Part shown: positions 1-64,000 of the stretch, piece after piece
How positions within the stretch are numbered: the first letter of the stretch is position 1
How the letters are laid out: each line of letters begins with the position of its first letter
Assembly (NCBI RefSeq): GCF_002964975.1
Contig: NZ_PSZM01000037.1
Span: 1 to 64,000 of the forward strand
DNA: 64,000 nucleotides
Direction: 5' to 3'
Source: Apibacter adventoris
Lineage (GTDB): Bacteria > Bacteroidota > Bacteroidia > Flavobacteriales > Weeksellaceae
Program-made: the position numbers and the translations under genes
Notes under the pieces: model-generated
What the model saw: only the letters and a program-made list of their open reading frames with translations
Database searches by the model: none
What the model was told of the DNA's origin: nothing

Positions 1-1
1 A

Positions 2-1195
2 ATTCAGGATAAAACGTTACCACAACCCGGCAAACTAACCTTGGATTGTAATAGTATAAATGGATCCACCTTAGAAGTAGGAAGTTCTTTTAATAAAACA
101 TTACAATTAAAATACACAGTAATCGGAAATCCTATAAACTTTACAGGTTATAAGAAAACGGAAAAAGGGATGACAATAGAAGTAGGCACAGAAGGGCAAC
201 AGATAAGTTTATCCGGAAGTGGAGTAATAGCTGTGACTATAAGTGGAACTCCGACACAAATCGGTATAATACCAATAGAAGTAGAAACAAAAAGTTGTAA
301 CATAACAATTCAGGATAAAACGTTACCACAACCCGGCAAACTAACCTTGGATTGTAATAGTATAAATGGATCCACCTTAGAAGTAGGAAGTTCTTTTAAT
401 AAAACATTACAATTAAAATACACAGTAATCGGAAATCCTATAAACTTTACAGGTTATAAGAAAACGGAAAAAGGGATGACAATAGAAGTAGGCACAGAAG
501 GGCAACAGATAAGTTTATCCGGAAGTGGAGTAATAGCTGTGACTATAAGTGGAACTCCGACACAAATCGGTATAATACCAATAGAAGTAGAAACAAAAAG
601 TTGTAACATAACAATTCAGGATAAAACGTTACCACAACCCGGCAAACTAACCTTGGATTGTAATAGTATAAATGGATCCACCTTAGAAGTAGGAAGTTCT
701 TCCAATAAAACATTACAATTAAAATACACAGTAATCGGAAATCCTATAAACTTTACAGGCTATAAGAAAACGGAAAAAGGGATAACAATAGAAGTAGGCA
801 CAGAAGGGCAACAGATAAGTTTATCCGGAAGTGGAGTAATAGCTGTGACCATAAGTGGAACTCCGACACAATCAGGTTCTTTATCACTAGAAATAAATAA
901 TAGATCATGTAATTTATCTATTGAAAATAAACAAATTAAGAAAAATGAGTTAAAATTAGTCCCTAACCCATTGAATACTTCAGTAGGTAGCATATATATT
1001 AATTCAGATTTTGAAGATAATCATGCAACAATTACTATTTTTGATGTAAGTGGTAAAATTATATATATAAATAATTATATTGTTAAAAAAGGAGAACAAA
1101 AATTAGAATTTAAGTCTCCTGTGTTGAGTGGGATATATATAGTACAATTTAAAAGTAGTAAAATAACCAAAACCCTTAAGTTGATTGTAGAGTAG
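2..1195 (+). CDS. T9SS-secreted repetitive surface protein, C-terminal part (5' end outside window)
   Basis: The reading frame is open from base 2, so the N-terminus lies upstream of the window. What is visible is at least three copies of a 102-residue Ig-like unit; each ends in a segment like ISGTPTQIG, typical of putative Ig (He_PIG-like) repeats of Bacteroidota surface proteins. The last ~75 residues start at VPNPLN and run through FDVSGKIIY and SGIYIVQF to the end, a classic type A T9SS sorting domain, so the protein is probably exported by the type IX system and anchored or released at the surface. Each unit carries Cys residues in DCNS and KSCNI that could pair. The role may be adhesion or gliding, but that is inference. 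A strong hairpin terminator follows. Confidence 0.85.
   Translation: MQDKTLPQPGKLTLDCNSINGSTLEVGSSFNKTLQLKYTVIGNPINFTGYKKTEKGMTIEVGTEGQQISLSGSGVIAVTISGTPTQIGIIPIEVETKSCNITIQDKTLPQPGKLTLDCNSINGSTLEVGSSFNKTLQLKYTVIGNPINFTGYKKTEKGMTIEVGTEGQQISLSGSGVIAVTISGTPTQIGIIPIEVETKSCNITIQDKTLPQPGKLTLDCNSINGSTLEVGSSSNKTLQLKYTVIGNPINFTGYKKTEKGITIEVGTEGQQISLSGSGVIAVTISGTPTQSGSLSLEINNRSCNLSIENKQIKKNELKLVPNPLNTSVGSIYINSDFEDNHATITIFDVSGKIIYINNYIVKKGEQKLEFKSPVLSGIYIVQFKSSKITKTLKLIVE
41..870 (+). repeat. Tandem 306-bp coding repeats (about 2.7 copies plus the tail of another)
   Basis: Units begin at 41, 347 and 653, an exact 306-bp (102-codon) period. Bases 1-40 repeat 307-346, so another copy precedes the window. 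Copies 1 and 2 look identical by eye. Copy 3 differs at a few bases (for example TTTTAAT to TCCAAT, ATG to ATA) and diverges after about 870, where the C-terminal part starts. Such identity implies recent duplication or gene conversion, so copy number may vary between strains and an assembly could miscount it. Confidence 0.95.
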
Positions 1196-1211
1196 AAGAT
1201 AAAAGAACTTT

Positions 1212-1253
1212 AATCAATAAACCCTATTATTTAAATAATGGGGTTTATTGATT
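1212..1253 (+). terminator. Rho-independent-type hairpin
   Basis: An 18-bp stem with one G-U pair (1212-1229 with 1236-1253) closes a 6-base loop just after the stop codon of the repetitive surface protein. The T-run after the stem is short, but the stem is long and contains CCC/GGG. Confidence 0.75.
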
Positions 1254-1259
1254 TATAAT

Positions 1260-1267
1260 TAATTTTG
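1260..1267 (+). promoter_or_regulatory. Candidate flavobacterial -7 box (TAATTTTG)
   Basis: TAATTTTG matches the Bacteroidota -7 consensus TAnnTTTG and lies 20 bases before the ATG of the alpha/beta hydrolase. No matching -33 TTG is at the proper distance, so it is only a candidate. Confidence 0.35.
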
Positions 1268-1286
1268 TAAAAATAGATTTAAAAAT

Positions 1287-2069
1287 ATGGAGAATCAGAT
1301 ATTGCATTCTAAAATATTTGCTAAGCCAGGAACAATTCCAATTTTAATTTTTCACGGATTATTTGGTATGTTAGATAATTGGGGAACTTTAGGGAAAAAA
1401 TTTTCAGAAAATCAGGAAGTACATCTAATAGACTTGCGAAATCATGGAAAAAGTTTTCATACAGTAAGTATGAATTATACAGAAATGTCAGAAGATATTG
1501 TAAACTATATGAAACATTATTCAATTGAAAAAGCAATATTATTAGGGCACTCTTTAGGAGGAAAGGCGGTAATGGAGTGTGCAATAAAACATTCGGATTT
1601 AGTGGAAAAGTTATTAGTTGTAGATATAGCCCCAAAAGCTTATCCACCTCATCATCAGGAAATAATAAAAGCTCTTAAAAGTGTAGATTTTTCTAAAATA
1701 AAAGAAAGAAAAGAAGTAGAAAATATTTTATCACAATATATTCATGAAACAGAAGTGATTCAGTTTCTTATGAAAAACGTGTATAGGACAGATAAAAATC
1801 ATTTTGATTTTAGATTTAACTTAAACACGCTTTCCAAAGACTATAATCAGTTAATTAACAAACCTATTTCTTTTGGAAAGTATGAAGGTCCTACTTTATT
1901 TATTTCAGGAGAAAAATCAAATTATATTCTTCCCGAAGACGAATTTTATATTCGTCAACAGTTTCCTAAAGAAAAATTAGTTATAGTTTCCAAGGCATCA
2001 CATTGGGTGCAAGCAGATAATCCAAACGAATTTTTTGATGTTGTAAACGACTTTTTATTAAACTCTTAG
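1287..2069 (+). CDS. Alpha/beta-fold hydrolase, YbfF-like esterase
   Basis: A 260-residue cytosolic alpha/beta hydrolase. HGLFG (residues 23-27) forms the oxyanion region, GHSLGG places the nucleophile at Ser89, and the catalytic His is probably His239 in SHWVQAD. The stretch after strand 3, LRNHGKS, is typical of the YbfF/acyl-CoA esterase branch. The family hydrolyses short acyl esters or thioesters; the physiological substrate is unknown. The gene ends 10 bases before lpxB, suggesting co-transcription, although the partnership need not be functional. There is no signal peptide and the length is normal for the family. Confidence 0.8.
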   Translation: MENQILHSKIFAKPGTIPILIFHGLFGMLDNWGTLGKKFSENQEVHLIDLRNHGKSFHTVSMNYTEMSEDIVNYMKHYSIEKAILLGHSLGGKAVMECAIKHSDLVEKLLVVDIAPKAYPPHHQEIIKALKSVDFSKIKERKEVENILSQYIHETEVIQFLMKNVYRTDKNHFDFRFNLNTLSKDYNQLINKPISFGKYEGPTLFISGEKSNYILPEDEFYIRQQFPKEKLVIVSKASHWVQADNPNEFFDVVNDFLLNS

Positions 2070-2079
2070 CTATTAATTT

Positions 2080-3192
2080 ATGAGATATTACATAATTGCA
2101 GGTGAAGCCTCAGGAGATTTACATGCATCCAATTTAATGAAAGAAATAAAAAAAATAGATAGTCAGGCAGAGTTTAGATTTTGGGGAGGAGATTTAATGC
2201 AGCATGAAGGAGGACATATGGTAAAACATTATCAAGAATTGGCTTTTATGGGTTTCTCAGAAGTAGTTTCTAATTTAGGAACTATTCTAGGAAATATTAA
2301 ATACTGTAAACAAGATATAAAAACATATAAGCCGGATTGCGTTATATTTATTGATTATCCCGGATTTAATCTTAGAATTTGTAAATACGTAAAAAAAATT
2401 GGAATTAAAACATTTTACTACATATCTCCTCAAGTCTGGGCATGGAAATCCGGAAGAGTAAAAACCATAAAAAAATATGTAGATAAGATGTTTGTTATTC
2501 TTCCATTTGAAAAAGATTTTTACTCAAAATATAAATATAATGTTGATTTTGTAGGACATCCTTTATTAGATGCACTCAATAGCTTACCAGAGTTAAATGA
2601 AAAAATTTTTAGAGAAAAAAACAATCTTTCTGATAAACCTCTTATTGCTTTATTACCTGGAAGTAGAAAACAGGAAATAAAAAAAATGTTATCGGAAATG
2701 TTATCAATAGAAAAAGATTTTCCTGACTATGAATTTGTAATAGCTGGAGCCCCTTCTATAGATATTCAATTTTATCAACAATTTTTAAATTCACATGTAA
2801 AAATTGTTTCAAATCAAACCTATAATTTATTAAGAATATCAAAAGCAGCTTTAGTAACTTCAGGAACAGCGACTTTAGAGACAGCTTTATTAAATGTTCC
2901 TGAAGTAGTTTGTTATAAAGGGAGCCGGGTTTCTTATGAAATTGCAAGAAGATTAATCAAACATATTAGATATATATCTTTAGTAAATCTGATAATGGAT
3001 AGTTTAGTAGTGACTGAACTAATACAGAATGATTTAAATTATAAAAATTTAAAGTCAGAGTTGAATAAAATTTTAGAGGAAAAGAATGAACAAAAATTAA
3101 AAATAAAATATAAAGAACTCCGTCATAAATTAGGAGATTCTGGAGCTTCAGAAAAAACAGCTCAATTGATTATAAAGCTATTAAACAATTAA
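2080..3192 (+). CDS. lpxB: Lipid-A-disaccharide synthase
   Basis: A GT19 glycosyltransferase that joins UDP-2,3-diacylglucosamine and lipid X to form the tetra-acyl disaccharide of lipid A at the inner membrane. The N-terminal GEASGD motif (residues 8-13) is diagnostic. Further LpxB landmarks are YISPQVWAWK, the VGHPL segment, LLPGSRKQEI and, near the C-terminus, TSGTATLETALL. At 370 residues it is close to family length and appears intact. It follows the esterase gene by 10 bases. Its presence agrees with an outer membrane carrying the polysaccharide made by the locus at 36-58 kb. Confidence 0.95.
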   Translation: MRYYIIAGEASGDLHASNLMKEIKKIDSQAEFRFWGGDLMQHEGGHMVKHYQELAFMGFSEVVSNLGTILGNIKYCKQDIKTYKPDCVIFIDYPGFNLRICKYVKKIGIKTFYYISPQVWAWKSGRVKTIKKYVDKMFVILPFEKDFYSKYKYNVDFVGHPLLDALNSLPELNEKIFREKNNLSDKPLIALLPGSRKQEIKKMLSEMLSIEKDFPDYEFVIAGAPSIDIQFYQQFLNSHVKIVSNQTYNLLRISKAALVTSGTATLETALLNVPEVVCYKGSRVSYEIARRLIKHIRYISLVNLIMDSLVVTELIQNDLNYKNLKSELNKILEEKNEQKLKIKYKELRHKLGDSGASEKTAQLIIKLLNN

Positions 3193-3261
3193 CAATAATT
3201 TGTATTTATATATCTATTACTTTAATAGAATTAATAATTAAATTCATGTAAAAAAACTTAA

Positions 3262-3269
3262 TATATTTG
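3262..3269 (+). promoter_or_regulatory. Candidate -7 box (TATATTTG) for the IscA/SufA-type gene
   Basis: TATATTTG fits TAnnTTTG and lies 28 bases upstream of the start codon at 3298. No convincing -33 TTG is present. The AT-rich spacer 3193-3297 holds nothing else recognisable. Confidence 0.4.
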
Positions 3270-3297
3270 TAAACAAGTAAAATTAAAATAAAAGAAT

Positions 3298-3627
3298 ATG
3301 ATTAAAGTTTCCCCAGAAGCACAAAAAAAAGTTATAGAGCTTATGAAAGAAGAAGGCTTTGATTATTTAACTGATTTTATAAGGGTAGGAGTTGAAAGTG
3401 GAGGTTGCTCAGGTTTATCATATAAATTATGTTTTGACCGAAATCATAAACCCGAAGATAAGATATTTGAAGATAATGGAATTAAAATATTAGTTGATAA
3501 AAAATCATTTCTTTATTTGGTTGGAACAACACTAGAATATTCAGGCGGATTAAATGGAAAAGGCTTTGTTTTTAATAATCCTAATGCGCAAAGAACATGC
3601 GGATGTGGAGAGAGCTTTGCAGTTTAA
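3298..3627 (+). CDS. Iron-sulfur cluster assembly carrier, IscA/SufA/ErpA family
   Basis: An A-type carrier protein of 109 residues that passes Fe-S clusters from a scaffold to apoproteins. The three invariant cysteines are visible: Cys37 in GGCSGLSY, and Cys101 and Cys103 in the terminal TCGCGESF. Length and motif spacing are standard. It lies ~900 bases upstream of sufB, separated by a lipoprotein gene on the opposite strand, so a SufA role is likely, but sequence alone does not separate SufA, IscA and ErpA. Confidence 0.9.
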   Translation: MIKVSPEAQKKVIELMKEEGFDYLTDFIRVGVESGGCSGLSYKLCFDRNHKPEDKIFEDNGIKILVDKKSFLYLVGTTLEYSGGLNGKGFVFNNPNAQRTCGCGESFAV

Positions 3628-3663
3628 ATATTATTCATATAAATTTTTAAATAAAAATAGATA

Positions 3664-4089
3664 TTATTTTTCATTGATTGCAGCTTCTAAATCGTTAGTT
3701 AAACCTAGAATGTAATTATTGTATTTTTTTAGTTCATTTGAATCCGTAACTAATTTTTTTGAGATGAATTGTTCTTTTTTAGTCCATTCCTTAGCTTTTA
3801 AACCTAAAGATGTTAGTCTTGGAATATCTTTGGATTTTATAGCTTTTATATATTCTTTGACATAAGCATCATAATCTATTACATATTGTTGAACTTCTTT
3901 GTCTTTAAAAATTGGAATTTGAATTAATGTTGATCTTTCATTTGTAAGCCCATTAATGGTTTCTAAAGAGGAAGAATCTTTTTTAATTATATTATTAGTA
4001 AGTTCAGAAATCTTTTTGGATTCTTTACAGGAAGTAAAATAGCTTAAACAAATAATAAAAGATAATGTAAAAGATAATAATTTGTTCAT
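3664..4089 (-). CDS. Small putative lipoprotein of unknown function
   Basis: I do not recognise a family. The ATG at 4089 gives 141 residues, beginning with a basic Met-Asn-Lys, a hydrophobic stretch and Cys21 in a loose lipobox (FTSC), as in many Bacteroidota lipoproteins. A longer frame to 4188 exists but adds a sequence with no signal-peptide logic, so the internal start is preferred. The mature part is charged and apparently helical (for example KSKDIPRLTSLGLKAKEW), suggesting a periplasmic or surface helical domain. It sits between the A-type carrier and sufB on the opposite strand, converging on the carrier gene. Confidence 0.6.
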   Translation of the reverse strand: MNKLLSFTLSFIICLSYFTSCKESKKISELTNNIIKKDSSSLETINGLTNERSTLIQIPIFKDKEVQQYVIDYDAYVKEYIKAIKSKDIPRLTSLGLKAKEWTKKEQFISKKLVTDSNELKKYNNYILGLTNDLEAAINEK

Positions 4090-4449
4090 GAAAATAATAA
4101 TTTTTTCTATTTTAGAAAAACAAATAATATTAGTATTATAATTAAAATTTATTGCACAAAATAGAATAATAATTTCGCAAAAATACATTAATTATTTTTA
4201 CCACATAAAATCAAATATAATTAATAAAAAAAGATAACAATAATAATTATAATATTAAATAGATATAAATATTAATTATTTACATACAATACAAACAAAA
4301 AACAACATATAATATAAAATTTATAAGAGTATTTTTAAAATATTTACGAATAAATAAAATAAAAAATGCAGAAGATCAAATATTTTAAAGATAAAATCAT
4401 ATTATTAATAAAATCTATTAGTTACATATTATATAAAAAATAATCTTAC
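4090..4449. other. AT-rich intergenic stretch without a recognisable gene
   Basis: About 360 bases of very AT-rich DNA between the divergent lipoprotein gene and the sufB promoter region. No open frame with family features, RNA gene or clear repeat was seen. Confidence 0.5.
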
Positions 4450-4457
4450 TATTTTTG
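4450..4457 (+). promoter_or_regulatory. Candidate sufB -7 box (TATTTTTG)
   Basis: TATTTTTG matches TAnnTTTG and would place transcription start near 4463, about 40 bases before the sufB ATG. There is no clear -33 TTG. Confidence 0.45.
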
Positions 4458-4468
4458 TGTTTAAAACT

Positions 4469-4483
4469 AATCTAAATTAGATT
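4469..4483 (+). promoter_or_regulatory. 15-bp palindrome at the expected sufB transcription start, possible operator
   Basis: AATCTAA-A-TTAGATT is a perfect inverted repeat with a single central base, 21 bases before the sufB start codon and just downstream of the candidate -7 box. Its location would suit a repressor that senses Fe-S or iron status. No regulator gene is in the window, so binding is inference. Confidence 0.35.
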
Positions 4484-4504
4484 TTATCAATATAGTTTAG
4501 CAAA

Positions 4505-5959
4505 ATGAGTAAAACAAAATATACAGAAGAAGAGTTAAGGATAGATCTTGAAAATCAAGAGTACGAATATGGTTGGGCAAGCAACTTGGAATATGAAGAT
4601 TTTCCTATGGGATTAAGTGAGGAAATAGTGAGAGAAATTTCTGAAAGAAAAAATGAGCCTGAATGGATGTTAAATTGGAGATTAGAATCATTTCATATTT
4701 GGGAAAAGATGATGCCTCCCCATTGGGCTAATGTGTCTTTTAATGAACCAGATTTTCAGGCAATAAAATATTATGCAGTTCCTAAAAAGAAAAAAGAGTT
4801 AAGTGGTTTAGATGAGGTAGATCCCGATTTATTAAAAACTTTTGAGAAACTAGGCATATCTTTAGAAGAACAGAAAAGATTAACAGGTGTAGCAGTAGAT
4901 GCTGTTATAGATAGCGTTTCTGTAAAAACAACTTTTTCAGAAACGCTAGCAGAAAAAGGAATTATATTTTGTTCAATTAGTGAGGCGATACAAAAACATC
5001 CTGAAATAGTAAAAAAATATTTAGGGAAAGTGGTGCCTAGAGGAGATAACTTTTATGCCGCATTAAATTCTGCTGTTTTTTCGGATGGATCATTTTGCTA
5101 TGTTCCCAAAGGAGTAAAATGCCCTATGGAATTGTCTACTTATTTTAGAATAAACCAATCTGGAATTGGGCAATTTGAAAGGACTTTATTAATAGCGGAT
5201 GAAGGAAGTTATGCTTCTTACTTAGAGGGATGCACAGCGCCACAACGAGATGAAAACCAGCTTCATGCTGCTGTAGTAGAAATAATAGTCTTAAATGATG
5301 CAGAAATAAAATACTCTACAGTCCAAAATTGGTATCCCGGAGATAAAAAAGGGAAAGGAGGGGTTTATAACTTTGTAACTAAACGAGCATTATGTGAAAA
5401 GAATGCAAAAGTTTCGTGGACTCAAGTAGAAACAGGTTCAGCAGTTACTTGGAAATATCCTTCCTGTATTTTAAAAGGAGATAACTCTATAGGAGAATTT
5501 TACTCCATTGCTGTAACCAACAATTTTCAACAAGCCGATACAGGAACAAAAATGATACATATAGGAAAAAATACTCGATCAACAATTATCTCAAAAGGAA
5601 TTTCGGCAGGAAAATCACAAAACAGTTATAGAGGATTAGTTAAAGTACTTTCTGGAGCAGATAATGCCAGAAATTTTTCTCAATGTGATTCCTTATTAAT
5701 GGGGAATAATTGTGGAGCACATACCTTTCCCTATATAGAAATAAAAAATAAAACAGCTCAGTTAGAACATGAAGCGACAACATCTAAGATTGGAGAAGAC
5801 CAGATTTTTTATTGTAATCAGCGAGGAATAGATACTGAAACAGCTATAGCTTTAATAGTCAATGGATTTAGCCGTGAAGTACTAGATAAATTGCCTATGG
5901 AGTTTGCTATTGAAGCAAAGAAGCTTTTAGAAATTTCCTTAGAAGGCAGTGTAGGATAG
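4505..5959 (+). CDS. sufB: Fe-S cluster assembly protein SufB
   Basis: The scaffold subunit of the SufBC2D complex that builds Fe-S clusters in the cytosol. The 484-residue protein carries SufB hallmarks throughout, including [16 protein letters not shown]-like sequence (here [16 protein letters not shown]), the core [19 protein letters not shown], and the C-terminal [15 protein letters not shown]. Unusually, it is followed by the convergent tonB-like gene rather than by sufC and sufD, so its ATPase and partner subunits must be encoded elsewhere. A palindrome upstream may be an operator. Confidence 0.95.
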
Positions 5960-5969
5960 AATTAAAAAT

Positions 5970-6845
5970 TTAATTAAAATTGATTCGATAAGTTCCAGTA
6001 GCAGAACTTTTCCCTTTATCGGCTTTAACATATTGTTTTATCCACTTTATACCTGTATTAACCAGACATGTATTACTAATTCCTGATTTTCGGTTTACAG
6101 AAGTCACATTTCCTGTTTTATCAACAGTAAAATTGAATATAACAGTTCCTGTGCCTGAGCAATTATAAGGTGGTACACTCCCTCCTCTTCCCATGGTTCC
6201 CGGTATAAATCCAATTAAATTACGGCCATTTCCAAATCCTTCTCCACCTCCACTACCACTTCCCATTGGATCTCCTTGATTTTGCCCGGGTTTACCATTA
6301 CTTCCATGACCAGTAGAGGAATTGCTATTTCCTTTTCCTTTTAATAAAGCACCAATAGCCTCTGTTCCTTTAATATTTCCGCTCTCTTTTCCATTTCCTG
6401 TTCCTTTAGAAGATTTAGATTTAGTATTATATTTTTCAGCGGAGTTTTGTTTTGTATTATCTTTTGAGGATTTTTTTGTATTAGAAGTAGAGGTAACCGT
6501 CTCTTTAGAAGAAGTATTGGTAAGGTAAGAATTTTCTTCTTTCTCTATTTCATTTGAAGAAGCTAGGGCATCATCCTTTCCTAAAGGATCTCCTCCGTTT
6601 CCTTTTTGTAAATCTTGTTCGGCAGGCTCTTCATCTCCTAAACCAAATGCACTTGTTCCATAATCTGAACCTAAATCAGAATCAAAATTTATATCTATAT
6701 AAGTAGTGGGGGGTGTAGTGAAAAAAGTAGTATGGAAAGTTAGTATTAAAAATAAAATAATTCCTGAAATAAAAAGTGTAATAAGAGCACTGATTATTTT
6801 TTCCTTTTTATTATTTTCGTATGATGTTTTATTACAAGTCGGCAT
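5970..6845 (-). CDS. TonB-family energy transducer
   Basis: The start is taken at the ATG at 6845, 7 bases after the exbD stop; a longer frame would need TTG and would overlap exbD. The 291-residue protein has a short cytosolic head, one membrane anchor (IISALITLFISGIILFLIL), a long low-complexity periplasmic spacer rich in Ser, Lys, Gly and Asn, and a C-terminal TonB-like domain around VIFNFTVDKTGNVTSV. It should transmit proton-motive force from the ExbB-ExbD complex to outer-membrane receptors. The Gly-rich spacer replaces the usual Pro-rich one, as often in Bacteroidota. It closes the exbB-exbD-tonB operon. Confidence 0.85.
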   Translation of the reverse strand: MPTCNKTSYENNKKEKIISALITLFISGIILFLILTFHTTFFTTPPTTYIDINFDSDLGSDYGTSAFGLGDEEPAEQDLQKGNGGDPLGKDDALASSNEIEKEENSYLTNTSSKETVTSTSNTKKSSKDNTKQNSAEKYNTKSKSSKGTGNGKESGNIKGTEAIGALLKGKGNSNSSTGHGSNGKPGQNQGDPMGSGSGGGEGFGNGRNLIGFIPGTMGRGGSVPPYNCSGTGTVIFNFTVDKTGNVTSVNRKSGISNTCLVNTGIKWIKQYVKADKGKSSATGTYRINFN

Positions 6846-6852
6846 TCTAGGC

Positions 6853-7254
6853 TTATTCTTTTTGGATTTGCGGATTTGTAGCAATTAAAACACGATATTT
6901 ATTTCTATTAGCAATATCCATAAGGAAAATAACATCCTTATGTAAAGCATCTGCATCTGCTGCTATTACGAAAGAAGGAGCTGGATTTGAAATGAACATT
7001 GATTTTAAAGTGGGTTCAATCTGTTCCTTAGCAATTTCTTTTTTATTTAAAAAATATTTTCCATCTATAGATACAGCTATATATAATCTTTCAGCCGGCA
7101 TTTCCTGACCTTTGGCATTTGGTAATTTTACATTAAGGGCGGATTGACTAGCAGACGCCGTAAGCATAAAAAAGGTTAATAACAAAAAAATTACATCGGT
7201 AATAGATGCCATACTAAATTCTGCAGATATTTTATTTCTACTTCTTAGTTTCAT
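6853..7254 (-). CDS. exbD: Biopolymer transport protein ExbD
   Basis: A 133-residue single-span protein. Asp20 inside the membrane helix (SITDVIFLLLTFFML) is the conserved proton-path aspartate of ExbD/TolR/MotB-type stators, followed by a periplasmic domain. It starts 10 bases after exbB and is followed by the TonB-like gene, so the three form one operon powering outer-membrane uptake. Many Bacteroidota have two consecutive exbD genes; only one is seen here. Confidence 0.9.
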   Translation of the reverse strand: MKLRSRNKISAEFSMASITDVIFLLLTFFMLTASASQSALNVKLPNAKGQEMPAERLYIAVSIDGKYFLNKKEIAKEQIEPTLKSMFISNPAPSFVIAADADALHKDVIFLMDIANRNKYRVLIATNPQIQKE

Positions 7255-7264
7255 GTTTAAATAT

Positions 7265-7960
7265 CTATATTTGGGTAATAGGTTTATTTAATATATCTAG
7301 AAAATCTATAGCAGTTACTTGTAGAGAATATACTAATTTGTCAATTTTAATAACTAAAATGTTATAAAAAAGATAAGCCAAAAGTCCTACAATAAGCCCG
7401 GCGGCAGTATTAGCCATAGCGGTATAAATACCACCGGCAAGCATTTGAGCACTTGCTTGATCTTCCGAACTAGTAGCAAAAAAAGCGATAATCATTCCTA
7501 TTACTGTTCCTAAGAAACCCAACATAGGAGCTGCTCCGGATATTGTTCCTAAGACTCCTACATTTTTTTCTAAGTCAAAAATTTCCAGTTGAGCAGTATT
7601 TTCTATAGCATCGCTAATATCACGAGTGGGTTTACCAATTCTCATAATTCCCTTATATAAAATACGACTTTCAGGGGTATGTGTTCTTTTGCATAAATCT
7701 AATGCTACGTTTATTTTTCCGTCATGAATTAGATCCCGAACATCATTTAATAATGTTGAGTTATTATTTGAAAATTTTTTAATTGTAAAATACCTTTCAA
7801 AAAATATATACAGTGTAATCATAAATAACAAGAATAAACATATCATTACAAATATACCTATAGGTCCACCATGTGTAATCATATCAATTAAAGAAAAAGA
7901 TTTTTCCTTAATTTCTCCTTGTATTGCTACTGCCTGAATCTTTTGCAAAGAATCGTTCAT
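7265..7960 (-). CDS. exbB: ExbB/TolQ/MotA-type proton channel protein
   Basis: 231 residues with three membrane spans: one near residues 33-55 and a pair in the second half around the signature GTISGAAPMLGFLGTVIGMI and the following MANTAAGLIVGLLAYLFY. With ExbD it forms the inner-membrane motor for TonB-dependent transport. First gene of the exbB-exbD-tonB operon, with a promoter-like box upstream. Confidence 0.92.
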   Translation of the reverse strand: MNDSLQKIQAVAIQGEIKEKSFSLIDMITHGGPIGIFVMICLFLLFMITLYIFFERYFTIKKFSNNNSTLLNDVRDLIHDGKINVALDLCKRTHTPESRILYKGIMRIGKPTRDISDAIENTAQLEIFDLEKNVGVLGTISGAAPMLGFLGTVIGMIIAFFATSSEDQASAQMLAGGIYTAMANTAAGLIVGLLAYLFYNILVIKIDKLVYSLQVTAIDFLDILNKPITQI

Positions 7961-8027
7961 AAATAAATTTTTTTGATTAAAATAAATTAAAAATAGAAAT
8001 AGAGTTATTTTACCCTAATAAAGTGCA

Positions 8028-8035
8028 CAAAGTTA
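8028..8035 (-). promoter_or_regulatory. Candidate -7 box (TAACTTTG) of the exbB operon
   Basis: On the minus strand TAACTTTG matches TAnnTTTG, 68 bases upstream of the exbB start. No -33 TTG is evident at the expected distance. Confidence 0.4.
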
Positions 8036-8132
8036 GGAATTATTATTTTTAATAGGCATAATATAATGAAATAAGTATATGGCTATATAATATAAAAATG
8101 AGAAATAAACAGAAAATATATGCAATCATTAA

Positions 8133-8555
8133 TTAATACAATTCTTCAATTGGAATATTTTCTATTTCCACACCCGCATTTTTCAAAAATTCAATTCCGG
8201 TGATATCTGAGTATTCATGAATATAAACTATTCTTTTTATACCTGATTGATGTATTAATTTGCTACACTCCCTACATGGAGAAAGGGTTACATATAAAGT
8301 GGCACCTTTACATGATTGAGTAGATGCGGCTACTTTTAAAATGGCATTGGCTTCAGCATGAAGAACATACCACTTTGTGTAGCCTTCATTATCTTCACAA
8401 ATATTTTCAAATCCGGTGGGTGTCCCATTGTAACCATCAGAAATAATCATTCGGTCTTTCACAATTAGAGCTCCTACTTTTTTCCTTTCACAATAAGATA
8501 GATTTCCCCATTCTAAAGCCATTTTTAAGTAAGCTATATCATATTTTGTTTTCAT
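8133..8555 (-). CDS. Deoxycytidylate (dCMP) deaminase
   Basis: A zinc-dependent deaminase of 140 residues converting dCMP to dUMP for thymidylate synthesis. HAEANAIL supplies the zinc ligand His66 and proton shuttle Glu68; Cys94 and Cys97 in SPCRECS complete the zinc site. The N-terminal GYNGTPTGFE matches the dCMP deaminase/ComEB branch rather than tRNA or cytidine deaminases. It is a stand-alone gene divergent from the DUF937-OmpA gene. Confidence 0.9.
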   Translation of the reverse strand: MKTKYDIAYLKMALEWGNLSYCERKKVGALIVKDRMIISDGYNGTPTGFENICEDNEGYTKWYVLHAEANAILKVAASTQSCKGATLYVTLSPCRECSKLIHQSGIKRIVYIHEYSDITGIEFLKNAGVEIENIPIEELY

Positions 8556-8767
8556 AAAATAAAAATACTGTTTTTTTAATAAATATATCTTTTTCGTTAG
8601 TTAATAAATTAAAAACTGGTTAAATATGATATATTGTTATATTTTATATTAAAACAATATTTATTTGTTTAAATTTTAATAAATAAAATATATGGAATAA
8701 TATTTGTTATAAAATAATTTGATTTTACATTAATATAAAAAACAAATATTATATAAAAAACATTATA
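8556..8767. other. AT-rich divergent intergenic region
   Basis: 212 bases between the divergently transcribed dCMP deaminase and DUF937-OmpA genes. Promoters for both must lie here, but I find no clean TTG/TAnnTTTG pair, and no other feature. Confidence 0.4.
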
Positions 8768-10072
8768 ATGGAAAAACAATTATTTAGTTCGTTAAATAAA
8801 TTAATCACTCCGGAAATTATTTCTAAAGTTTCTTCAGATTTGGGAGAAAATTCTGGAAAAGTGACTTCTGCAATTGGAGCAATCATTCCCAGTATTTTTG
8901 GGTCTTTGGTAAATAGAGGTGAAGATAGTAATGTAGAAAATGTTTTAAAACAAGCAGGCAACTCATCTATTTTGTCAAATATTACAGAATTATTTTCAGG
9001 AAAAACAAATCCTGAAATACAAAATATAGGTTCAAGCTTTTTAAATACTCTTTTTGGGGATAAAATAAATTCTTTTTCTGGTATTATATCATCCTTTTCA
9101 GGTTTAACCAGTGATAGTGCCAACAAAATTATAGGAATGGTTTCTCCTTTAGTAGCAGGTTTTTTAGGTAAAAAAATGCTTTCTGGAGTAAGTCTTAAAA
9201 GTATATTAGAACAAATTTCATCAGAAAAAGATAATTTTTTATCCTCAATACCCTCTGGATTAACCAGTGTATTAGGAATATCATCTCTAGCGGGTTTAGG
9301 GAGTTCTTTTTTAAATAAAACAGAATCCCAAACAAAAGAAGCAGTAGATCATATGAAAAATAAAGTTGAAGACACTTATGAGGATTACAAAGCTAAGTTA
9401 AACAAAAAATCTGGAAGTGGTTGGATTAAGTGGTTAATAGGTATATTAGTACTTCTTCTTTTGCTATTTTGGTTATTTTCTAAAAACAGCTGTTCTAAAA
9501 AAGAAATGAATCCCGGAGCAAATTCAAATAAAATTTCAGATAGTACATCTGTTAAAGATTCAATATCATTACAAGAACAAAAACTTAAGCAACAAAAGCA
9601 ATTAACACAGATTTCATTACCTAGTGGTTTAAAAATTAACGCATATCCCGGAGGAATTGAAGACCAGATAGTAAAATTTTTACAATCTGATGAATATAAA
9701 AATAGTACTAATGATGACTTAAAAAATAAATGGTTTGATTTTGATGCGATCAACTTTGAATTTGGAAGCGGAACTCAACTGACTCCTGACTCAGAAAACC
9801 AAATTAAAAACATTGTAAGTATAATTAAGGAATTTCCTAATACTAAAATTAAAATTGGAGCATATACAGATAAAAAAGGAAACAGTAGTGCAAATCTTAA
9901 ACTTTCTCAACAAAGGGCAGATGTTATAAAAGATATCTTAATTAAAAATGGATTAGATAAACAAGTTGTAGGAGCAGAAGGGTATGGAGATCAATTTGCT
10001 AAAGTCGATATTAATGCTTCAGATGATGAAAGAGCTAAAGATAGAAGGATTTCTTTAAGGTTTGATAAATAA
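8768..10072 (+). CDS. DUF937 and OmpA-domain cell-envelope protein
   Basis: 434 residues. The N-terminal ~180 are a DUF937-type helical domain rich in Ser and Gly with repeated amphipathic segments (for example SAIGAIIPSIFGSLV). A single membrane span follows at about residues 219-237, then a spacer, then an OmpA-type peptidoglycan-binding domain (FEFGSGTQLTPDS to DRRISLRF). The layout suggests an inner-membrane anchored protein with the OmpA part in the periplasm touching the cell wall; which side DUF937 faces is inferred from the single span. The function of DUF937 is not known. Confidence 0.8.
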   Translation: MEKQLFSSLNKLITPEIISKVSSDLGENSGKVTSAIGAIIPSIFGSLVNRGEDSNVENVLKQAGNSSILSNITELFSGKTNPEIQNIGSSFLNTLFGDKINSFSGIISSFSGLTSDSANKIIGMVSPLVAGFLGKKMLSGVSLKSILEQISSEKDNFLSSIPSGLTSVLGISSLAGLGSSFLNKTESQTKEAVDHMKNKVEDTYEDYKAKLNKKSGSGWIKWLIGILVLLLLLFWLFSKNSCSKKEMNPGANSNKISDSTSVKDSISLQEQKLKQQKQLTQISLPSGLKINAYPGGIEDQIVKFLQSDEYKNSTNDDLKNKWFDFDAINFEFGSGTQLTPDSENQIKNIVSIIKEFPNTKIKIGAYTDKKGNSSANLKLSQQRADVIKDILIKNGLDKQVVGAEGYGDQFAKVDINASDDERAKDRRISLRFDK

Positions 10073-10188
10073 ATATTTACATTATACAGACCTTTTTGAA
10101 ATATTTATTTTTGAGAAATTAATCGATACAAAATTAATAATTGTTTAAAAAGTGGGGGTTCAAGCTTAAATATATTTCTTATAAAAAT

Positions 10189-10219
10189 AAAAAAGCCTGA
10201 TTTTAAATCAGGCTTTTTT
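10189..10219. terminator. Bidirectional hairpin terminator
   Basis: AAAAAGCCTGATTT pairs with AAATCAGGCTTTTT with almost no loop to spare, flanked by A-run and T-run, so it can act on both strands. It lies between the DUF937-OmpA gene (+) and the gcvP remnant (-), whose old stop codon lies inside the T-run side. Confidence 0.8.
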
Positions 10220-11323
10220 ATTTCCAATTTTTATAATCTTCAATAGATTTACATGTACAAATTAAATTTCTGTCTCCATAGGCATTATTAATTTTTCCAA
10301 CAGAATGTCAAAACTTATTTTCTAAAATCCAATTTAAAGGATAAGCAGCTTTTTGCCTACTATAAGAATGATTCCAATGATTAGAAGTAACTTCAGCAAG
10401 TGTATGAGGAGCATTTTTGATTAAACAATCTTCTATTGGGTACTTTCCAGTTTCAATTTTATCTATTTCTTTTCTAATTGAGATTAAAGCTTTTGTAAAA
10501 CGATCTAGTTGAGCAATACTTTCACTTTCTGTAGGTTCAATCATTAATGTTTCTGGAGCCGGGAAAGAAACAGTAGGGGCATGAAAGCCATAATCCATTA
10601 AACGTTTAGCAATGTCCCCAACTTCTATTCCCAAAGATTTAAAAGGTCTGAAATCAATAATCAGTTCATGACCTACTCTACCAAATTTATTAGTGTAAAG
10701 AATTTGGTAATATAGAACTAATTTACTTTTCAGGTAATTAATATTTAATGTATATCAATTGTAGTAGCTTTTTTTAATCCTTCTGCTTTTTGTTTTAATT
10801 ACTGTAAAGGTTTGAGTATACATTACTTTAAAAAATAAAAAATTTATTAGATTGTATTTGATCTTTCGGTTTGGATTCATATAGCATATGAATAACTTTA
10901 GCTGCAGCAGTTGCCTCTTCCAAAAGAAATGCATTAGAAATAAAAAACCGGTTAAATCGGAAATTAATGTTTGAAAATTTAGCAAGGCTTCTAATCTTCC
11001 CTGAGACACTTCTGCTTGGTTTGTACCAACTCGGATTTTCAAAAATATTCCTTTGGATAGGTGCCGGAAGGATCGTTCCAAAGTACCCAAAATCTATAAA
11101 TGAACTGAAAACTTTATTCTAAGAAGCTAGATATTTGGATAATAAAATCATATCATATTCAGATATAGCTTTTGGCAGTTCTAAATCTTCTTGTTCTAAA
11201 ATATTTTTAGGCATAGTCTGGGAAATTAATTTATCAACAGAAGAAGCATTAATTTATTTTAGAATTTTATGTATATCATTTTCACTGATTCATATGTTGT
11301 AAAGAAAAATCAGAAGTGTTCAT
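10218..11323 (-). pseudogene. gcvP: Decayed glycine dehydrogenase (decarboxylating), GcvP
   Basis: Two ends of GcvP can still be read on the minus strand. The C-terminal end is clear: GRVGHELIIDFRPF, DIAKRLMDYGFHAPTVSFPA, MIEPTESES, KNAPHT, then ENKF, an in-frame TGA (about 10308-10310, where Trp is expected) and finally NNAYGDRNLICTC. The N-terminal end is seen in pieces: KNILEQEDLELPKAISEYD, a TAG at 11119-11121, FENPSWY, a frameshift near 11020, AEVSQGRLEALLNFQT, another shift, LLEEATAAAK and LYESKPKDQIQ. The N-terminal part (to about residue 190) then joins directly to about residue 770 near 10785, so some 580 codons including the PLP-binding region are gone. The gene cannot make an active P-protein. 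Confidence 0.92.
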
Positions 11324-11460
11324 CTAAATTAATTTAAATAAGGGTTATATAATTTCAAAAATAAACAATTGTAATATTACGATAAAATTTATTTGAGTTT
11401 TAAAATATAAAATAATATCTTCTATCTTATTTTTCACATGATATATTTCAGAGAATAAAT

Positions 11461-11492
11461 TTTGTTTATAAAAAAAATAATATATATTTTTG
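11461..11492 (+). promoter_or_regulatory. trp operon promoter (TTTG-N20-TATTTTTG)
   Basis: TTTG at 11461-11464 and TATTTTTG at 11485-11492 match the flavobacterial -33 and -7 elements with a 20-base spacer, the best such match in the window. Transcription would start near 11498, about 10 bases before the trp leader-peptide ATG. Confidence 0.7.
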
Positions 11493-11507
11493 TTTCATCT
11501 AAATAAA

Positions 11508-11564
11508 ATGGGAAAAATTATAAATATAACAAGTTGGTGGCGTTTTCAACTTCAAAAGTTGTGA
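11508..11564 (+). CDS. trpL: trp operon leader peptide with tandem Trp codons
   Basis: A complete 18-codon frame, MGKIINITSWWRFQLQKL followed by TGA, begins just after a consensus promoter and ends 51 bases before a terminator hairpin that precedes trpB. Codons 10 and 11 are TGG TGG (11535-11540). Two adjacent Trp codons are very unlikely by chance in such a short AT-rich frame, and this is the classic design of a leader peptide for ribosome-mediated attenuation. There is no Shine-Dalgarno sequence, as usual in this phylum. The stop codon lies inside the segment that would form the antiterminator, as expected. Expression of the peptide has not been shown. Confidence 0.8.
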   Translation: MGKIINITSWWRFQLQKL

Positions 11565-11641
11565 GTCAGCAGTTATGTCTATAATATTGAATAATATTAA
11601 GTAAAAAATAAAGGCCTATCGTACTCACGATAGGTTTTTTT
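11547..11641 (+). promoter_or_regulatory. trp attenuator: competing RNA pairings before trpB
   Basis: Segment 1, CAACTT (11547-11552), pairs with AAGTTG (11556-11561). Segment 2, GTTGTGAGT (11558-11566), can instead pair with ACTCACGAT (11623-11631; six Watson-Crick pairs plus a U-A and two G-U pairs). That would remove the 3' arm of the terminator CCTATCGT/ACGATAGG (11615-11634). A ribosome stalled on the Trp codons would mask segment 1 and free segment 2, giving antitermination; a ribosome at the TGA (11562-11564) would cover segment 2 and let the terminator form. A further small hairpin lies at 11582-11599. Energies were not computed. Confidence 0.7.
11611..11641 (+). terminator. Attenuator terminator upstream of trpB
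   Basis: CCTATCGT-ACTC-ACGATAGG is a perfect 8-bp stem with a four-base loop, extendable by G-U and A-U pairs at its base, followed by seven T. It ends 18 bases before the trpB start codon and after the trp promoter, so it can only work as a premature (regulated) terminator of the trp transcript. Confidence 0.82.
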
Positions 11642-11659
11642 ATATATAAATAAAGACCT

Positions 11660-12847
11660 ATGCAAAAATATCATGTAGATCAAAATGGATTTTATGGAGA
11701 ATTTGGAGGAGCGTATATTCCGGAAATACTTTATGATAATGTAGAAAACCTAAAAAATAATTATTTGAAAATACTGGAAGATCCAAAATTTAAAAAAGAG
11801 TATTATTCATTATTAAAAGATTATGTAGGACGTCCCTCTCCCTTATATCTTACTCGAAGACTATCCGAAAAATATGGTTGTAAAATTTATTTAAAAAGAG
11901 AAGATCTTAATCACACAGGTGCACATAAAATTAATAATACTATAGGTCAAATATTGATAGCCCAAAGAATGGGAAAAACAAGGATAATTGCTGAAACAGG
12001 TGCAGGGCAACATGGGGTAGCCACAGCGACAGTTTGTGCTCTAATGGGAATGGAATGTATTGTATATATGGGAAAAGTAGATGTTGAAAGACAAAAATTA
12101 AATGTAGAAAAAATGCATATGTTAGGAGCTACAGTGGTTTCTGTCACCAGTGGCAATATGACATTGAAAGATGCTACTAATGAAGCTATTCGTGATTGGT
12201 GCTCCAATCCTTCAAATACATATTACATCATAGGATCTACAGTGGGACCACATCCATATCCGGATATGGTAGCTAGATTACAGGCAATTATTAGTGAAGA
12301 AACTCGTAAGCAATTATTGGAAAAAGAAAAAAGAGAAACTCCGGATTATGTTATAGCTTGTGTAGGAGGAGGTAGTAATGCAGCAGGGATGATTTACCAT
12401 TTTTTAGATGAACCTTCTGTGAAAATAATTTTAGCAGAGGCTGCCGGTAAGGGGATAAATTCAGGAGAATCAGCAGCTACTATCCATTTAGGAAAACTAG
12501 GAATTATTCATGGAAGTAAAACACTTATTATGCAGTCTGAAGATGGTCAAATAGAAGAACCTTATTCTATTTCAGCAGGATTAGATTATCCTGGGATAGG
12601 ACCTATGCATGCAAATTTATCCAAAATTGGACGTTCAGAAGTTTTAGCTATTACAGATGATGAAGCGATGAATTCTGCCTTTGAGTTAACTCGTTTGGAA
12701 GGAATAATTCCTGCAATTGAGTCTGCTCATGCCTTAGGAGTATTAAATAAAAAGAAATTTAAAAAAGAAGATATAATAGTTATTTGTTTATCCGGTAGAG
12801 GAGATAAAGATATGGAAACCTTTATAAAAGAACAAGAGAAAAGATAA
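11660..12847 (+). CDS. trpB: Tryptophan synthase beta chain
   Basis: Condenses indole with serine using PLP; partner of TrpA at 18.2 kb. 395 residues of the TrpB1 type: the PLP lysine is Lys90 in HTGAHKINN, AETGAGQHG supplies the catalytic Glu, and CVGGGSNAAGM binds the cofactor phosphate. It is the first structural gene after the leader/attenuator and precedes trpE by 10 bases. Having trpB at the head and trpA at the tail of the cluster, 5.3 kb apart, is unusual because the two are normally adjacent. Confidence 0.97.
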   Translation: MQKYHVDQNGFYGEFGGAYIPEILYDNVENLKNNYLKILEDPKFKKEYYSLLKDYVGRPSPLYLTRRLSEKYGCKIYLKREDLNHTGAHKINNTIGQILIAQRMGKTRIIAETGAGQHGVATATVCALMGMECIVYMGKVDVERQKLNVEKMHMLGATVVSVTSGNMTLKDATNEAIRDWCSNPSNTYYIIGSTVGPHPYPDMVARLQAIISEETRKQLLEKEKRETPDYVIACVGGGSNAAGMIYHFLDEPSVKIILAEAAGKGINSGESAATIHLGKLGIIHGSKTLIMQSEDGQIEEPYSISAGLDYPGIGPMHANLSKIGRSEVLAITDDEAMNSAFELTRLEGIIPAIESAHALGVLNKKKFKKEDIIVICLSGRGDKDMETFIKEQEKR

Positions 12848-12857
12848 TTAGAATAAA

Positions 12858-14249
12858 ATGAAAATACAGGTAAAGACAAAAAAATTATTGGCAGACTTAC
12901 AAACTCCTGTAGGTATATATTTGAAAATAAGAGATGTGTTTCCAAAATCTGCCTTATTAGAAAGTTCTGATTTCCATGCTGGAGAAGATAGTTTTTCATT
13001 TATTGGATTAGATCCTATAGCTTCTTTTAAAGTACAAGATTATCAAATTACCACAGATATTCAGAATAAGAGACAAGTACAAAAGATAAATACTCAATTA
13101 ACTATTGAATTAGCCAATTTTATAAAAAGATTTAAAATAGAGGGAGAAAATCCCACAGGGTTTAATGGCTTTTTTGGATATACATCCTATGATAGTATAC
13201 GTTATTTTGAATCCGTAGATCCAATAAATAAAAAATTGGAAAATGCAGATGTTCCTGAGCTCTATTATATTTTTTACCATTTTATATTAGTTATTAATCA
13301 TTTAAAAAACGATTTAACCATCGTCGAAAATATTCCGGAAGGAGAAAATAGTAAAATGGAAGAATTAGAAGCATTATTACAAAATAATAATTTTGCTTCC
13401 TATAATTTTAAAACTCAAGGAAAAGAAAGCAGCTTCATTTCTGATAATGAATATAAAGAATATGTAAAAAAATCAATACAACATTGTAAAAGAGGAGATG
13501 TTTTTCAAATAGTGCCTTCTCGTTGTTATTCCCAGTCATTTATAGGAGATGATTTTAAAGTATATAGAGCATTACGATCAATAAACCCATCTCCATATTT
13601 GTTTTATTTTGATTTTGGTTCGTTTCGTATTTTTGGTTCTTCACCAGAAACCCATTGCAAAATATCTAAAGGAAAAGCTTATATAGATCCTATAGCAGGC
13701 ACATATAAAAGAACAGGAAACGATGAAAAAGATCGAATTCTTTCTGAAAAATTATTACAGGATGAAAAAGAAAATGCAGAACATGTAATGTTAGTAGATT
13801 TAGCAAGAAATGATTTAAGTCGTAATTGTCATGATGTAAAAGTAAATTTTTATAAAAGTGTACAATACTTTTCTCACGTTATACATTTAGTATCTAGAGT
13901 AAGTGGAACTATAGAAGATGGAAAAAATAATATTTCTGTTTTTGCAGATACTTTTCCTGCGGGAACATTATCTGGAGCCCCTAAAGTGAGAGCTATGCAA
14001 TTAATACGAGATATTGAAAAACATATGAGAGGAATATATGGAGGTTGTATCGGGTATATAGGATTAAACGGAGATTTAAACCAAGCGATAACCATTCGAT
14101 CTTTTCTAAGTAAAAATAATATTTTGTATTACCAGGCTGGGGCCGGAATAGTTTCCAAGTCCAACCCCGAAGATGAACTTCAAGAAGTAAATAACAAATT
14201 AGGAGCATTAAAAAAAGCCGTTGATTTAGCAGAAACATTAAAAAATTAA
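12858..14249 (+). CDS. trpE: Anthranilate synthase component I
   Basis: Makes anthranilate from chorismate with ammonia or with glutamine via TrpG. 463 residues. The chorismate-binding domain shows SSPETHCK, the PIAGT motif typical of TrpE (rather than PabB), LVDLARNDLSR and AGAGIV. LLES at residues 33-36 is the Trp-binding feedback motif, so the enzyme should be inhibited by tryptophan in addition to the transcriptional attenuation. Second gene of the operon. Confidence 0.95.
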   Translation: MKIQVKTKKLLADLQTPVGIYLKIRDVFPKSALLESSDFHAGEDSFSFIGLDPIASFKVQDYQITTDIQNKRQVQKINTQLTIELANFIKRFKIEGENPTGFNGFFGYTSYDSIRYFESVDPINKKLENADVPELYYIFYHFILVINHLKNDLTIVENIPEGENSKMEELEALLQNNNFASYNFKTQGKESSFISDNEYKEYVKKSIQHCKRGDVFQIVPSRCYSQSFIGDDFKVYRALRSINPSPYLFYFDFGSFRIFGSSPETHCKISKGKAYIDPIAGTYKRTGNDEKDRILSEKLLQDEKENAEHVMLVDLARNDLSRNCHDVKVNFYKSVQYFSHVIHLVSRVSGTIEDGKNNISVFADTFPAGTLSGAPKVRAMQLIRDIEKHMRGIYGGCIGYIGLNGDLNQAITIRSFLSKNNILYYQAGAGIVSKSNPEDELQEVNNKLGALKKAVDLAETLKN

Positions 14250-14262
14250 AAAAATAAAACAT

Positions 14263-14808
14263 ATGAAAGCATTAATTGTTGTAGACATTCAAAATGATTA
14301 CTTTGAAGGAGGGACTATGGTTTTGGATGGAGCTTTAGAAGCTAGTGAAAAAGCAAAACAAATAATAGATAAATTTAGAAATGATCGTTTACCGGTTATT
14401 CACATACAACATATTGCCCTTAGTCCAGATGCAACTTTTTTTCTACCTTATACTAAAGGGGCAGAATTTCATCCAAATGTAAAACCCGAAGGAGGAGAAA
14501 TTGTAATTACCAAGTATTATCCAAATAGTTTTTTAAAAACAGATCTTCAAAAATATTTACAAAAATTAGAAGTAAAAGAATTAGTAATTTGCGGAATGAT
14601 GACTCATATGTGTATAGATGCTACTACAAGGGCCGCAAAAGATCTTGGATATGAATGTACACTAATAGGAGATGCATGTGCAACACGAGAATTGGAAATT
14701 TCAGGAATAAAAGTTGTTTCCCAGGAGGTTCATGCAGCATTTTTATCAGCTTTGGATTACTATTATGCAAATGTTACTACAGCTAACGATTATTTAACAG
14801 CTAATTAG
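14263..14808 (+). CDS. Isochorismatase-family cysteine hydrolase (nicotinamidase-like)
   Basis: 181 residues with the catalytic triad of the family: Asp8 (VVDIQNDY), Lys84 (TKYYPNSF) and nucleophile Cys117 (GMMTHMCIDATTRAA). It lies between trpE and trpG with spacings of 13 and 4 bases, clearly within the operon. The family includes nicotinamidases, isochorismatases and amide hydrolases. A link to chorismate or anthranilate chemistry is attractive from context, but the residues visible do not decide the substrate. It could also be a neutral passenger that is conserved in related genomes. Confidence 0.85.
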   Translation: MKALIVVDIQNDYFEGGTMVLDGALEASEKAKQIIDKFRNDRLPVIHIQHIALSPDATFFLPYTKGAEFHPNVKPEGGEIVITKYYPNSFLKTDLQKYLQKLEVKELVICGMMTHMCIDATTRAAKDLGYECTLIGDACATRELEISGIKVVSQEVHAAFLSALDYYYANVTTANDYLTAN

Positions 14809-14812
14809 TAAA

Positions 14813-15382
14813 ATGAAAAAAATATTACTCTTCGATAATTATGATTCTTTCACGTATAATCTGCTTCATCTAGTTAAGGAGCAGGGATATACAGAAGTAG
14901 ATGTTTTGAGAAATGATCAAATAACGCTTCCGGATATCAAAAAATATGATAAAATTATTCTGTCACCAGGTCCCGGAATTCCTTCAGAATCAGGGTTATT
15001 GTTACCCTTACTTAAAGAATATGCCCCTAAAAAGTCAATTTTAGGGGTCTGTTTGGGGGAACAAGCGATAGGTGAAGCATTTGGAGCAAAGCTTGTAAAC
15101 CTTCAAGATGTATATCATGGCATAGCTACAGAAATTAAAATTATAGAAGATGATTATATTTTTAAAGGATTATCGTTACCTATGGTAGTAGGAAGATATC
15201 ATTCTTGGATTGTGAGTCATGATAATTTTCCAGAAAGTCTTACTATAACAGCGGTGGATGAAAAAGATCAAATCATGGCTTTAAAACATAAAAAATATGA
15301 TATTCATGGAGTGCAGTTTCACCCAGAATCTATATTAACTCCACAAGGAAACACAATAATCAGGAATTTTTTAGAAGCATAA
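14813..15382 (+). CDS. trpG: Anthranilate synthase component II (glutamine amidotransferase)
   Basis: A 189-residue class I glutamine amidotransferase supplying ammonia to TrpE. The catalytic triad is Cys80 (GVCLGEQAI), His170 and Glu172 (GVQFHPES). The oxyanion region SPGPGIP is present. Position 83 is Glu where most TrpG/PabA sequences have His (CLGHQ); this residue is not part of the triad. As no pabB or pabA is seen nearby, the protein might serve both anthranilate and p-aminobenzoate synthesis, which is common, but that is inference. Confidence 0.92.
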   Translation: MKKILLFDNYDSFTYNLLHLVKEQGYTEVDVLRNDQITLPDIKKYDKIILSPGPGIPSESGLLLPLLKEYAPKKSILGVCLGEQAIGEAFGAKLVNLQDVYHGIATEIKIIEDDYIFKGLSLPMVVGRYHSWIVSHDNFPESLTITAVDEKDQIMALKHKKYDIHGVQFHPESILTPQGNTIIRNFLEA

Positions 15383-15402
15383 GAAAAATAAGAAATAAAC
15401 TT

Positions 15403-16401
15403 ATGAAACAGATATTAAATCGATTATTCGAGCACCAATACCTAAACAGGGATGAGGCTAAAGAAATACTTACCAAAATGGCTGCCGGAGAATATAATGA
15501 ATCACAAATTGCTGCATTTATAAGTGTGTTCTTAATGCGGAGTATTAACATAGAAGAATTTTTCGGTTTTCGAGATGCTTTGATGAATTTATGTACAGAT
15601 GTAACACCATTACAAAAATATGATCCGGTAGACATTGTAGGAACCGGTGGTGATAATAAAAATACATTTAATATATCTACTCTCTCTTGTTTTGTTGTTG
15701 CAAGTGCCGGATATAAAGTAGCGAAACATGGAAATTACGGAGCCACTTCTGTTAGTGGAGCGTCTAATGTAATGGAAAAACATGGCGTAAAATTTACCTC
15801 TGATGTAAGTCTACTTGAAAAATCTCTCGATCAAACTAATATTGCGTATTTACATGCACCTTTGTTCAATGAAGCTATGAAAGTAGTAGCTCCGGTTAGA
15901 AAAGCTTTAGGAGTGAGAACATTTTTTAATATGTTGGGACCTGTAGTAAATCCCATAAAACCTAAAAGAAATATTTTAGGAGTTTTTAACCTTAAAATGT
16001 CTCGTTTATACTATTATATATATCAAAATACCGAATGCGATTATACAGTAGTACATAGTTTGGACGGATATGATGAAATATCACTTACAGATAATTTTAA
16101 AGTAGTAAGCAAGCTAGGTGAAAATATATATTCTCCCGAAGATATAGGTTTAGAAAGATGTAAGCCTATAGAGCTTGATGGAGGAAAAACACAAGATGAA
16201 GCTTCCAAAATTTTCGATGATGTATTAAATAACGAAGCGACTATAGCCCAGAAAAATGTAGTATTGGCAAACTCTGCTTTTGCTATACAAAATATAAATC
16301 CGTTTTTGTCTATAGAACAATGCATTCAGCAAGCTAGAGAAGCATTGGAAAGCGGGAAAACAAAAGAAACGTTTGTTAAATTTTTAAATTTAAACAGTTA
16401 A
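15403..16401 (+). CDS. trpD: Anthranilate phosphoribosyltransferase
   Basis: Transfers phosphoribosyl from PRPP to anthranilate. 332 residues. The PRPP-binding GTGGDNKNTFNIST motif, the KHGNYGATS segment and the anthranilate-site region with FNMLGPVVNP are all intact. It starts 20 bases after trpG. A 223-base gap follows before trpC, longer than other gaps in the cluster, in which I see no terminator or clear promoter. Confidence 0.95.
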   Translation: MKQILNRLFEHQYLNRDEAKEILTKMAAGEYNESQIAAFISVFLMRSINIEEFFGFRDALMNLCTDVTPLQKYDPVDIVGTGGDNKNTFNISTLSCFVVASAGYKVAKHGNYGATSVSGASNVMEKHGVKFTSDVSLLEKSLDQTNIAYLHAPLFNEAMKVVAPVRKALGVRTFFNMLGPVVNPIKPKRNILGVFNLKMSRLYYYIYQNTECDYTVVHSLDGYDEISLTDNFKVVSKLGENIYSPEDIGLERCKPIELDGGKTQDEASKIFDDVLNNEATIAQKNVVLANSAFAIQNINPFLSIEQCIQQAREALESGKTKETFVKFLNLNS

Positions 16402-16624
16402 GGATTATATTTCTATATTTTAGGAATGTGTGTTTTTAAATACTTTCTAAGAGCAGAAAAATTCACATATAAAAATAATATTTAGTTCTTTTTGACAATG
16501 ATATTTTTTAAAGAGCTTTATTAGAGATAAATCCGAAGTAAAAATTAATAATTATAATTCTGTTAGGTTAAATATTAATTTTAGAATCATATCATAGAAT
16601 AAAAGTTATAAATTATAAACCATA
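16402..16624 (+). other. Spacer between trpD and trpC
   Basis: 223 bases, AT-rich, without an open frame or hairpin terminator. Transcription may simply read through; an internal promoter cannot be excluded. Confidence 0.4.
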
Positions 16625-17413
16625 ATGGAAAACATATTAGATAAAATTATTGCAAATAAGAAAATAGAAATCGGGCAACAGAAGGAACATTTTTCTTTAA
16701 AAGAACTCGAAAATAAATTTCAATATAGCAAAAAAGTACTTTCATTTAAGGAATCTCTAAAACAATCATCTACCGGAATTATTTCAGAATTTAAGAGACG
16801 TTCTCCATCCAGAGATTGGATTTTTAAAAAAGCTAAAATAGAGGATGTGATTCCTTTTTATTCAGAAAACGGAGCCAGCGCCATATCTATCCTTACAGAT
16901 TTAAATTTTTTCGGAGGAACTTTACAAGATTTAGAAAAAGCTAAAAACATTACCGAAACGCCGCTTCTTAGAAAAGATTTTATGATAGATGAATATCAAT
17001 TATATCAAGCAAAAGTATATGGAGCCAGTGCTATTTTATTAATAGCAGCAGCACTGACAATAAATGAAACCAAAAAATTAGCAAAAAAATCTAAAGAATT
17101 AGGATTAGACGTTTTATTAGAAATACATAATGAAAAAGAATTAAACCATATAAACGAATGGATAGATGTAGTTGGAGTGAATAATAGGAATTTAAAAACT
17201 TTTATTACTGATGTACAGGTTTCTTTTGATTTGGCAGAAAAGATACCTGATGAATTTGTTAAAATTTCTGAAAGTGGAATATCTTCTACACAAACAGTTA
17301 AAAATTTACAACGAGTTGGTTATAAAGGGTTTTTGATGGGAGAAAATTTTATGAAGACAAAAGACCCTGGAAAATCATTAAAGGTATTTATAGAAGAATT
17401 AGAATCTAAATAA
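16625..17413 (+). CDS. trpC: Indole-3-glycerol-phosphate synthase
   Basis: Closes the indole ring from carboxyphenylamino-deoxyribulose phosphate. A 262-residue TIM barrel with EFKRRSPS (catalytic Lys), LLRKDFMID, EIHNEKEL, VNNRNLKTF and SESGISS, the strand-end motifs of IGPS. Monofunctional: trpF is a separate downstream gene. Confidence 0.95.
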   Translation: MENILDKIIANKKIEIGQQKEHFSLKELENKFQYSKKVLSFKESLKQSSTGIISEFKRRSPSRDWIFKKAKIEDVIPFYSENGASAISILTDLNFFGGTLQDLEKAKNITETPLLRKDFMIDEYQLYQAKVYGASAILLIAAALTINETKKLAKKSKELGLDVLLEIHNEKELNHINEWIDVVGVNNRNLKTFITDVQVSFDLAEKIPDEFVKISESGISSTQTVKNLQRVGYKGFLMGENFMKTKDPGKSLKVFIEELESK

Positions 17414-17424
17414 GTTTTTCATTT

Positions 17425-18057
17425 ATGAAGATCAAAGTATGTGGAATGAAAAATCCAAATAATATTGAAGAGCTTTCTTCTTTATCTATTAATTATATGG
17501 GATTTATTTTCTATCCAAAATCACCAAGGTATATAGCAGGTTTGAAACCTGAAATATTAAATATTTTGTCAGATAGTACTAAGCGTGTAGGAGTTTTTGT
17601 AAATGAAAAAGTTGCCTCATTATTTAAAACAATTGAAAAGTATGGACTTGATGCAGTTCAATTGCATGGCAATGAAACCCCGCAATACTGTGAAGATTTA
17701 ATAGAAACTTTTCCCGAAATTACAATAATAAAAGCATTGAGTATTTCGGATATCAAGGATATAGAAAAAACAAATGAATATGAAGAACTTTGTGACTACT
17801 TTTTGTTTGATACGAAAACCTCTCAATATGGAGGTTCCGGACAGAAGTTTAACTGGGAAATATTAAATTCATATAAAGGGAATAAACCTTTTTTTTTAAG
17901 TGGAGGTATTTCAATGGAAGATATAGAAGAAATAAAAAATATACAGCATCCTAATTTATACGGACTTGATTTAAATAGTAAATTTGAATCAGAACCAGGT
18001 TTAAAAGACCTTTATTTAGTAAAAAAATTTATTAAAAAAATTAAAAATACTCAATAG
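17425..18057 (+). CDS. trpF: Phosphoribosylanthranilate isomerase
   Basis: A 210-residue TIM barrel performing the Amadori rearrangement before TrpC. The catalytic Cys is in KVCGMKNP near the N-terminus and the catalytic Asp in LFDTKTSQYGGSG; FFLSGGIS and LDLNSKFE follow as in TrpF. It begins 11 bases after trpC. Confidence 0.95.
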   Translation: MKIKVCGMKNPNNIEELSSLSINYMGFIFYPKSPRYIAGLKPEILNILSDSTKRVGVFVNEKVASLFKTIEKYGLDAVQLHGNETPQYCEDLIETFPEITIIKALSISDIKDIEKTNEYEELCDYFLFDTKTSQYGGSGQKFNWEILNSYKGNKPFFLSGGISMEDIEEIKNIQHPNLYGLDLNSKFESEPGLKDLYLVKKFIKKIKNTQ

Positions 18058-18197
18058 TATGAAACATTTTTTTATCATTTATAAATAAATCTAGCCAGAT
18101 TCCAATAAAATCTCTGCACAAAAAATATATAAAATCTCTAAGTTTTAGAAAAAAATTATTTAGTATTTAATAATAAATTCAAAGAAAAAATAAGACC

Positions 18198-18971
18198 ATG
18201 AATAGAATTAAACAACTTTTCGAAAGAAAACCAAAAAACATATTTTCCGTTTATTTTACTGCCGGTTATCCTAAATTAGAAGATACTGGGGAAATAATTA
18301 AAGAATTAGAAAATAATGGAATAGATTTAATAGAAGTAGGAATCCCTTTTTCAGATCCTATAGCAGATGGGGCCACTATTCAAGAAAGTGGAACTCAAGC
18401 TTTAAAAAACGGTATGTCTTTAAAAGTTTTGTTTGAACAAATTAAAGAAATCAGAAAAGAAGTAAATCTTCCTTTAATTATGATGGGCTATTTAAATTCT
18501 ATTATGCAATTTGGGTTTGAACAATTTTGTAAAAAATGTAATGAAGTAGGAGCTGATGGAGCTATTATTCCAGATTTGCCATTTAATGATTATATTAAAG
18601 AATATAAACCTATTGCAGAAAAATATGATATTAAAATCATCATGTTGATTACCCCTGAAACATCTGAAGAGAGAATTAGGCTAATTGATGAAAATACTGA
18701 CGGGTTTATTTATATGGTATCTTCTGCTTCTACAACAGGGGCACAAAAGAGCTTTGATGAAAAAAAACAAGAATATTTTAAAAGAATTAATTCAATGGAA
18801 TTGAAAAACCCAAGACTGATAGGTTTTGGAATTTCTAATAAAAAAACATGGGATGCAGCACAAAATAACGCTAATGGGGCAATTATAGGAAGTAGATTTA
18901 TTACTTTATTAAAAGTATCATCTACTATCAAAGAGGCAATTATTCAGTTAAAAGATAATTTGAATAATTAA
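18198..18971 (+). CDS. trpA: Tryptophan synthase alpha chain
   Basis: Cleaves indole-3-glycerol phosphate to indole, which is channelled to TrpB. 257 residues; the catalytic Glu is in [15 protein letters not shown] and the catalytic Asp in [18 protein letters not shown] and IIGSRF are the phosphate-binding loops. A 140-base gap separates it from trpF with no visible terminator. It is the last gene of the cluster; no strong terminator was found after it. Confidence 0.96.
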
Positions 18972-19362
18972 TATATTTAGAAAAATAATAAACTTCTATA
19001 AATTCATATTATTTCTTTTAATTTATAAATTAGTTTGTTTTAACTATAATATTTATTATGATAAATATTTCAACTTTTGTTAAATCTTTATCATTAAGAA
19101 AACTTTTAAAAAAGAATTTTTAGATATTAAGTTAGATTATTTAAATACGTTAAGATGTAATCAGGCTTCTTATGTGTTCTTTATATATTCAAGTATAAGA
19201 AATTTTTATAATTCAGATCTATAATTCAAAAGTCATTACTTTAATATTTAAATAACTTAAATATTAAACATAATTGTTTTAAAATTAGCATAAAAAACGC
19301 ATTAATAATAATTTAATATTATTCAAATAAAATATATTTATACTTTTATAGTTATTTTATCT
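18972..19362. other. AT-rich intergenic region after trpA
   Basis: About 390 bases, nearly all A and T, with no convincing frame (a 21-codon frame at 19058 has no support), RNA gene or strong hairpin. It leads into the promoter region of the C10 peptidase. Confidence 0.5.
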
Positions 19363-19370
19363 TATATTTG
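19363..19370 (+). promoter_or_regulatory. Candidate -7 box (TATATTTG) of the C10 peptidase gene
   Basis: TATATTTG fits TAnnTTTG and lies 40 bases before the first ATG at 19411; the -33 element is not clear. Confidence 0.45.
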
Positions 19371-19410
19371 TTAGAAGATTACAAATCAAATATTTTAATA
19401 ACTAAAAAAA

Positions 19411-21609
19411 ATGTATTTTATGAAGTATTTTTTACGCTTTTTTATTTTCGTATTTTGTTTAAGCGTTTCAGCTAAACAAATAGATGTAGCAACAGCAACT
19501 TCAGTTGCAGAGTCTTTTATAAATGAGAGTTCTTCTTTAAATAAAAAGAATGCAATCATTTTAAATTTGGTATATACCTCAACCTCTAGTAGTAATGCAA
19601 AAACAATTAAAAAACCATATGTATATTATTATATTTTTAATATTAATAATGATCAGGGTTTCATCATTGTTTCTGCAGATGATGTGAATACACCAATTTT
19701 AGGGTATTCTACAACAGGTAGTTATAATCCTAAAAATGTTCCTGATAATTTTAAATCTTGGATGGAAATGGTTTCTTTAGGTATGGAAAAAGCAATAATA
19801 AACGGAACAACCCCTACAAAAGAGATTCAAAAAGAATGGGATAATTTCCGTCAAGGAAAGAAGATTTATACTAAAGCATCTAAAACAATAGTGGTTGAGC
19901 CATTAATCAAAACAAAATGGAATCAATCATATCCTTACAACAGTTTATTGCCTTATTCCGGATTGTATACAGGTTGTGTGGCTACGGCTACAGCACAAAT
20001 TATGAACTATTATAAATATCCGAAATCAGGAGTTGGTATTATACAATCTTATTCTATTTCCAATGATAATACCATATATTATATTCCTGCTATAGATTTA
20101 TCAAAATATACTTATGATTGGTCTAATATGCTAAATACTTATGATTATACACCCTCAGGAAATGATGTACAGAAAAAAGCAGTAGCTTTATTGATGTATC
20201 ATATTGGTGCCAGTGTTAAAATGAGTTATTCAAAATCAGGTAGTGGTGCATATTCAATGGATGCAGCAAAGGCATTAGTTACTTATTTTGGTTATGATAA
20301 AAGTTTAGAATTAAGATCGCGAGACGATTATGGTTATTCAAATGATTTAAATAATGCTTGGGACGAAATGTTAAGAAAAGAATTAAAAAATAAACGTCCA
20401 ATATATTATGATGGACGAGGAACCGGTGGGCATGCTTTTATTTGTGATGGCTATGATGACCAAGGTTTTTTTCATTTTAATTGGGGATGGGGAGGATATC
20501 AAGATGGTTATTTTAAAACAACAGCAACTTTAGATTATACCAAAAATCAGTCTGCTATGTTTAATATCAAACCTAGTACTGGAAATATTAGTATTCCTAA
20601 ATTAGAATTGAACAAGGATTATACATCTATTTCTTCAGAAGTTACATCTGGTAAAGGCGGAGCTAAGTTTTCAACTAAATTTAGTTTTAAAAATGTTTCT
20701 TTATTTCCTTTTCAAGGCTATTATGGAGTAGCATTGACAGATGAGAAAGATAATATTCAATATATTCTAGCTCAATCAAATCTTTCAGAATTAAATTCAG
20801 GATATTATTATAAAGAATACAATTTTTATGAATGCGTTATTCCTTTAGGGGCTAAACCTGGAAAATATAGATTAAGAATGGTCTCTAAAGTTTTAGGACA
20901 GAATGATTGGGTTATAGTAACCAGTCCATTGTCAACAGTTATTAAATATATACCATTTGAAATTTTAGTTGGAGAGGAAAAAGCTAAACTTCAAATTTTA
21001 AATAATACACCACTTTCTGCCTCTAAAAGTTCAGCTAAACCTAATGAGTCTTTTTTAGTTAAGCTAAGTTTTAAAAATTATTCAAGAATACCATTTAGAG
21101 GATATTATGGTATAGCTCTAACAGATAATACAAATACTATAAAATATATTTTAGCACAGTCAGGTCTTTCAGAATTAAATCCTGGATATTATTATAGATT
21201 ATATAATTTTAATTGTTTTATTCCATCAAATGCAATGCCAGGCTATTATAAATTGAGAATGGTTTCTAAAGCTCAAGGAGAGCAAAACTGGTCTTTAATT
21301 AATGCGGAATCTTCTTCTGTTATAGACCAGATTCCGTTTGAAATTTCTAATAATAAGACTTATATGAATTCAATATCTGATAAAATTAATATATATCCTA
21401 ATCCTGTGCTAGATAAAATGTATATACAATCAACCGTAAATATTACAAAAATAGTTTTATATAATATGTATGGTAATTTGGTTTTACAAGCAAGTGAAAG
21501 CGAATTGAAAAATAAAATGATTGATTTAGGAAATCTTAATAGTGGAATTTATATTGCACATATATATACCAGTCAAGGAAAAACTATATATAATGTAATT
21601 AAAAAATAA
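19411..21609 (+). CDS. Secreted C10-family cysteine peptidase (streptopain-like) with T9SS sorting domain
   Basis: 732 residues (a second ATG three codons in is equally possible). A signal peptide is followed by a pro-domain (about 24-150) with GFIIVSADD. The peptidase domain has Cys189 in YTGCVATATAQIMNYY and His341 in GTGGHAFICDGYD, then FHFNWGWGGYQDGYF. After it come two homologous ~125-residue domains (about 385-512 and 515-640; GYYGVALTD and GYYGIALTD, RLRMVSK and KLRMVSK) and a type A T9SS sorting domain from INIYPNPVLD. The enzyme should be secreted as a zymogen and act on external proteins. A strong terminator follows. Confidence 0.93.
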   Translation: MYFMKYFLRFFIFVFCLSVSAKQIDVATATSVAESFINESSSLNKKNAIILNLVYTSTSSSNAKTIKKPYVYYYIFNINNDQGFIIVSADDVNTPILGYSTTGSYNPKNVPDNFKSWMEMVSLGMEKAIINGTTPTKEIQKEWDNFRQGKKIYTKASKTIVVEPLIKTKWNQSYPYNSLLPYSGLYTGCVATATAQIMNYYKYPKSGVGIIQSYSISNDNTIYYIPAIDLSKYTYDWSNMLNTYDYTPSGNDVQKKAVALLMYHIGASVKMSYSKSGSGAYSMDAAKALVTYFGYDKSLELRSRDDYGYSNDLNNAWDEMLRKELKNKRPIYYDGRGTGGHAFICDGYDDQGFFHFNWGWGGYQDGYFKTTATLDYTKNQSAMFNIKPSTGNISIPKLELNKDYTSISSEVTSGKGGAKFSTKFSFKNVSLFPFQGYYGVALTDEKDNIQYILAQSNLSELNSGYYYKEYNFYECVIPLGAKPGKYRLRMVSKVLGQNDWVIVTSPLSTVIKYIPFEILVGEEKAKLQILNNTPLSASKSSAKPNESFLVKLSFKNYSRIPFRGYYGIALTDNTNTIKYILAQSGLSELNPGYYYRLYNFNCFIPSNAMPGYYKLRMVSKAQGEQNWSLINAESSSVIDQIPFEISNNKTYMNSISDKINIYPNPVLDKMYIQSTVNITKIVLYNMYGNLVLQASESELKNKMIDLGNLNSGIYIAHIYTSQGKTIYNVIKK

Positions 21610-21633
21610 ATATTAATTTGTATAATGATTAAG

Positions 21634-21663
21634 AACCTTTGGAATTATTCCAAAGGTTTTTTT
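21634..21663 (+). terminator. Rho-independent terminator
   Basis: AACCTTTGGAA-TTA-TTCCAAAGGTT is a perfect 11-bp stem followed by a T-run, 25 bases after the C10 peptidase stop codon. Confidence 0.9.
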
Positions 21664-21752
21664 ATGTTAAAAAAAAATTTAATTTTAAAAGATAAATAAA
21701 TTAAAAATAGGTAAGAAATAAATAATTAATGATGATGTTATTATATATTAAT

Positions 21753-23903
21753 TTAACCTATAAGTTCAAAATCCAGTTGTTTTTTTTCTAAATTAGCCTT
21801 TGTTACCTTAACGTTAATATTATCACCCAGTTGTAGCTGATTTCCTGTTCTTTGTCCGATAACAGAATAAGTTTTTTCATCATATCGGTAATCATCATCC
21901 CGGATGTCTCTAAGTCTTATTAAACCTTCGGCTCCAAATTCCCGAATTTCAACATAAATACCAAAATCAGTAACACCTGAAATAACTCCATCAAAAGTTT
22001 CTCCTACATGCTGCTCCATGAATTTTACTTGCATATATTTAATACTGTCTCTTTCTGCATCAGCTGCCAGTTTTTCCATTTCACTGGAATGCTTTGCCAT
22101 TTCTTCAATAGTTTCTTTATTTGCAGAAGGTTTATTTTCTATAAATTCTTGTAATAAGCGGTGAGCAATAATATCCGGATATCTACGGATAGGAGAAGTG
22201 AAATGGCTATAATAATCGAAAGCTAATCCGTAATGGCCTATATTTTCTGTCGAATATTTAGCTTTAGACATAGTACGTACAGCAAGAGTTTCAATCATAT
22301 TTTCCTCTCCTTTTCCTTTAACATCTTTCAAAAGTTTATTAATAGACAGATAGGTGTCTTTTTTATTAGTAATATTTATATCGTACCCTAGTGTATTTAC
22401 AAATTGTTTTAATGATAATAATTTGGTCGGATCCGGATCATCATGAATTCTATAAATAAAAGTTCTTCCTGTAGGATTTCCTTTTTTATTTGTACTTACA
22501 TATTTAGAAACCTTTTGATTGGCCAGAAGCATGAATTCTTCAATTAAATGATTACTGTCTTTGCCTATTTTAAAGTAAACTCCGATCGGATTTTTGTGTT
22601 TATCCAATTTAAATTTAACTTCAATTTTGTCAAAAGAAATAGCTCCGTTTTTTAATCTTTTTTCACGCATTATTTGAGCTAATTCATTTAACTTTTTTAC
22701 TTCTTCTTCAAAATCTCCTTTTTTCCCTTCAATAATTTCCTGAGCTTCTTCATAAGTAAATCTTTTGTCAGAATGTATTACTGTTCTTCCAAACCATTGT
22801 TTTTTTACTTCAGCTTTATTATTAAGTTCAAAAACTGCAGAAAAAGTGTATTTATCTTCATTAGGACGTAAGGAACAGACGTTATTACTTAAAATTTCCG
22901 GTAACATGGGAACCACTCTATCTACTAAATATATTGAAGTTGCTCTTGAGTATGCTTCATTATCTAATAATGTTCCAGGTTTTACATAATGAGATACATC
23001 AGCAATATGGATACCTATTTCCCAATTTCCATTCTGAAGTTTTTGAATGGAAAGAGCATCGTCAAAATCTTTAGCATCAGCCGGGTCTATAGTGAAAGTT
23101 GTAACACCTCGCATATCCCTTCTTTTTAAGATTTCTTCTAATTTAATAGAAGTATCTAACTGTTCTGCTTCATATTCAACTTCTTTTGGAAATTCACTTG
23201 GCAAGCCATAATCTGCTAAAATAGCATGAATTTCCGTATCGTTTTCTCCAGGATCGCCTAATACTTTAATAATTTTCCCGTTTGGACTGTCTTCTTTATC
23301 ATGCCAGTTAACTAATTCAACTGATACAATTTGTCCATTTTTAGCGCCTTTGAATTTTTCTTTAGGTACAAAAATATCCGTATGTAATGAGTTTTTGTTT
23401 ACTATAACAAATCCAAAATTTTTAGTATTTGTATACTCAAATTTTCCTACAAATTGTGTTTTAAAACGTTCTATAACTTCTAAAACTTCAGCTTCTGGTT
23501 TTCTGTTTTTAAATTGATGAACAATTACTTTAACTACATCATTTTGAAGGGCATGTCCGGTTTTTCCTTTTGGGATGAAAATATCTTTTTCGAGCCCGTC
23601 TACCATTAAATAAGCATTTCCATTTTGATTAAAGTCTATTTTTCCAATTACATATTCTTTTTGTAGGTTGATTTGATATTTTCCTTGTTTAATTTCTAAA
23701 AGTTGTTTTTCTACAACTAACTTTTGAATTGCTTGAATTACCAGTTCACGTTGTCTTGGATTTTTTTTATCTAATATACTGGAAATTTGTTTGTAATTAT
23801 AATGTTTACTGGGATGTTTAATAAATATTGATAGAATATTTCGTTTTAATTCCCTTAATTTTATAATATGTTTGGAGGGTATTTTATTCTTTTTTTTTGT
23901 CAT
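21753..23903 (-). CDS. rnr: Ribonuclease R
   Basis: A 716-residue RNase II-family 3'-to-5' exoribonuclease. The order is an N-terminal winged-helix segment, cold-shock-type OB folds, the RNB catalytic domain with TIDPADAKDFDDALS and HIADVSHYV, and a C-terminal S1 domain around FDGVISGVTDFGIYVEI. It degrades structured RNA and takes part in RNA quality control. The protein lacks the long Lys-rich tail seen in enterobacterial RNase R. Monocistronic and transcribed towards the C10 peptidase. Confidence 0.95.
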   Translation of the reverse strand: MTKKKNKIPSKHIIKLRELKRNILSIFIKHPSKHYNYKQISSILDKKNPRQRELVIQAIQKLVVEKQLLEIKQGKYQINLQKEYVIGKIDFNQNGNAYLMVDGLEKDIFIPKGKTGHALQNDVVKVIVHQFKNRKPEAEVLEVIERFKTQFVGKFEYTNTKNFGFVIVNKNSLHTDIFVPKEKFKGAKNGQIVSVELVNWHDKEDSPNGKIIKVLGDPGENDTEIHAILADYGLPSEFPKEVEYEAEQLDTSIKLEEILKRRDMRGVTTFTIDPADAKDFDDALSIQKLQNGNWEIGIHIADVSHYVKPGTLLDNEAYSRATSIYLVDRVVPMLPEILSNNVCSLRPNEDKYTFSAVFELNNKAEVKKQWFGRTVIHSDKRFTYEEAQEIIEGKKGDFEEEVKKLNELAQIMREKRLKNGAISFDKIEVKFKLDKHKNPIGVYFKIGKDSNHLIEEFMLLANQKVSKYVSTNKKGNPTGRTFIYRIHDDPDPTKLLSLKQFVNTLGYDINITNKKDTYLSINKLLKDVKGKGEENMIETLAVRTMSKAKYSTENIGHYGLAFDYYSHFTSPIRRYPDIIAHRLLQEFIENKPSANKETIEEMAKHSSEMEKLAADAERDSIKYMQVKFMEQHVGETFDGVISGVTDFGIYVEIREFGAEGLIRLRDIRDDDYRYDEKTYSVIGQRTGNQLQLGDNINVKVTKANLEKKQLDFELIG

Positions 23904-24242
23904 AATTTTTATTATTACATATACTTATTTTTAAATAAAAAAAAATTATTAAAAATTATAATTTTTATAAAAAAATAAGTAATTATATATATCAAAAAGA
24001 GTTCCATTTATTTTAAATAATTTTTAGATCATAAAGTTTATTTACAATAAAAAGATTAATATAAACATATTTGGATATTATAAACTCGAATATATATTAC
24101 AATTATAAGTTTTCAGAATAAATTTTTTTAAATTAATTTAGACATTTCTAAATTTAAAAATAAAATTTAAGATTTTATGAATGGTTATAGGATTATTAAA
24201 TAGAACTTAAATTTTAAGATGATCAAAATAAATTGAAAAATA
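23904..24242. other. AT-rich intergenic region without recognised gene
   Basis: About 340 bases upstream of rnr and downstream of the next minus-strand gene. It must contain the rnr promoter, though no good TAnnTTTG box was found. Nothing else is visible. Confidence 0.4.
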
Positions 24243-24281
24243 AAAAAAGAAAAGATAGGATTACTACCTTTCTTTTTAAAT
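24243..24281 (-). terminator. Possible imperfect hairpin terminator
   Basis: AAAAAGAAA and TTTCTTTTT can pair around a TAG/CTA core with a bulge, 20 bases beyond the stop of the minus-strand gene at 24302. Weak and AT-rich. Confidence 0.35.
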
Positions 24282-24301
24282 TTTTTGTTTTTATATAAGA
24301 T

Positions 24302-25975
24302 TTAAACTTGAGAAATACTCAGAATTTGTTCTAAAATTTTTTGTGTTATTAAATACGTTGGTTTTACTCCTGTTAATCCTAATCCGCCAGAGGCTAGTGT
24401 GCTTCCTGTTTCTAGTGGATTATCGGATGCATAGTATGCGTACCTTAATTTAACATTTTCTGATATGTGATGCCGTATTTTGGAAGCAACTTGTATAGCT
24501 TTTTGGTAATGAGCTCCTTCCATTTCCAGCCCTATAGCTTTCCATGAAGTTTCCATAAAATAAGTTAAAACATTTTTATTTTGTAATGAAGTTCCTAATA
24601 CGGTAATCATAGCACCTTTAAACGCTTTAACATTATATCCGCTAAAATCTTCTAAGGTAAGCTCATTGTGAAAAGGATAATTATCAGCAGTTCCCTCAAA
24701 TATATGTGAATCCGGAATCATGATATCTCCTTTATTTCCAACTAAAATTCCAGCTTTTCCTAAAATGGAAATGGAATCTACATTTAAGTTTATTTTCTGT
24801 TTTAAAGTTTTGTAAGGTCTTAACAGCTCATCCATAATTTCAAAAGCTTGTTCTCCAAAAGCATAATCAAATACAATTAAAACATCATCTTTGTTTATAT
24901 TTTTTATGTCTTTAAATGCCGTATTTTTAAGGTTTACTTTTGAAAGATCAAAGATTTGTACATCAATATTGGATCCGCTATTATCTTTTATAAAAAACAT
25001 TCCGTTTTTTAATGCATAATCTTTAACAGTTTCTACTAAATCAAGATTTTTACTAAGTTCTTCATAAAGTTTTAATTCTTCATCTTTATTGCTATATTTT
25101 TTATTAAGTGCATTAAATGCATATAACATATTATTCACACTATGCATGTTAGAACTAATAATATGCAGTTTTTTATCTAAAAGTTTAAGTTTTGAAAGAT
25201 TTTTTTTAACATTTTCAGCCCATTTTTCACCAAAGAGGTGATGCCCAACTCTTTCTTTTAAAATGGAACTAAAAAAAATCTCTCTTCTTCGAGTGCCCAA
25301 AAAATCTTCTTTGCTGACACGTCCTAAGTTATAAATAATTTTTATAAACCGATCAGGATCATTTGTTTCCTGTAAGCTTTTGTAAGCTGTTACTACTTCA
25401 TCAAAACTTCTTCCTAAAATAGTTGATATATGAGCCAAAATTATTTCACGTTCCTTCCTTTTTAAAGGTTCGGTATTAAGGGTAGCTTTTTCTATGGATA
25501 ACCAAATTCTTCTTGCTTTTCCATTAAAATCATGAGTCCTTTTGTAAATCTTATCAGCTTCATTATACAAAAAGGTTAGGTGGGTAAGTATATCATAAAT
25601 TTCGGACCTACCCAACAAAACTTCAATATTCATTTGATTATCATCTATTCTGTAACAGGTTCTTCTTCTTTTTTTAGGAAATATGGGAGGAAAAGAGGAT
25701 TTATGTAATCCTTCATTTGAAGTTAAGAAAATAAAAGAACATTCTTCAATTCCCTGAGGCAGACGATCTAAAACATAAATAAGTCCATTAAGCTCTACTT
25801 TGTCAGAATCTGCCATAGAGCCATAAATTTCAGGGTTTAGTTTTAATAAATAGTTTCTTAATTCTATACCGGATGTTCCGGTAGGTTTAAATCCGCCTCT
25901 GTTAAAAAGATGGCGCATGGTTATATATAGACGTTCAATAGTATCGGTGGATTCTCTTGCTTTATATAATATCAT
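24302..25975 (-). CDS. Conserved Bacteroidota protein with nucleosidase/phosphorylase-like C-terminus (possibly DUF6909)
   Basis: 557 residues without signal peptide. I associate it with an uncharacterised Bacteroidota family (possibly DUF6909, from memory). The first ~330 residues are mostly helical and charged. The last ~150 contain AFKGAMITVLGTSLQ, then AIGLEMEGAHY and ASDNPLETGS, which recall the EMES/EMEG ligand-binding segment of AMP nucleosidases and nucleoside phosphorylases. A role in nucleotide salvage is only suggested by that. It is monocistronic with a promoter-like box upstream. Confidence 0.7.
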   Translation of the reverse strand: MILYKARESTDTIERLYITMRHLFNRGGFKPTGTSGIELRNYLLKLNPEIYGSMADSDKVELNGLIYVLDRLPQGIEECSFIFLTSNEGLHKSSFPPIFPKKRRRTCYRIDDNQMNIEVLLGRSEIYDILTHLTFLYNEADKIYKRTHDFNGKARRIWLSIEKATLNTEPLKRKEREIILAHISTILGRSFDEVVTAYKSLQETNDPDRFIKIIYNLGRVSKEDFLGTRRREIFFSSILKERVGHHLFGEKWAENVKKNLSKLKLLDKKLHIISSNMHSVNNMLYAFNALNKKYSNKDEELKLYEELSKNLDLVETVKDYALKNGMFFIKDNSGSNIDVQIFDLSKVNLKNTAFKDIKNINKDDVLIVFDYAFGEQAFEIMDELLRPYKTLKQKINLNVDSISILGKAGILVGNKGDIMIPDSHIFEGTADNYPFHNELTLEDFSGYNVKAFKGAMITVLGTSLQNKNVLTYFMETSWKAIGLEMEGAHYQKAIQVASKIRHHISENVKLRYAYYASDNPLETGSTLASGGLGLTGVKPTYLITQKILEQILSISQV

Positions 25976-25991
25976 CTTAAAAAAATTTTAA

Positions 25992-25999
25992 CAAAGATA
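25992..25999 (-). promoter_or_regulatory. Candidate -7 box (TATCTTTG)
   Basis: On the minus strand TATCTTTG matches TAnnTTTG, 17 bases upstream of the ATG at 25975. No -33 TTG is evident. Confidence 0.4.
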
Positions 26000-26308
26000 A
26001 GATTTTACTTTTGTTTATATGTGTAGTTGGTGTATTGGTATAAATTTATAACAATATTAATTGAATAATTTTAACTATTTTCAATTATATATTTGACAGA
26101 TTGTGATAGAATTTGTTTAATAACAATTAATTGAAATTTTAATTACAAATTTTATTTTTTTAAATTTGAATATAATCTAAAAAAAATATAAAAAAGGCTT
26201 GTATGTAATATTTATAATTAATTTTAATCTCTGCTATTACTAAAGTCTATATTATATGTAGAAAAAATATTTAAGAAGTTTTCTTTAGTTTTATAATACT
26301 TAAAAAAG
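26000..26308. other. AT-rich intergenic region
   Basis: About 310 bases of AT-rich sequence between the DPP-IV terminator and the promoter of the preceding gene. No gene or RNA recognised. Confidence 0.45.
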
Positions 26309-26346
26309 AAAAATCACTATAAAAACAATATTTTATAGTGATTTTT
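26309..26346 (-). terminator. Strong hairpin terminator of the DPP-IV gene
   Basis: A perfect 16-bp stem (26309-26324 with 26331-26346, core ATCACTATAAAA) with a 6-base loop lies directly after the DPP-IV stop codon on the minus strand. Confidence 0.85.
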
Positions 26347-26350
26347 ATGA

Positions 26351-28501
26351 TTATAAATGAGTTTTTATGTAGTCGGTCATTTTTTGGTATAACTGAAAAC
26401 GAGTTTTTCCTCCATAAATTCCATGGTTTCTGTCCGGATAAATAGCCATATCAAACTGTTTTCCATATTGTATAAGTGAATTAATCATTTCAACTGAATT
26501 TTGAAAATGTACATTATCATCAGCTGTGCCATGTATGATTAGATAGTTACCTTGTAAATTTTGAGAAAAGTTAATAGGAGAATTGTTATCATATCCGGAT
26601 GAGTTTTCTTGAGGTGTTCGTAAAAAACGTTCAGTATAAATAGTATCATAAAATCGCCAGTTTGTTACAGGAGCAACAGCTATTCCTGTTTTAAAAATAT
26701 CCCCCCCTTTTGTCATACATAGTGAGGTTAAATATCCCCCAAAGCTCCAACCCCATATTCCTATTCTGTTTTCGTCTATATAGGGTTGAGATTTTAGCCA
26801 TTTAGCCACAGCAATCTGATCCTCAAGTTCATAATTACCTAAGTTTTTATAGGTAATTTTCTTAAAATTTTCACCTCTTCCTCCGGTACCTCTTCCATCT
26901 GCTGAAACTATAATGTAACCTTGTTGCGCCAACATTTGATGCCACCAATAGTTAAATGGATCCCAGGAATTGTTTACAGTTTGTATTCCAGGTCCGCCAT
27001 ATACGTACATTAAAACAGGGTATTTCTTATTAGGATCAAAATTTTTAGGTTTAATGATATAAGCATATAGATTTTCTCCTTTTTCGTTGGGAATATTTAT
27101 AAATTCTAAAAGTCGAATTTCTTTTTTACTGGCAAAAGAGAGTAAATTTGAATTATCTTCAAGAGTTTTTAGAATATTTCCTGAATTATCTCTTAATGTA
27201 TATACCGGTGGAGTGTTTGCTGTACTGAATTTATCTACAAAAAAAGAAAAATCTGAACTGAATTTAGCTTCATGAGTACCCTTTTCTTGAGTAAGAATTT
27301 TTTGTTTAGCAGTTTTAATTTCAGCAACTCCTATAGCTCTATTATTGGGTCCACGTTCTGTAGATTGGAAAAAGATAGACTGATTTTTTTTATCAATGCC
27401 CAGCACTTCAGTAATTTCCCAATTTCCTTTTGTAATAGGTTTAATAAGTTTTCCGTTTGAATCATATAAATATAAATGATTAAAGCCATTTCTTCCGGAA
27501 TTAATAATAAAATCACCACTATCTAGAAAACCTAAAAATATATTATCCGTGTCAATCCATGTTTTAGAAGATTCGGAGAATAATTTTTTTAATTCACCGT
27601 TTTCAGGATTTATAGAAGATATATCCATCTTATTTTGTAAACGGTTAGAGGTAATTAACATTAGATTTCCAATTGGCGAAAACCTAATTTTTATAATATA
27701 GTAGTTTTCAATAGTATTTAAAGTTATTGGTAAAGTAAAATTTTTCTCTAAATTATATATATGTAAACTAACTTTTGAATTTTCTTCTCCCGCTTTAGGA
27801 TATTTAAAGATAAAGTGTTCCGGATATAGGTTTTTGTCATAAATAGGAATATCAACTTCTTTTACTTTAGATTCATCAAAACGGACAAATGCAATATATT
27901 TTCCATCAGGAGACCATTGAAAATTTCTTACAAATCCTAATTCTTCTTCATATACCCAATCGGAAATTCCATTTATAATTTTATTTTTTATTCCATCTGT
28001 AGTTACCTGGGTAACTTTACCTGAAGCTATCTCTTGGTAGTAAATATTATTTTCGAAAACAAAAGCAATTTTACTTCCATCTGGTGAAAATGTAGGTTCT
28101 TGTATAGGGTTGCGATCGAAAATTTTGCTATAGGTTTGAGTTTTTACATTATAGAGTTCATAGATACCTAATTTTGAACGTCTATATATGGGAATAGCTT
28201 TTTTTTCTAATAATAAAAATTGTTCATCCGGGCTATATAGATAATCTGAAAATTTTCCTTGCAGTACGGTTTCGGTTTTTTGAAAAGTTTTATAAGAATA
28301 TTTGTTTATTCCATCATCTGATAGAATCGTATAATGTTTTCCATCTTTCATGGAAATATAATTATCAATGGTCTTAGGATAGAATTTTCCACTCCATATT
28401 TCTTCTAATGAAATTTGTTGGGAAAAATAATTAGGCAGAACAAATTGAAAACAAAGAGCTGTAAATATAAACTTAACAGAGTTATTTAAATTCTGGAACA
28501 T
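26351..28501 (-). CDS. Dipeptidyl-peptidase IV (S9 family)
   Basis: 716 residues. A signal peptide (about 1-28) is followed by an eight-bladed beta-propeller domain with FSPDGSKIAF-type blades and the DPP-IV-like EEELGFVRNF segment, then an alpha/beta hydrolase domain. Catalytic residues are Ser586 (GWSFGGY), Asp661 (HGTADDNVH) and His693 (DRNHGIYGG). The double-Glu segment YEEELG binds the substrate N-terminus in DPP-IV. The enzyme should remove Xaa-Pro or Xaa-Ala dipeptides in the periplasm, completing protein use started by secreted peptidases such as the C10 enzyme. Confidence 0.95.
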   Translation of the reverse strand: MFQNLNNSVKFIFTALCFQFVLPNYFSQQISLEEIWSGKFYPKTIDNYISMKDGKHYTILSDDGINKYSYKTFQKTETVLQGKFSDYLYSPDEQFLLLEKKAIPIYRRSKLGIYELYNVKTQTYSKIFDRNPIQEPTFSPDGSKIAFVFENNIYYQEIASGKVTQVTTDGIKNKIINGISDWVYEEELGFVRNFQWSPDGKYIAFVRFDESKVKEVDIPIYDKNLYPEHFIFKYPKAGEENSKVSLHIYNLEKNFTLPITLNTIENYYIIKIRFSPIGNLMLITSNRLQNKMDISSINPENGELKKLFSESSKTWIDTDNIFLGFLDSGDFIINSGRNGFNHLYLYDSNGKLIKPITKGNWEITEVLGIDKKNQSIFFQSTERGPNNRAIGVAEIKTAKQKILTQEKGTHEAKFSSDFSFFVDKFSTANTPPVYTLRDNSGNILKTLEDNSNLLSFASKKEIRLLEFINIPNEKGENLYAYIIKPKNFDPNKKYPVLMYVYGGPGIQTVNNSWDPFNYWWHQMLAQQGYIIVSADGRGTGGRGENFKKITYKNLGNYELEDQIAVAKWLKSQPYIDENRIGIWGWSFGGYLTSLCMTKGGDIFKTGIAVAPVTNWRFYDTIYTERFLRTPQENSSGYDNNSPINFSQNLQGNYLIIHGTADDNVHFQNSVEMINSLIQYGKQFDMAIYPDRNHGIYGGKTRFQLYQKMTDYIKTHL

Positions 28502-28589
28502 TTTAAGATTTTTTTAGGCTTATAGTTAGTAAATTCAATTAATTAAAAAAATATGTAAAATAGGTGTATATAATTACTTTATTAACGAT

Positions 28590-29075
28590 TTAATGTAAGG
28601 TTTTATTTTCTATTATTTTAGGAGACCATTCTTCTAAAAATTTTGTTACTTTATTAATATCATATCCAGAAGTTCCTTCATGCTCTAATAAATCAGATTG
28701 TTGTGTGTGGATTCGTTCTCCTTTTTCGTTTAATATTACAAAAACCGGAAACCCATACTGTTCGGGATTATCTAAGGCGGTTAAAATTTCTTCATTTTTG
28801 TTTTCTTTAGAATAGTTTACATGATATACAAGGTAATTTTCATTAATAATATTTTTTAAATTTTTGTTTTCTTCAGTTAATTTATTAAATCTTTGACACC
28901 AAATACACCAATTTCCGCCAATTTGCAATAAAACATATTTATGTTCTTTTTGTGCAGCAATAACAATAGAATCTATTTTTTCTTTTGCATTATCTTGTGG
29001 ATTATAAATTTTTTTATTTTGTGAACATGAAAATAAATGGACACATAATATAAAACTGATAAATAAAGGTTTCAT
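28590..29075 (-). CDS. Thioredoxin-fold lipoprotein
   Basis: The start at 29075 gives 161 residues beginning MKPLFISFILCVHLFSC, a lipoprotein signal with lipidated Cys17; an upstream ATG at 29096 would overlap the preceding gene and spoil the signal. NWCIWCQRF (Cys57, Cys60) is a redox-active CxxC of the DUF255/thioredoxin_7 type, and GFPVFVILNEKG carries the cis-Pro. Probably a periplasm-facing disulfide reductase or chaperone-type thioredoxin. It begins 4 bases after the DUF4296 gene. Confidence 0.82.
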   Translation of the reverse strand: MKPLFISFILCVHLFSCSQNKKIYNPQDNAKEKIDSIVIAAQKEHKYVLLQIGGNWCIWCQRFNKLTEENKNLKNIINENYLVYHVNYSKENKNEEILTALDNPEQYGFPVFVILNEKGERIHTQQSDLLEHEGTSGYDINKVTKFLEEWSPKIIENKTLH

Positions 29076-29079
29076 AAAA

Positions 29080-29451
29080 TTATTTTTTTTGAGCATTATC
29101 TTTTTCTTCGTCTTTTAATTGTAGTAATTGTTCCTTTGTTAATTTCTTTTCAAGATTTTTAATAACATTATCAAATATATGTTGCATACTATTACCATCG
29201 GTATAATAATACGTATAACTATCCTGGAATATTTCTTTTGTTGTATTATGTTTTTTAAAAATAGTAATATAAGTATCAAAAGCAATTTCTTTACTCATTG
29301 GAATATTATCAGGAGTTTGTTTATATAAATAAATATCAGTTAAAATATCAGTCATCTCAGATTTAGAAAGTAAATTTTTAGGTTTATCTAAAGCATGTTG
29401 ACAAGAGAAAACAACAAAAAAGAAAGAGAATAAAAAAAATACAGATTTCAT
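29080..29451 (-). CDS. DUF4296 domain lipoprotein
   Basis: 123 residues with a hydrophobic signal and Cys17 (VFSC). The mature part (LLSKSEMTDILTDIYLYK, then DSYTYYYTDG) matches the DUF4296 pattern found in Bacteroidota. Function unknown. Its start overlaps the stop of the glycosyltransferase gene by 4 bases (ATGA arrangement), and the thioredoxin lipoprotein follows, so the three are probably co-translated. Confidence 0.8.
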   Translation of the reverse strand: MKSVFFLFSFFFVVFSCQHALDKPKNLLSKSEMTDILTDIYLYKQTPDNIPMSKEIAFDTYITIFKKHNTTKEIFQDSYTYYYTDGNSMQHIFDNVIKNLEKKLTKEQLLQLKDEEKDNAQKK

Positions 29452-30173
29452 AATTTCCCGATTAAAGACATAATTTTCATTTTTATTACTCCAAAAACAG
29501 CTTCACTAATAATAGCTCCGTTCATTTTAGAATGTCCTTTAGTTCTGTCTGTGAATATAATAGGAATTTCTACAATTTTAAATTTTTTACAAAAAGCTCT
29601 GAATTTCATTTCAATTTGAAATCCATATCCAACTAATTTCACCTGATTAAGAGGAATATTTTCTAAAACTTTTCTTGTAAAGCAAACAAATCCGGCAGTA
29701 GAATCATGAATAGGTAAACCTGTAATAAATTGAACATACTTAGAAGCAAAAAAAGAAAGTAATACTCTATTCATAGGCCAATTTACTACATTTACTCCTT
29801 GTGAATATCGAGATCCGATAGCCATATCAGCTCCATTTTTGCAGGCTTCATATAATCTAATTAAGTCATTAGGATTATGTGAAAAATCGGCATCCATTTC
29901 AAAAATATAGTCATATTTGTGATTTATAGCCCATGTAAAACCATGAATATATGCACGCCCCAAACCCTCTTTATTAGTTCTTTCTTCTAAGAATATTTGT
30001 TCAGGATATTGAACTTTCATATCTTTAACAATCTTTCCGGTATCATCAGGAGAAGAGTCATCTACTACCAATATATTAAAACCCTCATTTAAGTTTAATA
30101 CTGCATAAATTATATCTTTAATATTTTCCTTTTCGTTATAAGTTGGTATTATAACTAGTTTTTTATCGGGCAT
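29448..30173 (-). CDS. Polyprenol monophosphomannose synthase-like GT2 glycosyltransferase
   Basis: 241 residues, a single GT-A domain: VVDDSSPDDTGKIV binds the nucleotide, MDADFSHNP is the DxD region, and GSRYSQGVNVVNWP follows as in dolichol/undecaprenol-phosphate mannosyl- or glucosyltransferases. It lacks the C-terminal membrane helices of the longer DPM1 type. It should charge a lipid carrier with a sugar at the inner face of the membrane. First gene of an operon with the DUF4296 and thioredoxin lipoproteins; the latter are conserved neighbours rather than obvious partners. Confidence 0.88.
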   Translation of the reverse strand: MPDKKLVIIPTYNEKENIKDIIYAVLNLNEGFNILVVDDSSPDDTGKIVKDMKVQYPEQIFLEERTNKEGLGRAYIHGFTWAINHKYDYIFEMDADFSHNPNDLIRLYEACKNGADMAIGSRYSQGVNVVNWPMNRVLLSFFASKYVQFITGLPIHDSTAGFVCFTRKVLENIPLNQVKLVGYGFQIEMKFRAFCKKFKIVEIPIIFTDRTKGHSKMNGAIISEAVFGVIKMKIMSLIGKL

Positions 30174-30225
30174 TTTTGAAATTTCTAAAGTGTAAACAAA
30201 ATTAATTAAATTTAGTATTTAAGAG

Positions 30226-30501
30226 TTATTTATATAAAAAATAAGAAAATAATAACATGTGATTAGTTTCATTTTCGGATTCTTCAAAAAGAGAAATTAA
30301 ATTTTGAAATTTATCTAATTTTTTCGGAGATAAATGATGAAATTCAATTTTTACCGGTAACTCTATCATTCCGGTTAAAACATCCCAAAGACCATCTAAA
30401 TTATCAGGAATATCTGGAGGTAAAATAAATTTTTTTTGAAAAGTTTTATAAAATCCGGAGAATGTTTGAATATTGCTAAAGTCAAAAATTATTGTTTTCA
30501 T
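30226..30501 (-). CDS. Barstar-family ribonuclease inhibitor
   Basis: 91 residues. PDIPDNLDGLWDVLTGM corresponds to the barstar segment that contacts the barnase active site, and the short alpha/beta layout agrees. It lies directly after the barnase-like gene with a 4-base ATGA overlap, so inhibitor synthesis is coupled to that of the nuclease. Expected to be cytosolic and to neutralise any nuclease that stays inside. Confidence 0.88.
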   Translation of the reverse strand: MKTIIFDFSNIQTFSGFYKTFQKKFILPPDIPDNLDGLWDVLTGMIELPVKIEFHHLSPKKLDKFQNLISLFEESENETNHMLLFSYFLYK

Positions 30502-30947
30502 TTTAGAATAAAGCTTTTATAATGATCATAAGTAACAAAAATTAGTCCATCATTAGAAAAGATTACTCTATCAGTTCCCCTGTTTCCACAAGTGTAGTTT
30601 AAATCGGCTTCAAACCATTTTCTTCCTTTTTTATTCGGGAGTTTCTGTTGTCTGTTATTGAAATAATCTCCACCTATTATTTTATTAGGAATAACCTCAC
30701 ATAAATTACCTTTTTCAGGTTTCCAACCTAATTTTCTAGCCTCATTTTTAGTAATGTAATAATTAGGTAAATGATTGTTTTTTTTGAGATATGGGATTAT
30801 ATATTTTTCAGCACTTAGTGCTTTTACATTAAATTGATTTTTATTTATAACTTTATGAGTTATAGTTTTTGTATTATAAAAAACAATCAATATTCCTAGT
30901 AATCCAATAAATAAAAAATAAAAAAAAGTATTTTTTTTGTATTTCAT
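30498..30947 (-). CDS. Barnase-like ribonuclease (N1/T1 family) with N-terminal membrane anchor
   Basis: 149 residues. A hydrophobic segment at about 7-25 can be a signal anchor or uncleaved signal. The catalytic domain shows LPNYYITKNEARKLGW, KIIGGDYFNNR and GRKWFEADLNY. By comparison with barnase, catalytic residues are Glu113, Arg123, Arg127 and His142 (TYDHYKSF), all present. It should be an active guanyl-preferring RNase, exported or membrane-tethered with the domain outside the cytosol. Two Cys (83 and 120) could form a disulfide, unlike barnase itself. Paired with barstar; it may be an antibacterial or nutrient-scavenging enzyme. Confidence 0.9.
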   Translation of the reverse strand: MKYKKNTFFYFLFIGLLGILIVFYNTKTITHKVINKNQFNVKALSAEKYIIPYLKKNNHLPNYYITKNEARKLGWKPEKGNLCEVIPNKIIGGDYFNNRQQKLPNKKGRKWFEADLNYTCGNRGTDRVIFSNDGLIFVTYDHYKSFILK

Positions 30948-30993
30948 ATTTAAATATATAAAAGTAAAATTATCAAAAAAAATATAAGTTTAT

Positions 30994-31001
30994 TATTTTT
31001 G
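30994..31001 (+). promoter_or_regulatory. Candidate -7 box (TATTTTTG) of the RNA methyltransferase gene
   Basis: TATTTTTG matches TAnnTTTG, 20 bases before the start codon at 31022. A paired -33 TTG is not seen. Confidence 0.4.
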
Positions 31002-31021
31002 AATAAATATATTTATAAAGA

Positions 31022-31813
31022 ATGGATATTGAAAGTGATAAAAACTCCAAGATTAAGGATTTAGTAAAACTACTAGATAAAAGTAGAAATCGTAAGACTC
31101 AAAGAAAATTTATAGTAGAAGGTATACAAGAAAACTTTTTTGCTCTACAAGAAAAATTTCAACCTTTAGAATTTTTTATTCAACCTCAAATATTTCTAAA
31201 TTCTTTAAAATTGCCAAATAATATAAAAGTTTATGAAGTATCACAATTAGTATACAATAAAATTGCTTATAGGAAAAATACAGAAGGAATAGTAGGTGTT
31301 TATAAATATAAAAATCAATTAGTGGAGAATATAAATCTTCCAAAAAACTCATTTATATTAATTATAGAATCTGTTGAAAAGCCAGGAAATTTAGGAGCTA
31401 TATGTAGAACAGCAGATGCTTTTGGAGTTGATGTTTTATTTATTTGTGATGAAAAAACTGATATTTATAATCCAAATGTTATAAGATCTTCAGTAGGCAG
31501 TTTTTTTAATATACCTATTATTTCTGAAAAAAAAGAAAGAGTTTTTGAATATCTGTCAAAAAATAATATCTCTGTTTATGCTACTTATATGAATGAAAAG
31601 GCTATTTATATACAAGAAGCAGAATTATCAAAATCTTGCGCGATTCTTTTTGGTACCGAACATTCAGGAATTTCAGATTTTTGGAAAGATAAAATTAAAC
31701 AAAATATTTTAATACCCATGAGGGGGAAAATAGACTCTTTAAATGTTAGCAATGCAGTTTCTATAGCATGCTATGAAGTAGAACGGCAAAGAATTACTTT
31801 AAAAAATCGTTAA
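31022..31813 (+). CDS. TrmH/SpoU-family RNA 2'-O-methyltransferase
   Basis: 263 residues with an N-terminal substrate-binding domain and a SPOUT knot. Motif 1 is NLGAICRTADAFGVD, motif 2 LFGTEHSGIS, motif 3 IPMRGKIDSLNVSNAVSIA, all intact. The enzyme methylates ribose in rRNA or tRNA from SAM; the exact target (for example the 23S G2251-type site) cannot be told from sequence alone. Stand-alone, divergent from the barnase gene. Confidence 0.9.
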   Translation: MDIESDKNSKIKDLVKLLDKSRNRKTQRKFIVEGIQENFFALQEKFQPLEFFIQPQIFLNSLKLPNNIKVYEVSQLVYNKIAYRKNTEGIVGVYKYKNQLVENINLPKNSFILIIESVEKPGNLGAICRTADAFGVDVLFICDEKTDIYNPNVIRSSVGSFFNIPIISEKKERVFEYLSKNNISVYATYMNEKAIYIQEAELSKSCAILFGTEHSGISDFWKDKIKQNILIPMRGKIDSLNVSNAVSIACYEVERQRITLKNR

Positions 31814-31926
31814 AAAAAATAATTTTTGTTGTATTTTTTTATATTATGTCATAAATATATATTATTTTTGCCTCATAATTTATTAGTATGTTTTAATAGT
31901 TATGCTTTTATAAGGCTAACTAAAAG

Positions 31927-31945
31927 AAGTTATTGACGCTAACTT
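31927..31945 (+). promoter_or_regulatory. Inverted repeat AAGTTA-N7-TAACTT upstream of the YegP-like gene
   Basis: A 6-bp inverted repeat with a 7-base centre lies about 52 bases before the YegP-like start codon, preceded by another copy of CTAACT. It could be an operator or a small mRNA hairpin. Weak evidence. Confidence 0.25.
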
Positions 31946-31996
31946 CCAAAAACAGAAAGTAGTTATAATTAAATAAGTAACACTAACTGTACATTT

Positions 31997-32323
31997 ATGT
32001 TTGAAATTTTTAAAGACAAATCAGGTGCTTTTCGTTTTAGATTAAAAGCAAAGAATGGGCAAACTATCCTTGAAAGTGAAGGTTATACCCAAAAGACAAA
32101 TTGTCAAAAAGGAGTAAGTTCTGTAAAAAGAAACTCAAAAAATGAAGATCGTTTTGAATTAAAGCAATCTTCAGACAAAAAATGGCTATTTAACCTAAAA
32201 GCAGGCAATGGTCAAGTTGTAGGAACAAGTGAGCTTTATGACAATGAAACAAATGCTAAGAATGGTGTAAAATCGGTAATGACTAATGCGCCTTTAGCAG
32301 AAACCATTGATTTATCTAAGTAA
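31997..32323 (+). CDS. YegP-family protein with two DUF1508 repeats
   Basis: 108 residues made of two similar halves: FEIFKDKSGAFRFRLKAKNGQTI... and FELKQSSDKKWLFNLKAGNGQVV..., each ending in a Gly-Val-Ser/Lys-Ser-Val segment. This is the UPF0339/YegP tandem fold, a small soluble beta-rich protein of unknown function, often stress-induced. It is monocistronic and followed by a bidirectional terminator. Confidence 0.88.
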   Translation: MFEIFKDKSGAFRFRLKAKNGQTILESEGYTQKTNCQKGVSSVKRNSKNEDRFELKQSSDKKWLFNLKAGNGQVVGTSELYDNETNAKNGVKSVMTNAPLAETIDLSK

Positions 32324-32375
32324 TTGAGAGATAAGTCTAATAAATATGCTTTTAAACATTTGTTAAATTAAAAAT

Positions 32376-32414
32376 AAAACTGTGAAGGGGAAAAATAAAA
32401 TTCTTCACAGTTTT
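32376..32414. terminator. Bidirectional hairpin terminator
   Basis: AAAACTGTGAAG pairs perfectly with CTTCACAGTTTT (12 bp) between the convergent YegP-like and aminotransferase genes. A-run and T-run flanks allow termination on both strands. Confidence 0.85.
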
Positions 32415-32421
32415 ATAATTT

Positions 32422-33606
32422 TTATACTAAGATATTTTTTATTCTTTTAATAGCTTCAGTAAGGTTTTCTTCAGATGCTGCATAGGAAAGTCGAATACAG
32501 TTGTTATCACCAAAAGATACACCACCCACTGTTGCTACATGAGCTTTTTCTAATAATAATAAGGCAAAATCGTCTGAATTATTAATTTTAACTCCTTGAA
32601 TAGTTTTACCAAAATAAGCTGATATATCCGGAAAAAAGTAAAAAGCACCTGCCGGATTATTTATTTTAAAACCTGGAATTTCTTGTAGTAATTCAAATAC
32701 TAAATCTCGTCTGTGTTTAAAAGCTTCTGTCATGTAATTTATAACTGAAGGGTTTGCTTCTACAGCTGTTATAGCCGCTTTTTGAGCAATACAATTAGGT
32801 CCAGAAGTCATTTGTCCTTGAATTTTATCGCACGCATCGGTTAACCATTTAGGAGCACCCATATACCCAATTCTCCAACCTGTCATTGAAAATGACTTTG
32901 AAACGCCATTTATAGTAGCTGTTTGTCCAAAGACTTCAGGAAACTGCGCAATACTTTCATGCTTTCCTTCATAATTAATATATTCATAAATTTCATCTGA
33001 AATAATAATAATATTTGGATGTTTAGCGAGTACTTTAGCTAAAGCATGTAATTCTTCTTTGGTATATACAGTTCCGGATGGATTACATGGCGAGCTGAAT
33101 AAAAAGGCTTTGGTTTTAGGCGTAATTGCTTTTTCTAACTGCTCAGGAGTAATTTTAAAATCTGTATCAATAGTTGTTTTAACGACTACATTTTCTCCTC
33201 CGGCTAATTTTACCATTTCAAAATAACTTACCCAGTAAGGGGCAGGAACAATTACCTCATCTTTATCATTTATAATAGAGAGTAAAACATTAATTATAGA
33301 TTGTTTTCCCCCATTGGAAACTATTATCTCTTCAGGCTTATAATCTAAATTATTATCACGTTTAAACTTTTGAGCAATAGCCTTTCTCAGTTCAAGATAA
33401 CCAGGCACAGGCGTATAAGATTTAATACCATCTTGGATTGCCTTTATTGCAGACTCTCTCACAAAATCAGGAATACTAAAATCGGGCTCACCCAAAGTTA
33501 AACTAATTACATCTATTCCCTGAGCTTTTAACTCTCTTGCTTTGTTAGACATTACAAAAGTTTGGGAATAACTGAGACGGCTAATTCTGTCTGATAATAA
33601 ATTCAT
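32422..33606 (-). CDS. Aspartate/aromatic-type class I aminotransferase
   Basis: 394 residues, fold-type I PLP enzyme of the AspC/AatA (subgroup Ib) kind. The PLP lysine is Lys237 in NGVSKSFSMTGWRIGY; SSPCNPSGTVY and SDEIYEYI are the usual cofactor-binding motifs, and the C-terminal Arg in NNCIRLSYA holds the substrate carboxylate. Likely makes aspartate and may also act on aromatic or branched amino acids. Monocistronic. Confidence 0.93.
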   Translation of the reverse strand: MNLLSDRISRLSYSQTFVMSNKARELKAQGIDVISLTLGEPDFSIPDFVRESAIKAIQDGIKSYTPVPGYLELRKAIAQKFKRDNNLDYKPEEIIVSNGGKQSIINVLLSIINDKDEVIVPAPYWVSYFEMVKLAGGENVVVKTTIDTDFKITPEQLEKAITPKTKAFLFSSPCNPSGTVYTKEELHALAKVLAKHPNIIIISDEIYEYINYEGKHESIAQFPEVFGQTATINGVSKSFSMTGWRIGYMGAPKWLTDACDKIQGQMTSGPNCIAQKAAITAVEANPSVINYMTEAFKHRRDLVFELLQEIPGFKINNPAGAFYFFPDISAYFGKTIQGVKINNSDDFALLLLEKAHVATVGGVSFGDNNCIRLSYAASEENLTEAIKRIKNILV

Positions 33607-33642
33607 GTTAGAAATTAAATTATTTTAGATTTTTTTGATACT

Positions 33643-33650
33643 CAAAAATA
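33643..33650 (-). promoter_or_regulatory. Candidate -7 box (TATTTTTG) of the aminotransferase gene
   Basis: On the minus strand TATTTTTG matches TAnnTTTG, 37 bases upstream of the aminotransferase start codon. No matching -33 TTG. Confidence 0.4.
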
Positions 33651-33755
33651 CAGTATTTTATTTTAAATATAATTTTTTTTAACATAATTTTTAGTTTATT
33701 ATAATAGTTTCATTTTCAAAGGGTATTTGATATTTTATGGGAAATATTTTTTGTG

Positions 33756-33763
33756 TATTTTTG
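33756..33763 (+). promoter_or_regulatory. Candidate -7 box (TATTTTTG) of rlmD
   Basis: TATTTTTG matches TAnnTTTG, 24 bases before the chosen TTG start of rlmD. If real, it excludes the longer frame that begins at 33727. Confidence 0.4.
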
Positions 33764-33786
33764 TATTCTTAAATTTAAAATTTGGT

Positions 33787-35193
33787 TTGGGGAGAAAAAA
33801 TAATATTTTAATAGAAAACTTAGAACTAACTACAGCAGGAGCTAAAGGTATGTCAATAGGAAGGACAGAAGAAGGAAAAACCGTTATAGTTGCTAATGCG
33901 GTGCCTGGTGATGTAGTTGATGTTCAGCCTTTCAAATCTAAAAAAAAATATATTGAAGCTAAAATTATAAAAGTTCGGAAATATTCCAAAGATAGAGCAG
34001 AGCCTGTATGTGTACATTTTGGGATTTGTGGCGGATGTAAATGGCAAAATCTTTCCTATGATAAACAATTGGAATATAAAGAAAAAGAAGTTTTCGATAA
34101 TATAAAAATAATTGGAAAAATAGATAATTTTGAATTACTTCCTATCTATCCATCGGAATACCAATATAACTATAGGAATAAGATGGAATTTTCTTTTTCA
34201 AATTCAAGATGGTTAACTTTAGAAGAAATACAATCAGATCTACAAATAGAAGATAAAAATGCTTTAGGCTTTCATATACCTCAGCAATGGAGCAAAGTTT
34301 TAGATCTAAAAGAATGTTATTTACAGGCAGAACCATCGAATCAAATTAGAGAGGCAGTAAAAAAATTTGCTATAGAGCAAAATATGGATTTCTTCGATTT
34401 TAAAGAGCGAAAAGGTTTTTTGAGAACCTTAATGATACGTTCAAATTCGAAGAATGAAATAATGATTCTAATACAATTTTTTCAAAATATTTCAGAAAAA
34501 ATTGAATTGTTATTAAAGTTTTTAGAAAAAGAATTCCCACAAATAAAAACGATACTTTACACAATAAATTCTAAAGGTAATGATAGCATTTATGATCTGG
34601 ATATTGAAGTTTTTTCCGGGAATGGTTTTTTAGAAGAGGAAATAGAAGGATTAAAATTTAAAATAAGTGCAAAATCTTTTTTTCAGACAAATTATAAGCA
34701 GGCAATTAAACTATATGAAATTGCTCGAGATTTTGCAGATCTAAAAGGAGAAGAAATAGTTTATGATTTATATACAGGAACCGGTACTATTGCCCAGTTT
34801 ATATCAAGAAAAGCAAAAAAAGTTATTGGAGTAGAATCTGTTTATGAGGCTATTGTTTCAGCAAAAGAAAATGCAAAATATAATAATATTCATAACTGCA
34901 AATTTTATTGTGGAGATATGAAGGATATTTTCACCGATGAATTTATTTTGCAAAATGGTCATCCGGATGTTATAATAACTGACCCACCCAGAGATGGGAT
35001 GCATAAAAATGTAGTTGAAACTATAATTAGGATATCTCCTCAGAAAGTAGTTTATGTAAGTTGCAATTCTGCTACTCAGGCAAGAGATTTAGAGTTGATG
35101 AAAGAAAAATATGATGTAATTAAAATACAGGCAGTAGATATGTTTCCGCAAACACATCATGTAGAAAGTGTAGCTTTATTAAAATTAAAATAA
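33787..35193 (+). CDS. rlmD: 23S rRNA (uracil-C5)-methyltransferase, RlmD/RumA type
   Basis: Methylates a 23S rRNA uracil (U1939-type) from SAM. The start is a choice: no ATG precedes the TRAM domain, and TTG at 33787 gives an N-terminus (GRKNNILIENLEL) like that of relatives, 468 residues in all; the frame also extends to 33727. CVHFGICGGCKWQ gives the four-Cys Fe-S site, YDLYTGTGTIAQFI the SAM site, TDPPRDGM and VYVSCNSATQARDL the catalytic loop with the nucleophilic Cys. Followed by the DUF6452 and DUF6048 genes, a common flavobacterial neighbourhood. Confidence 0.9.
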   Translation: MGRKNNILIENLELTTAGAKGMSIGRTEEGKTVIVANAVPGDVVDVQPFKSKKKYIEAKIIKVRKYSKDRAEPVCVHFGICGGCKWQNLSYDKQLEYKEKEVFDNIKIIGKIDNFELLPIYPSEYQYNYRNKMEFSFSNSRWLTLEEIQSDLQIEDKNALGFHIPQQWSKVLDLKECYLQAEPSNQIREAVKKFAIEQNMDFFDFKERKGFLRTLMIRSNSKNEIMILIQFFQNISEKIELLLKFLEKEFPQIKTILYTINSKGNDSIYDLDIEVFSGNGFLEEEIEGLKFKISAKSFFQTNYKQAIKLYEIARDFADLKGEEIVYDLYTGTGTIAQFISRKAKKVIGVESVYEAIVSAKENAKYNNIHNCKFYCGDMKDIFTDEFILQNGHPDVIITDPPRDGMHKNVVETIIRISPQKVVYVSCNSATQARDLELMKEKYDVIKIQAVDMFPQTHHVESVALLKLK

Positions 35194-35200
35194 TTAAAAA

Positions 35201-35680
35201 ATGTTTTCCAAAAAGATAAATTTGATAATTATATATATTTTAACATTTTCATTTATTTATTCATGTGTTGATGATGATGTATGTGATAAGATATCCACAC
35301 CACGACTAACCATAGCATTTGTCGATTCCTTAAATCAAAAATTAAAGAAAGATTCAATATTTATAGATGAAGTGAATTTGGACAATACCAAGTCAAGACA
35401 TGTTTTTTCAGGAATTGATAGTATAAAAATTCCATTGAATGCGCTTTCAGATAAAACCATATTATATTTGTATGATAAAAAATCTACCCCAGATTCTATA
35501 AAAAATATTATAACTGTTACTTACCAAACAGAGCAAGAATATGTTTCAAAAGCTTGTGGTTTTAAAATTTTATATAAAAATGTAAACTTTGATCCAACAA
35601 GATTAACAAACATAAAAAAAATTACTTCAAATACAACACAAATCCGTGAAGAGTCTAAGAATCTATATATTACTTATTAG
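35201..35680 (+). CDS. DUF6452-like lipoprotein
   Basis: 159 residues, with a hydrophobic signal and Cys22 (YSCVDDDVC). ISTPRLTIAFVDS and SIKIPLNALSDKTILYLY resemble the DUF6452 family found after rlmD in Flavobacteriia. A predicted envelope lipoprotein of unknown function. It starts 7 bases after rlmD, and its end overlaps the next gene by 35 bases. Confidence 0.75.
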   Translation: MFSKKINLIIIYILTFSFIYSCVDDDVCDKISTPRLTIAFVDSLNQKLKKDSIFIDEVNLDNTKSRHVFSGIDSIKIPLNALSDKTILYLYDKKSTPDSIKNIITVTYQTEQEYVSKACGFKILYKNVNFDPTRLTNIKKITSNTTQIREESKNLYITY

Positions 35681-36323
35681 TTTTTTTATAGGAGTTTTGG
35701 TTTTTGCACAAACAAAACCAACAGACACAATAAAAAATGAAAACCCTAAGCAGCTTTTTATTGGAATAGATTTATTAAATCCTGTAGTAAGTTTTTTTTC
35801 TGATAAAAAGAACTTTAACGGATATATTTCTTACAAAATTAAAAATAGATGGGTGACTTTTTTAGGATTGGGATATGAAAAAAATATATATAAGAAAAAC
35901 GACTGGGATGTTGAAGGAAAAGGAATTTTTGGAGAATTAGGATTTAATTATATATTAACTAATAATTATGAAAAAAATGGAGAAGGTTTTTATGTAGGTG
36001 CTCGTTTAGGTTTTTCTCCTTTTAAACAAAATATAAAAAAATATCCAATAAAAGGAATGAACTCCAATAATCAAATTCAGCCAATAGGTAATGGTTCTCT
36101 TTCAGAATCAAATGTAAGTTCTGGTTGGTTGGGATTAATTGCGGGGGCAAAAGTACAATTGGGAAATTCTCCTTTTTACATAGATTTTATGGCAGAGCCT
36201 AAATTTATACTTTATTCCAAAAAACAAGATGATATTGATAATTTAGTGGTTCCCGGATATGGAAAAGATAAAGGAAATATGAATATTTCTCTTTTTTGGG
36301 GAATTAGTTGTAAATTGTTTTAA
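35646..36323 (+). CDS. DUF6048-like outer-membrane-type protein
   Basis: 225 residues if the GTG at 35646 is used; the only in-frame ATG downstream lies past the signal sequence. A signal peptide (to about ALA-like VFAQ) is followed by alternating polar/hydrophobic strands (for example WVTFLGLGYEKNIY and GEGFYVGARLGFSPF) and a terminal Phe, the pattern of a small outer-membrane beta-barrel. It matches the DUF6048 family that follows DUF6452. Overlaps the upstream gene by 35 bases. Confidence 0.75.
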   Translation: MKSLRIYILLISFFIGVLVFAQTKPTDTIKNENPKQLFIGIDLLNPVVSFFSDKKNFNGYISYKIKNRWVTFLGLGYEKNIYKKNDWDVEGKGIFGELGFNYILTNNYEKNGEGFYVGARLGFSPFKQNIKKYPIKGMNSNNQIQPIGNGSLSESNVSSGWLGLIAGAKVQLGNSPFYIDFMAEPKFILYSKKQDDIDNLVVPGYGKDKGNMNISLFWGISCKLF

Positions 36324-36372
36324 ATATAATAATACTAACTTAATAATATAGATTACACACTATTTAATAATA

Positions 36373-37683
36373 ATGAATATTACAATTGTAGGTACCGGTT
36401 ACGTAGGACTAGTTTCCGGAACTTGTTTAGCAGATTTAGGACATAGCGTACATTGTGTAGATATAAATAGAGAAAAAGTAGAAATGATGCAAAAAGGCAA
36501 GGTTCCTATTTATGAACCTCAATTGGAAGAAGTTTTTCTACGTAATATAAAAGGAGGCAGATTATTTTTTACTACAGAACTAAAAGAAGCGATGAAAGTT
36601 TCTAATGTTATATTTCTTGCATTACCAACTCCTCCGGGAGAAGATGGTTCAGCAGATTTGTCTTATGTTTTAAATGTCGCTGAACAAATAGGAGATTTAA
36701 TGACGGAATATACTTTAATAGTAAATAAAAGTACCGTACCGGTAGGAACTTCTGAAAAAGTAAAAAATTTAATTCAAACAAAAACAAAATTTCCTTTTGA
36801 TGTAGTCTCAAATCCAGAATTTTTAAGAGAAGGTTATGCTGTAGAAGATTTCATGAAGCCGGAAAGGGTTATAGTAGGTGGTAGCTCTCAAAGAGCATTT
36901 GAAATCATGGATCGTATATATTTACCATTAACTAATGCTGGCATAAAGATGATTAAAATGGATGAAAAATCATCTGAATTAACTAAATATGCGTCAAATT
37001 CTTTTTTGGCAACGAAAATAACCTTTATGAATGAAGTAGCAAATTATTGTGAAAAAGTAGGTGCAGATGTAGACAAGGTTAGATTTGGTATGGGATCAGA
37101 TGAAAGAATAGGAAATCGGTTTTTATTTCCGGGATTAGGTTATGGAGGCAGTTGTTTTCCTAAAGATGTAAAGGCCCTTATTAAAAGTGGAAAAGAAGTC
37201 GGACATAATTTTCAGATTTTAGAATCTGTTGAAAAAATTAATCAAAAACAAAAAACTATATTAATACCTGAAGTAGAAAAATACTTAGGAGGGTTAGAAG
37301 GAAAAAATATTGCTATATGGGGGCTTGCATTTAAAGAAAATACTGATGATATTAGAGAAGCTCCATCTTTGGAAATCATAGAACAACTGTTAGAAAAAGG
37401 AGCAAAAGTAACAGCATATGATTCAATAGCCTCAGATAATGTGAAAAAAATATGGAAAAATAAAATCACTTATGCTGATAATATGTATGATTGTATTGAA
37501 GGAGCAGATGCTTTAATCATTGCGACAGAATGGGGAGAATTTAGGAATCCGCATTTTAATATTTTAAAAGAAAAAATGAAAAATAGAGCCATTTTTGACG
37601 GTAGGAATTTATATGATTTAAATGAATTGGCATTTCATGGTTTTTATTATAAAAGCATAGGAAGAAAGTTGATAAAAAAGTAG
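36373..37683 (+). CDS. ugd: UDP-glucose 6-dehydrogenase
   Basis: 436 residues. The N-terminal NAD fold starts IVGTGYVGLVSG; NKSTVPVGTS and NPEFLREGYAV belong to the substrate region, and the catalytic Cys is in GYGGSCFPKDV. It oxidises UDP-glucose to UDP-glucuronate for polysaccharide synthesis. It opens the plus-strand polysaccharide cluster and precedes the dTDP-glucose dehydratase by 11 bases. Confidence 0.94.
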   Translation: MNITIVGTGYVGLVSGTCLADLGHSVHCVDINREKVEMMQKGKVPIYEPQLEEVFLRNIKGGRLFFTTELKEAMKVSNVIFLALPTPPGEDGSADLSYVLNVAEQIGDLMTEYTLIVNKSTVPVGTSEKVKNLIQTKTKFPFDVVSNPEFLREGYAVEDFMKPERVIVGGSSQRAFEIMDRIYLPLTNAGIKMIKMDEKSSELTKYASNSFLATKITFMNEVANYCEKVGADVDKVRFGMGSDERIGNRFLFPGLGYGGSCFPKDVKALIKSGKEVGHNFQILESVEKINQKQKTILIPEVEKYLGGLEGKNIAIWGLAFKENTDDIREAPSLEIIEQLLEKGAKVTAYDSIASDNVKKIWKNKITYADNMYDCIEGADALIIATEWGEFRNPHFNILKEKMKNRAIFDGRNLYDLNELAFHGFYYKSIGRKLIKK

Positions 37684-37694
37684 ATAAAAGGATT

Positions 37695-38747
37695 ATGAAA
37701 AAAATTATTATAACAGGAGGGGCAGGTTTTATAGGTTCTCATGTAGTAAGAAGGTTTGTAAATAAATATCCAGAATATAAAATACTTAATCTAGATGCAT
37801 TAACCTATGCAGGTAATTTGGAAAATCTTAAAGATGTGGAGGGAAAATCTAATTATCAATTTGTAAAGGCAGATATTATCGATCAAAATTATATAAATCA
37901 AATATTTAATGAATTTCAACCAGATGGAGTTATTCATTTAGCAGCAGAATCTCATGTAGATCGATCCATCACTTCACCTATGGAATTTGTTAAGACCAAT
38001 GTACTAGGTACCGTTAATCTTTTAAATGCAGCGAATAATATTTGGAAAGGAAATTTTAAAGGTAAAAAGTTTCATCATGTATCAACTGATGAGGTATATG
38101 GGGCTTTAGGTGAAACCGGATATTTTACAGAAAAAACAAAATATGATCCACATTCGCCATATTCTGCATCTAAAGCTTCATCAGATCATTTTGTTAGAGC
38201 CTATTCAGATACTTATGGACTGCCTATATTAATTACAAATTGTTCTAATAATTATGGGCCTAATCATTTTCCTGAGAAGCTTATACCCTTGATGATTCAC
38301 AATATTATTCATCAAAATCCTTTGCCTGTTTATGGTGATGGGAAATATACACGTGATTGGTTATTTGTCATTGATCATGCCATAGCTATAGATTTGGTTT
38401 TTCATGAAGGAGTAATAAATGAAAATTATAATATAGGAGGCTTTAATGAATGGAAAAACATAGATTTAGTTAAATTACTATGTAACCTAATGGACACTAA
38501 ATTAAACAGACAAAAAGGAGAAAGTGAAAAATTGATTACTTTTGTAAAAGATCGTCCTGGACATGATCTTCGTTATGCAATTGATGCATCTAAAATAAAT
38601 ATAGAGTTGGGATGGAAACCATCTGTTACTTTTGAAGAAGGATTAGAAAAAACTATAGATTGGTATTTAGAAAATGAAGAATGGCTAAATCATGTAACCA
38701 GCGGTGAATATCAAAAATATTATCAAGAACAATATAATTATAAATAA
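37695..38747 (+). CDS. rfbB: dTDP-glucose 4,6-dehydratase
   Basis: 350-residue extended SDR enzyme. GGAGFIGSHVV binds NAD, STDEVYG and SPYSASKASSDH supply the Ser/Thr-Asp-Glu and Tyr-Lys active site, and NNYGPNHFPEKLIPL is family-specific. It makes dTDP-4-keto-6-deoxyglucose, the precursor for the ketoisomerase-aminotransferase-acetyltransferase branch encoded downstream. rmlC and rmlD are not present, so rhamnose is not the obvious end product. Confidence 0.95.
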   Translation: MKKIIITGGAGFIGSHVVRRFVNKYPEYKILNLDALTYAGNLENLKDVEGKSNYQFVKADIIDQNYINQIFNEFQPDGVIHLAAESHVDRSITSPMEFVKTNVLGTVNLLNAANNIWKGNFKGKKFHHVSTDEVYGALGETGYFTEKTKYDPHSPYSASKASSDHFVRAYSDTYGLPILITNCSNNYGPNHFPEKLIPLMIHNIIHQNPLPVYGDGKYTRDWLFVIDHAIAIDLVFHEGVINENYNIGGFNEWKNIDLVKLLCNLMDTKLNRQKGESEKLITFVKDRPGHDLRYAIDASKINIELGWKPSVTFEEGLEKTIDWYLENEEWLNHVTSGEYQKYYQEQYNYK

Positions 38748-38753
38748 TACATT

Positions 38754-39281
38754 ATGATAAGATCTTATATAATATTACTTTTAATTACATGTTTTACTGT
38801 TTCCTGCTCAAAAAAAGAAGAAAATAATACTAAATTGAGTATTACTCAATATCAAAAAGATAGCTTATCATTCGATTTACCCGTAGGGTGGAAAGTCAAA
38901 CAAGATTATACAAATAAAACAGGTAGGTATTTAGAATTAGATAAATATTCAGATTATAAAGTCAAAAGTACTTTAGCTATAGGTATATTACATGATAATG
39001 TAATTTCAGATTCAGTTATAGCAAGTCAGATTAGACAATTACAATTTTATTATCAAAAAGTGAATTTTAAATTATTAGAACAAAATAAAAAAATTCAATT
39101 AGGTAAATATCCTGCAATAATGACATCCTATGAGGCAGATGATACTAAAAATAAAGTTTATGGTAAAATTTGTGTAATACAAAATAATAACAAAACTATA
39201 TCAGTTCAGATTGTTGATAGTGAAACAAAAGAAGGTTTATCTGAATATAATACTATTTTTAATACATTTACAATACGATGA
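38754..39281 (+). CDS. Putative lipoprotein inside the dTDP-sugar operon
   Basis: 175 residues, not recognised. The signal ends at Cys18 (VSCSKKEE). The mature domain ([25 protein letters not shown], and a C-terminal TFTIR) resembles PsbP/DUF1795-like small alpha/beta lipoproteins, which is a guess. It sits between rfbB (6 bases) and rfbA, with which its stop overlaps (ATGA), so it is translationally coupled to sugar-nucleotide synthesis. Confidence 0.65.
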
Positions 39282-40138
39282 AAGGAATCATACTTGCAGG
39301 AGGGTCAGGAACAAGGCTATATCCATTAACTATTGCAGTGAGTAAACAATTAATGCCTGTTTATGATAAACCGATGATTTATTATCCGCTATCTGTACTT
39401 ATGGAAGCAGATATAAAAGACATACTTATCATTACAACTCCACATGATCAAGAGAGTTTTAAAAAATTATTAGGAGATGGATCTGATTTCGGATGTAATT
39501 TATCTTTTAAAATGCAACCAGAACCTAATGGTCTAGCACAAGCATTTATAATAGGTGAAAAATTTATTGGGAATGATTCTGTAGCATTAATACTAGGAGA
39601 TAATATATTTTATGGAGCTGGCTTAGGAAATTTATTAAGAGAAAAGACAGAGCCTAAAGGAGCCATAGTATTTGCATACCATGTAAATGACCCGGAAAGA
39701 TATGGTGTTGTTGAATTTAATGAAGATATGAAAGCAGTTTCCATAGAAGAAAAGCCAAAAAAACCAAAATCTAATTATGCTGTTCCAGGATTATATTTTT
39801 ATGATAATCAGGTGGTTAATATGTCTAAAGATTTAATTCCTTCAGAAAGGGGAGAATATGAAATTACAGATATAAATAAAAAATATTTAGAAAGACAGGA
39901 ATTAGAAGTCGGAATTATGGATAGAGGAACTGCATGGTTAGATACAGGAACCTTTGATTCTTTACATGATGCTACAGAATACATTCGTGTGATAGAAAAA
40001 CGGCAAGGAATTAAAATAGGATGTATAGAAGAAACAGCCTATAAAAGAGGTTTTATTACTAAAGAAAAACTGTATAAAATTGCAGATAAATATGGTAAAA
40101 GTGGCTATGGTGAATATTTAAAAGGAATCACTTATTAA
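39278..40138 (+). CDS. rfbA: Glucose-1-phosphate thymidylyltransferase
   Basis: 286 residues. [12 protein letters not shown] is the nucleotidyltransferase signature; [25 protein letters not shown] and [13 protein letters not shown] are RmlA motifs. It makes dTDP-glucose, the substrate of RfbB. Coupled to the upstream lipoprotein gene by an ATGA overlap. Confidence 0.95.
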
Positions 40139-40158
40139 AACATTAACCTTATATAGTA

Positions 40159-41019
40159 ATGAATAATGCGCAAAATTGGACAGAAGAAATAAGCCCCAAG
40201 CATTCCTTATTTGATTTTAAATTAAAAGAAACTTGGCAATATAGGGATTTAATAATCCTTATGGTTAGAAGGAATTTTGTAGCAAATTATAAACAAACCA
40301 TTTTAGGACCTTTATGGTTTTTTATAAATCCTATTTTAACCTCTTTAATTTTTACTGTAATTTTTGGAGGTATAGCTGGAATAAAAACTGATGGAATTCC
40401 TGGAATATTATTTTATTTATCAGGCTTAACCCTTTGGAATTACTTTCAAGATTGTTTAATAGGAACCTCAAATGTTTTTAGAGACAATGCCAGCATTTTT
40501 GGTAAAGTATATTTTCCAAGATTAATAATGCCTTTATCCATAGTTATAGGTAATTTATTAAAATTTGGAATTCAGTTTCTTTTATTTATAATCTTTTTGA
40601 TTTATTATTTACTAAAAGGCGTAGAAATACACTGTAATATATATATGCTCTTACTTCCTTTTTTATTAATTCTTATGGCGGGAATTGGGTTGGGGCTAGG
40701 AATGATTATAAGCTCTATGACAACTAAGTATAGGGATTTATCCTATTTGTTGTCATTTGGGGTATCGTTGCTAATGTATGCAACTCCCATTATTTATCCA
40801 ATGTCTATGATTTTTAAAAGAATTCCCGAAAAATTTCATTGGATAGCTATGGTAAATCCATTATCTCCTATTATAGAGGCTTTTAAATATGGGTTTTTAG
40901 GACAAGGAATTTTAAGTTGGGGAGGGTTGTTATACAGTACAATATTTACCTTTTTAAGTTTATTTTTTGGTATTTTAATTTTTAACAAAGTAGAAAGAAG
41001 TTTTATGGATACCGTATAA
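40159..41019 (+). CDS. wzm: Polysaccharide ABC transporter permease (Wzm type)
   Basis: 286 residues with about six membrane spans. The cytosolic N-terminus followed by RRNFVANYKQTILGPLWFF and the late GLGLGMIISSMTTKYRDL and NPLSPIIEAFKYG are typical ABC-2 permeases of the Wzm/TagG/KpsM group. With the next gene it exports a completed, lipid-linked polysaccharide across the inner membrane. Confidence 0.92.
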   Translation: MNNAQNWTEEISPKHSLFDFKLKETWQYRDLIILMVRRNFVANYKQTILGPLWFFINPILTSLIFTVIFGGIAGIKTDGIPGILFYLSGLTLWNYFQDCLIGTSNVFRDNASIFGKVYFPRLIMPLSIVIGNLLKFGIQFLLFIIFLIYYLLKGVEIHCNIYMLLLPFLLILMAGIGLGLGMIISSMTTKYRDLSYLLSFGVSLLMYATPIIYPMSMIFKRIPEKFHWIAMVNPLSPIIEAFKYGFLGQGILSWGGLLYSTIFTFLSLFFGILIFNKVERSFMDTV

Positions 41020-41062
41020 CTTATATTTAGATAAGAAACCAAAAAGTATTTAAAAATTAATT

Positions 41063-42337
41063 ATGTCAAATTTAGCAATAAGAGTTGAAAATTTATCCAA
41101 ATTATATAGGTTAGGCCAGGTAGGCACTGGAACCTTACAACAAGATCTTAAAAGATGGTGGTGGAAAACAAGCGGAAAAGGAGATCCCTTTGCTAAGGTA
41201 GGAGAGGTTAATGACAGGACTACTAAAGGTGTTTCAGATTATGTATGGGCATTGAAAGATGTAAATTTTGAAGTAGAAAAAGGAGAGGTTTTAGGAATTA
41301 TAGGAAGAAACGGAGCTGGAAAATCTACCTTATTAAAAATATTATCTAAAACTACCTCTCCTACATCTGGAAGTATAAAAATTAATGGGAGAATAGCCTC
41401 TTTGTTAGAAGTAGGAACAGGATTTCATCCTGAACTAACAGGAAGAGAAAATATATATCTTAATGGAGCTATTTTAGGAATGACTAAGAGAGAAATACGC
41501 TCTAAGTTTGATGAAATAGTAGATTTTTCCGGAGTAGAAAGATATATAGATACTCCCGTAAAAAGATATTCTTCCGGGATGTATGTTCGTTTAGCCTTTG
41601 CTGTAGCCGCACACTTAGAACCTGAAATTCTAATAGTAGATGAAGTATTGGCTGTAGGAGACGCTGAGTTTCAAAAAAAATGTTTGGGAAAAATGAAGGA
41701 TGTGAGTGTAAATGATGGAAGAACCGTATTATTTGTAAGTCATAATATGGCAGCTGTTAGGGCTCTTTGTACCCAAGGTCTCGTTATGCAATATGGAACA
41801 ATTGTATATAAAGGAGGAGCTATAGATTCTGTTGATTATTATCAAAAATCTTCTAACATTTCATCTTTCTTTGAACATAAAGGAGAAGTTGAAAGTGCGC
41901 CTGGTAATAATAATATAAAAATATTAAAATTTACTACTCAACCTATTAAAGGAGATTATTTGACTATTTCTTCGGGTGTTGAATTTGAATTGATATTTTA
42001 TAATTCTAAACCCAATATTAATTTAGATACAACTTTTGAATTAAAAAATTCAGATGAGATAACTATCTTCCATTCAGGTGATTTAATTTCTAATAATAAA
42101 GATTCTAAAAAAGGGATATATACAGTAAAAGGAAAGATAGCGCCTAATTTATTAAATGCAGGGATATATAAATTTAATTTGATCTTTGGAGAAGATCAGA
42201 AATATCCTCTTTATATCCAAAATGAAGTTATTCAATTTGAAATATTGAATGAATCTTTAGGAAGTAATAATAATACGCTTCCGGGAGTTGTAAGACCCAA
42301 TCTTAATTTTTCAAATGATTTTATGTTGCTAAAATGA
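41063..42337 (+). CDS. wzt: Polysaccharide ABC transporter ATP-binding protein with Wzt-type C-terminal domain
   Basis: 424 residues. Walker A GRNGAGKST, the signature YSSGMYVRLAFAVA and Walker B ILIVDEVLAVGD are intact. From about residue 270 a beta-rich extension follows (FELIFYNSKPN... and AGIYKFNLIFGED), as in Wzt proteins whose C-domain recognises the modified non-reducing end of the O-polysaccharide. That suggests a chain-terminating modification exists. Its stop overlaps the next start by 4 bases. Confidence 0.92.
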   Translation: MSNLAIRVENLSKLYRLGQVGTGTLQQDLKRWWWKTSGKGDPFAKVGEVNDRTTKGVSDYVWALKDVNFEVEKGEVLGIIGRNGAGKSTLLKILSKTTSPTSGSIKINGRIASLLEVGTGFHPELTGRENIYLNGAILGMTKREIRSKFDEIVDFSGVERYIDTPVKRYSSGMYVRLAFAVAAHLEPEILIVDEVLAVGDAEFQKKCLGKMKDVSVNDGRTVLFVSHNMAAVRALCTQGLVMQYGTIVYKGGAIDSVDYYQKSSNISSFFEHKGEVESAPGNNNIKILKFTTQPIKGDYLTISSGVEFELIFYNSKPNINLDTTFELKNSDEITIFHSGDLISNNKDSKKGIYTVKGKIAPNLLNAGIYKFNLIFGEDQKYPLYIQNEVIQFEILNESLGSNNNTLPGVVRPNLNFSNDFMLLK

Positions 42338-42732
42338 AAAAAATAGAATTACCTAAAATTCAGGATTCTAGAGGGAATTTATCTTTTTTTGAATATCCTA
42401 ATCAAATTCCTTTTGAAATAGAAAGGACATACTGGATATATGATGTTCCTAATGGAGAAATTAGAGGAGGACATGCATTTAAAGAACAACAAGAATTTAT
42501 TTTAGCCTTATCCGGTAGCTTTGATTTAGTTTTACATGATGGTAAAAAGGAAACTATAATTTCTCTTAATAGATCACATGTTGGAATTTTTATTTCTAAG
42601 TTGGTGTGGAGAGAGATAAGAAATTTTTCTACTAATTCATTAGCTTTAGTTGTTTCTGATAAGAAATACGATGAAAATGATTATATTAGAGATTATAATA
42701 AGTTTTTAAAATTATCTAATGAAAGTATTTAA
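42334..42732 (+). CDS. FdtA/QdtA-like sugar 3,4-ketoisomerase paralogue 1
   Basis: 132-residue cupin of the WxcM-like/FdtA group. The family moves the keto group of dTDP-4-keto-6-deoxyglucose to C3. At the active-site motif this copy has GGHAFKEQ (His47, Phe49) where the family, and the next gene, have HAH. It retains FEIERTYWIYDVPNGEIRGG. It may be inactive, an altered isomerase, or a structural partner of paralogue 2. Overlaps wzt by 4 bases and paralogue 2 by 14 bases. Confidence 0.8.
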   Translation: MKKIELPKIQDSRGNLSFFEYPNQIPFEIERTYWIYDVPNGEIRGGHAFKEQQEFILALSGSFDLVLHDGKKETIISLNRSHVGIFISKLVWREIRNFSTNSLALVVSDKKYDENDYIRDYNKFLKLSNESI

Positions 42733-43126
42733 TTGTGATATTATAGAATTTAAAAAAATTCATTTTGAACAAGGAAACCTTAGCGTTGTAGAGAATAAAG
42801 TGGATATACCATTTGATGTAAAAAGGATTTTTTATCTATATGATATTCCGGGTGGGGAGTCAAGAGGAGCACATGCACATAAAAGTTGTCATCAGTTATT
42901 GATAGCCGCAAGTGGGAGTTTTGAAATACTTTTAGATGATGGAAGGAATAAAAGAATAGTTCAGTTAAATAGACCATTTATTGGTTTACATATACCTCCA
43001 GGAATTTGGGCTGCTGAAATTAATTTTTCTTCTGGCTCTATTTGTTTAGTTTTAGCTTCTCATAAATTTGATGAAAATGATTATATAAGAGATTATACCG
43101 AATTTTTGAAATTAAAATATGATTAG
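42719..43126 (+). CDS. FdtA/QdtA-like sugar 3,4-ketoisomerase paralogue 2
   Basis: 135-residue cupin with the full active-site motif [10 protein letters not shown] (His52, His54) and the Tyr in FYLYDIPGG. Predicted to convert dTDP-4-keto-6-deoxy-D-glucose into the 3-keto sugar for amination to Fuc3N or Qui3N. Which epimer is formed cannot be read from the motifs. Translationally overlapped with both neighbours. Confidence 0.87.
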
Positions 43127-43604
43127 AATACATCCTACATCAGATGTACAATCTCAAAATATAGGAGATAATACTTTAATCTGGCAGTTTTGTGTAATTT
43201 TAAAAAATGCTGTAATAGGGGAAAATTGTAATATTAATTTTAATGTATTTATAGAAAATGAGGTTATAATAGGGAATGATGTTACTATAAAGCCCGGAGT
43301 TCAAATTTGGGATGGTATAACTATTGAAGATAATGTTTTTATTGGGCCCAATGTGACTTTTACGAATGATTTAATTCCCCGGTCTAAACAATATCCGGAA
43401 AAATTTGAGAAAACTATTATAAAAAAAGGAGCATCTATTGGAGCCAATGCTACTATTATAGCAGGTCATATTATAGGGGAATATGCACTTGTTGGAGCAG
43501 GGAGTGTTGTTACCAAAGATATTCCGCCCTATACTGTTTGGTATGGTAATCCAGCTGAATTAAAAGGATATATTACTGAAGAGGGACAAATTGTTAAAGA
43601 ATGA
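43119..43604 (+). CDS. Hexapeptide-repeat acyltransferase (FdtC/QdtC-like)
   Basis: 161 residues built of left-handed beta-helix hexapeptides ([41 protein letters not shown]), ending in [25 protein letters not shown]. It should N-acetylate the 3-amino-3,6-dideoxyhexose in its dTDP form. It lies between the ketoisomerases and the aminotransferase, as in known Fuc3NAc/Qui3NAc clusters, and overlaps its neighbours by 8 and 4 bases. Confidence 0.87.
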
Positions 43605-44869
43605 GAATAAATTATTTTTTTAAAAAACATATTATTTTCACTTTATTAGTGATTATCTTATATGCTATATTTATATTTTTTCATCAACAGAGAATACAAA
43701 AAAACGCAGGATTAGGATGGGATGGGGTATTTTATAATTCTATTTATGAAGTATTTAAAGGGGAAGGAGGTCAAACAGATAAAATATTACAAGATTTTAA
43801 TTATAATACATATGATGAAATGTTTAATAAGGGAGAGCCTTTTAACCAAAGAATTGGAGTTCCTTATCTTGCATCTATTTTAAAAATGGATAAATTTTTA
43901 GCTTTTTCAGTAATTAATTTATCCGCTTTCTTTATAGGTATATTTTTATTTATCAATAAATGGAAATCTAAAATTTTTTTAGTCATAATTTTTACTTTCT
44001 ATTTAATGCTAACACCTCAAATTCCTTTTCGCTTTTCGCTTTTTTATCCTATTAGTGTAGAGGGGGTCTTATTTCTCTTCCTTTTCCTTGTAATAGTGTT
44101 TTATGATAAGCCTAATGTAATATTATTTTTAACTATTTTATTTCTTCCTTTTAAGGAGGGGTGTGTATTGATAGGGATTGTCTATTTTATTTCTTTATTA
44201 ATTAATAATATAGCAAAAAGAAAATTTAATATAATTTTGCTTTTATTTAAAATAACTTTTTTAGTTATTATCTACTTCTTTTATAAGAAAATATTACAAT
44301 ATTATTTTAATGTAGAATTAGAAAGTCATGGTATAAAAACTATCTTTTTCTGGATTAATCAAAATATTTATAATCCTATTTTTTATATTAGATTAATAGC
44401 TTGTTTTTTTGTTGTTTTTTCTGGATTTTCAATTTTTTATTTAAAAAAAATAGCAGAAAATAGAATTATAACACAAAAATTTTTGTTTATTTTTATTTTA
44501 ACACCAATATTAGTTTTTTCTGGTTCAGATATTACAAGAATTCTTTGTATAATATTACCCTTTTTATTTGATGATATATTGGATTTAAATTTATCTAATC
44601 AAGATTATTTATGGCTCTTATTTTGCTTTTTATTATTTTTACCATTAAAGTTCCCATTTTTAAACTTAGAATTTAGTGATAATCAAAATATAGGAGAGGG
44701 TTTTTTTTTAACACAACCAGAATATTTAAAGGTAAGGTATAACTTGTATTATATTATTTATTCTATGATAATGATTTTAATTTTGTACTCTTCTGTATTT
44801 AATAAATATATTATTAATAATGATAAAATTCTTAGACTTACAAAAAATAAATCTTCAATGCCAGAATGA
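43601..44869 (+). CDS. Polytopic membrane protein of the polysaccharide locus
   Basis: 422 residues with about 9-10 hydrophobic spans and short loops. The first periplasmic loop has [12 protein letters not shown] and [13 protein letters not shown], resembling the Asp-bearing first loop of some GT-C membrane glycosyltransferases, which is a weak clue. I do not recognise a family; it could be a glycosyltransferase or a modification enzyme. The frame overlaps the next gene by 50 bases, and its own start overlaps the acyltransferase stop. Confidence 0.7.
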
Positions 44870-45926
44870 AATTGAAGATAAATTAATACAGGTTTTCCGT
44901 TCCGGGTGGTATTTATTGGGAGAAGAAGTTTCAAATTTTGAAAAAAAATTAGGCGAATATATAGAAGTGAAAAATATTATAGGGGTCTCAAATGGTTTAG
45001 ATGCTTTACGTCTAATAATTAGGGGGTATAAGGAGCTAGGAGTAATGAATGAAGGTGATGAAATAATAGTGCCTGCAAATACTTATATAGCTTCTGCATT
45101 AGCTATTTCGGATAATAATTTAGTTCCGGTATTTGTAGAACCTAATGAACATACATTTAATATAGACATCTCAAAAATAGAAGAAAAGATCACACCCAAA
45201 ACTAAAGCAATTATGATTGTTCATTTATATGGGCAAGTAGTGTTTTCAGAAGAACTAAAATTCTTAGCACAAAAATATAAATTAAAAATAATAGAAGATA
45301 ATGCACAGGCTATAGGAGCAGAATGGCAAGGTATTAAGACAGGGAATTTAGGAAATGCTGCTGGATTTAGTTTTTATCCGGGAAAAAATTTAGGTGCATT
45401 AGGTGATGCAGGAGCAGTAAGTACAAATGATGAGGATTTAGCAGAAGTTATAAGGGCTTTGGCAAATTATGGATCACAAAAAAAATATATAAATAAGTAT
45501 TGTGGATTAAACAGTCGATTAGATGAAATTCAGGCAGCAGTATTAAATATTAAACTTAAGTATATTGATAAAGAAAACCAGAAAAGAAGAAAAGTTGCGT
45601 ACTATTATCTACAAAACATTAAAAATCCGAAGATACTTCTTCCTACAATAGATAATTGTAATACCAATAAAAGTCATGTTTGGCATTTATTTGTAATCCG
45701 TTCTCAAAAAAGAGATAACTTACAAAAATATTTAGACAAAAAACAAATTCAAACATTAATTCACTATCCGATACCTCCACATAAACAAGATGCTTACAAA
45801 GAATATAGAAATTTATCTTTACCGATAACAGAATGCTTAAGCAGAGAAATTCTAAGTTTGCCTATAAGTTCAGTTATAACATTACAAGAAATTGAAAAGA
45901 TTGTAAATGCTTTAAATCAATTTTAA
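44820..45926 (+). CDS. DegT/DnrJ/EryC1/StrS aminotransferase (FdtB/QdtB-like)
   Basis: 368-residue PLP sugar aminotransferase. [38 protein letters not shown] and the PLP Lys189 in [18 protein letters not shown] are present. With the ketoisomerase and acetyltransferase it should install the 3-amino group of a dTDP-3-amino-3,6-dideoxyhexose. It begins 50 bases inside the preceding membrane-protein gene; the start ATG is supported by homologous MIKFLDL N-termini. Confidence 0.93.
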
Positions 45927-45932
45927 TCATTT

Positions 45933-46856
45933 GTGATAAAAGAATTACCATTAGTTAGTATTGTTGCTATTAATTATAATAATAGTAAATATATTATAGA
46001 AACATTAGATAGCATAGCTAATCAGACCTATGAAAATATAGAATTAATTATTGTTGATGATTGTTCCACAGATAATAGTGTTGAAAAAATAGATCATTGG
46101 TTATTAAATTTTTATAAATCTTATCAATTTATAAAACATTCTATTAATCAAGGGGTTTGTAAAACTATCAATGATGGATATAAGAAAGCTAAGGGCAAAT
46201 ATATTACATCAATAGCTACAGATGATATAATGCTTTTAGATAAAATTCAGAAACAAGTTGAATTGTTAGAAAAAACTGGGGAAGAAGTAGGAATGCTTTA
46301 TTCAGACGCATATCTTATAGGAGAAAACAATGAACCGATGGAAGGAATGTTTATTAAAAAGTATGGTTATATAAAAGATATTCCTCCATCCGGAGATTTA
46401 TATAAAATACTTTTAAAGGGAAATTTTATTCCTGCTATGTCAATATTAATAAAAAAAACTGTATTTAAAGATATTGGTTATTTTGATGAAAATCTATATT
46501 ATGAAGATTATGATATGTGGTTAAGAATTGCAAAAAAATATCAAATTATTTATTCAGAATTTCCATCAGTTAAATATAGGATAAGAGAAAAAGGATTAGC
46601 ACTATCAACGGAAAAAGAAATTTGGAATTATAATAATTTATTAATTTATTTTAAACATAAAGATATGGAATTAGGATTTTGTAAAATAAAAGAAATTACT
46701 TATAGTTCATTTTTAGATAATCAAAAAAGTATAAAAAAATTAATAAAAAAACATATGCCAAATTTTAAATTAATAAATACAATTTGGGGAATCTATTTTT
46801 TACCACATAAAATTAAAATAAAGCTATATACAATACTAGATAATCTGAAAAAATAA
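45933..46856 (+). CDS. GT2 glycosyltransferase
   Basis: 307 residues, start GTG. GT-A fold: VSIVAINYNNSKYI at the start, IIVDDCSTDNS for nucleotide binding, TSIATDDIMLLD as DxD region, and a catalytic-type YYEDYDMWLRIAK (ED motif). No membrane span, so a cytosolic or peripheral enzyme that adds one sugar of the repeating unit. The donor cannot be told. Six bases after the aminotransferase. Confidence 0.88.
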   Translation: MIKELPLVSIVAINYNNSKYIIETLDSIANQTYENIELIIVDDCSTDNSVEKIDHWLLNFYKSYQFIKHSINQGVCKTINDGYKKAKGKYITSIATDDIMLLDKIQKQVELLEKTGEEVGMLYSDAYLIGENNEPMEGMFIKKYGYIKDIPPSGDLYKILLKGNFIPAMSILIKKTVFKDIGYFDENLYYEDYDMWLRIAKKYQIIYSEFPSVKYRIREKGLALSTEKEIWNYNNLLIYFKHKDMELGFCKIKEITYSSFLDNQKSIKKLIKKHMPNFKLINTIWGIYFLPHKIKIKLYTILDNLKK

Positions 46857-46911
46857 AAATCACCTAATTATTTAAAATGTATATCATTAAAAAATCTCAA
46901 AATTTTTAAAT

Positions 46912-47766
46912 ATGCTTTCAATAATTATTTCTTCATATCAAGAATATTATTTTAGTTCATTATATAAAAATATAGAAGAAACTATAGGGAATATACCTTA
47001 TGAAATAATAAAAATAAATAATCCAGGATTAATGGGCCTATGTCAAGCCTATAACCAAGGAGCGAAGAAAGCTCATTATAATTATTTACTTTTTATTCAT
47101 GAAGATATATTATTTGTAACAATTAATTGGGGCGAAATATTAGTAAATTTGCTTAAAAATAAAGAAATTGGAGTGATAGGAATTGCTGGTTCTTCATATG
47201 TATCTAATTCACCGTCATTTTGGTGGTCATTAAAAGAAACGCGTTTTTCTAATTTAATACAATCATTTCGTGAAAATAAAAAAATTATAACTTACAAATT
47301 AGAGCCCAAGTATGGTAATAGTAAAAATGTATATTCATTAGATGGTGTTTTATTAGCTTGTAGAAAAGAGGTGTATTTAGATTTCCCATTTAACGAAAAA
47401 TTAAAAGGATATCATGGATATGATTTAGATTTTTCTGTTAGAGTAGCTTCTCAATATAAAAATATTGTTACTTCAGAAATATTAATTCATCATTTTTCTG
47501 GTGGAAATTCATCACAATCTTGGTTTAGAGATCTTATTAAAGCTAGAGATAATTTTACTATACCCCAAGATCAAATTAATAATAAAAATTATGAACTCAG
47601 AAATTATTATACTTTTGTTCATCATTTATACGATTTTAAATTTCCCTTTTTTTGGTCTATAAAGAAACAATTAAAATATTTAAGTTTTAATAAATTAGGA
47701 TTTAAAGGGTTTTTATTAGCTAGTCTAAAAATTATTAGATATATAATAAAATATATAAGTAATTAG
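46912..47766 (+). CDS. GT2-like glycosyltransferase, StrF-type
   Basis: 284 residues. LSIIISSYQEYYF, GLCQAYNQGAKKAHYNYLLFIHEDI and SLDGVLLACRKEVY, then GYDLDFSVRVA, fit the StrF-like (Glyco_tranf_2_5) branch, in which HEDI replaces the usual DxD. Function within the locus is presumably chain assembly. Confidence 0.8.
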   Translation: MLSIIISSYQEYYFSSLYKNIEETIGNIPYEIIKINNPGLMGLCQAYNQGAKKAHYNYLLFIHEDILFVTINWGEILVNLLKNKEIGVIGIAGSSYVSNSPSFWWSLKETRFSNLIQSFRENKKIITYKLEPKYGNSKNVYSLDGVLLACRKEVYLDFPFNEKLKGYHGYDLDFSVRVASQYKNIVTSEILIHHFSGGNSSQSWFRDLIKARDNFTIPQDQINNKNYELRNYYTFVHHLYDFKFPFFWSIKKQLKYLSFNKLGFKGFLLASLKIIRYIIKYISN

Positions 47767-47813
47767 TTTTTTTAATGAATAAATTAAATGCATTCCTATC
47801 TTAGACTTTGTGT

Positions 47814-48710
47814 ATGAATTTTGTATCAATAGTGGTTCTTACCTATAATCAAGAAAATTTTATAGCAAGAAATCTTCGAGGAATTTTCAAGCAAAAAGTT
47901 AATTTTCCTATACAATTGATTTTATCAAATGATCACTCTACAGATGCTACAGATCAAGTTATTAAAGAATTAATAAAAGAGGCTCCATCCCATATACAAA
48001 TATTATATACAAATCATTCAAAAAATTTAGGTTCAACTCCCAATTTTTATGATGCTTTAAAAAAAGTTACTGGTCAATATATAGCTTTTTGTGAAGGAGA
48101 TGATTATTGGGTAGATGAAAATAAATTACAACAACAATATGATTTTTTAGAAAATAATGCTGAATATGCAATGTGTTTTCATCAAGTAAAAAATGAATCA
48201 TCTGATCCCAATCTAAATAATACCAACTTTTCTGTTATAGAAGAAAAAGATTATACGGCATTAGAGATTTATAAACATTGGATTGTACACACCACATCTG
48301 TTTTAATTAAAACTGAAGTTTTAGAAAATAAAATAGTCAAATCCATGTATAAACATCCTGAATTACTTTATTTTGATACGGTTCTATATATGTCAGCAAG
48401 TTTACATGGGAAAATAAGAGGTTTTTCTAAAATTATGAGTGTATACACAAGACATGAAGCAGGGTTATCAAATGGAATAAATTATTCAAGAGATTTGATG
48501 CATAATATGTTAGATGAATTTATAGCGAATTTATATGGCGGAAAAATTAAAGAAACAAGTAATTGGTTAATTTTCTCAAGAAGTAGAATTGCTTTTGTTA
48601 AATTACTTCGAAAAGGTAATATGTTTTTAGCATTTAAACATTTAAAATGGATATTAAAAAAAAGAGTTAATCTTAAAATTTATATCTTAAAAAAGTTAAA
48701 ATCAAAATGA
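47814..48710 (+). CDS. GT2 glycosyltransferase
   Basis: 298 residues from the ATG at 47814 (two codons upstream is a TTG, not needed). VSIVVLTYNQENFI, LILSNDHSTDATD and FCEGDDYWVDENKLQQQ are the GT-A motifs of a well-populated GT2 branch in O-antigen loci. A C-terminal basic helix may touch the membrane. Its stop overlaps the next gene by 4 bases. Confidence 0.88.
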   Translation: MNFVSIVVLTYNQENFIARNLRGIFKQKVNFPIQLILSNDHSTDATDQVIKELIKEAPSHIQILYTNHSKNLGSTPNFYDALKKVTGQYIAFCEGDDYWVDENKLQQQYDFLENNAEYAMCFHQVKNESSDPNLNNTNFSVIEEKDYTALEIYKHWIVHTTSVLIKTEVLENKIVKSMYKHPELLYFDTVLYMSASLHGKIRGFSKIMSVYTRHEAGLSNGINYSRDLMHNMLDEFIANLYGGKIKETSNWLIFSRSRIAFVKLLRKGNMFLAFKHLKWILKKRVNLKIYILKKLKSK

Positions 48711-49843
48711 AAATAGGTTTTTATAGCTCGCGACCATTAGAAGATAAAAGGAATTGGTCTGGAACTATGTTTAAAATTTACGAGCAACTTATAAAAAAGG
48801 GATACGAAATTACTTGGATTCCATTAATTGAATATACAGAAAAAGAAAATAAAATATTTAACAAAATAGAAAAAACTTATAATAAAATTTTTAATAGAGG
48901 ATACAATAAACACTTATTTATTTATAAAGCTAAAATAGCGGCTAAAAGATTAAAAGAAAAAATATCTCAATTAGATATTGATATATTATTTGTGCCTACT
49001 AAATTAAATGATATTGCATACTTATCTATTAAAAAGCCTATTATATATTTAAATGATGCTAATGCAGGGCAATTATTGAACTATAATCCGTATTATTGTG
49101 GTTTTGGATTATTATCAAAAATAGAAACTAAATATATTGAGAAGTTAGCGCTAAAAAATGCAGATTTTTTAGTTTTTTCATCAGATTGGGCCTCAAATTA
49201 TGCTATAGAAAAATATGGTATAAATAAAGAAAAAGTGAAAACTATAAAATTTGGAGCGAATATTGACGAACCTTCTCATATTATATATAATAAAAATTTT
49301 ACGACGTTTACTTTTTTGTTTTTAGCTGTTGAATGGGAAAAAAAAGGAGGTCAACTAGCCTATGAATGTCTAAAAATTTTAAGAGATAAAAATTACCCAG
49401 TTCAAATGCTAGTGGTAGGATGCTCTCCTCCCATAGAAGAAAATTGGGTGAAAATAGTTCCGTTTTTAAATAAAAATAATCCTGAAGAATTAATAGAAAT
49501 TCAAAATTACTTACAACAATCACATTTTTTATTTGTTCCAACAAGATCAGAAGCTTATGGGATTGTATTTTGTGAAGCTGCAGCCTATGGTTTGCCAATT
49601 ATATCTACTAATACGGGAGGAGTTTCAGCTCCTGTAAAACATGGATACAATGGTTTTCTTTTGCCAGAAAATTCTGGTTCCAAAGATTATGCAAATCAGA
49701 TAGAAATTCTACTTAAAGAACCGAGTAAAATAATTCAAATGTCAAAAAATTCAAGGTTACTTTATGAAAAAGAATTAAATTGGAAAAAATGGGGAGATGA
49801 ATTTGAAAAAATCATAGAAAAAGTATCAAGTAAAAGTATTTAG
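48707..49843 (+). CDS. GT4-type glycosyltransferase (GT-B fold)
   Basis: 378 residues. The C-terminal half has FLFLAVEWEKKGGQLAYE, PTRSEAYGIVFCEAAAYGLP and TNTGGVSAPVKHGYNGFLL, the EX7E-type donor site of GT4 enzymes. The N-terminal acceptor half is divergent. Last gene of this plus-strand run; the following gene converges 26 bases away. Confidence 0.9.
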   Translation: MKIGFYSSRPLEDKRNWSGTMFKIYEQLIKKGYEITWIPLIEYTEKENKIFNKIEKTYNKIFNRGYNKHLFIYKAKIAAKRLKEKISQLDIDILFVPTKLNDIAYLSIKKPIIYLNDANAGQLLNYNPYYCGFGLLSKIETKYIEKLALKNADFLVFSSDWASNYAIEKYGINKEKVKTIKFGANIDEPSHIIYNKNFTTFTFLFLAVEWEKKGGQLAYECLKILRDKNYPVQMLVVGCSPPIEENWVKIVPFLNKNNPEELIEIQNYLQQSHFLFVPTRSEAYGIVFCEAAAYGLPIISTNTGGVSAPVKHGYNGFLLPENSGSKDYANQIEILLKEPSKIIQMSKNSRLLYEKELNWKKWGDEFEKIIEKVSSKSI

Positions 49844-49869
49844 CCCATTAATAGTGCATATAAAGTAAT

Positions 49870-50769
49870 TTATGATTTATTATTTTTAACTTTATTTGAA
49901 AAAGATTTAAAGTAAAAACGTATAATTACATAAATAGAAAGGAAAAAAGGAACTTTTTTTAATTTTTCAAAAAATGATAATGAAGTATTTACATTAGAAA
50001 ATTTCCAATAATTTTCTAATGTAAATAATCTTGTTTTTAAAGGAATTTTTTTATAATTTGACATTTCAGTAAAATATAAAATTGCAGTTTGAGGGCTTTT
50101 TTTCATATTTTCCCAATAATTTGATGAAATGCCATGCTCTAAATATTCACCTATGTAAAGAGGATTATTTATAAAATAGAGTTTATAAGATAGTGCAATT
50201 CTTTTCCATATTAATGATTCTGGACAAAATTTTTCATTTGTAAATTGAGGGAAAGGAAAATTTCTCATAATTTCTAATTTCATTACTTTAGCCATTTCTC
50301 CAGAAACTTTAAATTTATAGCTTAAATCAAAAGAATTGCATATGAGTTCTTTTTGAATGAAATTTTTAGTTAAAAATTCACCCGATTTTGTAACAATAGG
50401 AAAAGATAACCCAGCAATTGTGGAGTCTTTTTTAATCTTAGTATAATAATAGATAAAAAGTTCTAAAGCATTTGATATAATATAATCATCGCTATCTACA
50501 ATAGAGAATAGTTCACCAGAGGCCAAAGAAGTACCTTTATTTATAGCAACATGTTTACCTTGGTTTTTTTGCCAATAGTATATTATGTCAAAATCTGCAT
50601 TTTTTTTATATTCTTTTATTAATGTCTCTGTATTATCTGTAGATCCGTCATCTACAACTATCCATTCAAAGTTCCTATAAGTTTGTTTTTGTAAACTTTC
50701 AAAAACTCTATGTATACTAAAAGCTCTATTATAAGTTGGGGTGAAAATAGATATTTTTATAGAAGACAT
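49870..50769 (-). CDS. GT2 glycosyltransferase
   Basis: 299 residues. ISIFTPTYNRAFSIHRVFESL, WIVVDDGSTDNTETLI, YWQKNQGKHVAINKG and FSIVDSDDYI are textbook GT2 motifs. It is a single minus-strand gene inside the plus-strand locus, with its own promoter-like box, which suggests it was inserted or inverted separately. Confidence 0.88.
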   Translation of the reverse strand: MSSIKISIFTPTYNRAFSIHRVFESLQKQTYRNFEWIVVDDGSTDNTETLIKEYKKNADFDIIYYWQKNQGKHVAINKGTSLASGELFSIVDSDDYIISNALELFIYYYTKIKKDSTIAGLSFPIVTKSGEFLTKNFIQKELICNSFDLSYKFKVSGEMAKVMKLEIMRNFPFPQFTNEKFCPESLIWKRIALSYKLYFINNPLYIGEYLEHGISSNYWENMKKSPQTAILYFTEMSNYKKIPLKTRLFTLENYWKFSNVNTSLSFFEKLKKVPFFLSIYVIIRFYFKSFSNKVKNNKS

Positions 50770-50788
50770 AAGTTAAATTTAGGAACAA

Positions 50789-50796
50789 CAAAAATA
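50789..50796 (-). promoter_or_regulatory. Candidate -7 box (TATTTTTG) of the minus-strand GT2 gene
   Basis: On the minus strand TATTTTTG matches TAnnTTTG, 20 bases upstream of the start at 50769. No -33 TTG at the proper distance. Confidence 0.38.
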
Positions 50797-50879
50797 GTGA
50801 AATAAATAGGATTTATTAAATTTGTAAAACAGCTTAAGCTCTGATTATTAGTCTGAAAAATTAAATAAGAATAATTTAT

Positions 50880-50887
50880 TATATTTG
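50880..50887 (+). promoter_or_regulatory. Candidate -7 box (TATATTTG)
   Basis: TATATTTG matches TAnnTTTG, 58 bases before the start of the gene at 50945, and would drive the three-gene plus-strand run to 53710. Confidence 0.38.
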
Positions 50888-50944
50888 TCCGCCTTCATTC
50901 AGAGAAGATAAAATAACTTTTTTTATAGTTCAAAAGTTAAAGAA

Positions 50945-51853
50945 ATGAAATTTTTTGATTTGAATGAAATTGTTATAAATATGAAATATATAATAAGTGC
51001 TATAAAAAAGCGGGTTATAAATTCTTTCTTAGTTTTTATAGGGGAAAAAAAAGTTGTAGAGGATGCGCCTAAAAAAGTTGGAATAGTTGATCGAAAACAA
51101 TTTTTCACTCACAATGAACAATCTTTTATTGATACTATTTCTATGGAATTTATATTTACTGAATTTGGGAAAAATAGAGTAAATGCAGGAGGAACAGAAT
51201 TCAATAATGAGGAAAGGATAGATCCAACATTTACTTCTCTGAAAAAATATTTTCCTAAAGCAAAATATACAGTATTTACAGATTTTGATTTAAAAATAAA
51301 AGGGGTTAATATTATGAAAGTAGATTCCCCTGTTGTAGATCCTGAGAATCCAAGATTTGGATATAGAACTGGGAATTATTTTAAATTCAAAGGATTGCTA
51401 GAGTCTGAAGCAGATTTTAAATGTGCATTAGATTCTGATATGCAAATTTTGTCTTCAAAAATAATAGCGTTAATTTACATGACACAAAAATTTGGTTTTT
51501 GTGTACCTCATAATGTCAGGCAATTATTAAAAAGGGATATGGAAATTTCATTAGACTCGCAACTAATAACTGATGAAAGTCAAGGTTTAGGATATTCTTA
51601 TAATCAAAGCCCTATGACTCTATGGAAAGGTGATAAAAGGGGGGGGATATATTACAAAGCATGTAAAGAAATCATGAAAAATGAACCATCTCGTGGGTCT
51701 TTAGTTATGTGGAAAGCAGCGTGGAAAACCGGGGTATATCCGTATGTATTACCAAAACAATGGTGTGTTTGTAGTGGAGATGAAGGAGTAGGGGATGAAG
51801 TGATATTGCATATAGGGCATAACTCAGTTGCAAATTATTATAATATTAAATAG
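50945..51853 (+). CDS. Putative GT-A glycosyltransferase of unrecognised family
   Basis: 302 residues; no family recognised with certainty. The central FKCALDSDMQILSSK has a DSD that looks like a DxD metal site after a hydrophobic strand, and GYRTGNYFKFKGLLESEAD precedes it, as in enzymes related to GT8-like galactosyltransferases. A Trp-rich C-terminus (WKAAWKTGVYPYV, QWCVCSGDEG) follows. The position between glycosyltransferases supports a transferase role. The start may be one of two Met codons 13 residues apart. Confidence 0.6.
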   Translation: MKFFDLNEIVINMKYIISAIKKRVINSFLVFIGEKKVVEDAPKKVGIVDRKQFFTHNEQSFIDTISMEFIFTEFGKNRVNAGGTEFNNEERIDPTFTSLKKYFPKAKYTVFTDFDLKIKGVNIMKVDSPVVDPENPRFGYRTGNYFKFKGLLESEADFKCALDSDMQILSSKIIALIYMTQKFGFCVPHNVRQLLKRDMEISLDSQLITDESQGLGYSYNQSPMTLWKGDKRGGIYYKACKEIMKNEPSRGSLVMWKAAWKTGVYPYVLPKQWCVCSGDEGVGDEVILHIGHNSVANYYNIK

Positions 51854-51868
51854 AAATATTAAATTATT

Positions 51869-52993
51869 ATGGTTTTAAAACCAAAAATTCTTTTTATTGT
51901 AGATAGACCTCTTTGGGCTTATCATTATATGGTAATGACTTGGGAAGAATTAATAAGAAAAGAATATGATTGTTACGTATGCTATCAGGAAGATTATTTA
52001 TTAAGGAAATTAGATAACTATAAACCGTATTCTATAAAAAATAAATATATTTATAATTTAATTAGTATAATAAGGTTATATACTTCAAAATTAATAAGAA
52101 AACGAAAGCCTATCTACTTTATACATAATTCATGTAGATATTCATATCCTGTATATCCGATAAATGAAGTGTTTGATATGAAAAATAATGAGAAAGTTTT
52201 AATGAAAAACTTTGATTATATAGTAAATATGGCGTTTTATTTTCCATATACTGCAAAAATTCCTTTTATAGGGGAAAAAAATCTTATTGGAATTTTTACA
52301 GATTCTTTTCCTCATGAGGGTCCTACCATGGATATTAAAAATAATATTGATAGAACAAAACTGAACATTGAAGAATTTTATACCCAATATTTAAAAAAGT
52401 ATAATAGTATTATAGTAGGAGGAGGTAGTTTGTACAATAGGTATAAAAAATTCACCAATAAAATTCACTTTGTTTATGGAATTTATGGGCAGGCAAATTT
52501 TATAGAAAATAATGCTGTAGGAGAAAAAGAAGAATTAATTATTGGATGGACAGGTTCTCCTAAAAGAGAAATGAAAGGTTTTGAAAATATTATTATGCCG
52601 GCAATTGATAATGTATGTAAAACCGGAAGAAAAGTTAAATTAAAAACCAAATTTTCTGGGGAATATAGTGAATTGTATGATTTTTATAAAAATATAGATT
52701 TAATTGTCATAGCATCAAGTGCAGATTCAGGTCCCTCACTTTTCGCAGAAGCAGCACTTTCTAATGTGCCATGCATTTCAACTAAAGTAGGGTTACCATT
52801 AACTGTAATTAAAGATGGTATAAATGGTATGTTTATTTCCCGAGATATCAAAAGTTTAGAAGTGGCAATTATTAAATTATATGATAATAGAGAATTATTA
52901 AAAAAATTTTCAGTGAATATAAAGAAAGATTATTTACAAATCATGGATAATAGTATAACTGTTAATTATTTTTTACAAGCATTAGAAGATTAA
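51869..52993 (+). CDS. GT4-like glycosyltransferase
   Basis: 374 residues. The C-terminal half contains IGWTGSPKREMKGFENI, ASSADSGPSLFAEAALSNVP and STKVGLPLTVIKDGINGMFI, the donor-binding part of GT-B enzymes; the Ser-Gly-Pro-Ser before the Glu replaces the common EXFG. The N-terminal half (ILFIVDRPLWAYHYM) resembles GT4 relatives that act on cell-surface glycans. It starts 16 bases after the preceding gene. Confidence 0.82.
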   Translation: MVLKPKILFIVDRPLWAYHYMVMTWEELIRKEYDCYVCYQEDYLLRKLDNYKPYSIKNKYIYNLISIIRLYTSKLIRKRKPIYFIHNSCRYSYPVYPINEVFDMKNNEKVLMKNFDYIVNMAFYFPYTAKIPFIGEKNLIGIFTDSFPHEGPTMDIKNNIDRTKLNIEEFYTQYLKKYNSIIVGGGSLYNRYKKFTNKIHFVYGIYGQANFIENNAVGEKEELIIGWTGSPKREMKGFENIIMPAIDNVCKTGRKVKLKTKFSGEYSELYDFYKNIDLIVIASSADSGPSLFAEAALSNVPCISTKVGLPLTVIKDGINGMFISRDIKSLEVAIIKLYDNRELLKKFSVNIKKDYLQIMDNSITVNYFLQALED

Positions 52994-53029
52994 TTTTTAT
53001 TTATAAAAGTAGTATAATTTTAATAGAAA

Positions 53030-53710
53030 ATGATAATAGGTCGGGGGCTAATAGCTAATATCTTTAAAGATATAAATAAAGAAGATATTATTTTTTTTGC
53101 TTCAGGAGTATCCAATTCTTTGGAAACAGATGCCAATCAGTTTAGAAGAGAAAGAGATCTAATAGAAAAAACAATAGAAGAAAATCCTACTAAAAAATTT
53201 GTTTATTTTAGTACTTGTAGCATTTATGACTCTTCAAAATATGCTAGCGCTTATGTATTACATAAATTAGATATGGAAAATCTGATAGAAAAAATCGCAC
53301 AAAATTTTTTGATCTGTAGGGTAAGTAATGCAGTAGGCAATGGAGGAAATTCTAATTTATTAATAAATTATCTAGTAAATAATATCAAAGAAAATAATCC
53401 TATTTTAGTTCACCAAAAAGCAACAAGAAATTTAATAGATGTAGAAGATGTAGGCAACATTACATTAAGATTATTAGATGAAAAAATAAATACGATTCAA
53501 AACATAGCATACATTGATAATTTTTCTGTATTGGAAATTGTATTTGCTTTAGAAAAATATCTATCAAAATCAGCAATCATTAAATTATTAAATAAAGGAG
53601 AGAGTTATACTATTGATACAAGTTATATTGTAGATTATTTTAAAAAGAATAATAAAATGATCAAAATGGAATATTTGAATACCCTTTTAAAAAGATACTA
53701 TAAAATTTAA
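53030..53710 (+). CDS. Short NAD(P)-dependent sugar epimerase/reductase-like protein
   Basis: 226 residues, shorter than typical extended SDRs (about 300). IIGRGLIANIF is a shortened Rossmann start, FASGVSNS, YFSTCSIYD and YVLHKLDMENLI give the catalytic Ser-Tyr-Lys arrangement (SxxxK-like), and NLIDVEDVGNI is the substrate-side motif. It may be a reductase acting on a nucleotide sugar. The end converges on the minus-strand block with a shared hairpin. Confidence 0.75.
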   Translation: MIIGRGLIANIFKDINKEDIIFFASGVSNSLETDANQFRRERDLIEKTIEENPTKKFVYFSTCSIYDSSKYASAYVLHKLDMENLIEKIAQNFLICRVSNAVGNGGNSNLLINYLVNNIKENNPILVHQKATRNLIDVEDVGNITLRLLDEKINTIQNIAYIDNFSVLEIVFALEKYLSKSAIIKLLNKGESYTIDTSYIVDYFKKNNKMIKMEYLNTLLKRYYKI

Positions 53711-53777
53711 ATTATTTACTTTCTAAATTTATGTTAATTAAAATTTTATTTCATTATTTTCAAATAAGTAATAGTAT

Positions 53778-53805
53778 TTTAATTACTTTAAGGTAATTAA
53801 ATTTT
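53778..53805. terminator. Hairpin between convergent genes
   Basis: TTTAATTAC-N6-GTAATTAAA followed by TTTT lies between the epimerase-like gene (+) and the end of the frameshifted membrane-protein gene (-); it overlaps the latter's stop codon. AT-rich, so moderate. Confidence 0.45.
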
Positions 53806-54953
53806 ATTTATCAAAAATTGAATAAAAAATCTCAAAATTTTGTTTATTTAAAAAACCGAACAATAAAAAATAAATACCAATTAAAATAAGTATTTTATCT
53901 TTATATAGTTTATATGTTTTTAAATTATTAATGGTATAAATTATGGTAATATAAAATGAAATAATACTTGGAAAAAGTAATCTAGGACGAAGAGTATCTA
54001 ATTTGGTATTAAAGTAAGAAATTACCATAAAAATAAAAAATATGCTGCTAATAAATAATATTTGAATAATTTCAATTTTTTTTAAACTTTTTGCTTTAAA
54101 AAATAGATATAACCAAAAAATAAAAAATATGATTGAAAATATCGCTGCTAAATTATAGTTAATTTTTATATTAAATAGATCTCTTCCAAAAAATGGATTT
54201 AAACTATACAAGGATTGATAGAAACTTAAAATAATATTCATTTTATTTCTAATAGGAGCAACTCTTTCAGCACCTGTTAAATATCCGGTTGATAAAAAAT
54301 TGATAAATAGGTATATAGAAATAAATATGGAAGAAAATAATAAGCAATAAAATAAATCAGTAGCAATTTTACTTTTCTTTTTATAAAGTAAATATAAAAT
54401 GAACATAGAATTTGCAAACATAAATGAAATGCAGGAATATTTTGTAAGAAGTAAAAGAAATAACAGAATAGAATTATAAATGATAAATTTACAGGGAATT
54501 ATTTTTTTATTTATGAATAATATAATTTAAATAAAAATACACTATTAAAATGGGTAATAGTATTGTCTCAGACCAGCTCATAGGCATTATCATTAAACAA
54601 ATAGGAGAAAGTAAAAGTATCCAAATTTCTTTCCAGAAAAAATTTACTTTTTTAGTGAAATATAAAATAAATAAAATTGATATTATTGATAGAATTTTAG
54701 AAGAAATAAAATAATCATTGGTAAATAGATTTGTAACTCTTAATAAAAATGGATATAAAATAGGGAAATAGCTACTTTTGATTTTTGGTAGTGATGCTGC
54801 TAATTTAAAATATGAAAAAGAATCTGTGGTTGCAGTACCTTCATAATAGAAATAACGGAATATTATATTGGATATTAAAAATATAGGGATAGACCAATAA
54901 AAATATTTAGGAAATAAATTCTTATTTTCATCTGAAATTTTATGAATTTTCAT
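53804..54953 (-). pseudogene. Polytopic membrane protein (probable glycosyltransferase), split by a frameshift
   Basis: Two fragments that belong together: 54953-54507 (148 codons) and 54421-53804 (205 codons, but the frame is open from about 54505). In the second frame, translation of 54505-54422 gives a hydrophobic helix with LLLTKYSCISFMFANS that joins without break, so one base was gained or lost beside the AAATAAAAAAA stretch (A7 at 54502-54508 on the minus strand). The restored product has about 380 residues and 9-10 spans, with a first loop containing GTATTDSFSYFKLA, as in GT-C type membrane glycosyltransferases. Either a pseudogene, phase variation, or a sequencing error. Confidence 0.75.
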
Positions 54954-54993
54954 TATTTATGTAGTTAGTTAAAAATTGATTTTAAATTAATTA

Positions 54994-55989
54994 TTATCTT
55001 TCAAACCTCCACTTAAACAATTTATAGCCTATAGAAACAGGGAGATTTTGAAATAAGTTTTTCTTTTTATGATTTATAGAATAAAAAAAGGAAAAATAAT
55101 CGAGTATGGATAAAGAAGGAGCTTTTTGTAAACGTTTGTAATTTTGTTTCCAGTAAATAGAATCATCTTTCATGAATTTCCATTGCATAGTAAGCGTAGT
55201 TTCTTTAAATATAATGAGGTGTTTGAGAATATGCTTTTTTTTAATTGAAGAAACCTCATTATAAGCTTTTGAGAAGTACTCTACTATTGCTTGATGATTT
55301 TCAAAATTTCTTTTGGTTTTATTAAAAATAATAGATTCACCATGTAAGTAATATAAATAAGTGGGTTTATGCAGAAAAGCAATACTATCTAACTTTAAAG
55401 CAGTTTGAAATGACCATAACTCATCTTGCGAATATAAACCTTTAACAAAATATATCTTATTATGCCTAAAAAAATTAACTCTTAAAAGCTTATTACAAGC
55501 ACTTACGGGCCAGGTTCCATTACAAAAATGTTCAAAAACAATATCATTTTCTTTTAGAGATTTAAGTGAATGATTAAAAGGAAAAATTTTATATTCAATA
55601 TTTTTAAATGTGTTTTTAGCTATCATTTCCCCTACAGCAATACTAGAATGAGTTTCTGAAATTAATCGATATAATTCCTCAATACAATCAGGAACAATTT
55701 CATCATCTCCATCAAGGAAAAATAGATATTCTCCTTTAGCATGATCTATACCTGTATTTCTTACTATAGAAAGACCTTGATTAGATTTATGTTCAATAAT
55801 ACGTATTTTTTCTGGGTACTCAGATTGAATCCTTTTAATAACATCAGAACTATGATCATTCCCTTTATCATCAACTAATAATATTTCAATATTAGGATAC
55901 GTTTGCTTTAATACGGAATTAATGCTACGTTCAATATATTTTTCACAATTATAAACGGGGATAGAAACAGTAACTAAAGGATAGACCAT
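54994..55989 (-). CDS. GT2 glycosyltransferase
   Basis: 331 residues. VTVSIPVYNCEKYIERSI, ILLVDDKGNDHSSDVI, GLSIVRNTGIDHAKGEYLFFLDGDDEI are classic GT2 signatures, with a C-terminal extension of about 120 residues found in capsular-type enzymes. Part of the minus-strand block, 8 bases after the dehydrogenase gene. Confidence 0.9.
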   Translation of the reverse strand: MVYPLVTVSIPVYNCEKYIERSINSVLKQTYPNIEILLVDDKGNDHSSDVIKRIQSEYPEKIRIIEHKSNQGLSIVRNTGIDHAKGEYLFFLDGDDEIVPDCIEELYRLISETHSSIAVGEMIAKNTFKNIEYKIFPFNHSLKSLKENDIVFEHFCNGTWPVSACNKLLRVNFFRHNKIYFVKGLYSQDELWSFQTALKLDSIAFLHKPTYLYYLHGESIIFNKTKRNFENHQAIVEYFSKAYNEVSSIKKKHILKHLIIFKETTLTMQWKFMKDDSIYWKQNYKRLQKAPSLSILDYFSFFYSINHKKKNLFQNLPVSIGYKLFKWRFER

Positions 55990-55997
55990 GGTAATAG

Positions 55998-57305
55998 TTA
56001 TAATCGGGAATCTACTAGATTTCGATCAAGATAAGATTTACAATCATAAATTACAGAATTTTCCTTACAATATTTCTTAATATCTAAATTTTTGAATTCC
56101 TGATGAGGCACTGCAAGAATTATAGTGTCAAATTTTTCAGAAGAAGGAAGTTCATTAAATATATCCAATCCATATTCATGTTTAACCTCTTTTGGATTAG
56201 CTAGAGGATCACATATTGATATGTTTAGATCGTATTCTTTTAAACATTTTACAATATCAACCACTTTGGTATTTCTTACATCCGGACAATTCTCTTTAAA
56301 GGTAATACCTAAAATTAAGATAGAAGAATGATTGATAATAATATTTTTTTTAATCATTAATTTAATGACTTCTGAAGCGATATAAGCAGGCATCGAATCA
56401 TTTAAACGTCTTCCTGCAAGTATAATTTCAGAATGATAACCTATTTCCATAGCCTTTTGAGCTAAATAGTATGGATCAACACCAATACAATGACCACCTA
56501 CAAGTCCGGGTTTAAAAGGTAAGAAATTCCATTTTGTACTGGCAGCTTCAAGAACTTCAGTTGTATCTACTCCTAATAAATTAAATATTTTTGCCAATTC
56601 ATTTACAAAAGCAATATTTATATCTCTTTGGGAATTTTCAATAACCTTAGCAGATTCTGCTACCTTGATACTACTTGTTTTATAAGTTCCTGCTGTAATA
56701 ATAGAAGCATATAAGTTATTTACAAAATCTGCAACTTCGGCATTAGAACCTGAAGTTACTTTTTTTATATGTGTTAGCGTATTAACTTTATCACCAGGAT
56801 TAATTCTTTCAGGAGAATACCCTGCAAAAAAATCCAAATTATATTTTAATCCCGATACTTTTTCAATAATAGGAACACATTCTTCTTCCGTACATCCTGG
56901 ATAAGTTGTAGATTCATAAATAACAATATCTCCTTTTTTAATAACTTTTCCTACAGTAGTACTGGCAGAAATTAAAGGAGTTAGATCTGGCCTATTAGAT
57001 GAATCTACAGGAGTAGGCACTGTTACAATATAAACAGTAGAATTTTTAATATTTTCTATATCCTGAGTGGGATAAAAACCTTTTTTATTATCTAAACAAT
57101 TTGCAGAATCAACTATGACATTTGATATTTCTTCCTCAGAAACTTCTAATGTAATATCTTTAGAACTTCTTAATTGAGAAATTCTTTCAGATGAAATATC
57201 AAAACCAACCACTCTATATTTTTTAGCAAATTCTAAAGCTAGAGGTAGACCTACATACCCTAGTCCTATAATACTAATTTTTAGATTTTCAGTAAAAAAA
57301 TTCAT
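55998..57305 (-). CDS. UDP-N-acetylhexosamine dehydrogenase (WbpO/TviB-like)
   Basis: 435 residues. [18 protein letters not shown] binds [17 protein letters not shown] and [17 protein letters not shown] belong to the TviB/WbpO group, and the catalytic Cys is in [16 protein letters not shown]. It oxidises the C6 of UDP-GalNAc or UDP-GlcNAc to the uronate, distinct from ugd at 36.4 kb. The product would be an acidic amino sugar of the polysaccharide. Confidence 0.92.
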
Positions 57306-57315
57306 AGCTTATAAG

Positions 57316-58368
57316 TTAAATGGAATAGAATTCTTTATACCAGTCAATAAAATTTTTGATGCCTTCTCTCACAGATGTTTGAGGTTGATAATTTAAGTTT
57401 TCAATAAGATCTGTAACATCTGCATAAGTAGCCGGAACATCACCCGGTTGAATAGGAAGTAAATTTATTTTAGCTTTTTTTCCTAATTCTTCTTCTATGG
57501 TTTCAACAAAAGACATAAGTTCAACGGGTTTACTATTTCCTATATTGTATATTTTATAAGGTGCAGATGAAGAGGAAGGATCAGGATTTTTAGGATCCCA
57601 ATTTTTATTTCCTTCCGGAGGGTTATCATGAACTTTTACGATTCCCTGAATAATATCGGAAATGTAAGTAAAATCACGCATCATCTTTCCATAGTTATAA
57701 ACATCGATGGGTTTATTTTCAAGTATAGCTTTAGTGAAAATAAATAATGCCATATCGGGTCTACCCCAAGGTCCATATACAGTAAAAAAGCGTAATCCGG
57801 TAGTAGGTATTTTGAATAAGTGGCTATAAGTATGGGCCATTAATTCATTGCTTTTTTTGCTTGAAGCATATAAACTTACAGGATGGTCAACATTATCTTT
57901 TGTAGAAAATGGTTGTTTTTCATTTAGTCCATATACACTGGAACTACTGGCATAAGTTAAATGTTTAATAGAGTAATTCCTACAACATTCTAAAATATTA
58001 AGAAAACCAATAATATTAGAATCTATGTAAGCTTGTGGGTTTACTAAAGAATATCTTACTCCTGCCTGAGCAGCAAGATTAATTACTTTATCAAATTTTT
58101 CCCTTTCAAATAGTTTTTCAATATTATCTTTATCTTCCAAATTTAATTTAATAAAAGAAAGATTCGGGTATTTAGAACTTTTAACTAGTTGATTATATTC
58201 TATAGCTGATTTTTCAAAGCCACAATTTTTTAATCTGCCATACTTTACACTAACGTCATAATAATCATTAATGCTATCCAAACCTATTATTTGATCTTTT
58301 CTTTGAACTAATGATTCAACTAAATGGTAACCAATAAATCCGGCGTTTCCTGTAATAAGGATTTTCAT
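57316..58368 (-). CDS. Nucleotide-sugar 4-epimerase (UDP-glucuronate epimerase-like)
   Basis: 350-residue extended SDR. ITGNAGFIGYHLVESL, LAAQAGVRYS, ASSSSVYG and LYASSKKSNELMAH (catalytic Tyr-Lys) with FFTVYGPWGRPDMALF match UDP-glucuronate 4-epimerases (CapI/LpsL type). With ugd or the neighbouring UDP-HexNAc dehydrogenase it would make a galacturonate-type sugar. First gene of the minus-strand block, with a promoter-like box upstream. Confidence 0.9.
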   Translation of the reverse strand: MKILITGNAGFIGYHLVESLVQRKDQIIGLDSINDYYDVSVKYGRLKNCGFEKSAIEYNQLVKSSKYPNLSFIKLNLEDKDNIEKLFEREKFDKVINLAAQAGVRYSLVNPQAYIDSNIIGFLNILECCRNYSIKHLTYASSSSVYGLNEKQPFSTKDNVDHPVSLYASSKKSNELMAHTYSHLFKIPTTGLRFFTVYGPWGRPDMALFIFTKAILENKPIDVYNYGKMMRDFTYISDIIQGIVKVHDNPPEGNKNWDPKNPDPSSSSAPYKIYNIGNSKPVELMSFVETIEEELGKKAKINLLPIQPGDVPATYADVTDLIENLNYQPQTSVREGIKNFIDWYKEFYSI

Positions 58369-58396
58369 GGAATATATAATTATGTGAATGAAAATT

Positions 58397-58404
58397 CAAA
58401 GGTA
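58397..58404 (-). promoter_or_regulatory. Candidate -7 box (TACCTTTG) of the minus-strand sugar block
   Basis: On the minus strand TACCTTTG matches TAnnTTTG, 29 bases upstream of the epimerase start codon; no -33 TTG found. Confidence 0.4.
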
Positions 58405-58438
58405 CGATTTTACAATGATTTTTTAATAAAAAAGAATA

Positions 58439-58466
58439 TTGCTCAATTAAATATTTATTATTTTTG
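58439..58466 (+). promoter_or_regulatory. Promoter of the 5'-nucleotidase pair (TTG-N17-TATTTTTG)
   Basis: TTG at 58439-58441 and TATTTTTG at 58459-58466 with a 17-base spacer match both flavobacterial elements; the start codon follows at 58498. Confidence 0.55.
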
Positions 58467-58497
58467 AGTGATAAAAAATTAGTTATATAAAGTATTT

Positions 58498-59253
58498 ATG
58501 AAAAAAATTAATTATATATTTTTTATTAGTTTTCTATTGTTGTTGGTAATAAGTTGCAAAACAGCTGTATTAAATGAAGATTATCAGTTATATCCTAATA
58601 AAGAAATAAATGATTCTATAAAACCGGATTCTCTTTATATAAAAATTATTTCTCCTTATAAACAACAATTAGATTCTATTATGAGTCAGCCCATAAGCTA
58701 TGCTAATGTAGACTTTACAAAAGAAGGATTTTCTAGTAATGAAGGAAATTTATTAGCAGATTTAGTCCTAGATTTTTCAAAAAAATATACTAAAGAAAAT
58801 AAATTGCCTATGCCGGATTTTTGCTTATTAAATATTGGTGGAATTAGGACAATTATCCCCAAAGGAGTGATTACAGTAGGGAATATTTATGAAGTAGCAC
58901 CTTTTGAAAATGAATTGGTTTTTATACAATTAGATGGGACTCAAATGAGTGAAATGTTTGAATATTTAAGAAAAGAAAAGTTAGGGCATCCCCTAGCAGG
59001 TATAAATGTAGTATATAAAAAAGATAAATTTTTTTCAGCAGAAATAGAAGGAGTTCCCTACAATAAAAATAAAAAATATTGGGTAGTAACCTTGGATTAC
59101 TTACTAACCGGAGGAGACCGTATGTATTTTTTTACAAAATCGGATCAGGTTACACTTCCCCATATAAAATTAAGAGAAGTTTTATTGGAACAAATAAAAA
59201 AATATAAAATCCTTCCCGAAAGTAAAGATCAACGCTTAATATTTCAAGAGTAG
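58498..59253 (+). CDS. Lipoprotein with 5'-nucleotidase C-terminal domain
   Basis: 251 residues. A lipoprotein signal ends at Cys20 (VISCKT). The rest is a free-standing 5'-nucleotidase C-domain: SNEGNLLADLVLD, NIGGIRTIIPKG, FENELVFIQLDG and LDYLLTGGDRMYFF bind the nucleobase in UshA-type enzymes. The catalytic metallophosphatase domain is in the next gene, 4 bases downstream, so the two make up one nucleotidase with swapped gene order. Envelope location. Confidence 0.88.
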   Translation: MKKINYIFFISFLLLLVISCKTAVLNEDYQLYPNKEINDSIKPDSLYIKIISPYKQQLDSIMSQPISYANVDFTKEGFSSNEGNLLADLVLDFSKKYTKENKLPMPDFCLLNIGGIRTIIPKGVITVGNIYEVAPFENELVFIQLDGTQMSEMFEYLRKEKLGHPLAGINVVYKKDKFFSAEIEGVPYNKNKKYWVVTLDYLLTGGDRMYFFTKSDQVTLPHIKLREVLLEQIKKYKILPESKDQRLIFQE

Positions 59254-59257
59254 GAAA

Positions 59258-60193
59258 ATGAAAAGAAGAAATTTTATAAAAACAACAGGTTTAGCTGGAA
59301 TAGCATTAAGTGTACCCAATATTAATTTAGCTTCTACTATTTTAGGAACGAATAAGAAGTTAACAATTTTACATACTAATGATCAACATAGTAGAATAGA
59401 ACCTTTTCCTGAATCTTATGCAAAAAACCCGAACCAAGGTGGTTTTGCCAGAAGAGCAATGCTTATTAATAAAATAAGAAAAGAAGAATCTAATGTATTA
59501 TTATTAGACTCGGGAGATATTTTTCAGGGAACTCCTTATTTTAATTTTTTTGGAGGAGAATTGGAGCTTAAATTAATGTCTAAAATGGAGTATGAGGCAT
59601 CAACTATAGGAAATCATGAATTTGATAATGGTTTAGAAGGTTTAAAAAAACAATTACCAAAAGCTAAATTTGATTTTTTATGTTCCAATTATGATTTTTC
59701 TAATACACTATTAGAAGGTTTAACAAAAGATCATAAAATAATAGTTAAAGATGGAATAAAAATAGGTTTATTCGGTTTAGGAGTAGAACTAAAAGGGTTA
59801 GTAGAAAAAAGAAATTATTTAGAAACTAAATATTTAGACCCTATAGAAATAGCTCAGGATAAGGCTAATATGTTAAAAAAAGAAAAAAAATGTGACATAG
59901 TAATTTGTTTATCTCATATAGGGTACAAATACCCCCATGACCCTCAAAAAGTTTGTGATATTAAGTTATGTAATCAAACTTCTAATATAGATCTTATTTT
60001 AGGAGGACATACACATACATTTTTTAAAGAACCGGAAAGATATATAAACAAAGAGGGAAAAGAAGTAATTTTAAATCAGGTAGGCTGGGCCGGATTATTA
60101 TTGGGAAGAATAGATTTTTTATTTACACCAGAGAATAATATAAAAGAAATAGCATATCAGACATTACCTATAAACAATCAAATATTGGTGTAA
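59258..60193 (+). CDS. 5'-nucleotidase/metallophosphatase catalytic subunit
   Basis: 311 residues. KRRNFIKTTGLAGIAL resembles a twin-arginine signal. LTILHTNDQHSRIEP, LDSGDIFQGTPYF, STIGNHEFDNG, CLSHIGY and GGHTHTF supply the two-metal site of UshA-type nucleotidases. It probably hydrolyses extracellular or periplasmic nucleotides to nucleosides with the C-domain lipoprotein upstream. The stop codon overlaps the convergent YggS-like gene by 16 bases. Confidence 0.9.
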   Translation: MKRRNFIKTTGLAGIALSVPNINLASTILGTNKKLTILHTNDQHSRIEPFPESYAKNPNQGGFARRAMLINKIRKEESNVLLLDSGDIFQGTPYFNFFGGELELKLMSKMEYEASTIGNHEFDNGLEGLKKQLPKAKFDFLCSNYDFSNTLLEGLTKDHKIIVKDGIKIGLFGLGVELKGLVEKRNYLETKYLDPIEIAQDKANMLKKEKKCDIVICLSHIGYKYPHDPQKVCDIKLCNQTSNIDLILGGHTHTFFKEPERYINKEGKEVILNQVGWAGLLLGRIDFLFTPENNIKEIAYQTLPINNQILV

Positions 60194-60840
60194 TTTCGGG
60201 CTCCAAACAGTTTAGTTCCTATTCGCACCATGTTACTTCCACATTCAATGGCTATTGGATAATCATTAGACATTCCCATGGAAAGCGTATCTAAATTATG
60301 CTCCTCTTTATGTTGTAAATAAAAACTAGAAAGAGAAGAAAATTCATTTTTAATTTGTTCTTTATTATCAGAGAAAGAAGCCATTCCCATAAATCCTTTA
60401 ATTTTTATATTAGGGAATTTTCCACTTTTAACTTCAGATAAAATAAAGGAAGCGTCTTCGAAAGATAATCCGTATTTAGTATCCTCCACTGCAATTTTTA
60501 TTTCTAGTAATATGGAGATCGTTCGGTTGTTTTTTTCAGCTTCTTTTTGAATTACTTTTAATAAATCTAAACTATCAACAGAGTGAATCATATATATAAA
60601 AGGGACAATATATTTCACTTTATTTTTTTGTAAATGACCAATAAGGTGCCATTGAATATCTTTAGGCAAAACCTCTTGCTTTTGTAATAGCTCTTGTACT
60701 TTGTTTTCTCCAAAATTTCTTTGTCCCGCGTTATATAGCTCTAATATTTCATTAACGGATCTTGTTTTGGAAACGGCTACTAAAGTTACTCCAATTGGAA
60801 GTGTTTTTAACGTTAAATCTAAAGAATTAGTTAAAGGCAT
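60178..60840 (-). CDS. YggS/PROSC-family PLP homeostasis protein
   Basis: 220 residues, alanine-racemase-like TIM barrel without the second domain. The PLP lysine is in VAVSKTRSVNEI (about Lys24); RNFGENKVQELLQK, WHLIGHLQKNK, HSVDSLDLL and SMGMSNDYPIAIECGSNMVRIG are family motifs. It regulates free PLP and vitamin B6 balance. It converges on, and overlaps by 16 bases, the nucleotidase gene. Confidence 0.93.
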   Translation of the reverse strand: MPLTNSLDLTLKTLPIGVTLVAVSKTRSVNEILELYNAGQRNFGENKVQELLQKQEVLPKDIQWHLIGHLQKNKVKYIVPFIYMIHSVDSLDLLKVIQKEAEKNNRTISILLEIKIAVEDTKYGLSFEDASFILSEVKSGKFPNIKIKGFMGMASFSDNKEQIKNEFSSLSSFYLQHKEEHNLDTLSMGMSNDYPIAIECGSNMVRIGTKLFGARNYTNI

Positions 60841-60980
60841 CAGATAATTTATTTTATAAGTTTTGTAAAAATACTAAATATTTATTGAAAATTCTATTGG
60901 GAGTGTTGTTTAAAAATAAGAATAACCAAAAATGAGTAGATGTATAAAATTATAAACATTTCGGATTTGTTTATAATATA

Positions 60981-61016
60981 AATAAGGTAGAGAAATATTA
61001 TTTTCCCTACCTTATT
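60981..61016 (-). terminator. Hairpin downstream of the GH3 gene
   Basis: AATAAGGTAG pairs with CTACCTTATT (10 bp), with further A-T pairs possible inside, directly after the GH3 stop codon on the minus strand. No clear T-run on that strand. Confidence 0.55.
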
Positions 61017-61029
61017 AAAGAGATTTTCT

Positions 61030-63495
61030 TTATCTATTGGAACTTAAATCTTGAAAATTAAGATCATTATTCAGTACATTATTTACCTTTTCAACTACTA
61101 ATTTTTCAGGAAGAGTAAATGAAGTGATTCTTTTAGCATTTATAGAAGAAGAAGATAATTCAACTTTGTATACCCCTGCATCAGCAATCCAGGCAGAAGC
61201 TAAAGGATTGAAAGAGGATAAATCTTTGGGTTGCAATTCAAAATAAACGTTTTGGCTTTCACCTGGTTTAAGTAATTTTGTTTTAACAAACCCTTTCAAT
61301 TCTTTTACAGGTTTATCTACATCACCTTTAGGTGTGGAAAGATATAATTGAACTACTTCCTTACCGGCTACATTTCCTGTATTTTTAACTTTGAGTGATA
61401 AATACAATTTTTGATTGAATTCTAAAGAACTTAATACAGGTTCAGAATAATCAAATGTGGTATAAGAAAGTCCATATCCAAATTCATAGGAAGGGGAAAC
61501 ATTAAAGGTATTAAAATATCTGTATCCAACATAAATTCCTTCTTTATAAGAAACATTAATAGGTTTTTCTGCTGGAACTCCATCAAAATTTGGAGCAGAA
61601 GGTACATCAGAATATTTAACGGGTAAAGTTTGAGTTAATTTTCCGGACGGATTCACTTTCCCGGATAAAACATCTGTTATTGCATTTCCTCCTTCTTGTC
61701 CGGGTAAACTAGCCCATAATATGGCATCTACTTTATCTTTCCAACTAGAAGTTTCAATAGCACTTCCTGAGTTTATTACAACAATAACTCTTTTATTAAT
61801 TTCATGAAAAGCTTTAGAAACTTCAGAAATTAAATTTTTTTCTTTTTCAGATAGATCAAAATCATCTTTTATTTTTCTATCTCCAGATTCACCGGCTTCT
61901 CTACCAATGGTGATAATAGCAATACTATTATTTTTAGCACTGTTTTTTATCACATTTTCCCTAACTATTGGCTGAGTTAATGTAGGCAAAATAGAAAGTA
62001 GTTTTTTCTTAAGATCTTCAATTTTTTTAAGTTCTTCTTTTACAAACGGGGAATATATTTTGTCTAGATTTTTATCTATTGAATAACCAGCATTTTCTAG
62101 CCCTTCAGATAAGGTAATTTCATAGGCTTTATTTACATTTCCGCTTCCGGTTCCACCGGAGATAATATTATATGATCCACTCCCAAATAAGGCTATTTTA
62201 CTGTCATTAGCTAAAGGTAAAGCTGCTTTATCATTTTTTAACAATATCATTCCTTCTGATGCTACTTTTCTGCTTAATAAAGCATGGCTTTTCAAGTCCG
62301 GATCATTGGTGGCTATATATCCTTCTTCTCGGGGTGAATTAAATATAATTTCTAAGACTTTTTTTACAGAATTATCAACATCTTCGATTGACAATTTTTG
62401 GGTCTCAACATATTTTTTCAGCAATTCAAATTGTACTTGTGTACCCGGCATTAGTAAATTATTTCCCGCGTGAATTTGTTTAGCAAAAATATTTTCATCA
62501 TATGAATCTTTACTTATTCCATTATGACTTGTATCGCTTACAGCAGATACATTAGAATACCCACCAAACCAGTCGGTAATTACAGAACCTTTAAATCCCC
62601 ATTCCTTACGTAAAATTGTAGTTAACAAATCATAACTTGCAGATGTGTAAGTTCCATTTATTTTATTATATGAAGACATTATGGTGGCAGGATTAGATTC
62701 TTTAACTGCAATTTCAAAACCACGAAGATATATTTCTCTCAGAGCTCTTTGAGAAAGATGTACATTTAAATCCATACGATTATTTTCGCTATTATTGGCG
62801 GCAAAATGTTTTAAAGATACACCCACCCCATTTTTTTGTATACCCTGAGTGATAGCAGAGGCCATTTTACCGGCGATCAAAGGATCTTCTGAAAAATATT
62901 CAAAATTCCGCCCACATAATGGATTACGGATGATATTAAGAGCTGGGGCCAATTGAATGTCTGAACCATACCTCAAAGCTTCATCTCCAATTGCATTTCC
63001 TATTTCTTCCGCTAGTTCCACATCCCATGTAGTTGAAATAAGAGCACCCACTGGAAATCCTGTGGCATAATAGGTTCTCGTTTCGCCTTTTCTTTTTGCA
63101 GAAATACGTACTCCGGCAGGGCCATCAGTAAATATTACAGCAGGTATGCCCCATTTTTCAATAGGGGTTGTCGAACCTGCAGATCCTGGAATAAGATAGC
63201 TCGGAATGGTTACTCCCTTTGGGTCTATAGCTTCAAAGCCTTTAAGCATTTCGAAACCAACCATTCCCGTACCTAAAAGCAGATGAATTTTATCATCTAA
63301 AGATAATCTGGGAACTAAGTCATTAATTCTTTCATAGTTAGACAATCTTGTATCTTCATAAGGTTGAAGCTTCCCATCCTTATTTAAATCTGAAAATCTT
63401 TGATTATCAACTACAATTTGTGGCGAATTTTGTGCTTTGTAAAAATTAAACACTAAAATACCAGCAATTAAACACGAAATAACTTTTTTTCTCAT
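61030..63495 (-). CDS. Glycoside hydrolase family 3 beta-glucosidase (BglX-like)
   Basis: 821 residues. A signal peptide (to about residue 22) is followed by the GH3 N-domain with KHFAANNSENNRMD and the nucleophile Asp in GSVITDWFGGYSN, the C-domain with ILLKNDKAALPL and GQEGGNAITDVLSGKVNPSGKL, and a fibronectin type III-like domain at the end (SLKVKNTGNVAGKEVVQLY). A periplasmic or secreted exo-beta-glucosidase or related enzyme that releases terminal sugars. Just after the signal peptide, DLNKDGKLQPYED resembles an EF-hand/dockerin-like calcium loop. Monocistronic. Confidence 0.93.
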   Translation of the reverse strand: MRKKVISCLIAGILVFNFYKAQNSPQIVVDNQRFSDLNKDGKLQPYEDTRLSNYERINDLVPRLSLDDKIHLLLGTGMVGFEMLKGFEAIDPKGVTIPSYLIPGSAGSTTPIEKWGIPAVIFTDGPAGVRISAKRKGETRTYYATGFPVGALISTTWDVELAEEIGNAIGDEALRYGSDIQLAPALNIIRNPLCGRNFEYFSEDPLIAGKMASAITQGIQKNGVGVSLKHFAANNSENNRMDLNVHLSQRALREIYLRGFEIAVKESNPATIMSSYNKINGTYTSASYDLLTTILRKEWGFKGSVITDWFGGYSNVSAVSDTSHNGISKDSYDENIFAKQIHAGNNLLMPGTQVQFELLKKYVETQKLSIEDVDNSVKKVLEIIFNSPREEGYIATNDPDLKSHALLSRKVASEGMILLKNDKAALPLANDSKIALFGSGSYNIISGGTGSGNVNKAYEITLSEGLENAGYSIDKNLDKIYSPFVKEELKKIEDLKKKLLSILPTLTQPIVRENVIKNSAKNNSIAIITIGREAGESGDRKIKDDFDLSEKEKNLISEVSKAFHEINKRVIVVINSGSAIETSSWKDKVDAILWASLPGQEGGNAITDVLSGKVNPSGKLTQTLPVKYSDVPSAPNFDGVPAEKPINVSYKEGIYVGYRYFNTFNVSPSYEFGYGLSYTTFDYSEPVLSSLEFNQKLYLSLKVKNTGNVAGKEVVQLYLSTPKGDVDKPVKELKGFVKTKLLKPGESQNVYFELQPKDLSSFNPLASAWIADAGVYKVELSSSSINAKRITSFTLPEKLVVEKVNNVLNNDLNFQDLSSNR

Positions 63496-63704
63496 AGAAT
63501 TTTTCTTTTAAGGTACAATTATTTTATGACATATTAGTATATATATGCGTATTTATTTAATAAATATGATATATTGATTTTTAAATGTATCTTAGTTAGA
63601 TAATTAATGAACTGTTTTTTTATCAGTGCCTGGATGTTAAATTATTTCATAAGAAAAAATCATTTGTAGAAATCCTTATTTTTGTTTAAAGAAATTATAG
63701 AAAA
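63496..63704. other. Divergent intergenic region
   Basis: 209 AT-rich bases between the GH3 and DUF3817 genes; no clean TAnnTTTG box or other element seen. Confidence 0.4.
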
Positions 63705-64000
63705 ATGCAAAAAAAGAAAATAGAAAAATGGTTTAAAATTTCATGTTATGCAGAATGTGTAAGTTGTGTTTTACTTTTTTTAATAGCTATGCCCTTAAAA
63801 TATTGTTTTCATTCCACAATATTAATGATTCCTGCCGGGTGTATGCATGGAATATTTTTTACAGGATATATTGTTTTTGCAATTTTGGCAAGAAAAATAT
63901 ATACATGGGATGATGAGGATTTTGTATTTGCATTAATGGCAGCATTTTTTCCTTTTGCCACTATTTGGGTTGAAAAATCCTTAGCAAAATATGATAGAGA
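63705..64000 (+). CDS. DUF3817-like integral membrane protein (3' end outside window)
   Basis: The ATG at 63705 opens a frame that runs off the window without a stop, giving 98 codons. The sequence shows YAECVSCVLLFLIAMPLKY, then CMHGIFFTGYIVFAILARK and ALMAAFFPFATIWVEK, three membrane spans with the layout of DUF3817 proteins (about 100 residues), so only the very C-terminus is missing. Function unknown. Confidence 0.8.
   Translation, partial: MQKKKIEKWFKISCYAECVSCVLLFLIAMPLKYCFHSTILMIPAGCMHGIFFTGYIVFAILARKIYTWDDEDFVFALMAAFFPFATIWVEKSLAKYDR

Follow-up and report, generated by a model that had tools for sequence, protein, structure and literature searches.

Comparative analysis of a 64,000-nucleotide stretch of Apibacter adventoris DNA (the window) indicates, with a probability that we put at roughly 90%, that its trp operon is under ribosome-mediated attenuation by tryptophan, through a leader of the Bacteroid-trp (RF01692) type. 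Upstream of trpB lies a short reading frame carrying codons for the operon's product, together with what appear from alignment to be mutually exclusive, covarying antiterminator and terminator pairings. Direct reading places the candidate promoter, the Trp-codon frame, the competing pairings and the terminator exactly where an earlier sequence-only reading of this DNA had put them. The elements and the genes that follow, all on the forward (+) strand, are:

11461–11464, +, TTTG, candidate −33 promoter element, read directly against a general consensus
11485–11492, +, TATTTTTG, candidate −7 promoter element (TAnnTTTG), read directly
11488–11620, +, match to RF01692 Bacteroid-trp, 43.5 bits, cut-off 49
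11508–11564, +, leader peptide frame MGKIINITSWWRFQLQKL, 18 amino acids, ATG at 11508–11510 and stop codon TGA at 11562–11564
11517–11585, +, outer helix around the Trp codons and the 1:2 hairpin, 11517–11530 with 11572–11585 in the predicted fold
11535–11540, +, regulatory codons TGG TGG
11547–11552, +, segment 1, CAACTT
11556–11561, +, segment 2 as partner of segment 1, AAGTTG, six pairs in the window
11558–11566, +, segment 2 as antiterminator strand, GTTGTGAGT, holding the stop codon
11615–11622, +, terminator 5′ arm, CCTATCGT
11623–11631, +, antiterminator target, ACTCACGAT, comprising the terminator loop (ACTC) and the first part of the 3′ arm
11627–11641, +, terminator 3′ arm, ACGATAGG, and T-run
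11660–12847, +, trpB, first gene of the operon, TIGR00263 at 583.5 bits, cut-off 392.45
12858–14249, +, trpE, best family TIGR00564 at 427.3 bits, below the cut-off of 517.7
14263–14808, +, isochorismatase-domain hydrolase between trpE and trpG, PF00857 at 135.5 bits
14813–18971, +, trpG, trpD, trpC, trpF and trpA, with G, D, C and A above a curated cut-off

Bacteroidota promoters share a consensus of −33 and −7 elements, and the two candidates here point to a transcription start site near 11498–11500. In 80 of the 82 leaders with enough upstream sequence, a TAnnTTTG motif precedes the first Trp codon by 20–110 nt; among random 90-nt windows, 148 of 3080 contain one. The frame is preceded by no Shine-Dalgarno sequence, as is usual in Bacteroidota. 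The terminator is a perfect 8-bp hairpin, CCTATCGT(ACTC)ACGATAGG at 11615–11634, after which a T-run reaches to 11641. The A and T tracts on either side allow the hairpin to be extended, giving 13 pairs in the predicted fold, and the trpB ATG at 11660 follows 18 bases after the end of the T-run. The 141-nt leader as a whole folds at −33 kcal/mol (z = −4.92), and 0 of 200 shuffled sequences fold as well.

The operon has the gene order trpB-E-(hydrolase)-G-D-C-F-A, in which trpF scores 172.6 bits with its best model, below the cut-off of 215. A complete copy of the hydrolase, 62% identical to that of the window and likewise placed between trpE and trpG, occurs in a Dysgonomonas metagenome-assembled genome (L008); the first 30 hydrolase residues follow trpE at the edge of two loci (L085 and L086), and trpG comes directly after trpE in two others (L003 and L090), with no hydrolase between them. 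One genus-mate (L087, genome G058) keeps the leader but shows no trpE by tblastn within 1.5 kb after trpB, and the operon may be rearranged there. Upstream of the leader, the reverse strand at 10251–11286 carries a remnant of gcvP (glycine dehydrogenase) made up of C-terminal and N-terminal pieces with internal stops, whose middle was not found and whose family has no match elsewhere in the genome. Downstream of the operon, the forward strand at 19411–21609 encodes a Peptidase C10 with a Spi-type inhibitor domain and a C-terminal secretion-system sorting domain.

We propose the following mechanism. Transcription would start near 11499, with a ribosome trailing the polymerase through the 18-codon leader. 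When Trp is short, the ribosome would stall at 11535–11540 and cover segment 1, leaving segment 2 (GTTGTGAGT, with the stop codon) free to pair with ACTCACGAT as it emerges, so that the operon is read. When Trp is plentiful, the ribosome would reach the stop codon and cover segment 2 itself, and in the absence of translation segments 1 and 2 would pair with each other. In either of these last two cases, with segment 2 covered or paired, the terminator at 11615–11641 would form and transcription would end before trpB.

Folding with competing structures, as the sequence-only reading had suggested, was carried out here for different ribosome states and is consistent with this switch. With assumed ribosome footprints, in which a block up to 11550 represents a stall on the second Trp codon, the stalled ribosome gives antiterminator probabilities of 0.25, 0.70, 0.96 and 0.90 for RNA ends at 11627, 11629, 11631 and 11633, respectively; with no ribosome, or with a ribosome at the stop codon, the probability is 0.00. 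For RNA ends at 11634 and 11639, the terminator wins at equilibrium in every ribosome state (0.91–0.98). Because equilibrium favors the terminator once its hairpin is exposed, the model implies that the antiterminator must act kinetically. At the point of termination the last RNA bases are held inside the polymerase, and so the antiterminator could indeed act in this way.

The RNA itself belongs to a described family, and the novelty that the sequence-only reading had hinted at falls away. A scan of the 64 kb at Rfam gathering scores placed none of the families, T-box included, above its cut-off. In a permissive scan the top match was RF01692 Bacteroid-trp, the "Bacteroidete tryptophan peptide leader RNA", at 43.5 bits; the match is full-length (positions 1–131 of the 131 in the model; E = 8.2e-4 for 601 bases), and a search of the whole genome returned the leader as the sole match (E = 8.8e-4). 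Since the window copy falls below the gathering score of 49, a default Rfam scan misses it. Genus-mates score 57.1, 53.8 and 50.3 bits at the equivalent place, and by sequence comparison the leader is a member of RF01692 through orthology to these genus-mates and not through its own score. Two scans of relatives placed 8 of 18 and 12 of 16 loci above the cut-off. Three other models were set aside: RF04312 "trpB" (21.7 bits against a cut-off of 59) and RF00378 Qrr (21.7 against 50) were sub-threshold, and RF00513 Trp_leader reached 14.8 bits (E = 4.2) against a cut-off of 41.

The leader resembles RF01692 in occurring in Bacteroidota before trp operons, in holding its Trp codons in a conserved stretch and, in the predicted fold of the window, in a structured region around those codons and the 1:2 hairpin. 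It differs in the score of its own copy and in extent, because the Rfam model breaks off within the 5′ arm of the terminator and covers neither the terminator hairpin nor the antiterminator. Vitreschak and colleagues, in FEMS Microbiol Lett in 2004, reportedly mentioned attenuators in Bacteroidetes/Chlorobi. Bacteroid-trp originates with Weinberg et al. 2010 (PMC2864571), whose Table 1 assigns it to Bacteroidetes and marks it "y" as an RNA, "y" as cis-regulatory and "n" as a switch. In the portions of the literature searched, the string "RF01692" occurs only in that paper; "Bacteroid-trp" is named once more in PMC4977773, and the text available from PMC2965389 holds no word beginning "Bacteroid". 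The long 5′ untranslated regions with short frames that PMC7366714 describes in B. thetaiotaomicron are likened there to leader peptides, and its main text, as available, holds no word beginning "trp". The trp attenuators described for Corynebacterium and Streptomyces (BMC Microbiol 2005, PMC1262725) resemble the present leader in encoding peptides with two or three UGG codons, in forming terminator and antiterminator hairpins and in having been identified by genome comparison, but they belong to another phylum and, in the description available, have GC-rich conserved triples (gGCC-rGCy-GGCC).

The leader frame is widely kept among relatives, a check that the sequence-only reading had proposed. 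Of 80 named relatives, 77 carry a short frame with two adjacent Trp codons (WW) in the 400 nt before trpB, and equally in the 350 nt before it; the three misses are L008, where the contig ends 74 nt upstream, L019 and L032. By comparison, a WW frame of 12–60 amino acids is present in 89 of 2200 random 350-nt windows taken from the loci studied. All eight fetched loci of the genus (L083–L090, the window included) have WW(W) leader frames. Of 395 genomes drawn across the phylum, 47 have an RF01692 match with E up to 0.01, 37 of them above the cut-off, and within the window's family 45 of the 148 genomes drawn have one; both counts are lower bounds because of the stricter filters used. All nine genomes drawn from the genus have a match, three of them above the cut-off, and among 14 well-known control genomes only a Bacteroides has one.

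The gene that follows the leader varies with lineage. In 42 loci fetched with RF01692, all with a WW or W-x-W frame, the nearest match to trpB or trpE on the downstream side is trpE in 38, which belong to the window's order or family outside its genus, and trpB in four, one of the genus and three of the same class. In the genus and in named relatives that we label Bacteroidales-type, the leader precedes trpB, and trpE follows trpB in most such loci. The sequence-only reading had stressed a position upstream of trpB rather than trpE; the position stands for the window, but the contrast reflects gene order, with trpE after the leader in those 38 loci and trpB in Bacteroidales. Among 22 loci from other families, the 450 nt around trpB lack any WW or W-x-W frame in 19 and hold frames unlike the leader in three, a pattern that fits leaders sited at trpE there. 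In one genome of the same family (G019, contig C97), an RF01692 match lies just past the 3′ end of trpB and not before it. Taken at the level of sequence, the leader is a conserved regulatory element that occurs beyond one order of the phylum.

The pairings were assessed on an alignment of 72 non-redundant leaders, drawn from 124 that could be parsed from 130 loci as a Trp run plus an intrinsic terminator, a procedure that itself required the Trp run. Dropped at parsing were L008, L019 and L032 (no WW frame) and L024 and L060 (no terminator by the parsing rule) from a set of 88 loci, and L139 (no terminator by the same rule) from the set of 42; L084 and L151 are copies of L003, and the other leaders left out of the alignment were near-duplicates. 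Its rows comprise 54 Bacteroidales-type, 11 flavobacterial-type and seven of the window's genus, where the type names are labels of this analysis and at least one row, the Prolixibacteraceae locus L041, may not belong to Bacteroidales. Three TGG codons are present in 51 leaders and two in 21. Double and breaking changes were counted on a TrpB tree of 59 rows.

Both the terminator and the 1:2 hairpin covary across this alignment. For the terminator, 97.9% of cells are paired, covariation is 0.507 versus 0.243 when shuffled, and the tree shows 40 pair-keeping double changes (0–4 when the pairing is slid) with 10 breaking changes. The 1:2 hairpin is paired in 71.2% of cells with covariation of 0.298 versus 0.143; two of the six window pairs are mostly unpaired in relatives, 110 of 500 shuffles reach the observed number of pairs with a double change, and the tree holds nine pair-keeping double changes (slides 0–4) and 16 breaking changes. 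The outer helix, which is part of the RF01692 consensus, is paired in 52.7% of cells, and 26 of 500 shuffles reach its covariation; we dropped it as an independent line of evidence.

The stop codon occupies one fixed segment-2 column in 56 of the 72 leaders (28 TGA, 28 TAA), in agreement with the earlier proposal that the TGA lies in segment 2 where a terminating ribosome should block the antiterminator. It lies elsewhere in 16, six of which have it well downstream (columns 86–96). When the antiterminator forms, a stop codon at this column of segment 2 would be among the paired bases. The second base of the stop codon faces a terminator-loop base as A-U in 35 rows and as G-C in 35 of the 72, a co-change that amounts to about two events on the TrpB tree and, in a test of independent pairs, to one or two pairs, too few to weigh. 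In three genus-mates (L085, L086 and L089), segment 2 reads CCGTG(G/A)G and the terminator top has a matching change; the stop codon has moved to a place immediately before segment 2 in L085 and L086 and to one after it in L089.

These patterns bear on what the leader does. A constitutive premature terminator next to an unrelated small frame, with Trp sensing left to another factor such as a repressor and the pairings arising as by-products of conserved sequence, would agree with the modeled win of the terminator at equilibrium in all ribosome states. We consider such an arrangement very improbable, however, as the fixed stop codon and the covariation of all three switch pairings would then be unexpected, and the relatives with WW frames before trpB had been collected by their TrpB only, without reference to the leader. 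It is more improbable still that the main action of the leader, as peptide or as RNA, takes place in trans once transcription has terminated, with attenuation secondary: a second role is reported, in the accounts available, for peTrpL, the rhizobial trp leader peptide of Sinorhizobium, but here the peptide outside the Trp run varies between lineages whereas the RNA pairings are kept. Attenuation in cis, with Trp supply presumably setting the position of the ribosome, is the reading that we carry forward.

Within that reading, the best-supported layout of the conserved antiterminator, judged on the alignment, is one in which the stop-codon segment pairs with the loop and 3′ arm of the terminator and not mainly with its 5′ arm. 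This pairing is present in 85.3% of cells, with covariation of 0.295 versus 0.222 when shuffled; 0 of 500 shuffles are as high and the best slide reaches 0.142, although two of five shuffle measures are not extreme (17 of 500 for pairs with a double change, 44 of 500 for further pair types). Double changes on the TrpB tree number four, versus 0–2 when slid. Breaking changes number 23, and the three final pairs account for 16 of these; of 59 rows that have letters at the ninth pair, only 16 keep it. When segment 2 is paired with its own loop and 3′ arm, the average energy is −11.19 kcal/mol versus −8.68 with those of other leaders, a gain matched in 0 of 2000 permutations overall, 0 of 2000 among the 54 Bacteroidales-type rows, 4 of 2000 among the 11 flavobacterial-type rows and, not decisively, 214 of 2000 among the seven rows of the window's genus. 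Three swap controls on two other segments showed no gain. Two of them gave no trend (978 and 876 of 2000); the third set the linker against the loop and 3′ arm, and there nearly all permutations (1996 of 2000) did at least as well as the leader's own pairing. Deducing the layout from pairing energy alone was rejected, as shuffled segments reach the median energy in 9% of cases, and the layout rests instead on the count and swap tests.

In E. coli trpL, the antiterminator uses the terminator's 5′ arm. Leaders of this RF00513 type resemble the present one in having two tandem Trp codons and competing 1:2, antiterminator and terminator pairings, and differ in that the supported partner of segment 2 here is the loop and 3′ arm. 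A classical antiterminator that captures the 5′ arm, with the loop and 3′-arm pairing secondary, nevertheless has some claim on the data: the stretch that follows segment 2 can form a nested inner helix with the 5′ arm, which is seen in folds and is swap-supported in the 54 Bacteroidales-type rows (−6.85 versus −5.02 kcal/mol, 0 of 2000), and a crude duplex measure counts 5′-arm pairs as the largest single class (733, versus 617 for the 3′ arm and 400 for the loop). That measure cannot separate the two designs, because the E. coli trpL control also touches both terminator arms by it. For the inner helix, the swap test gives no support within the window's genus (409 of 2000) or among the 11 flavobacterial-type rows (706 of 2000). 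The loop and 3′-arm pairing, by contrast, is supported in both the Bacteroidales-type and the flavobacterial-type rows, and we regard the classical design as rather unlikely. The textbook attenuation logic that the sequence-only reading invoked is thus supported by comparison as a mechanism, while its antiterminator may differ from the textbook form by using the loop and 3′ arm.

The operon itself appears to have come from outside the window's order. Its TrpB is 82–87% identical to the nine Dysgonomonas proteins fetched and 58–72% identical to the full-length TrpB proteins listed from other genera of its own family. In a TrpB tree (83 hand-thinned proteins of 110 loci; TrpB only, built by a quick method with SH-aLRT support only and a midpoint root), the genus (eight rows, support 96) and 11 Dysgonomonas-type rows together make up a set of 19 (99), and this set lies inside a set of 25 with six further Bacteroidales-type rows (95); 12 other members of the family stand apart from the genus (99). 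The genus and Dysgonomonas have in common a leader variant, GTCGTGAGT/GTCGTGAGC, whose loop holds ACTC. Given this grouping of TrpB with Dysgonomonas within Bacteroidales, the operon was probably acquired, together with its attenuator, by horizontal transfer from a Dysgonomonas-like donor, with the genus placed inside or beside Dysgonomonas.

We tentatively extend these results, at slightly less than even odds, to an antiterminator of unusual layout, shared across the phylum, in which the stop-codon segment copies the top of the terminator 5′ arm, lands on the loop and captures the 3′ arm, in which the choice of UGA or UAA and the loop base co-change, and which passed unaltered, along with the operon, from a Dysgonomonas-like donor to a genus belonging to another order. 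Both the antiterminator layout, which lies outside the Rfam model, and the operon transfer appear new as far as we searched, and an earlier description may exist, for example in the supplement of PMC2864571.

For the organism, the sub-cut-off score explains why default annotation misses the leader here. For the family, the layout described above adds a testable switch mechanism to an RNA whose Rfam model covers only part of it. More broadly, these results suggest the passage of a metabolic operon from one order to another along with the RNA element that controls it.
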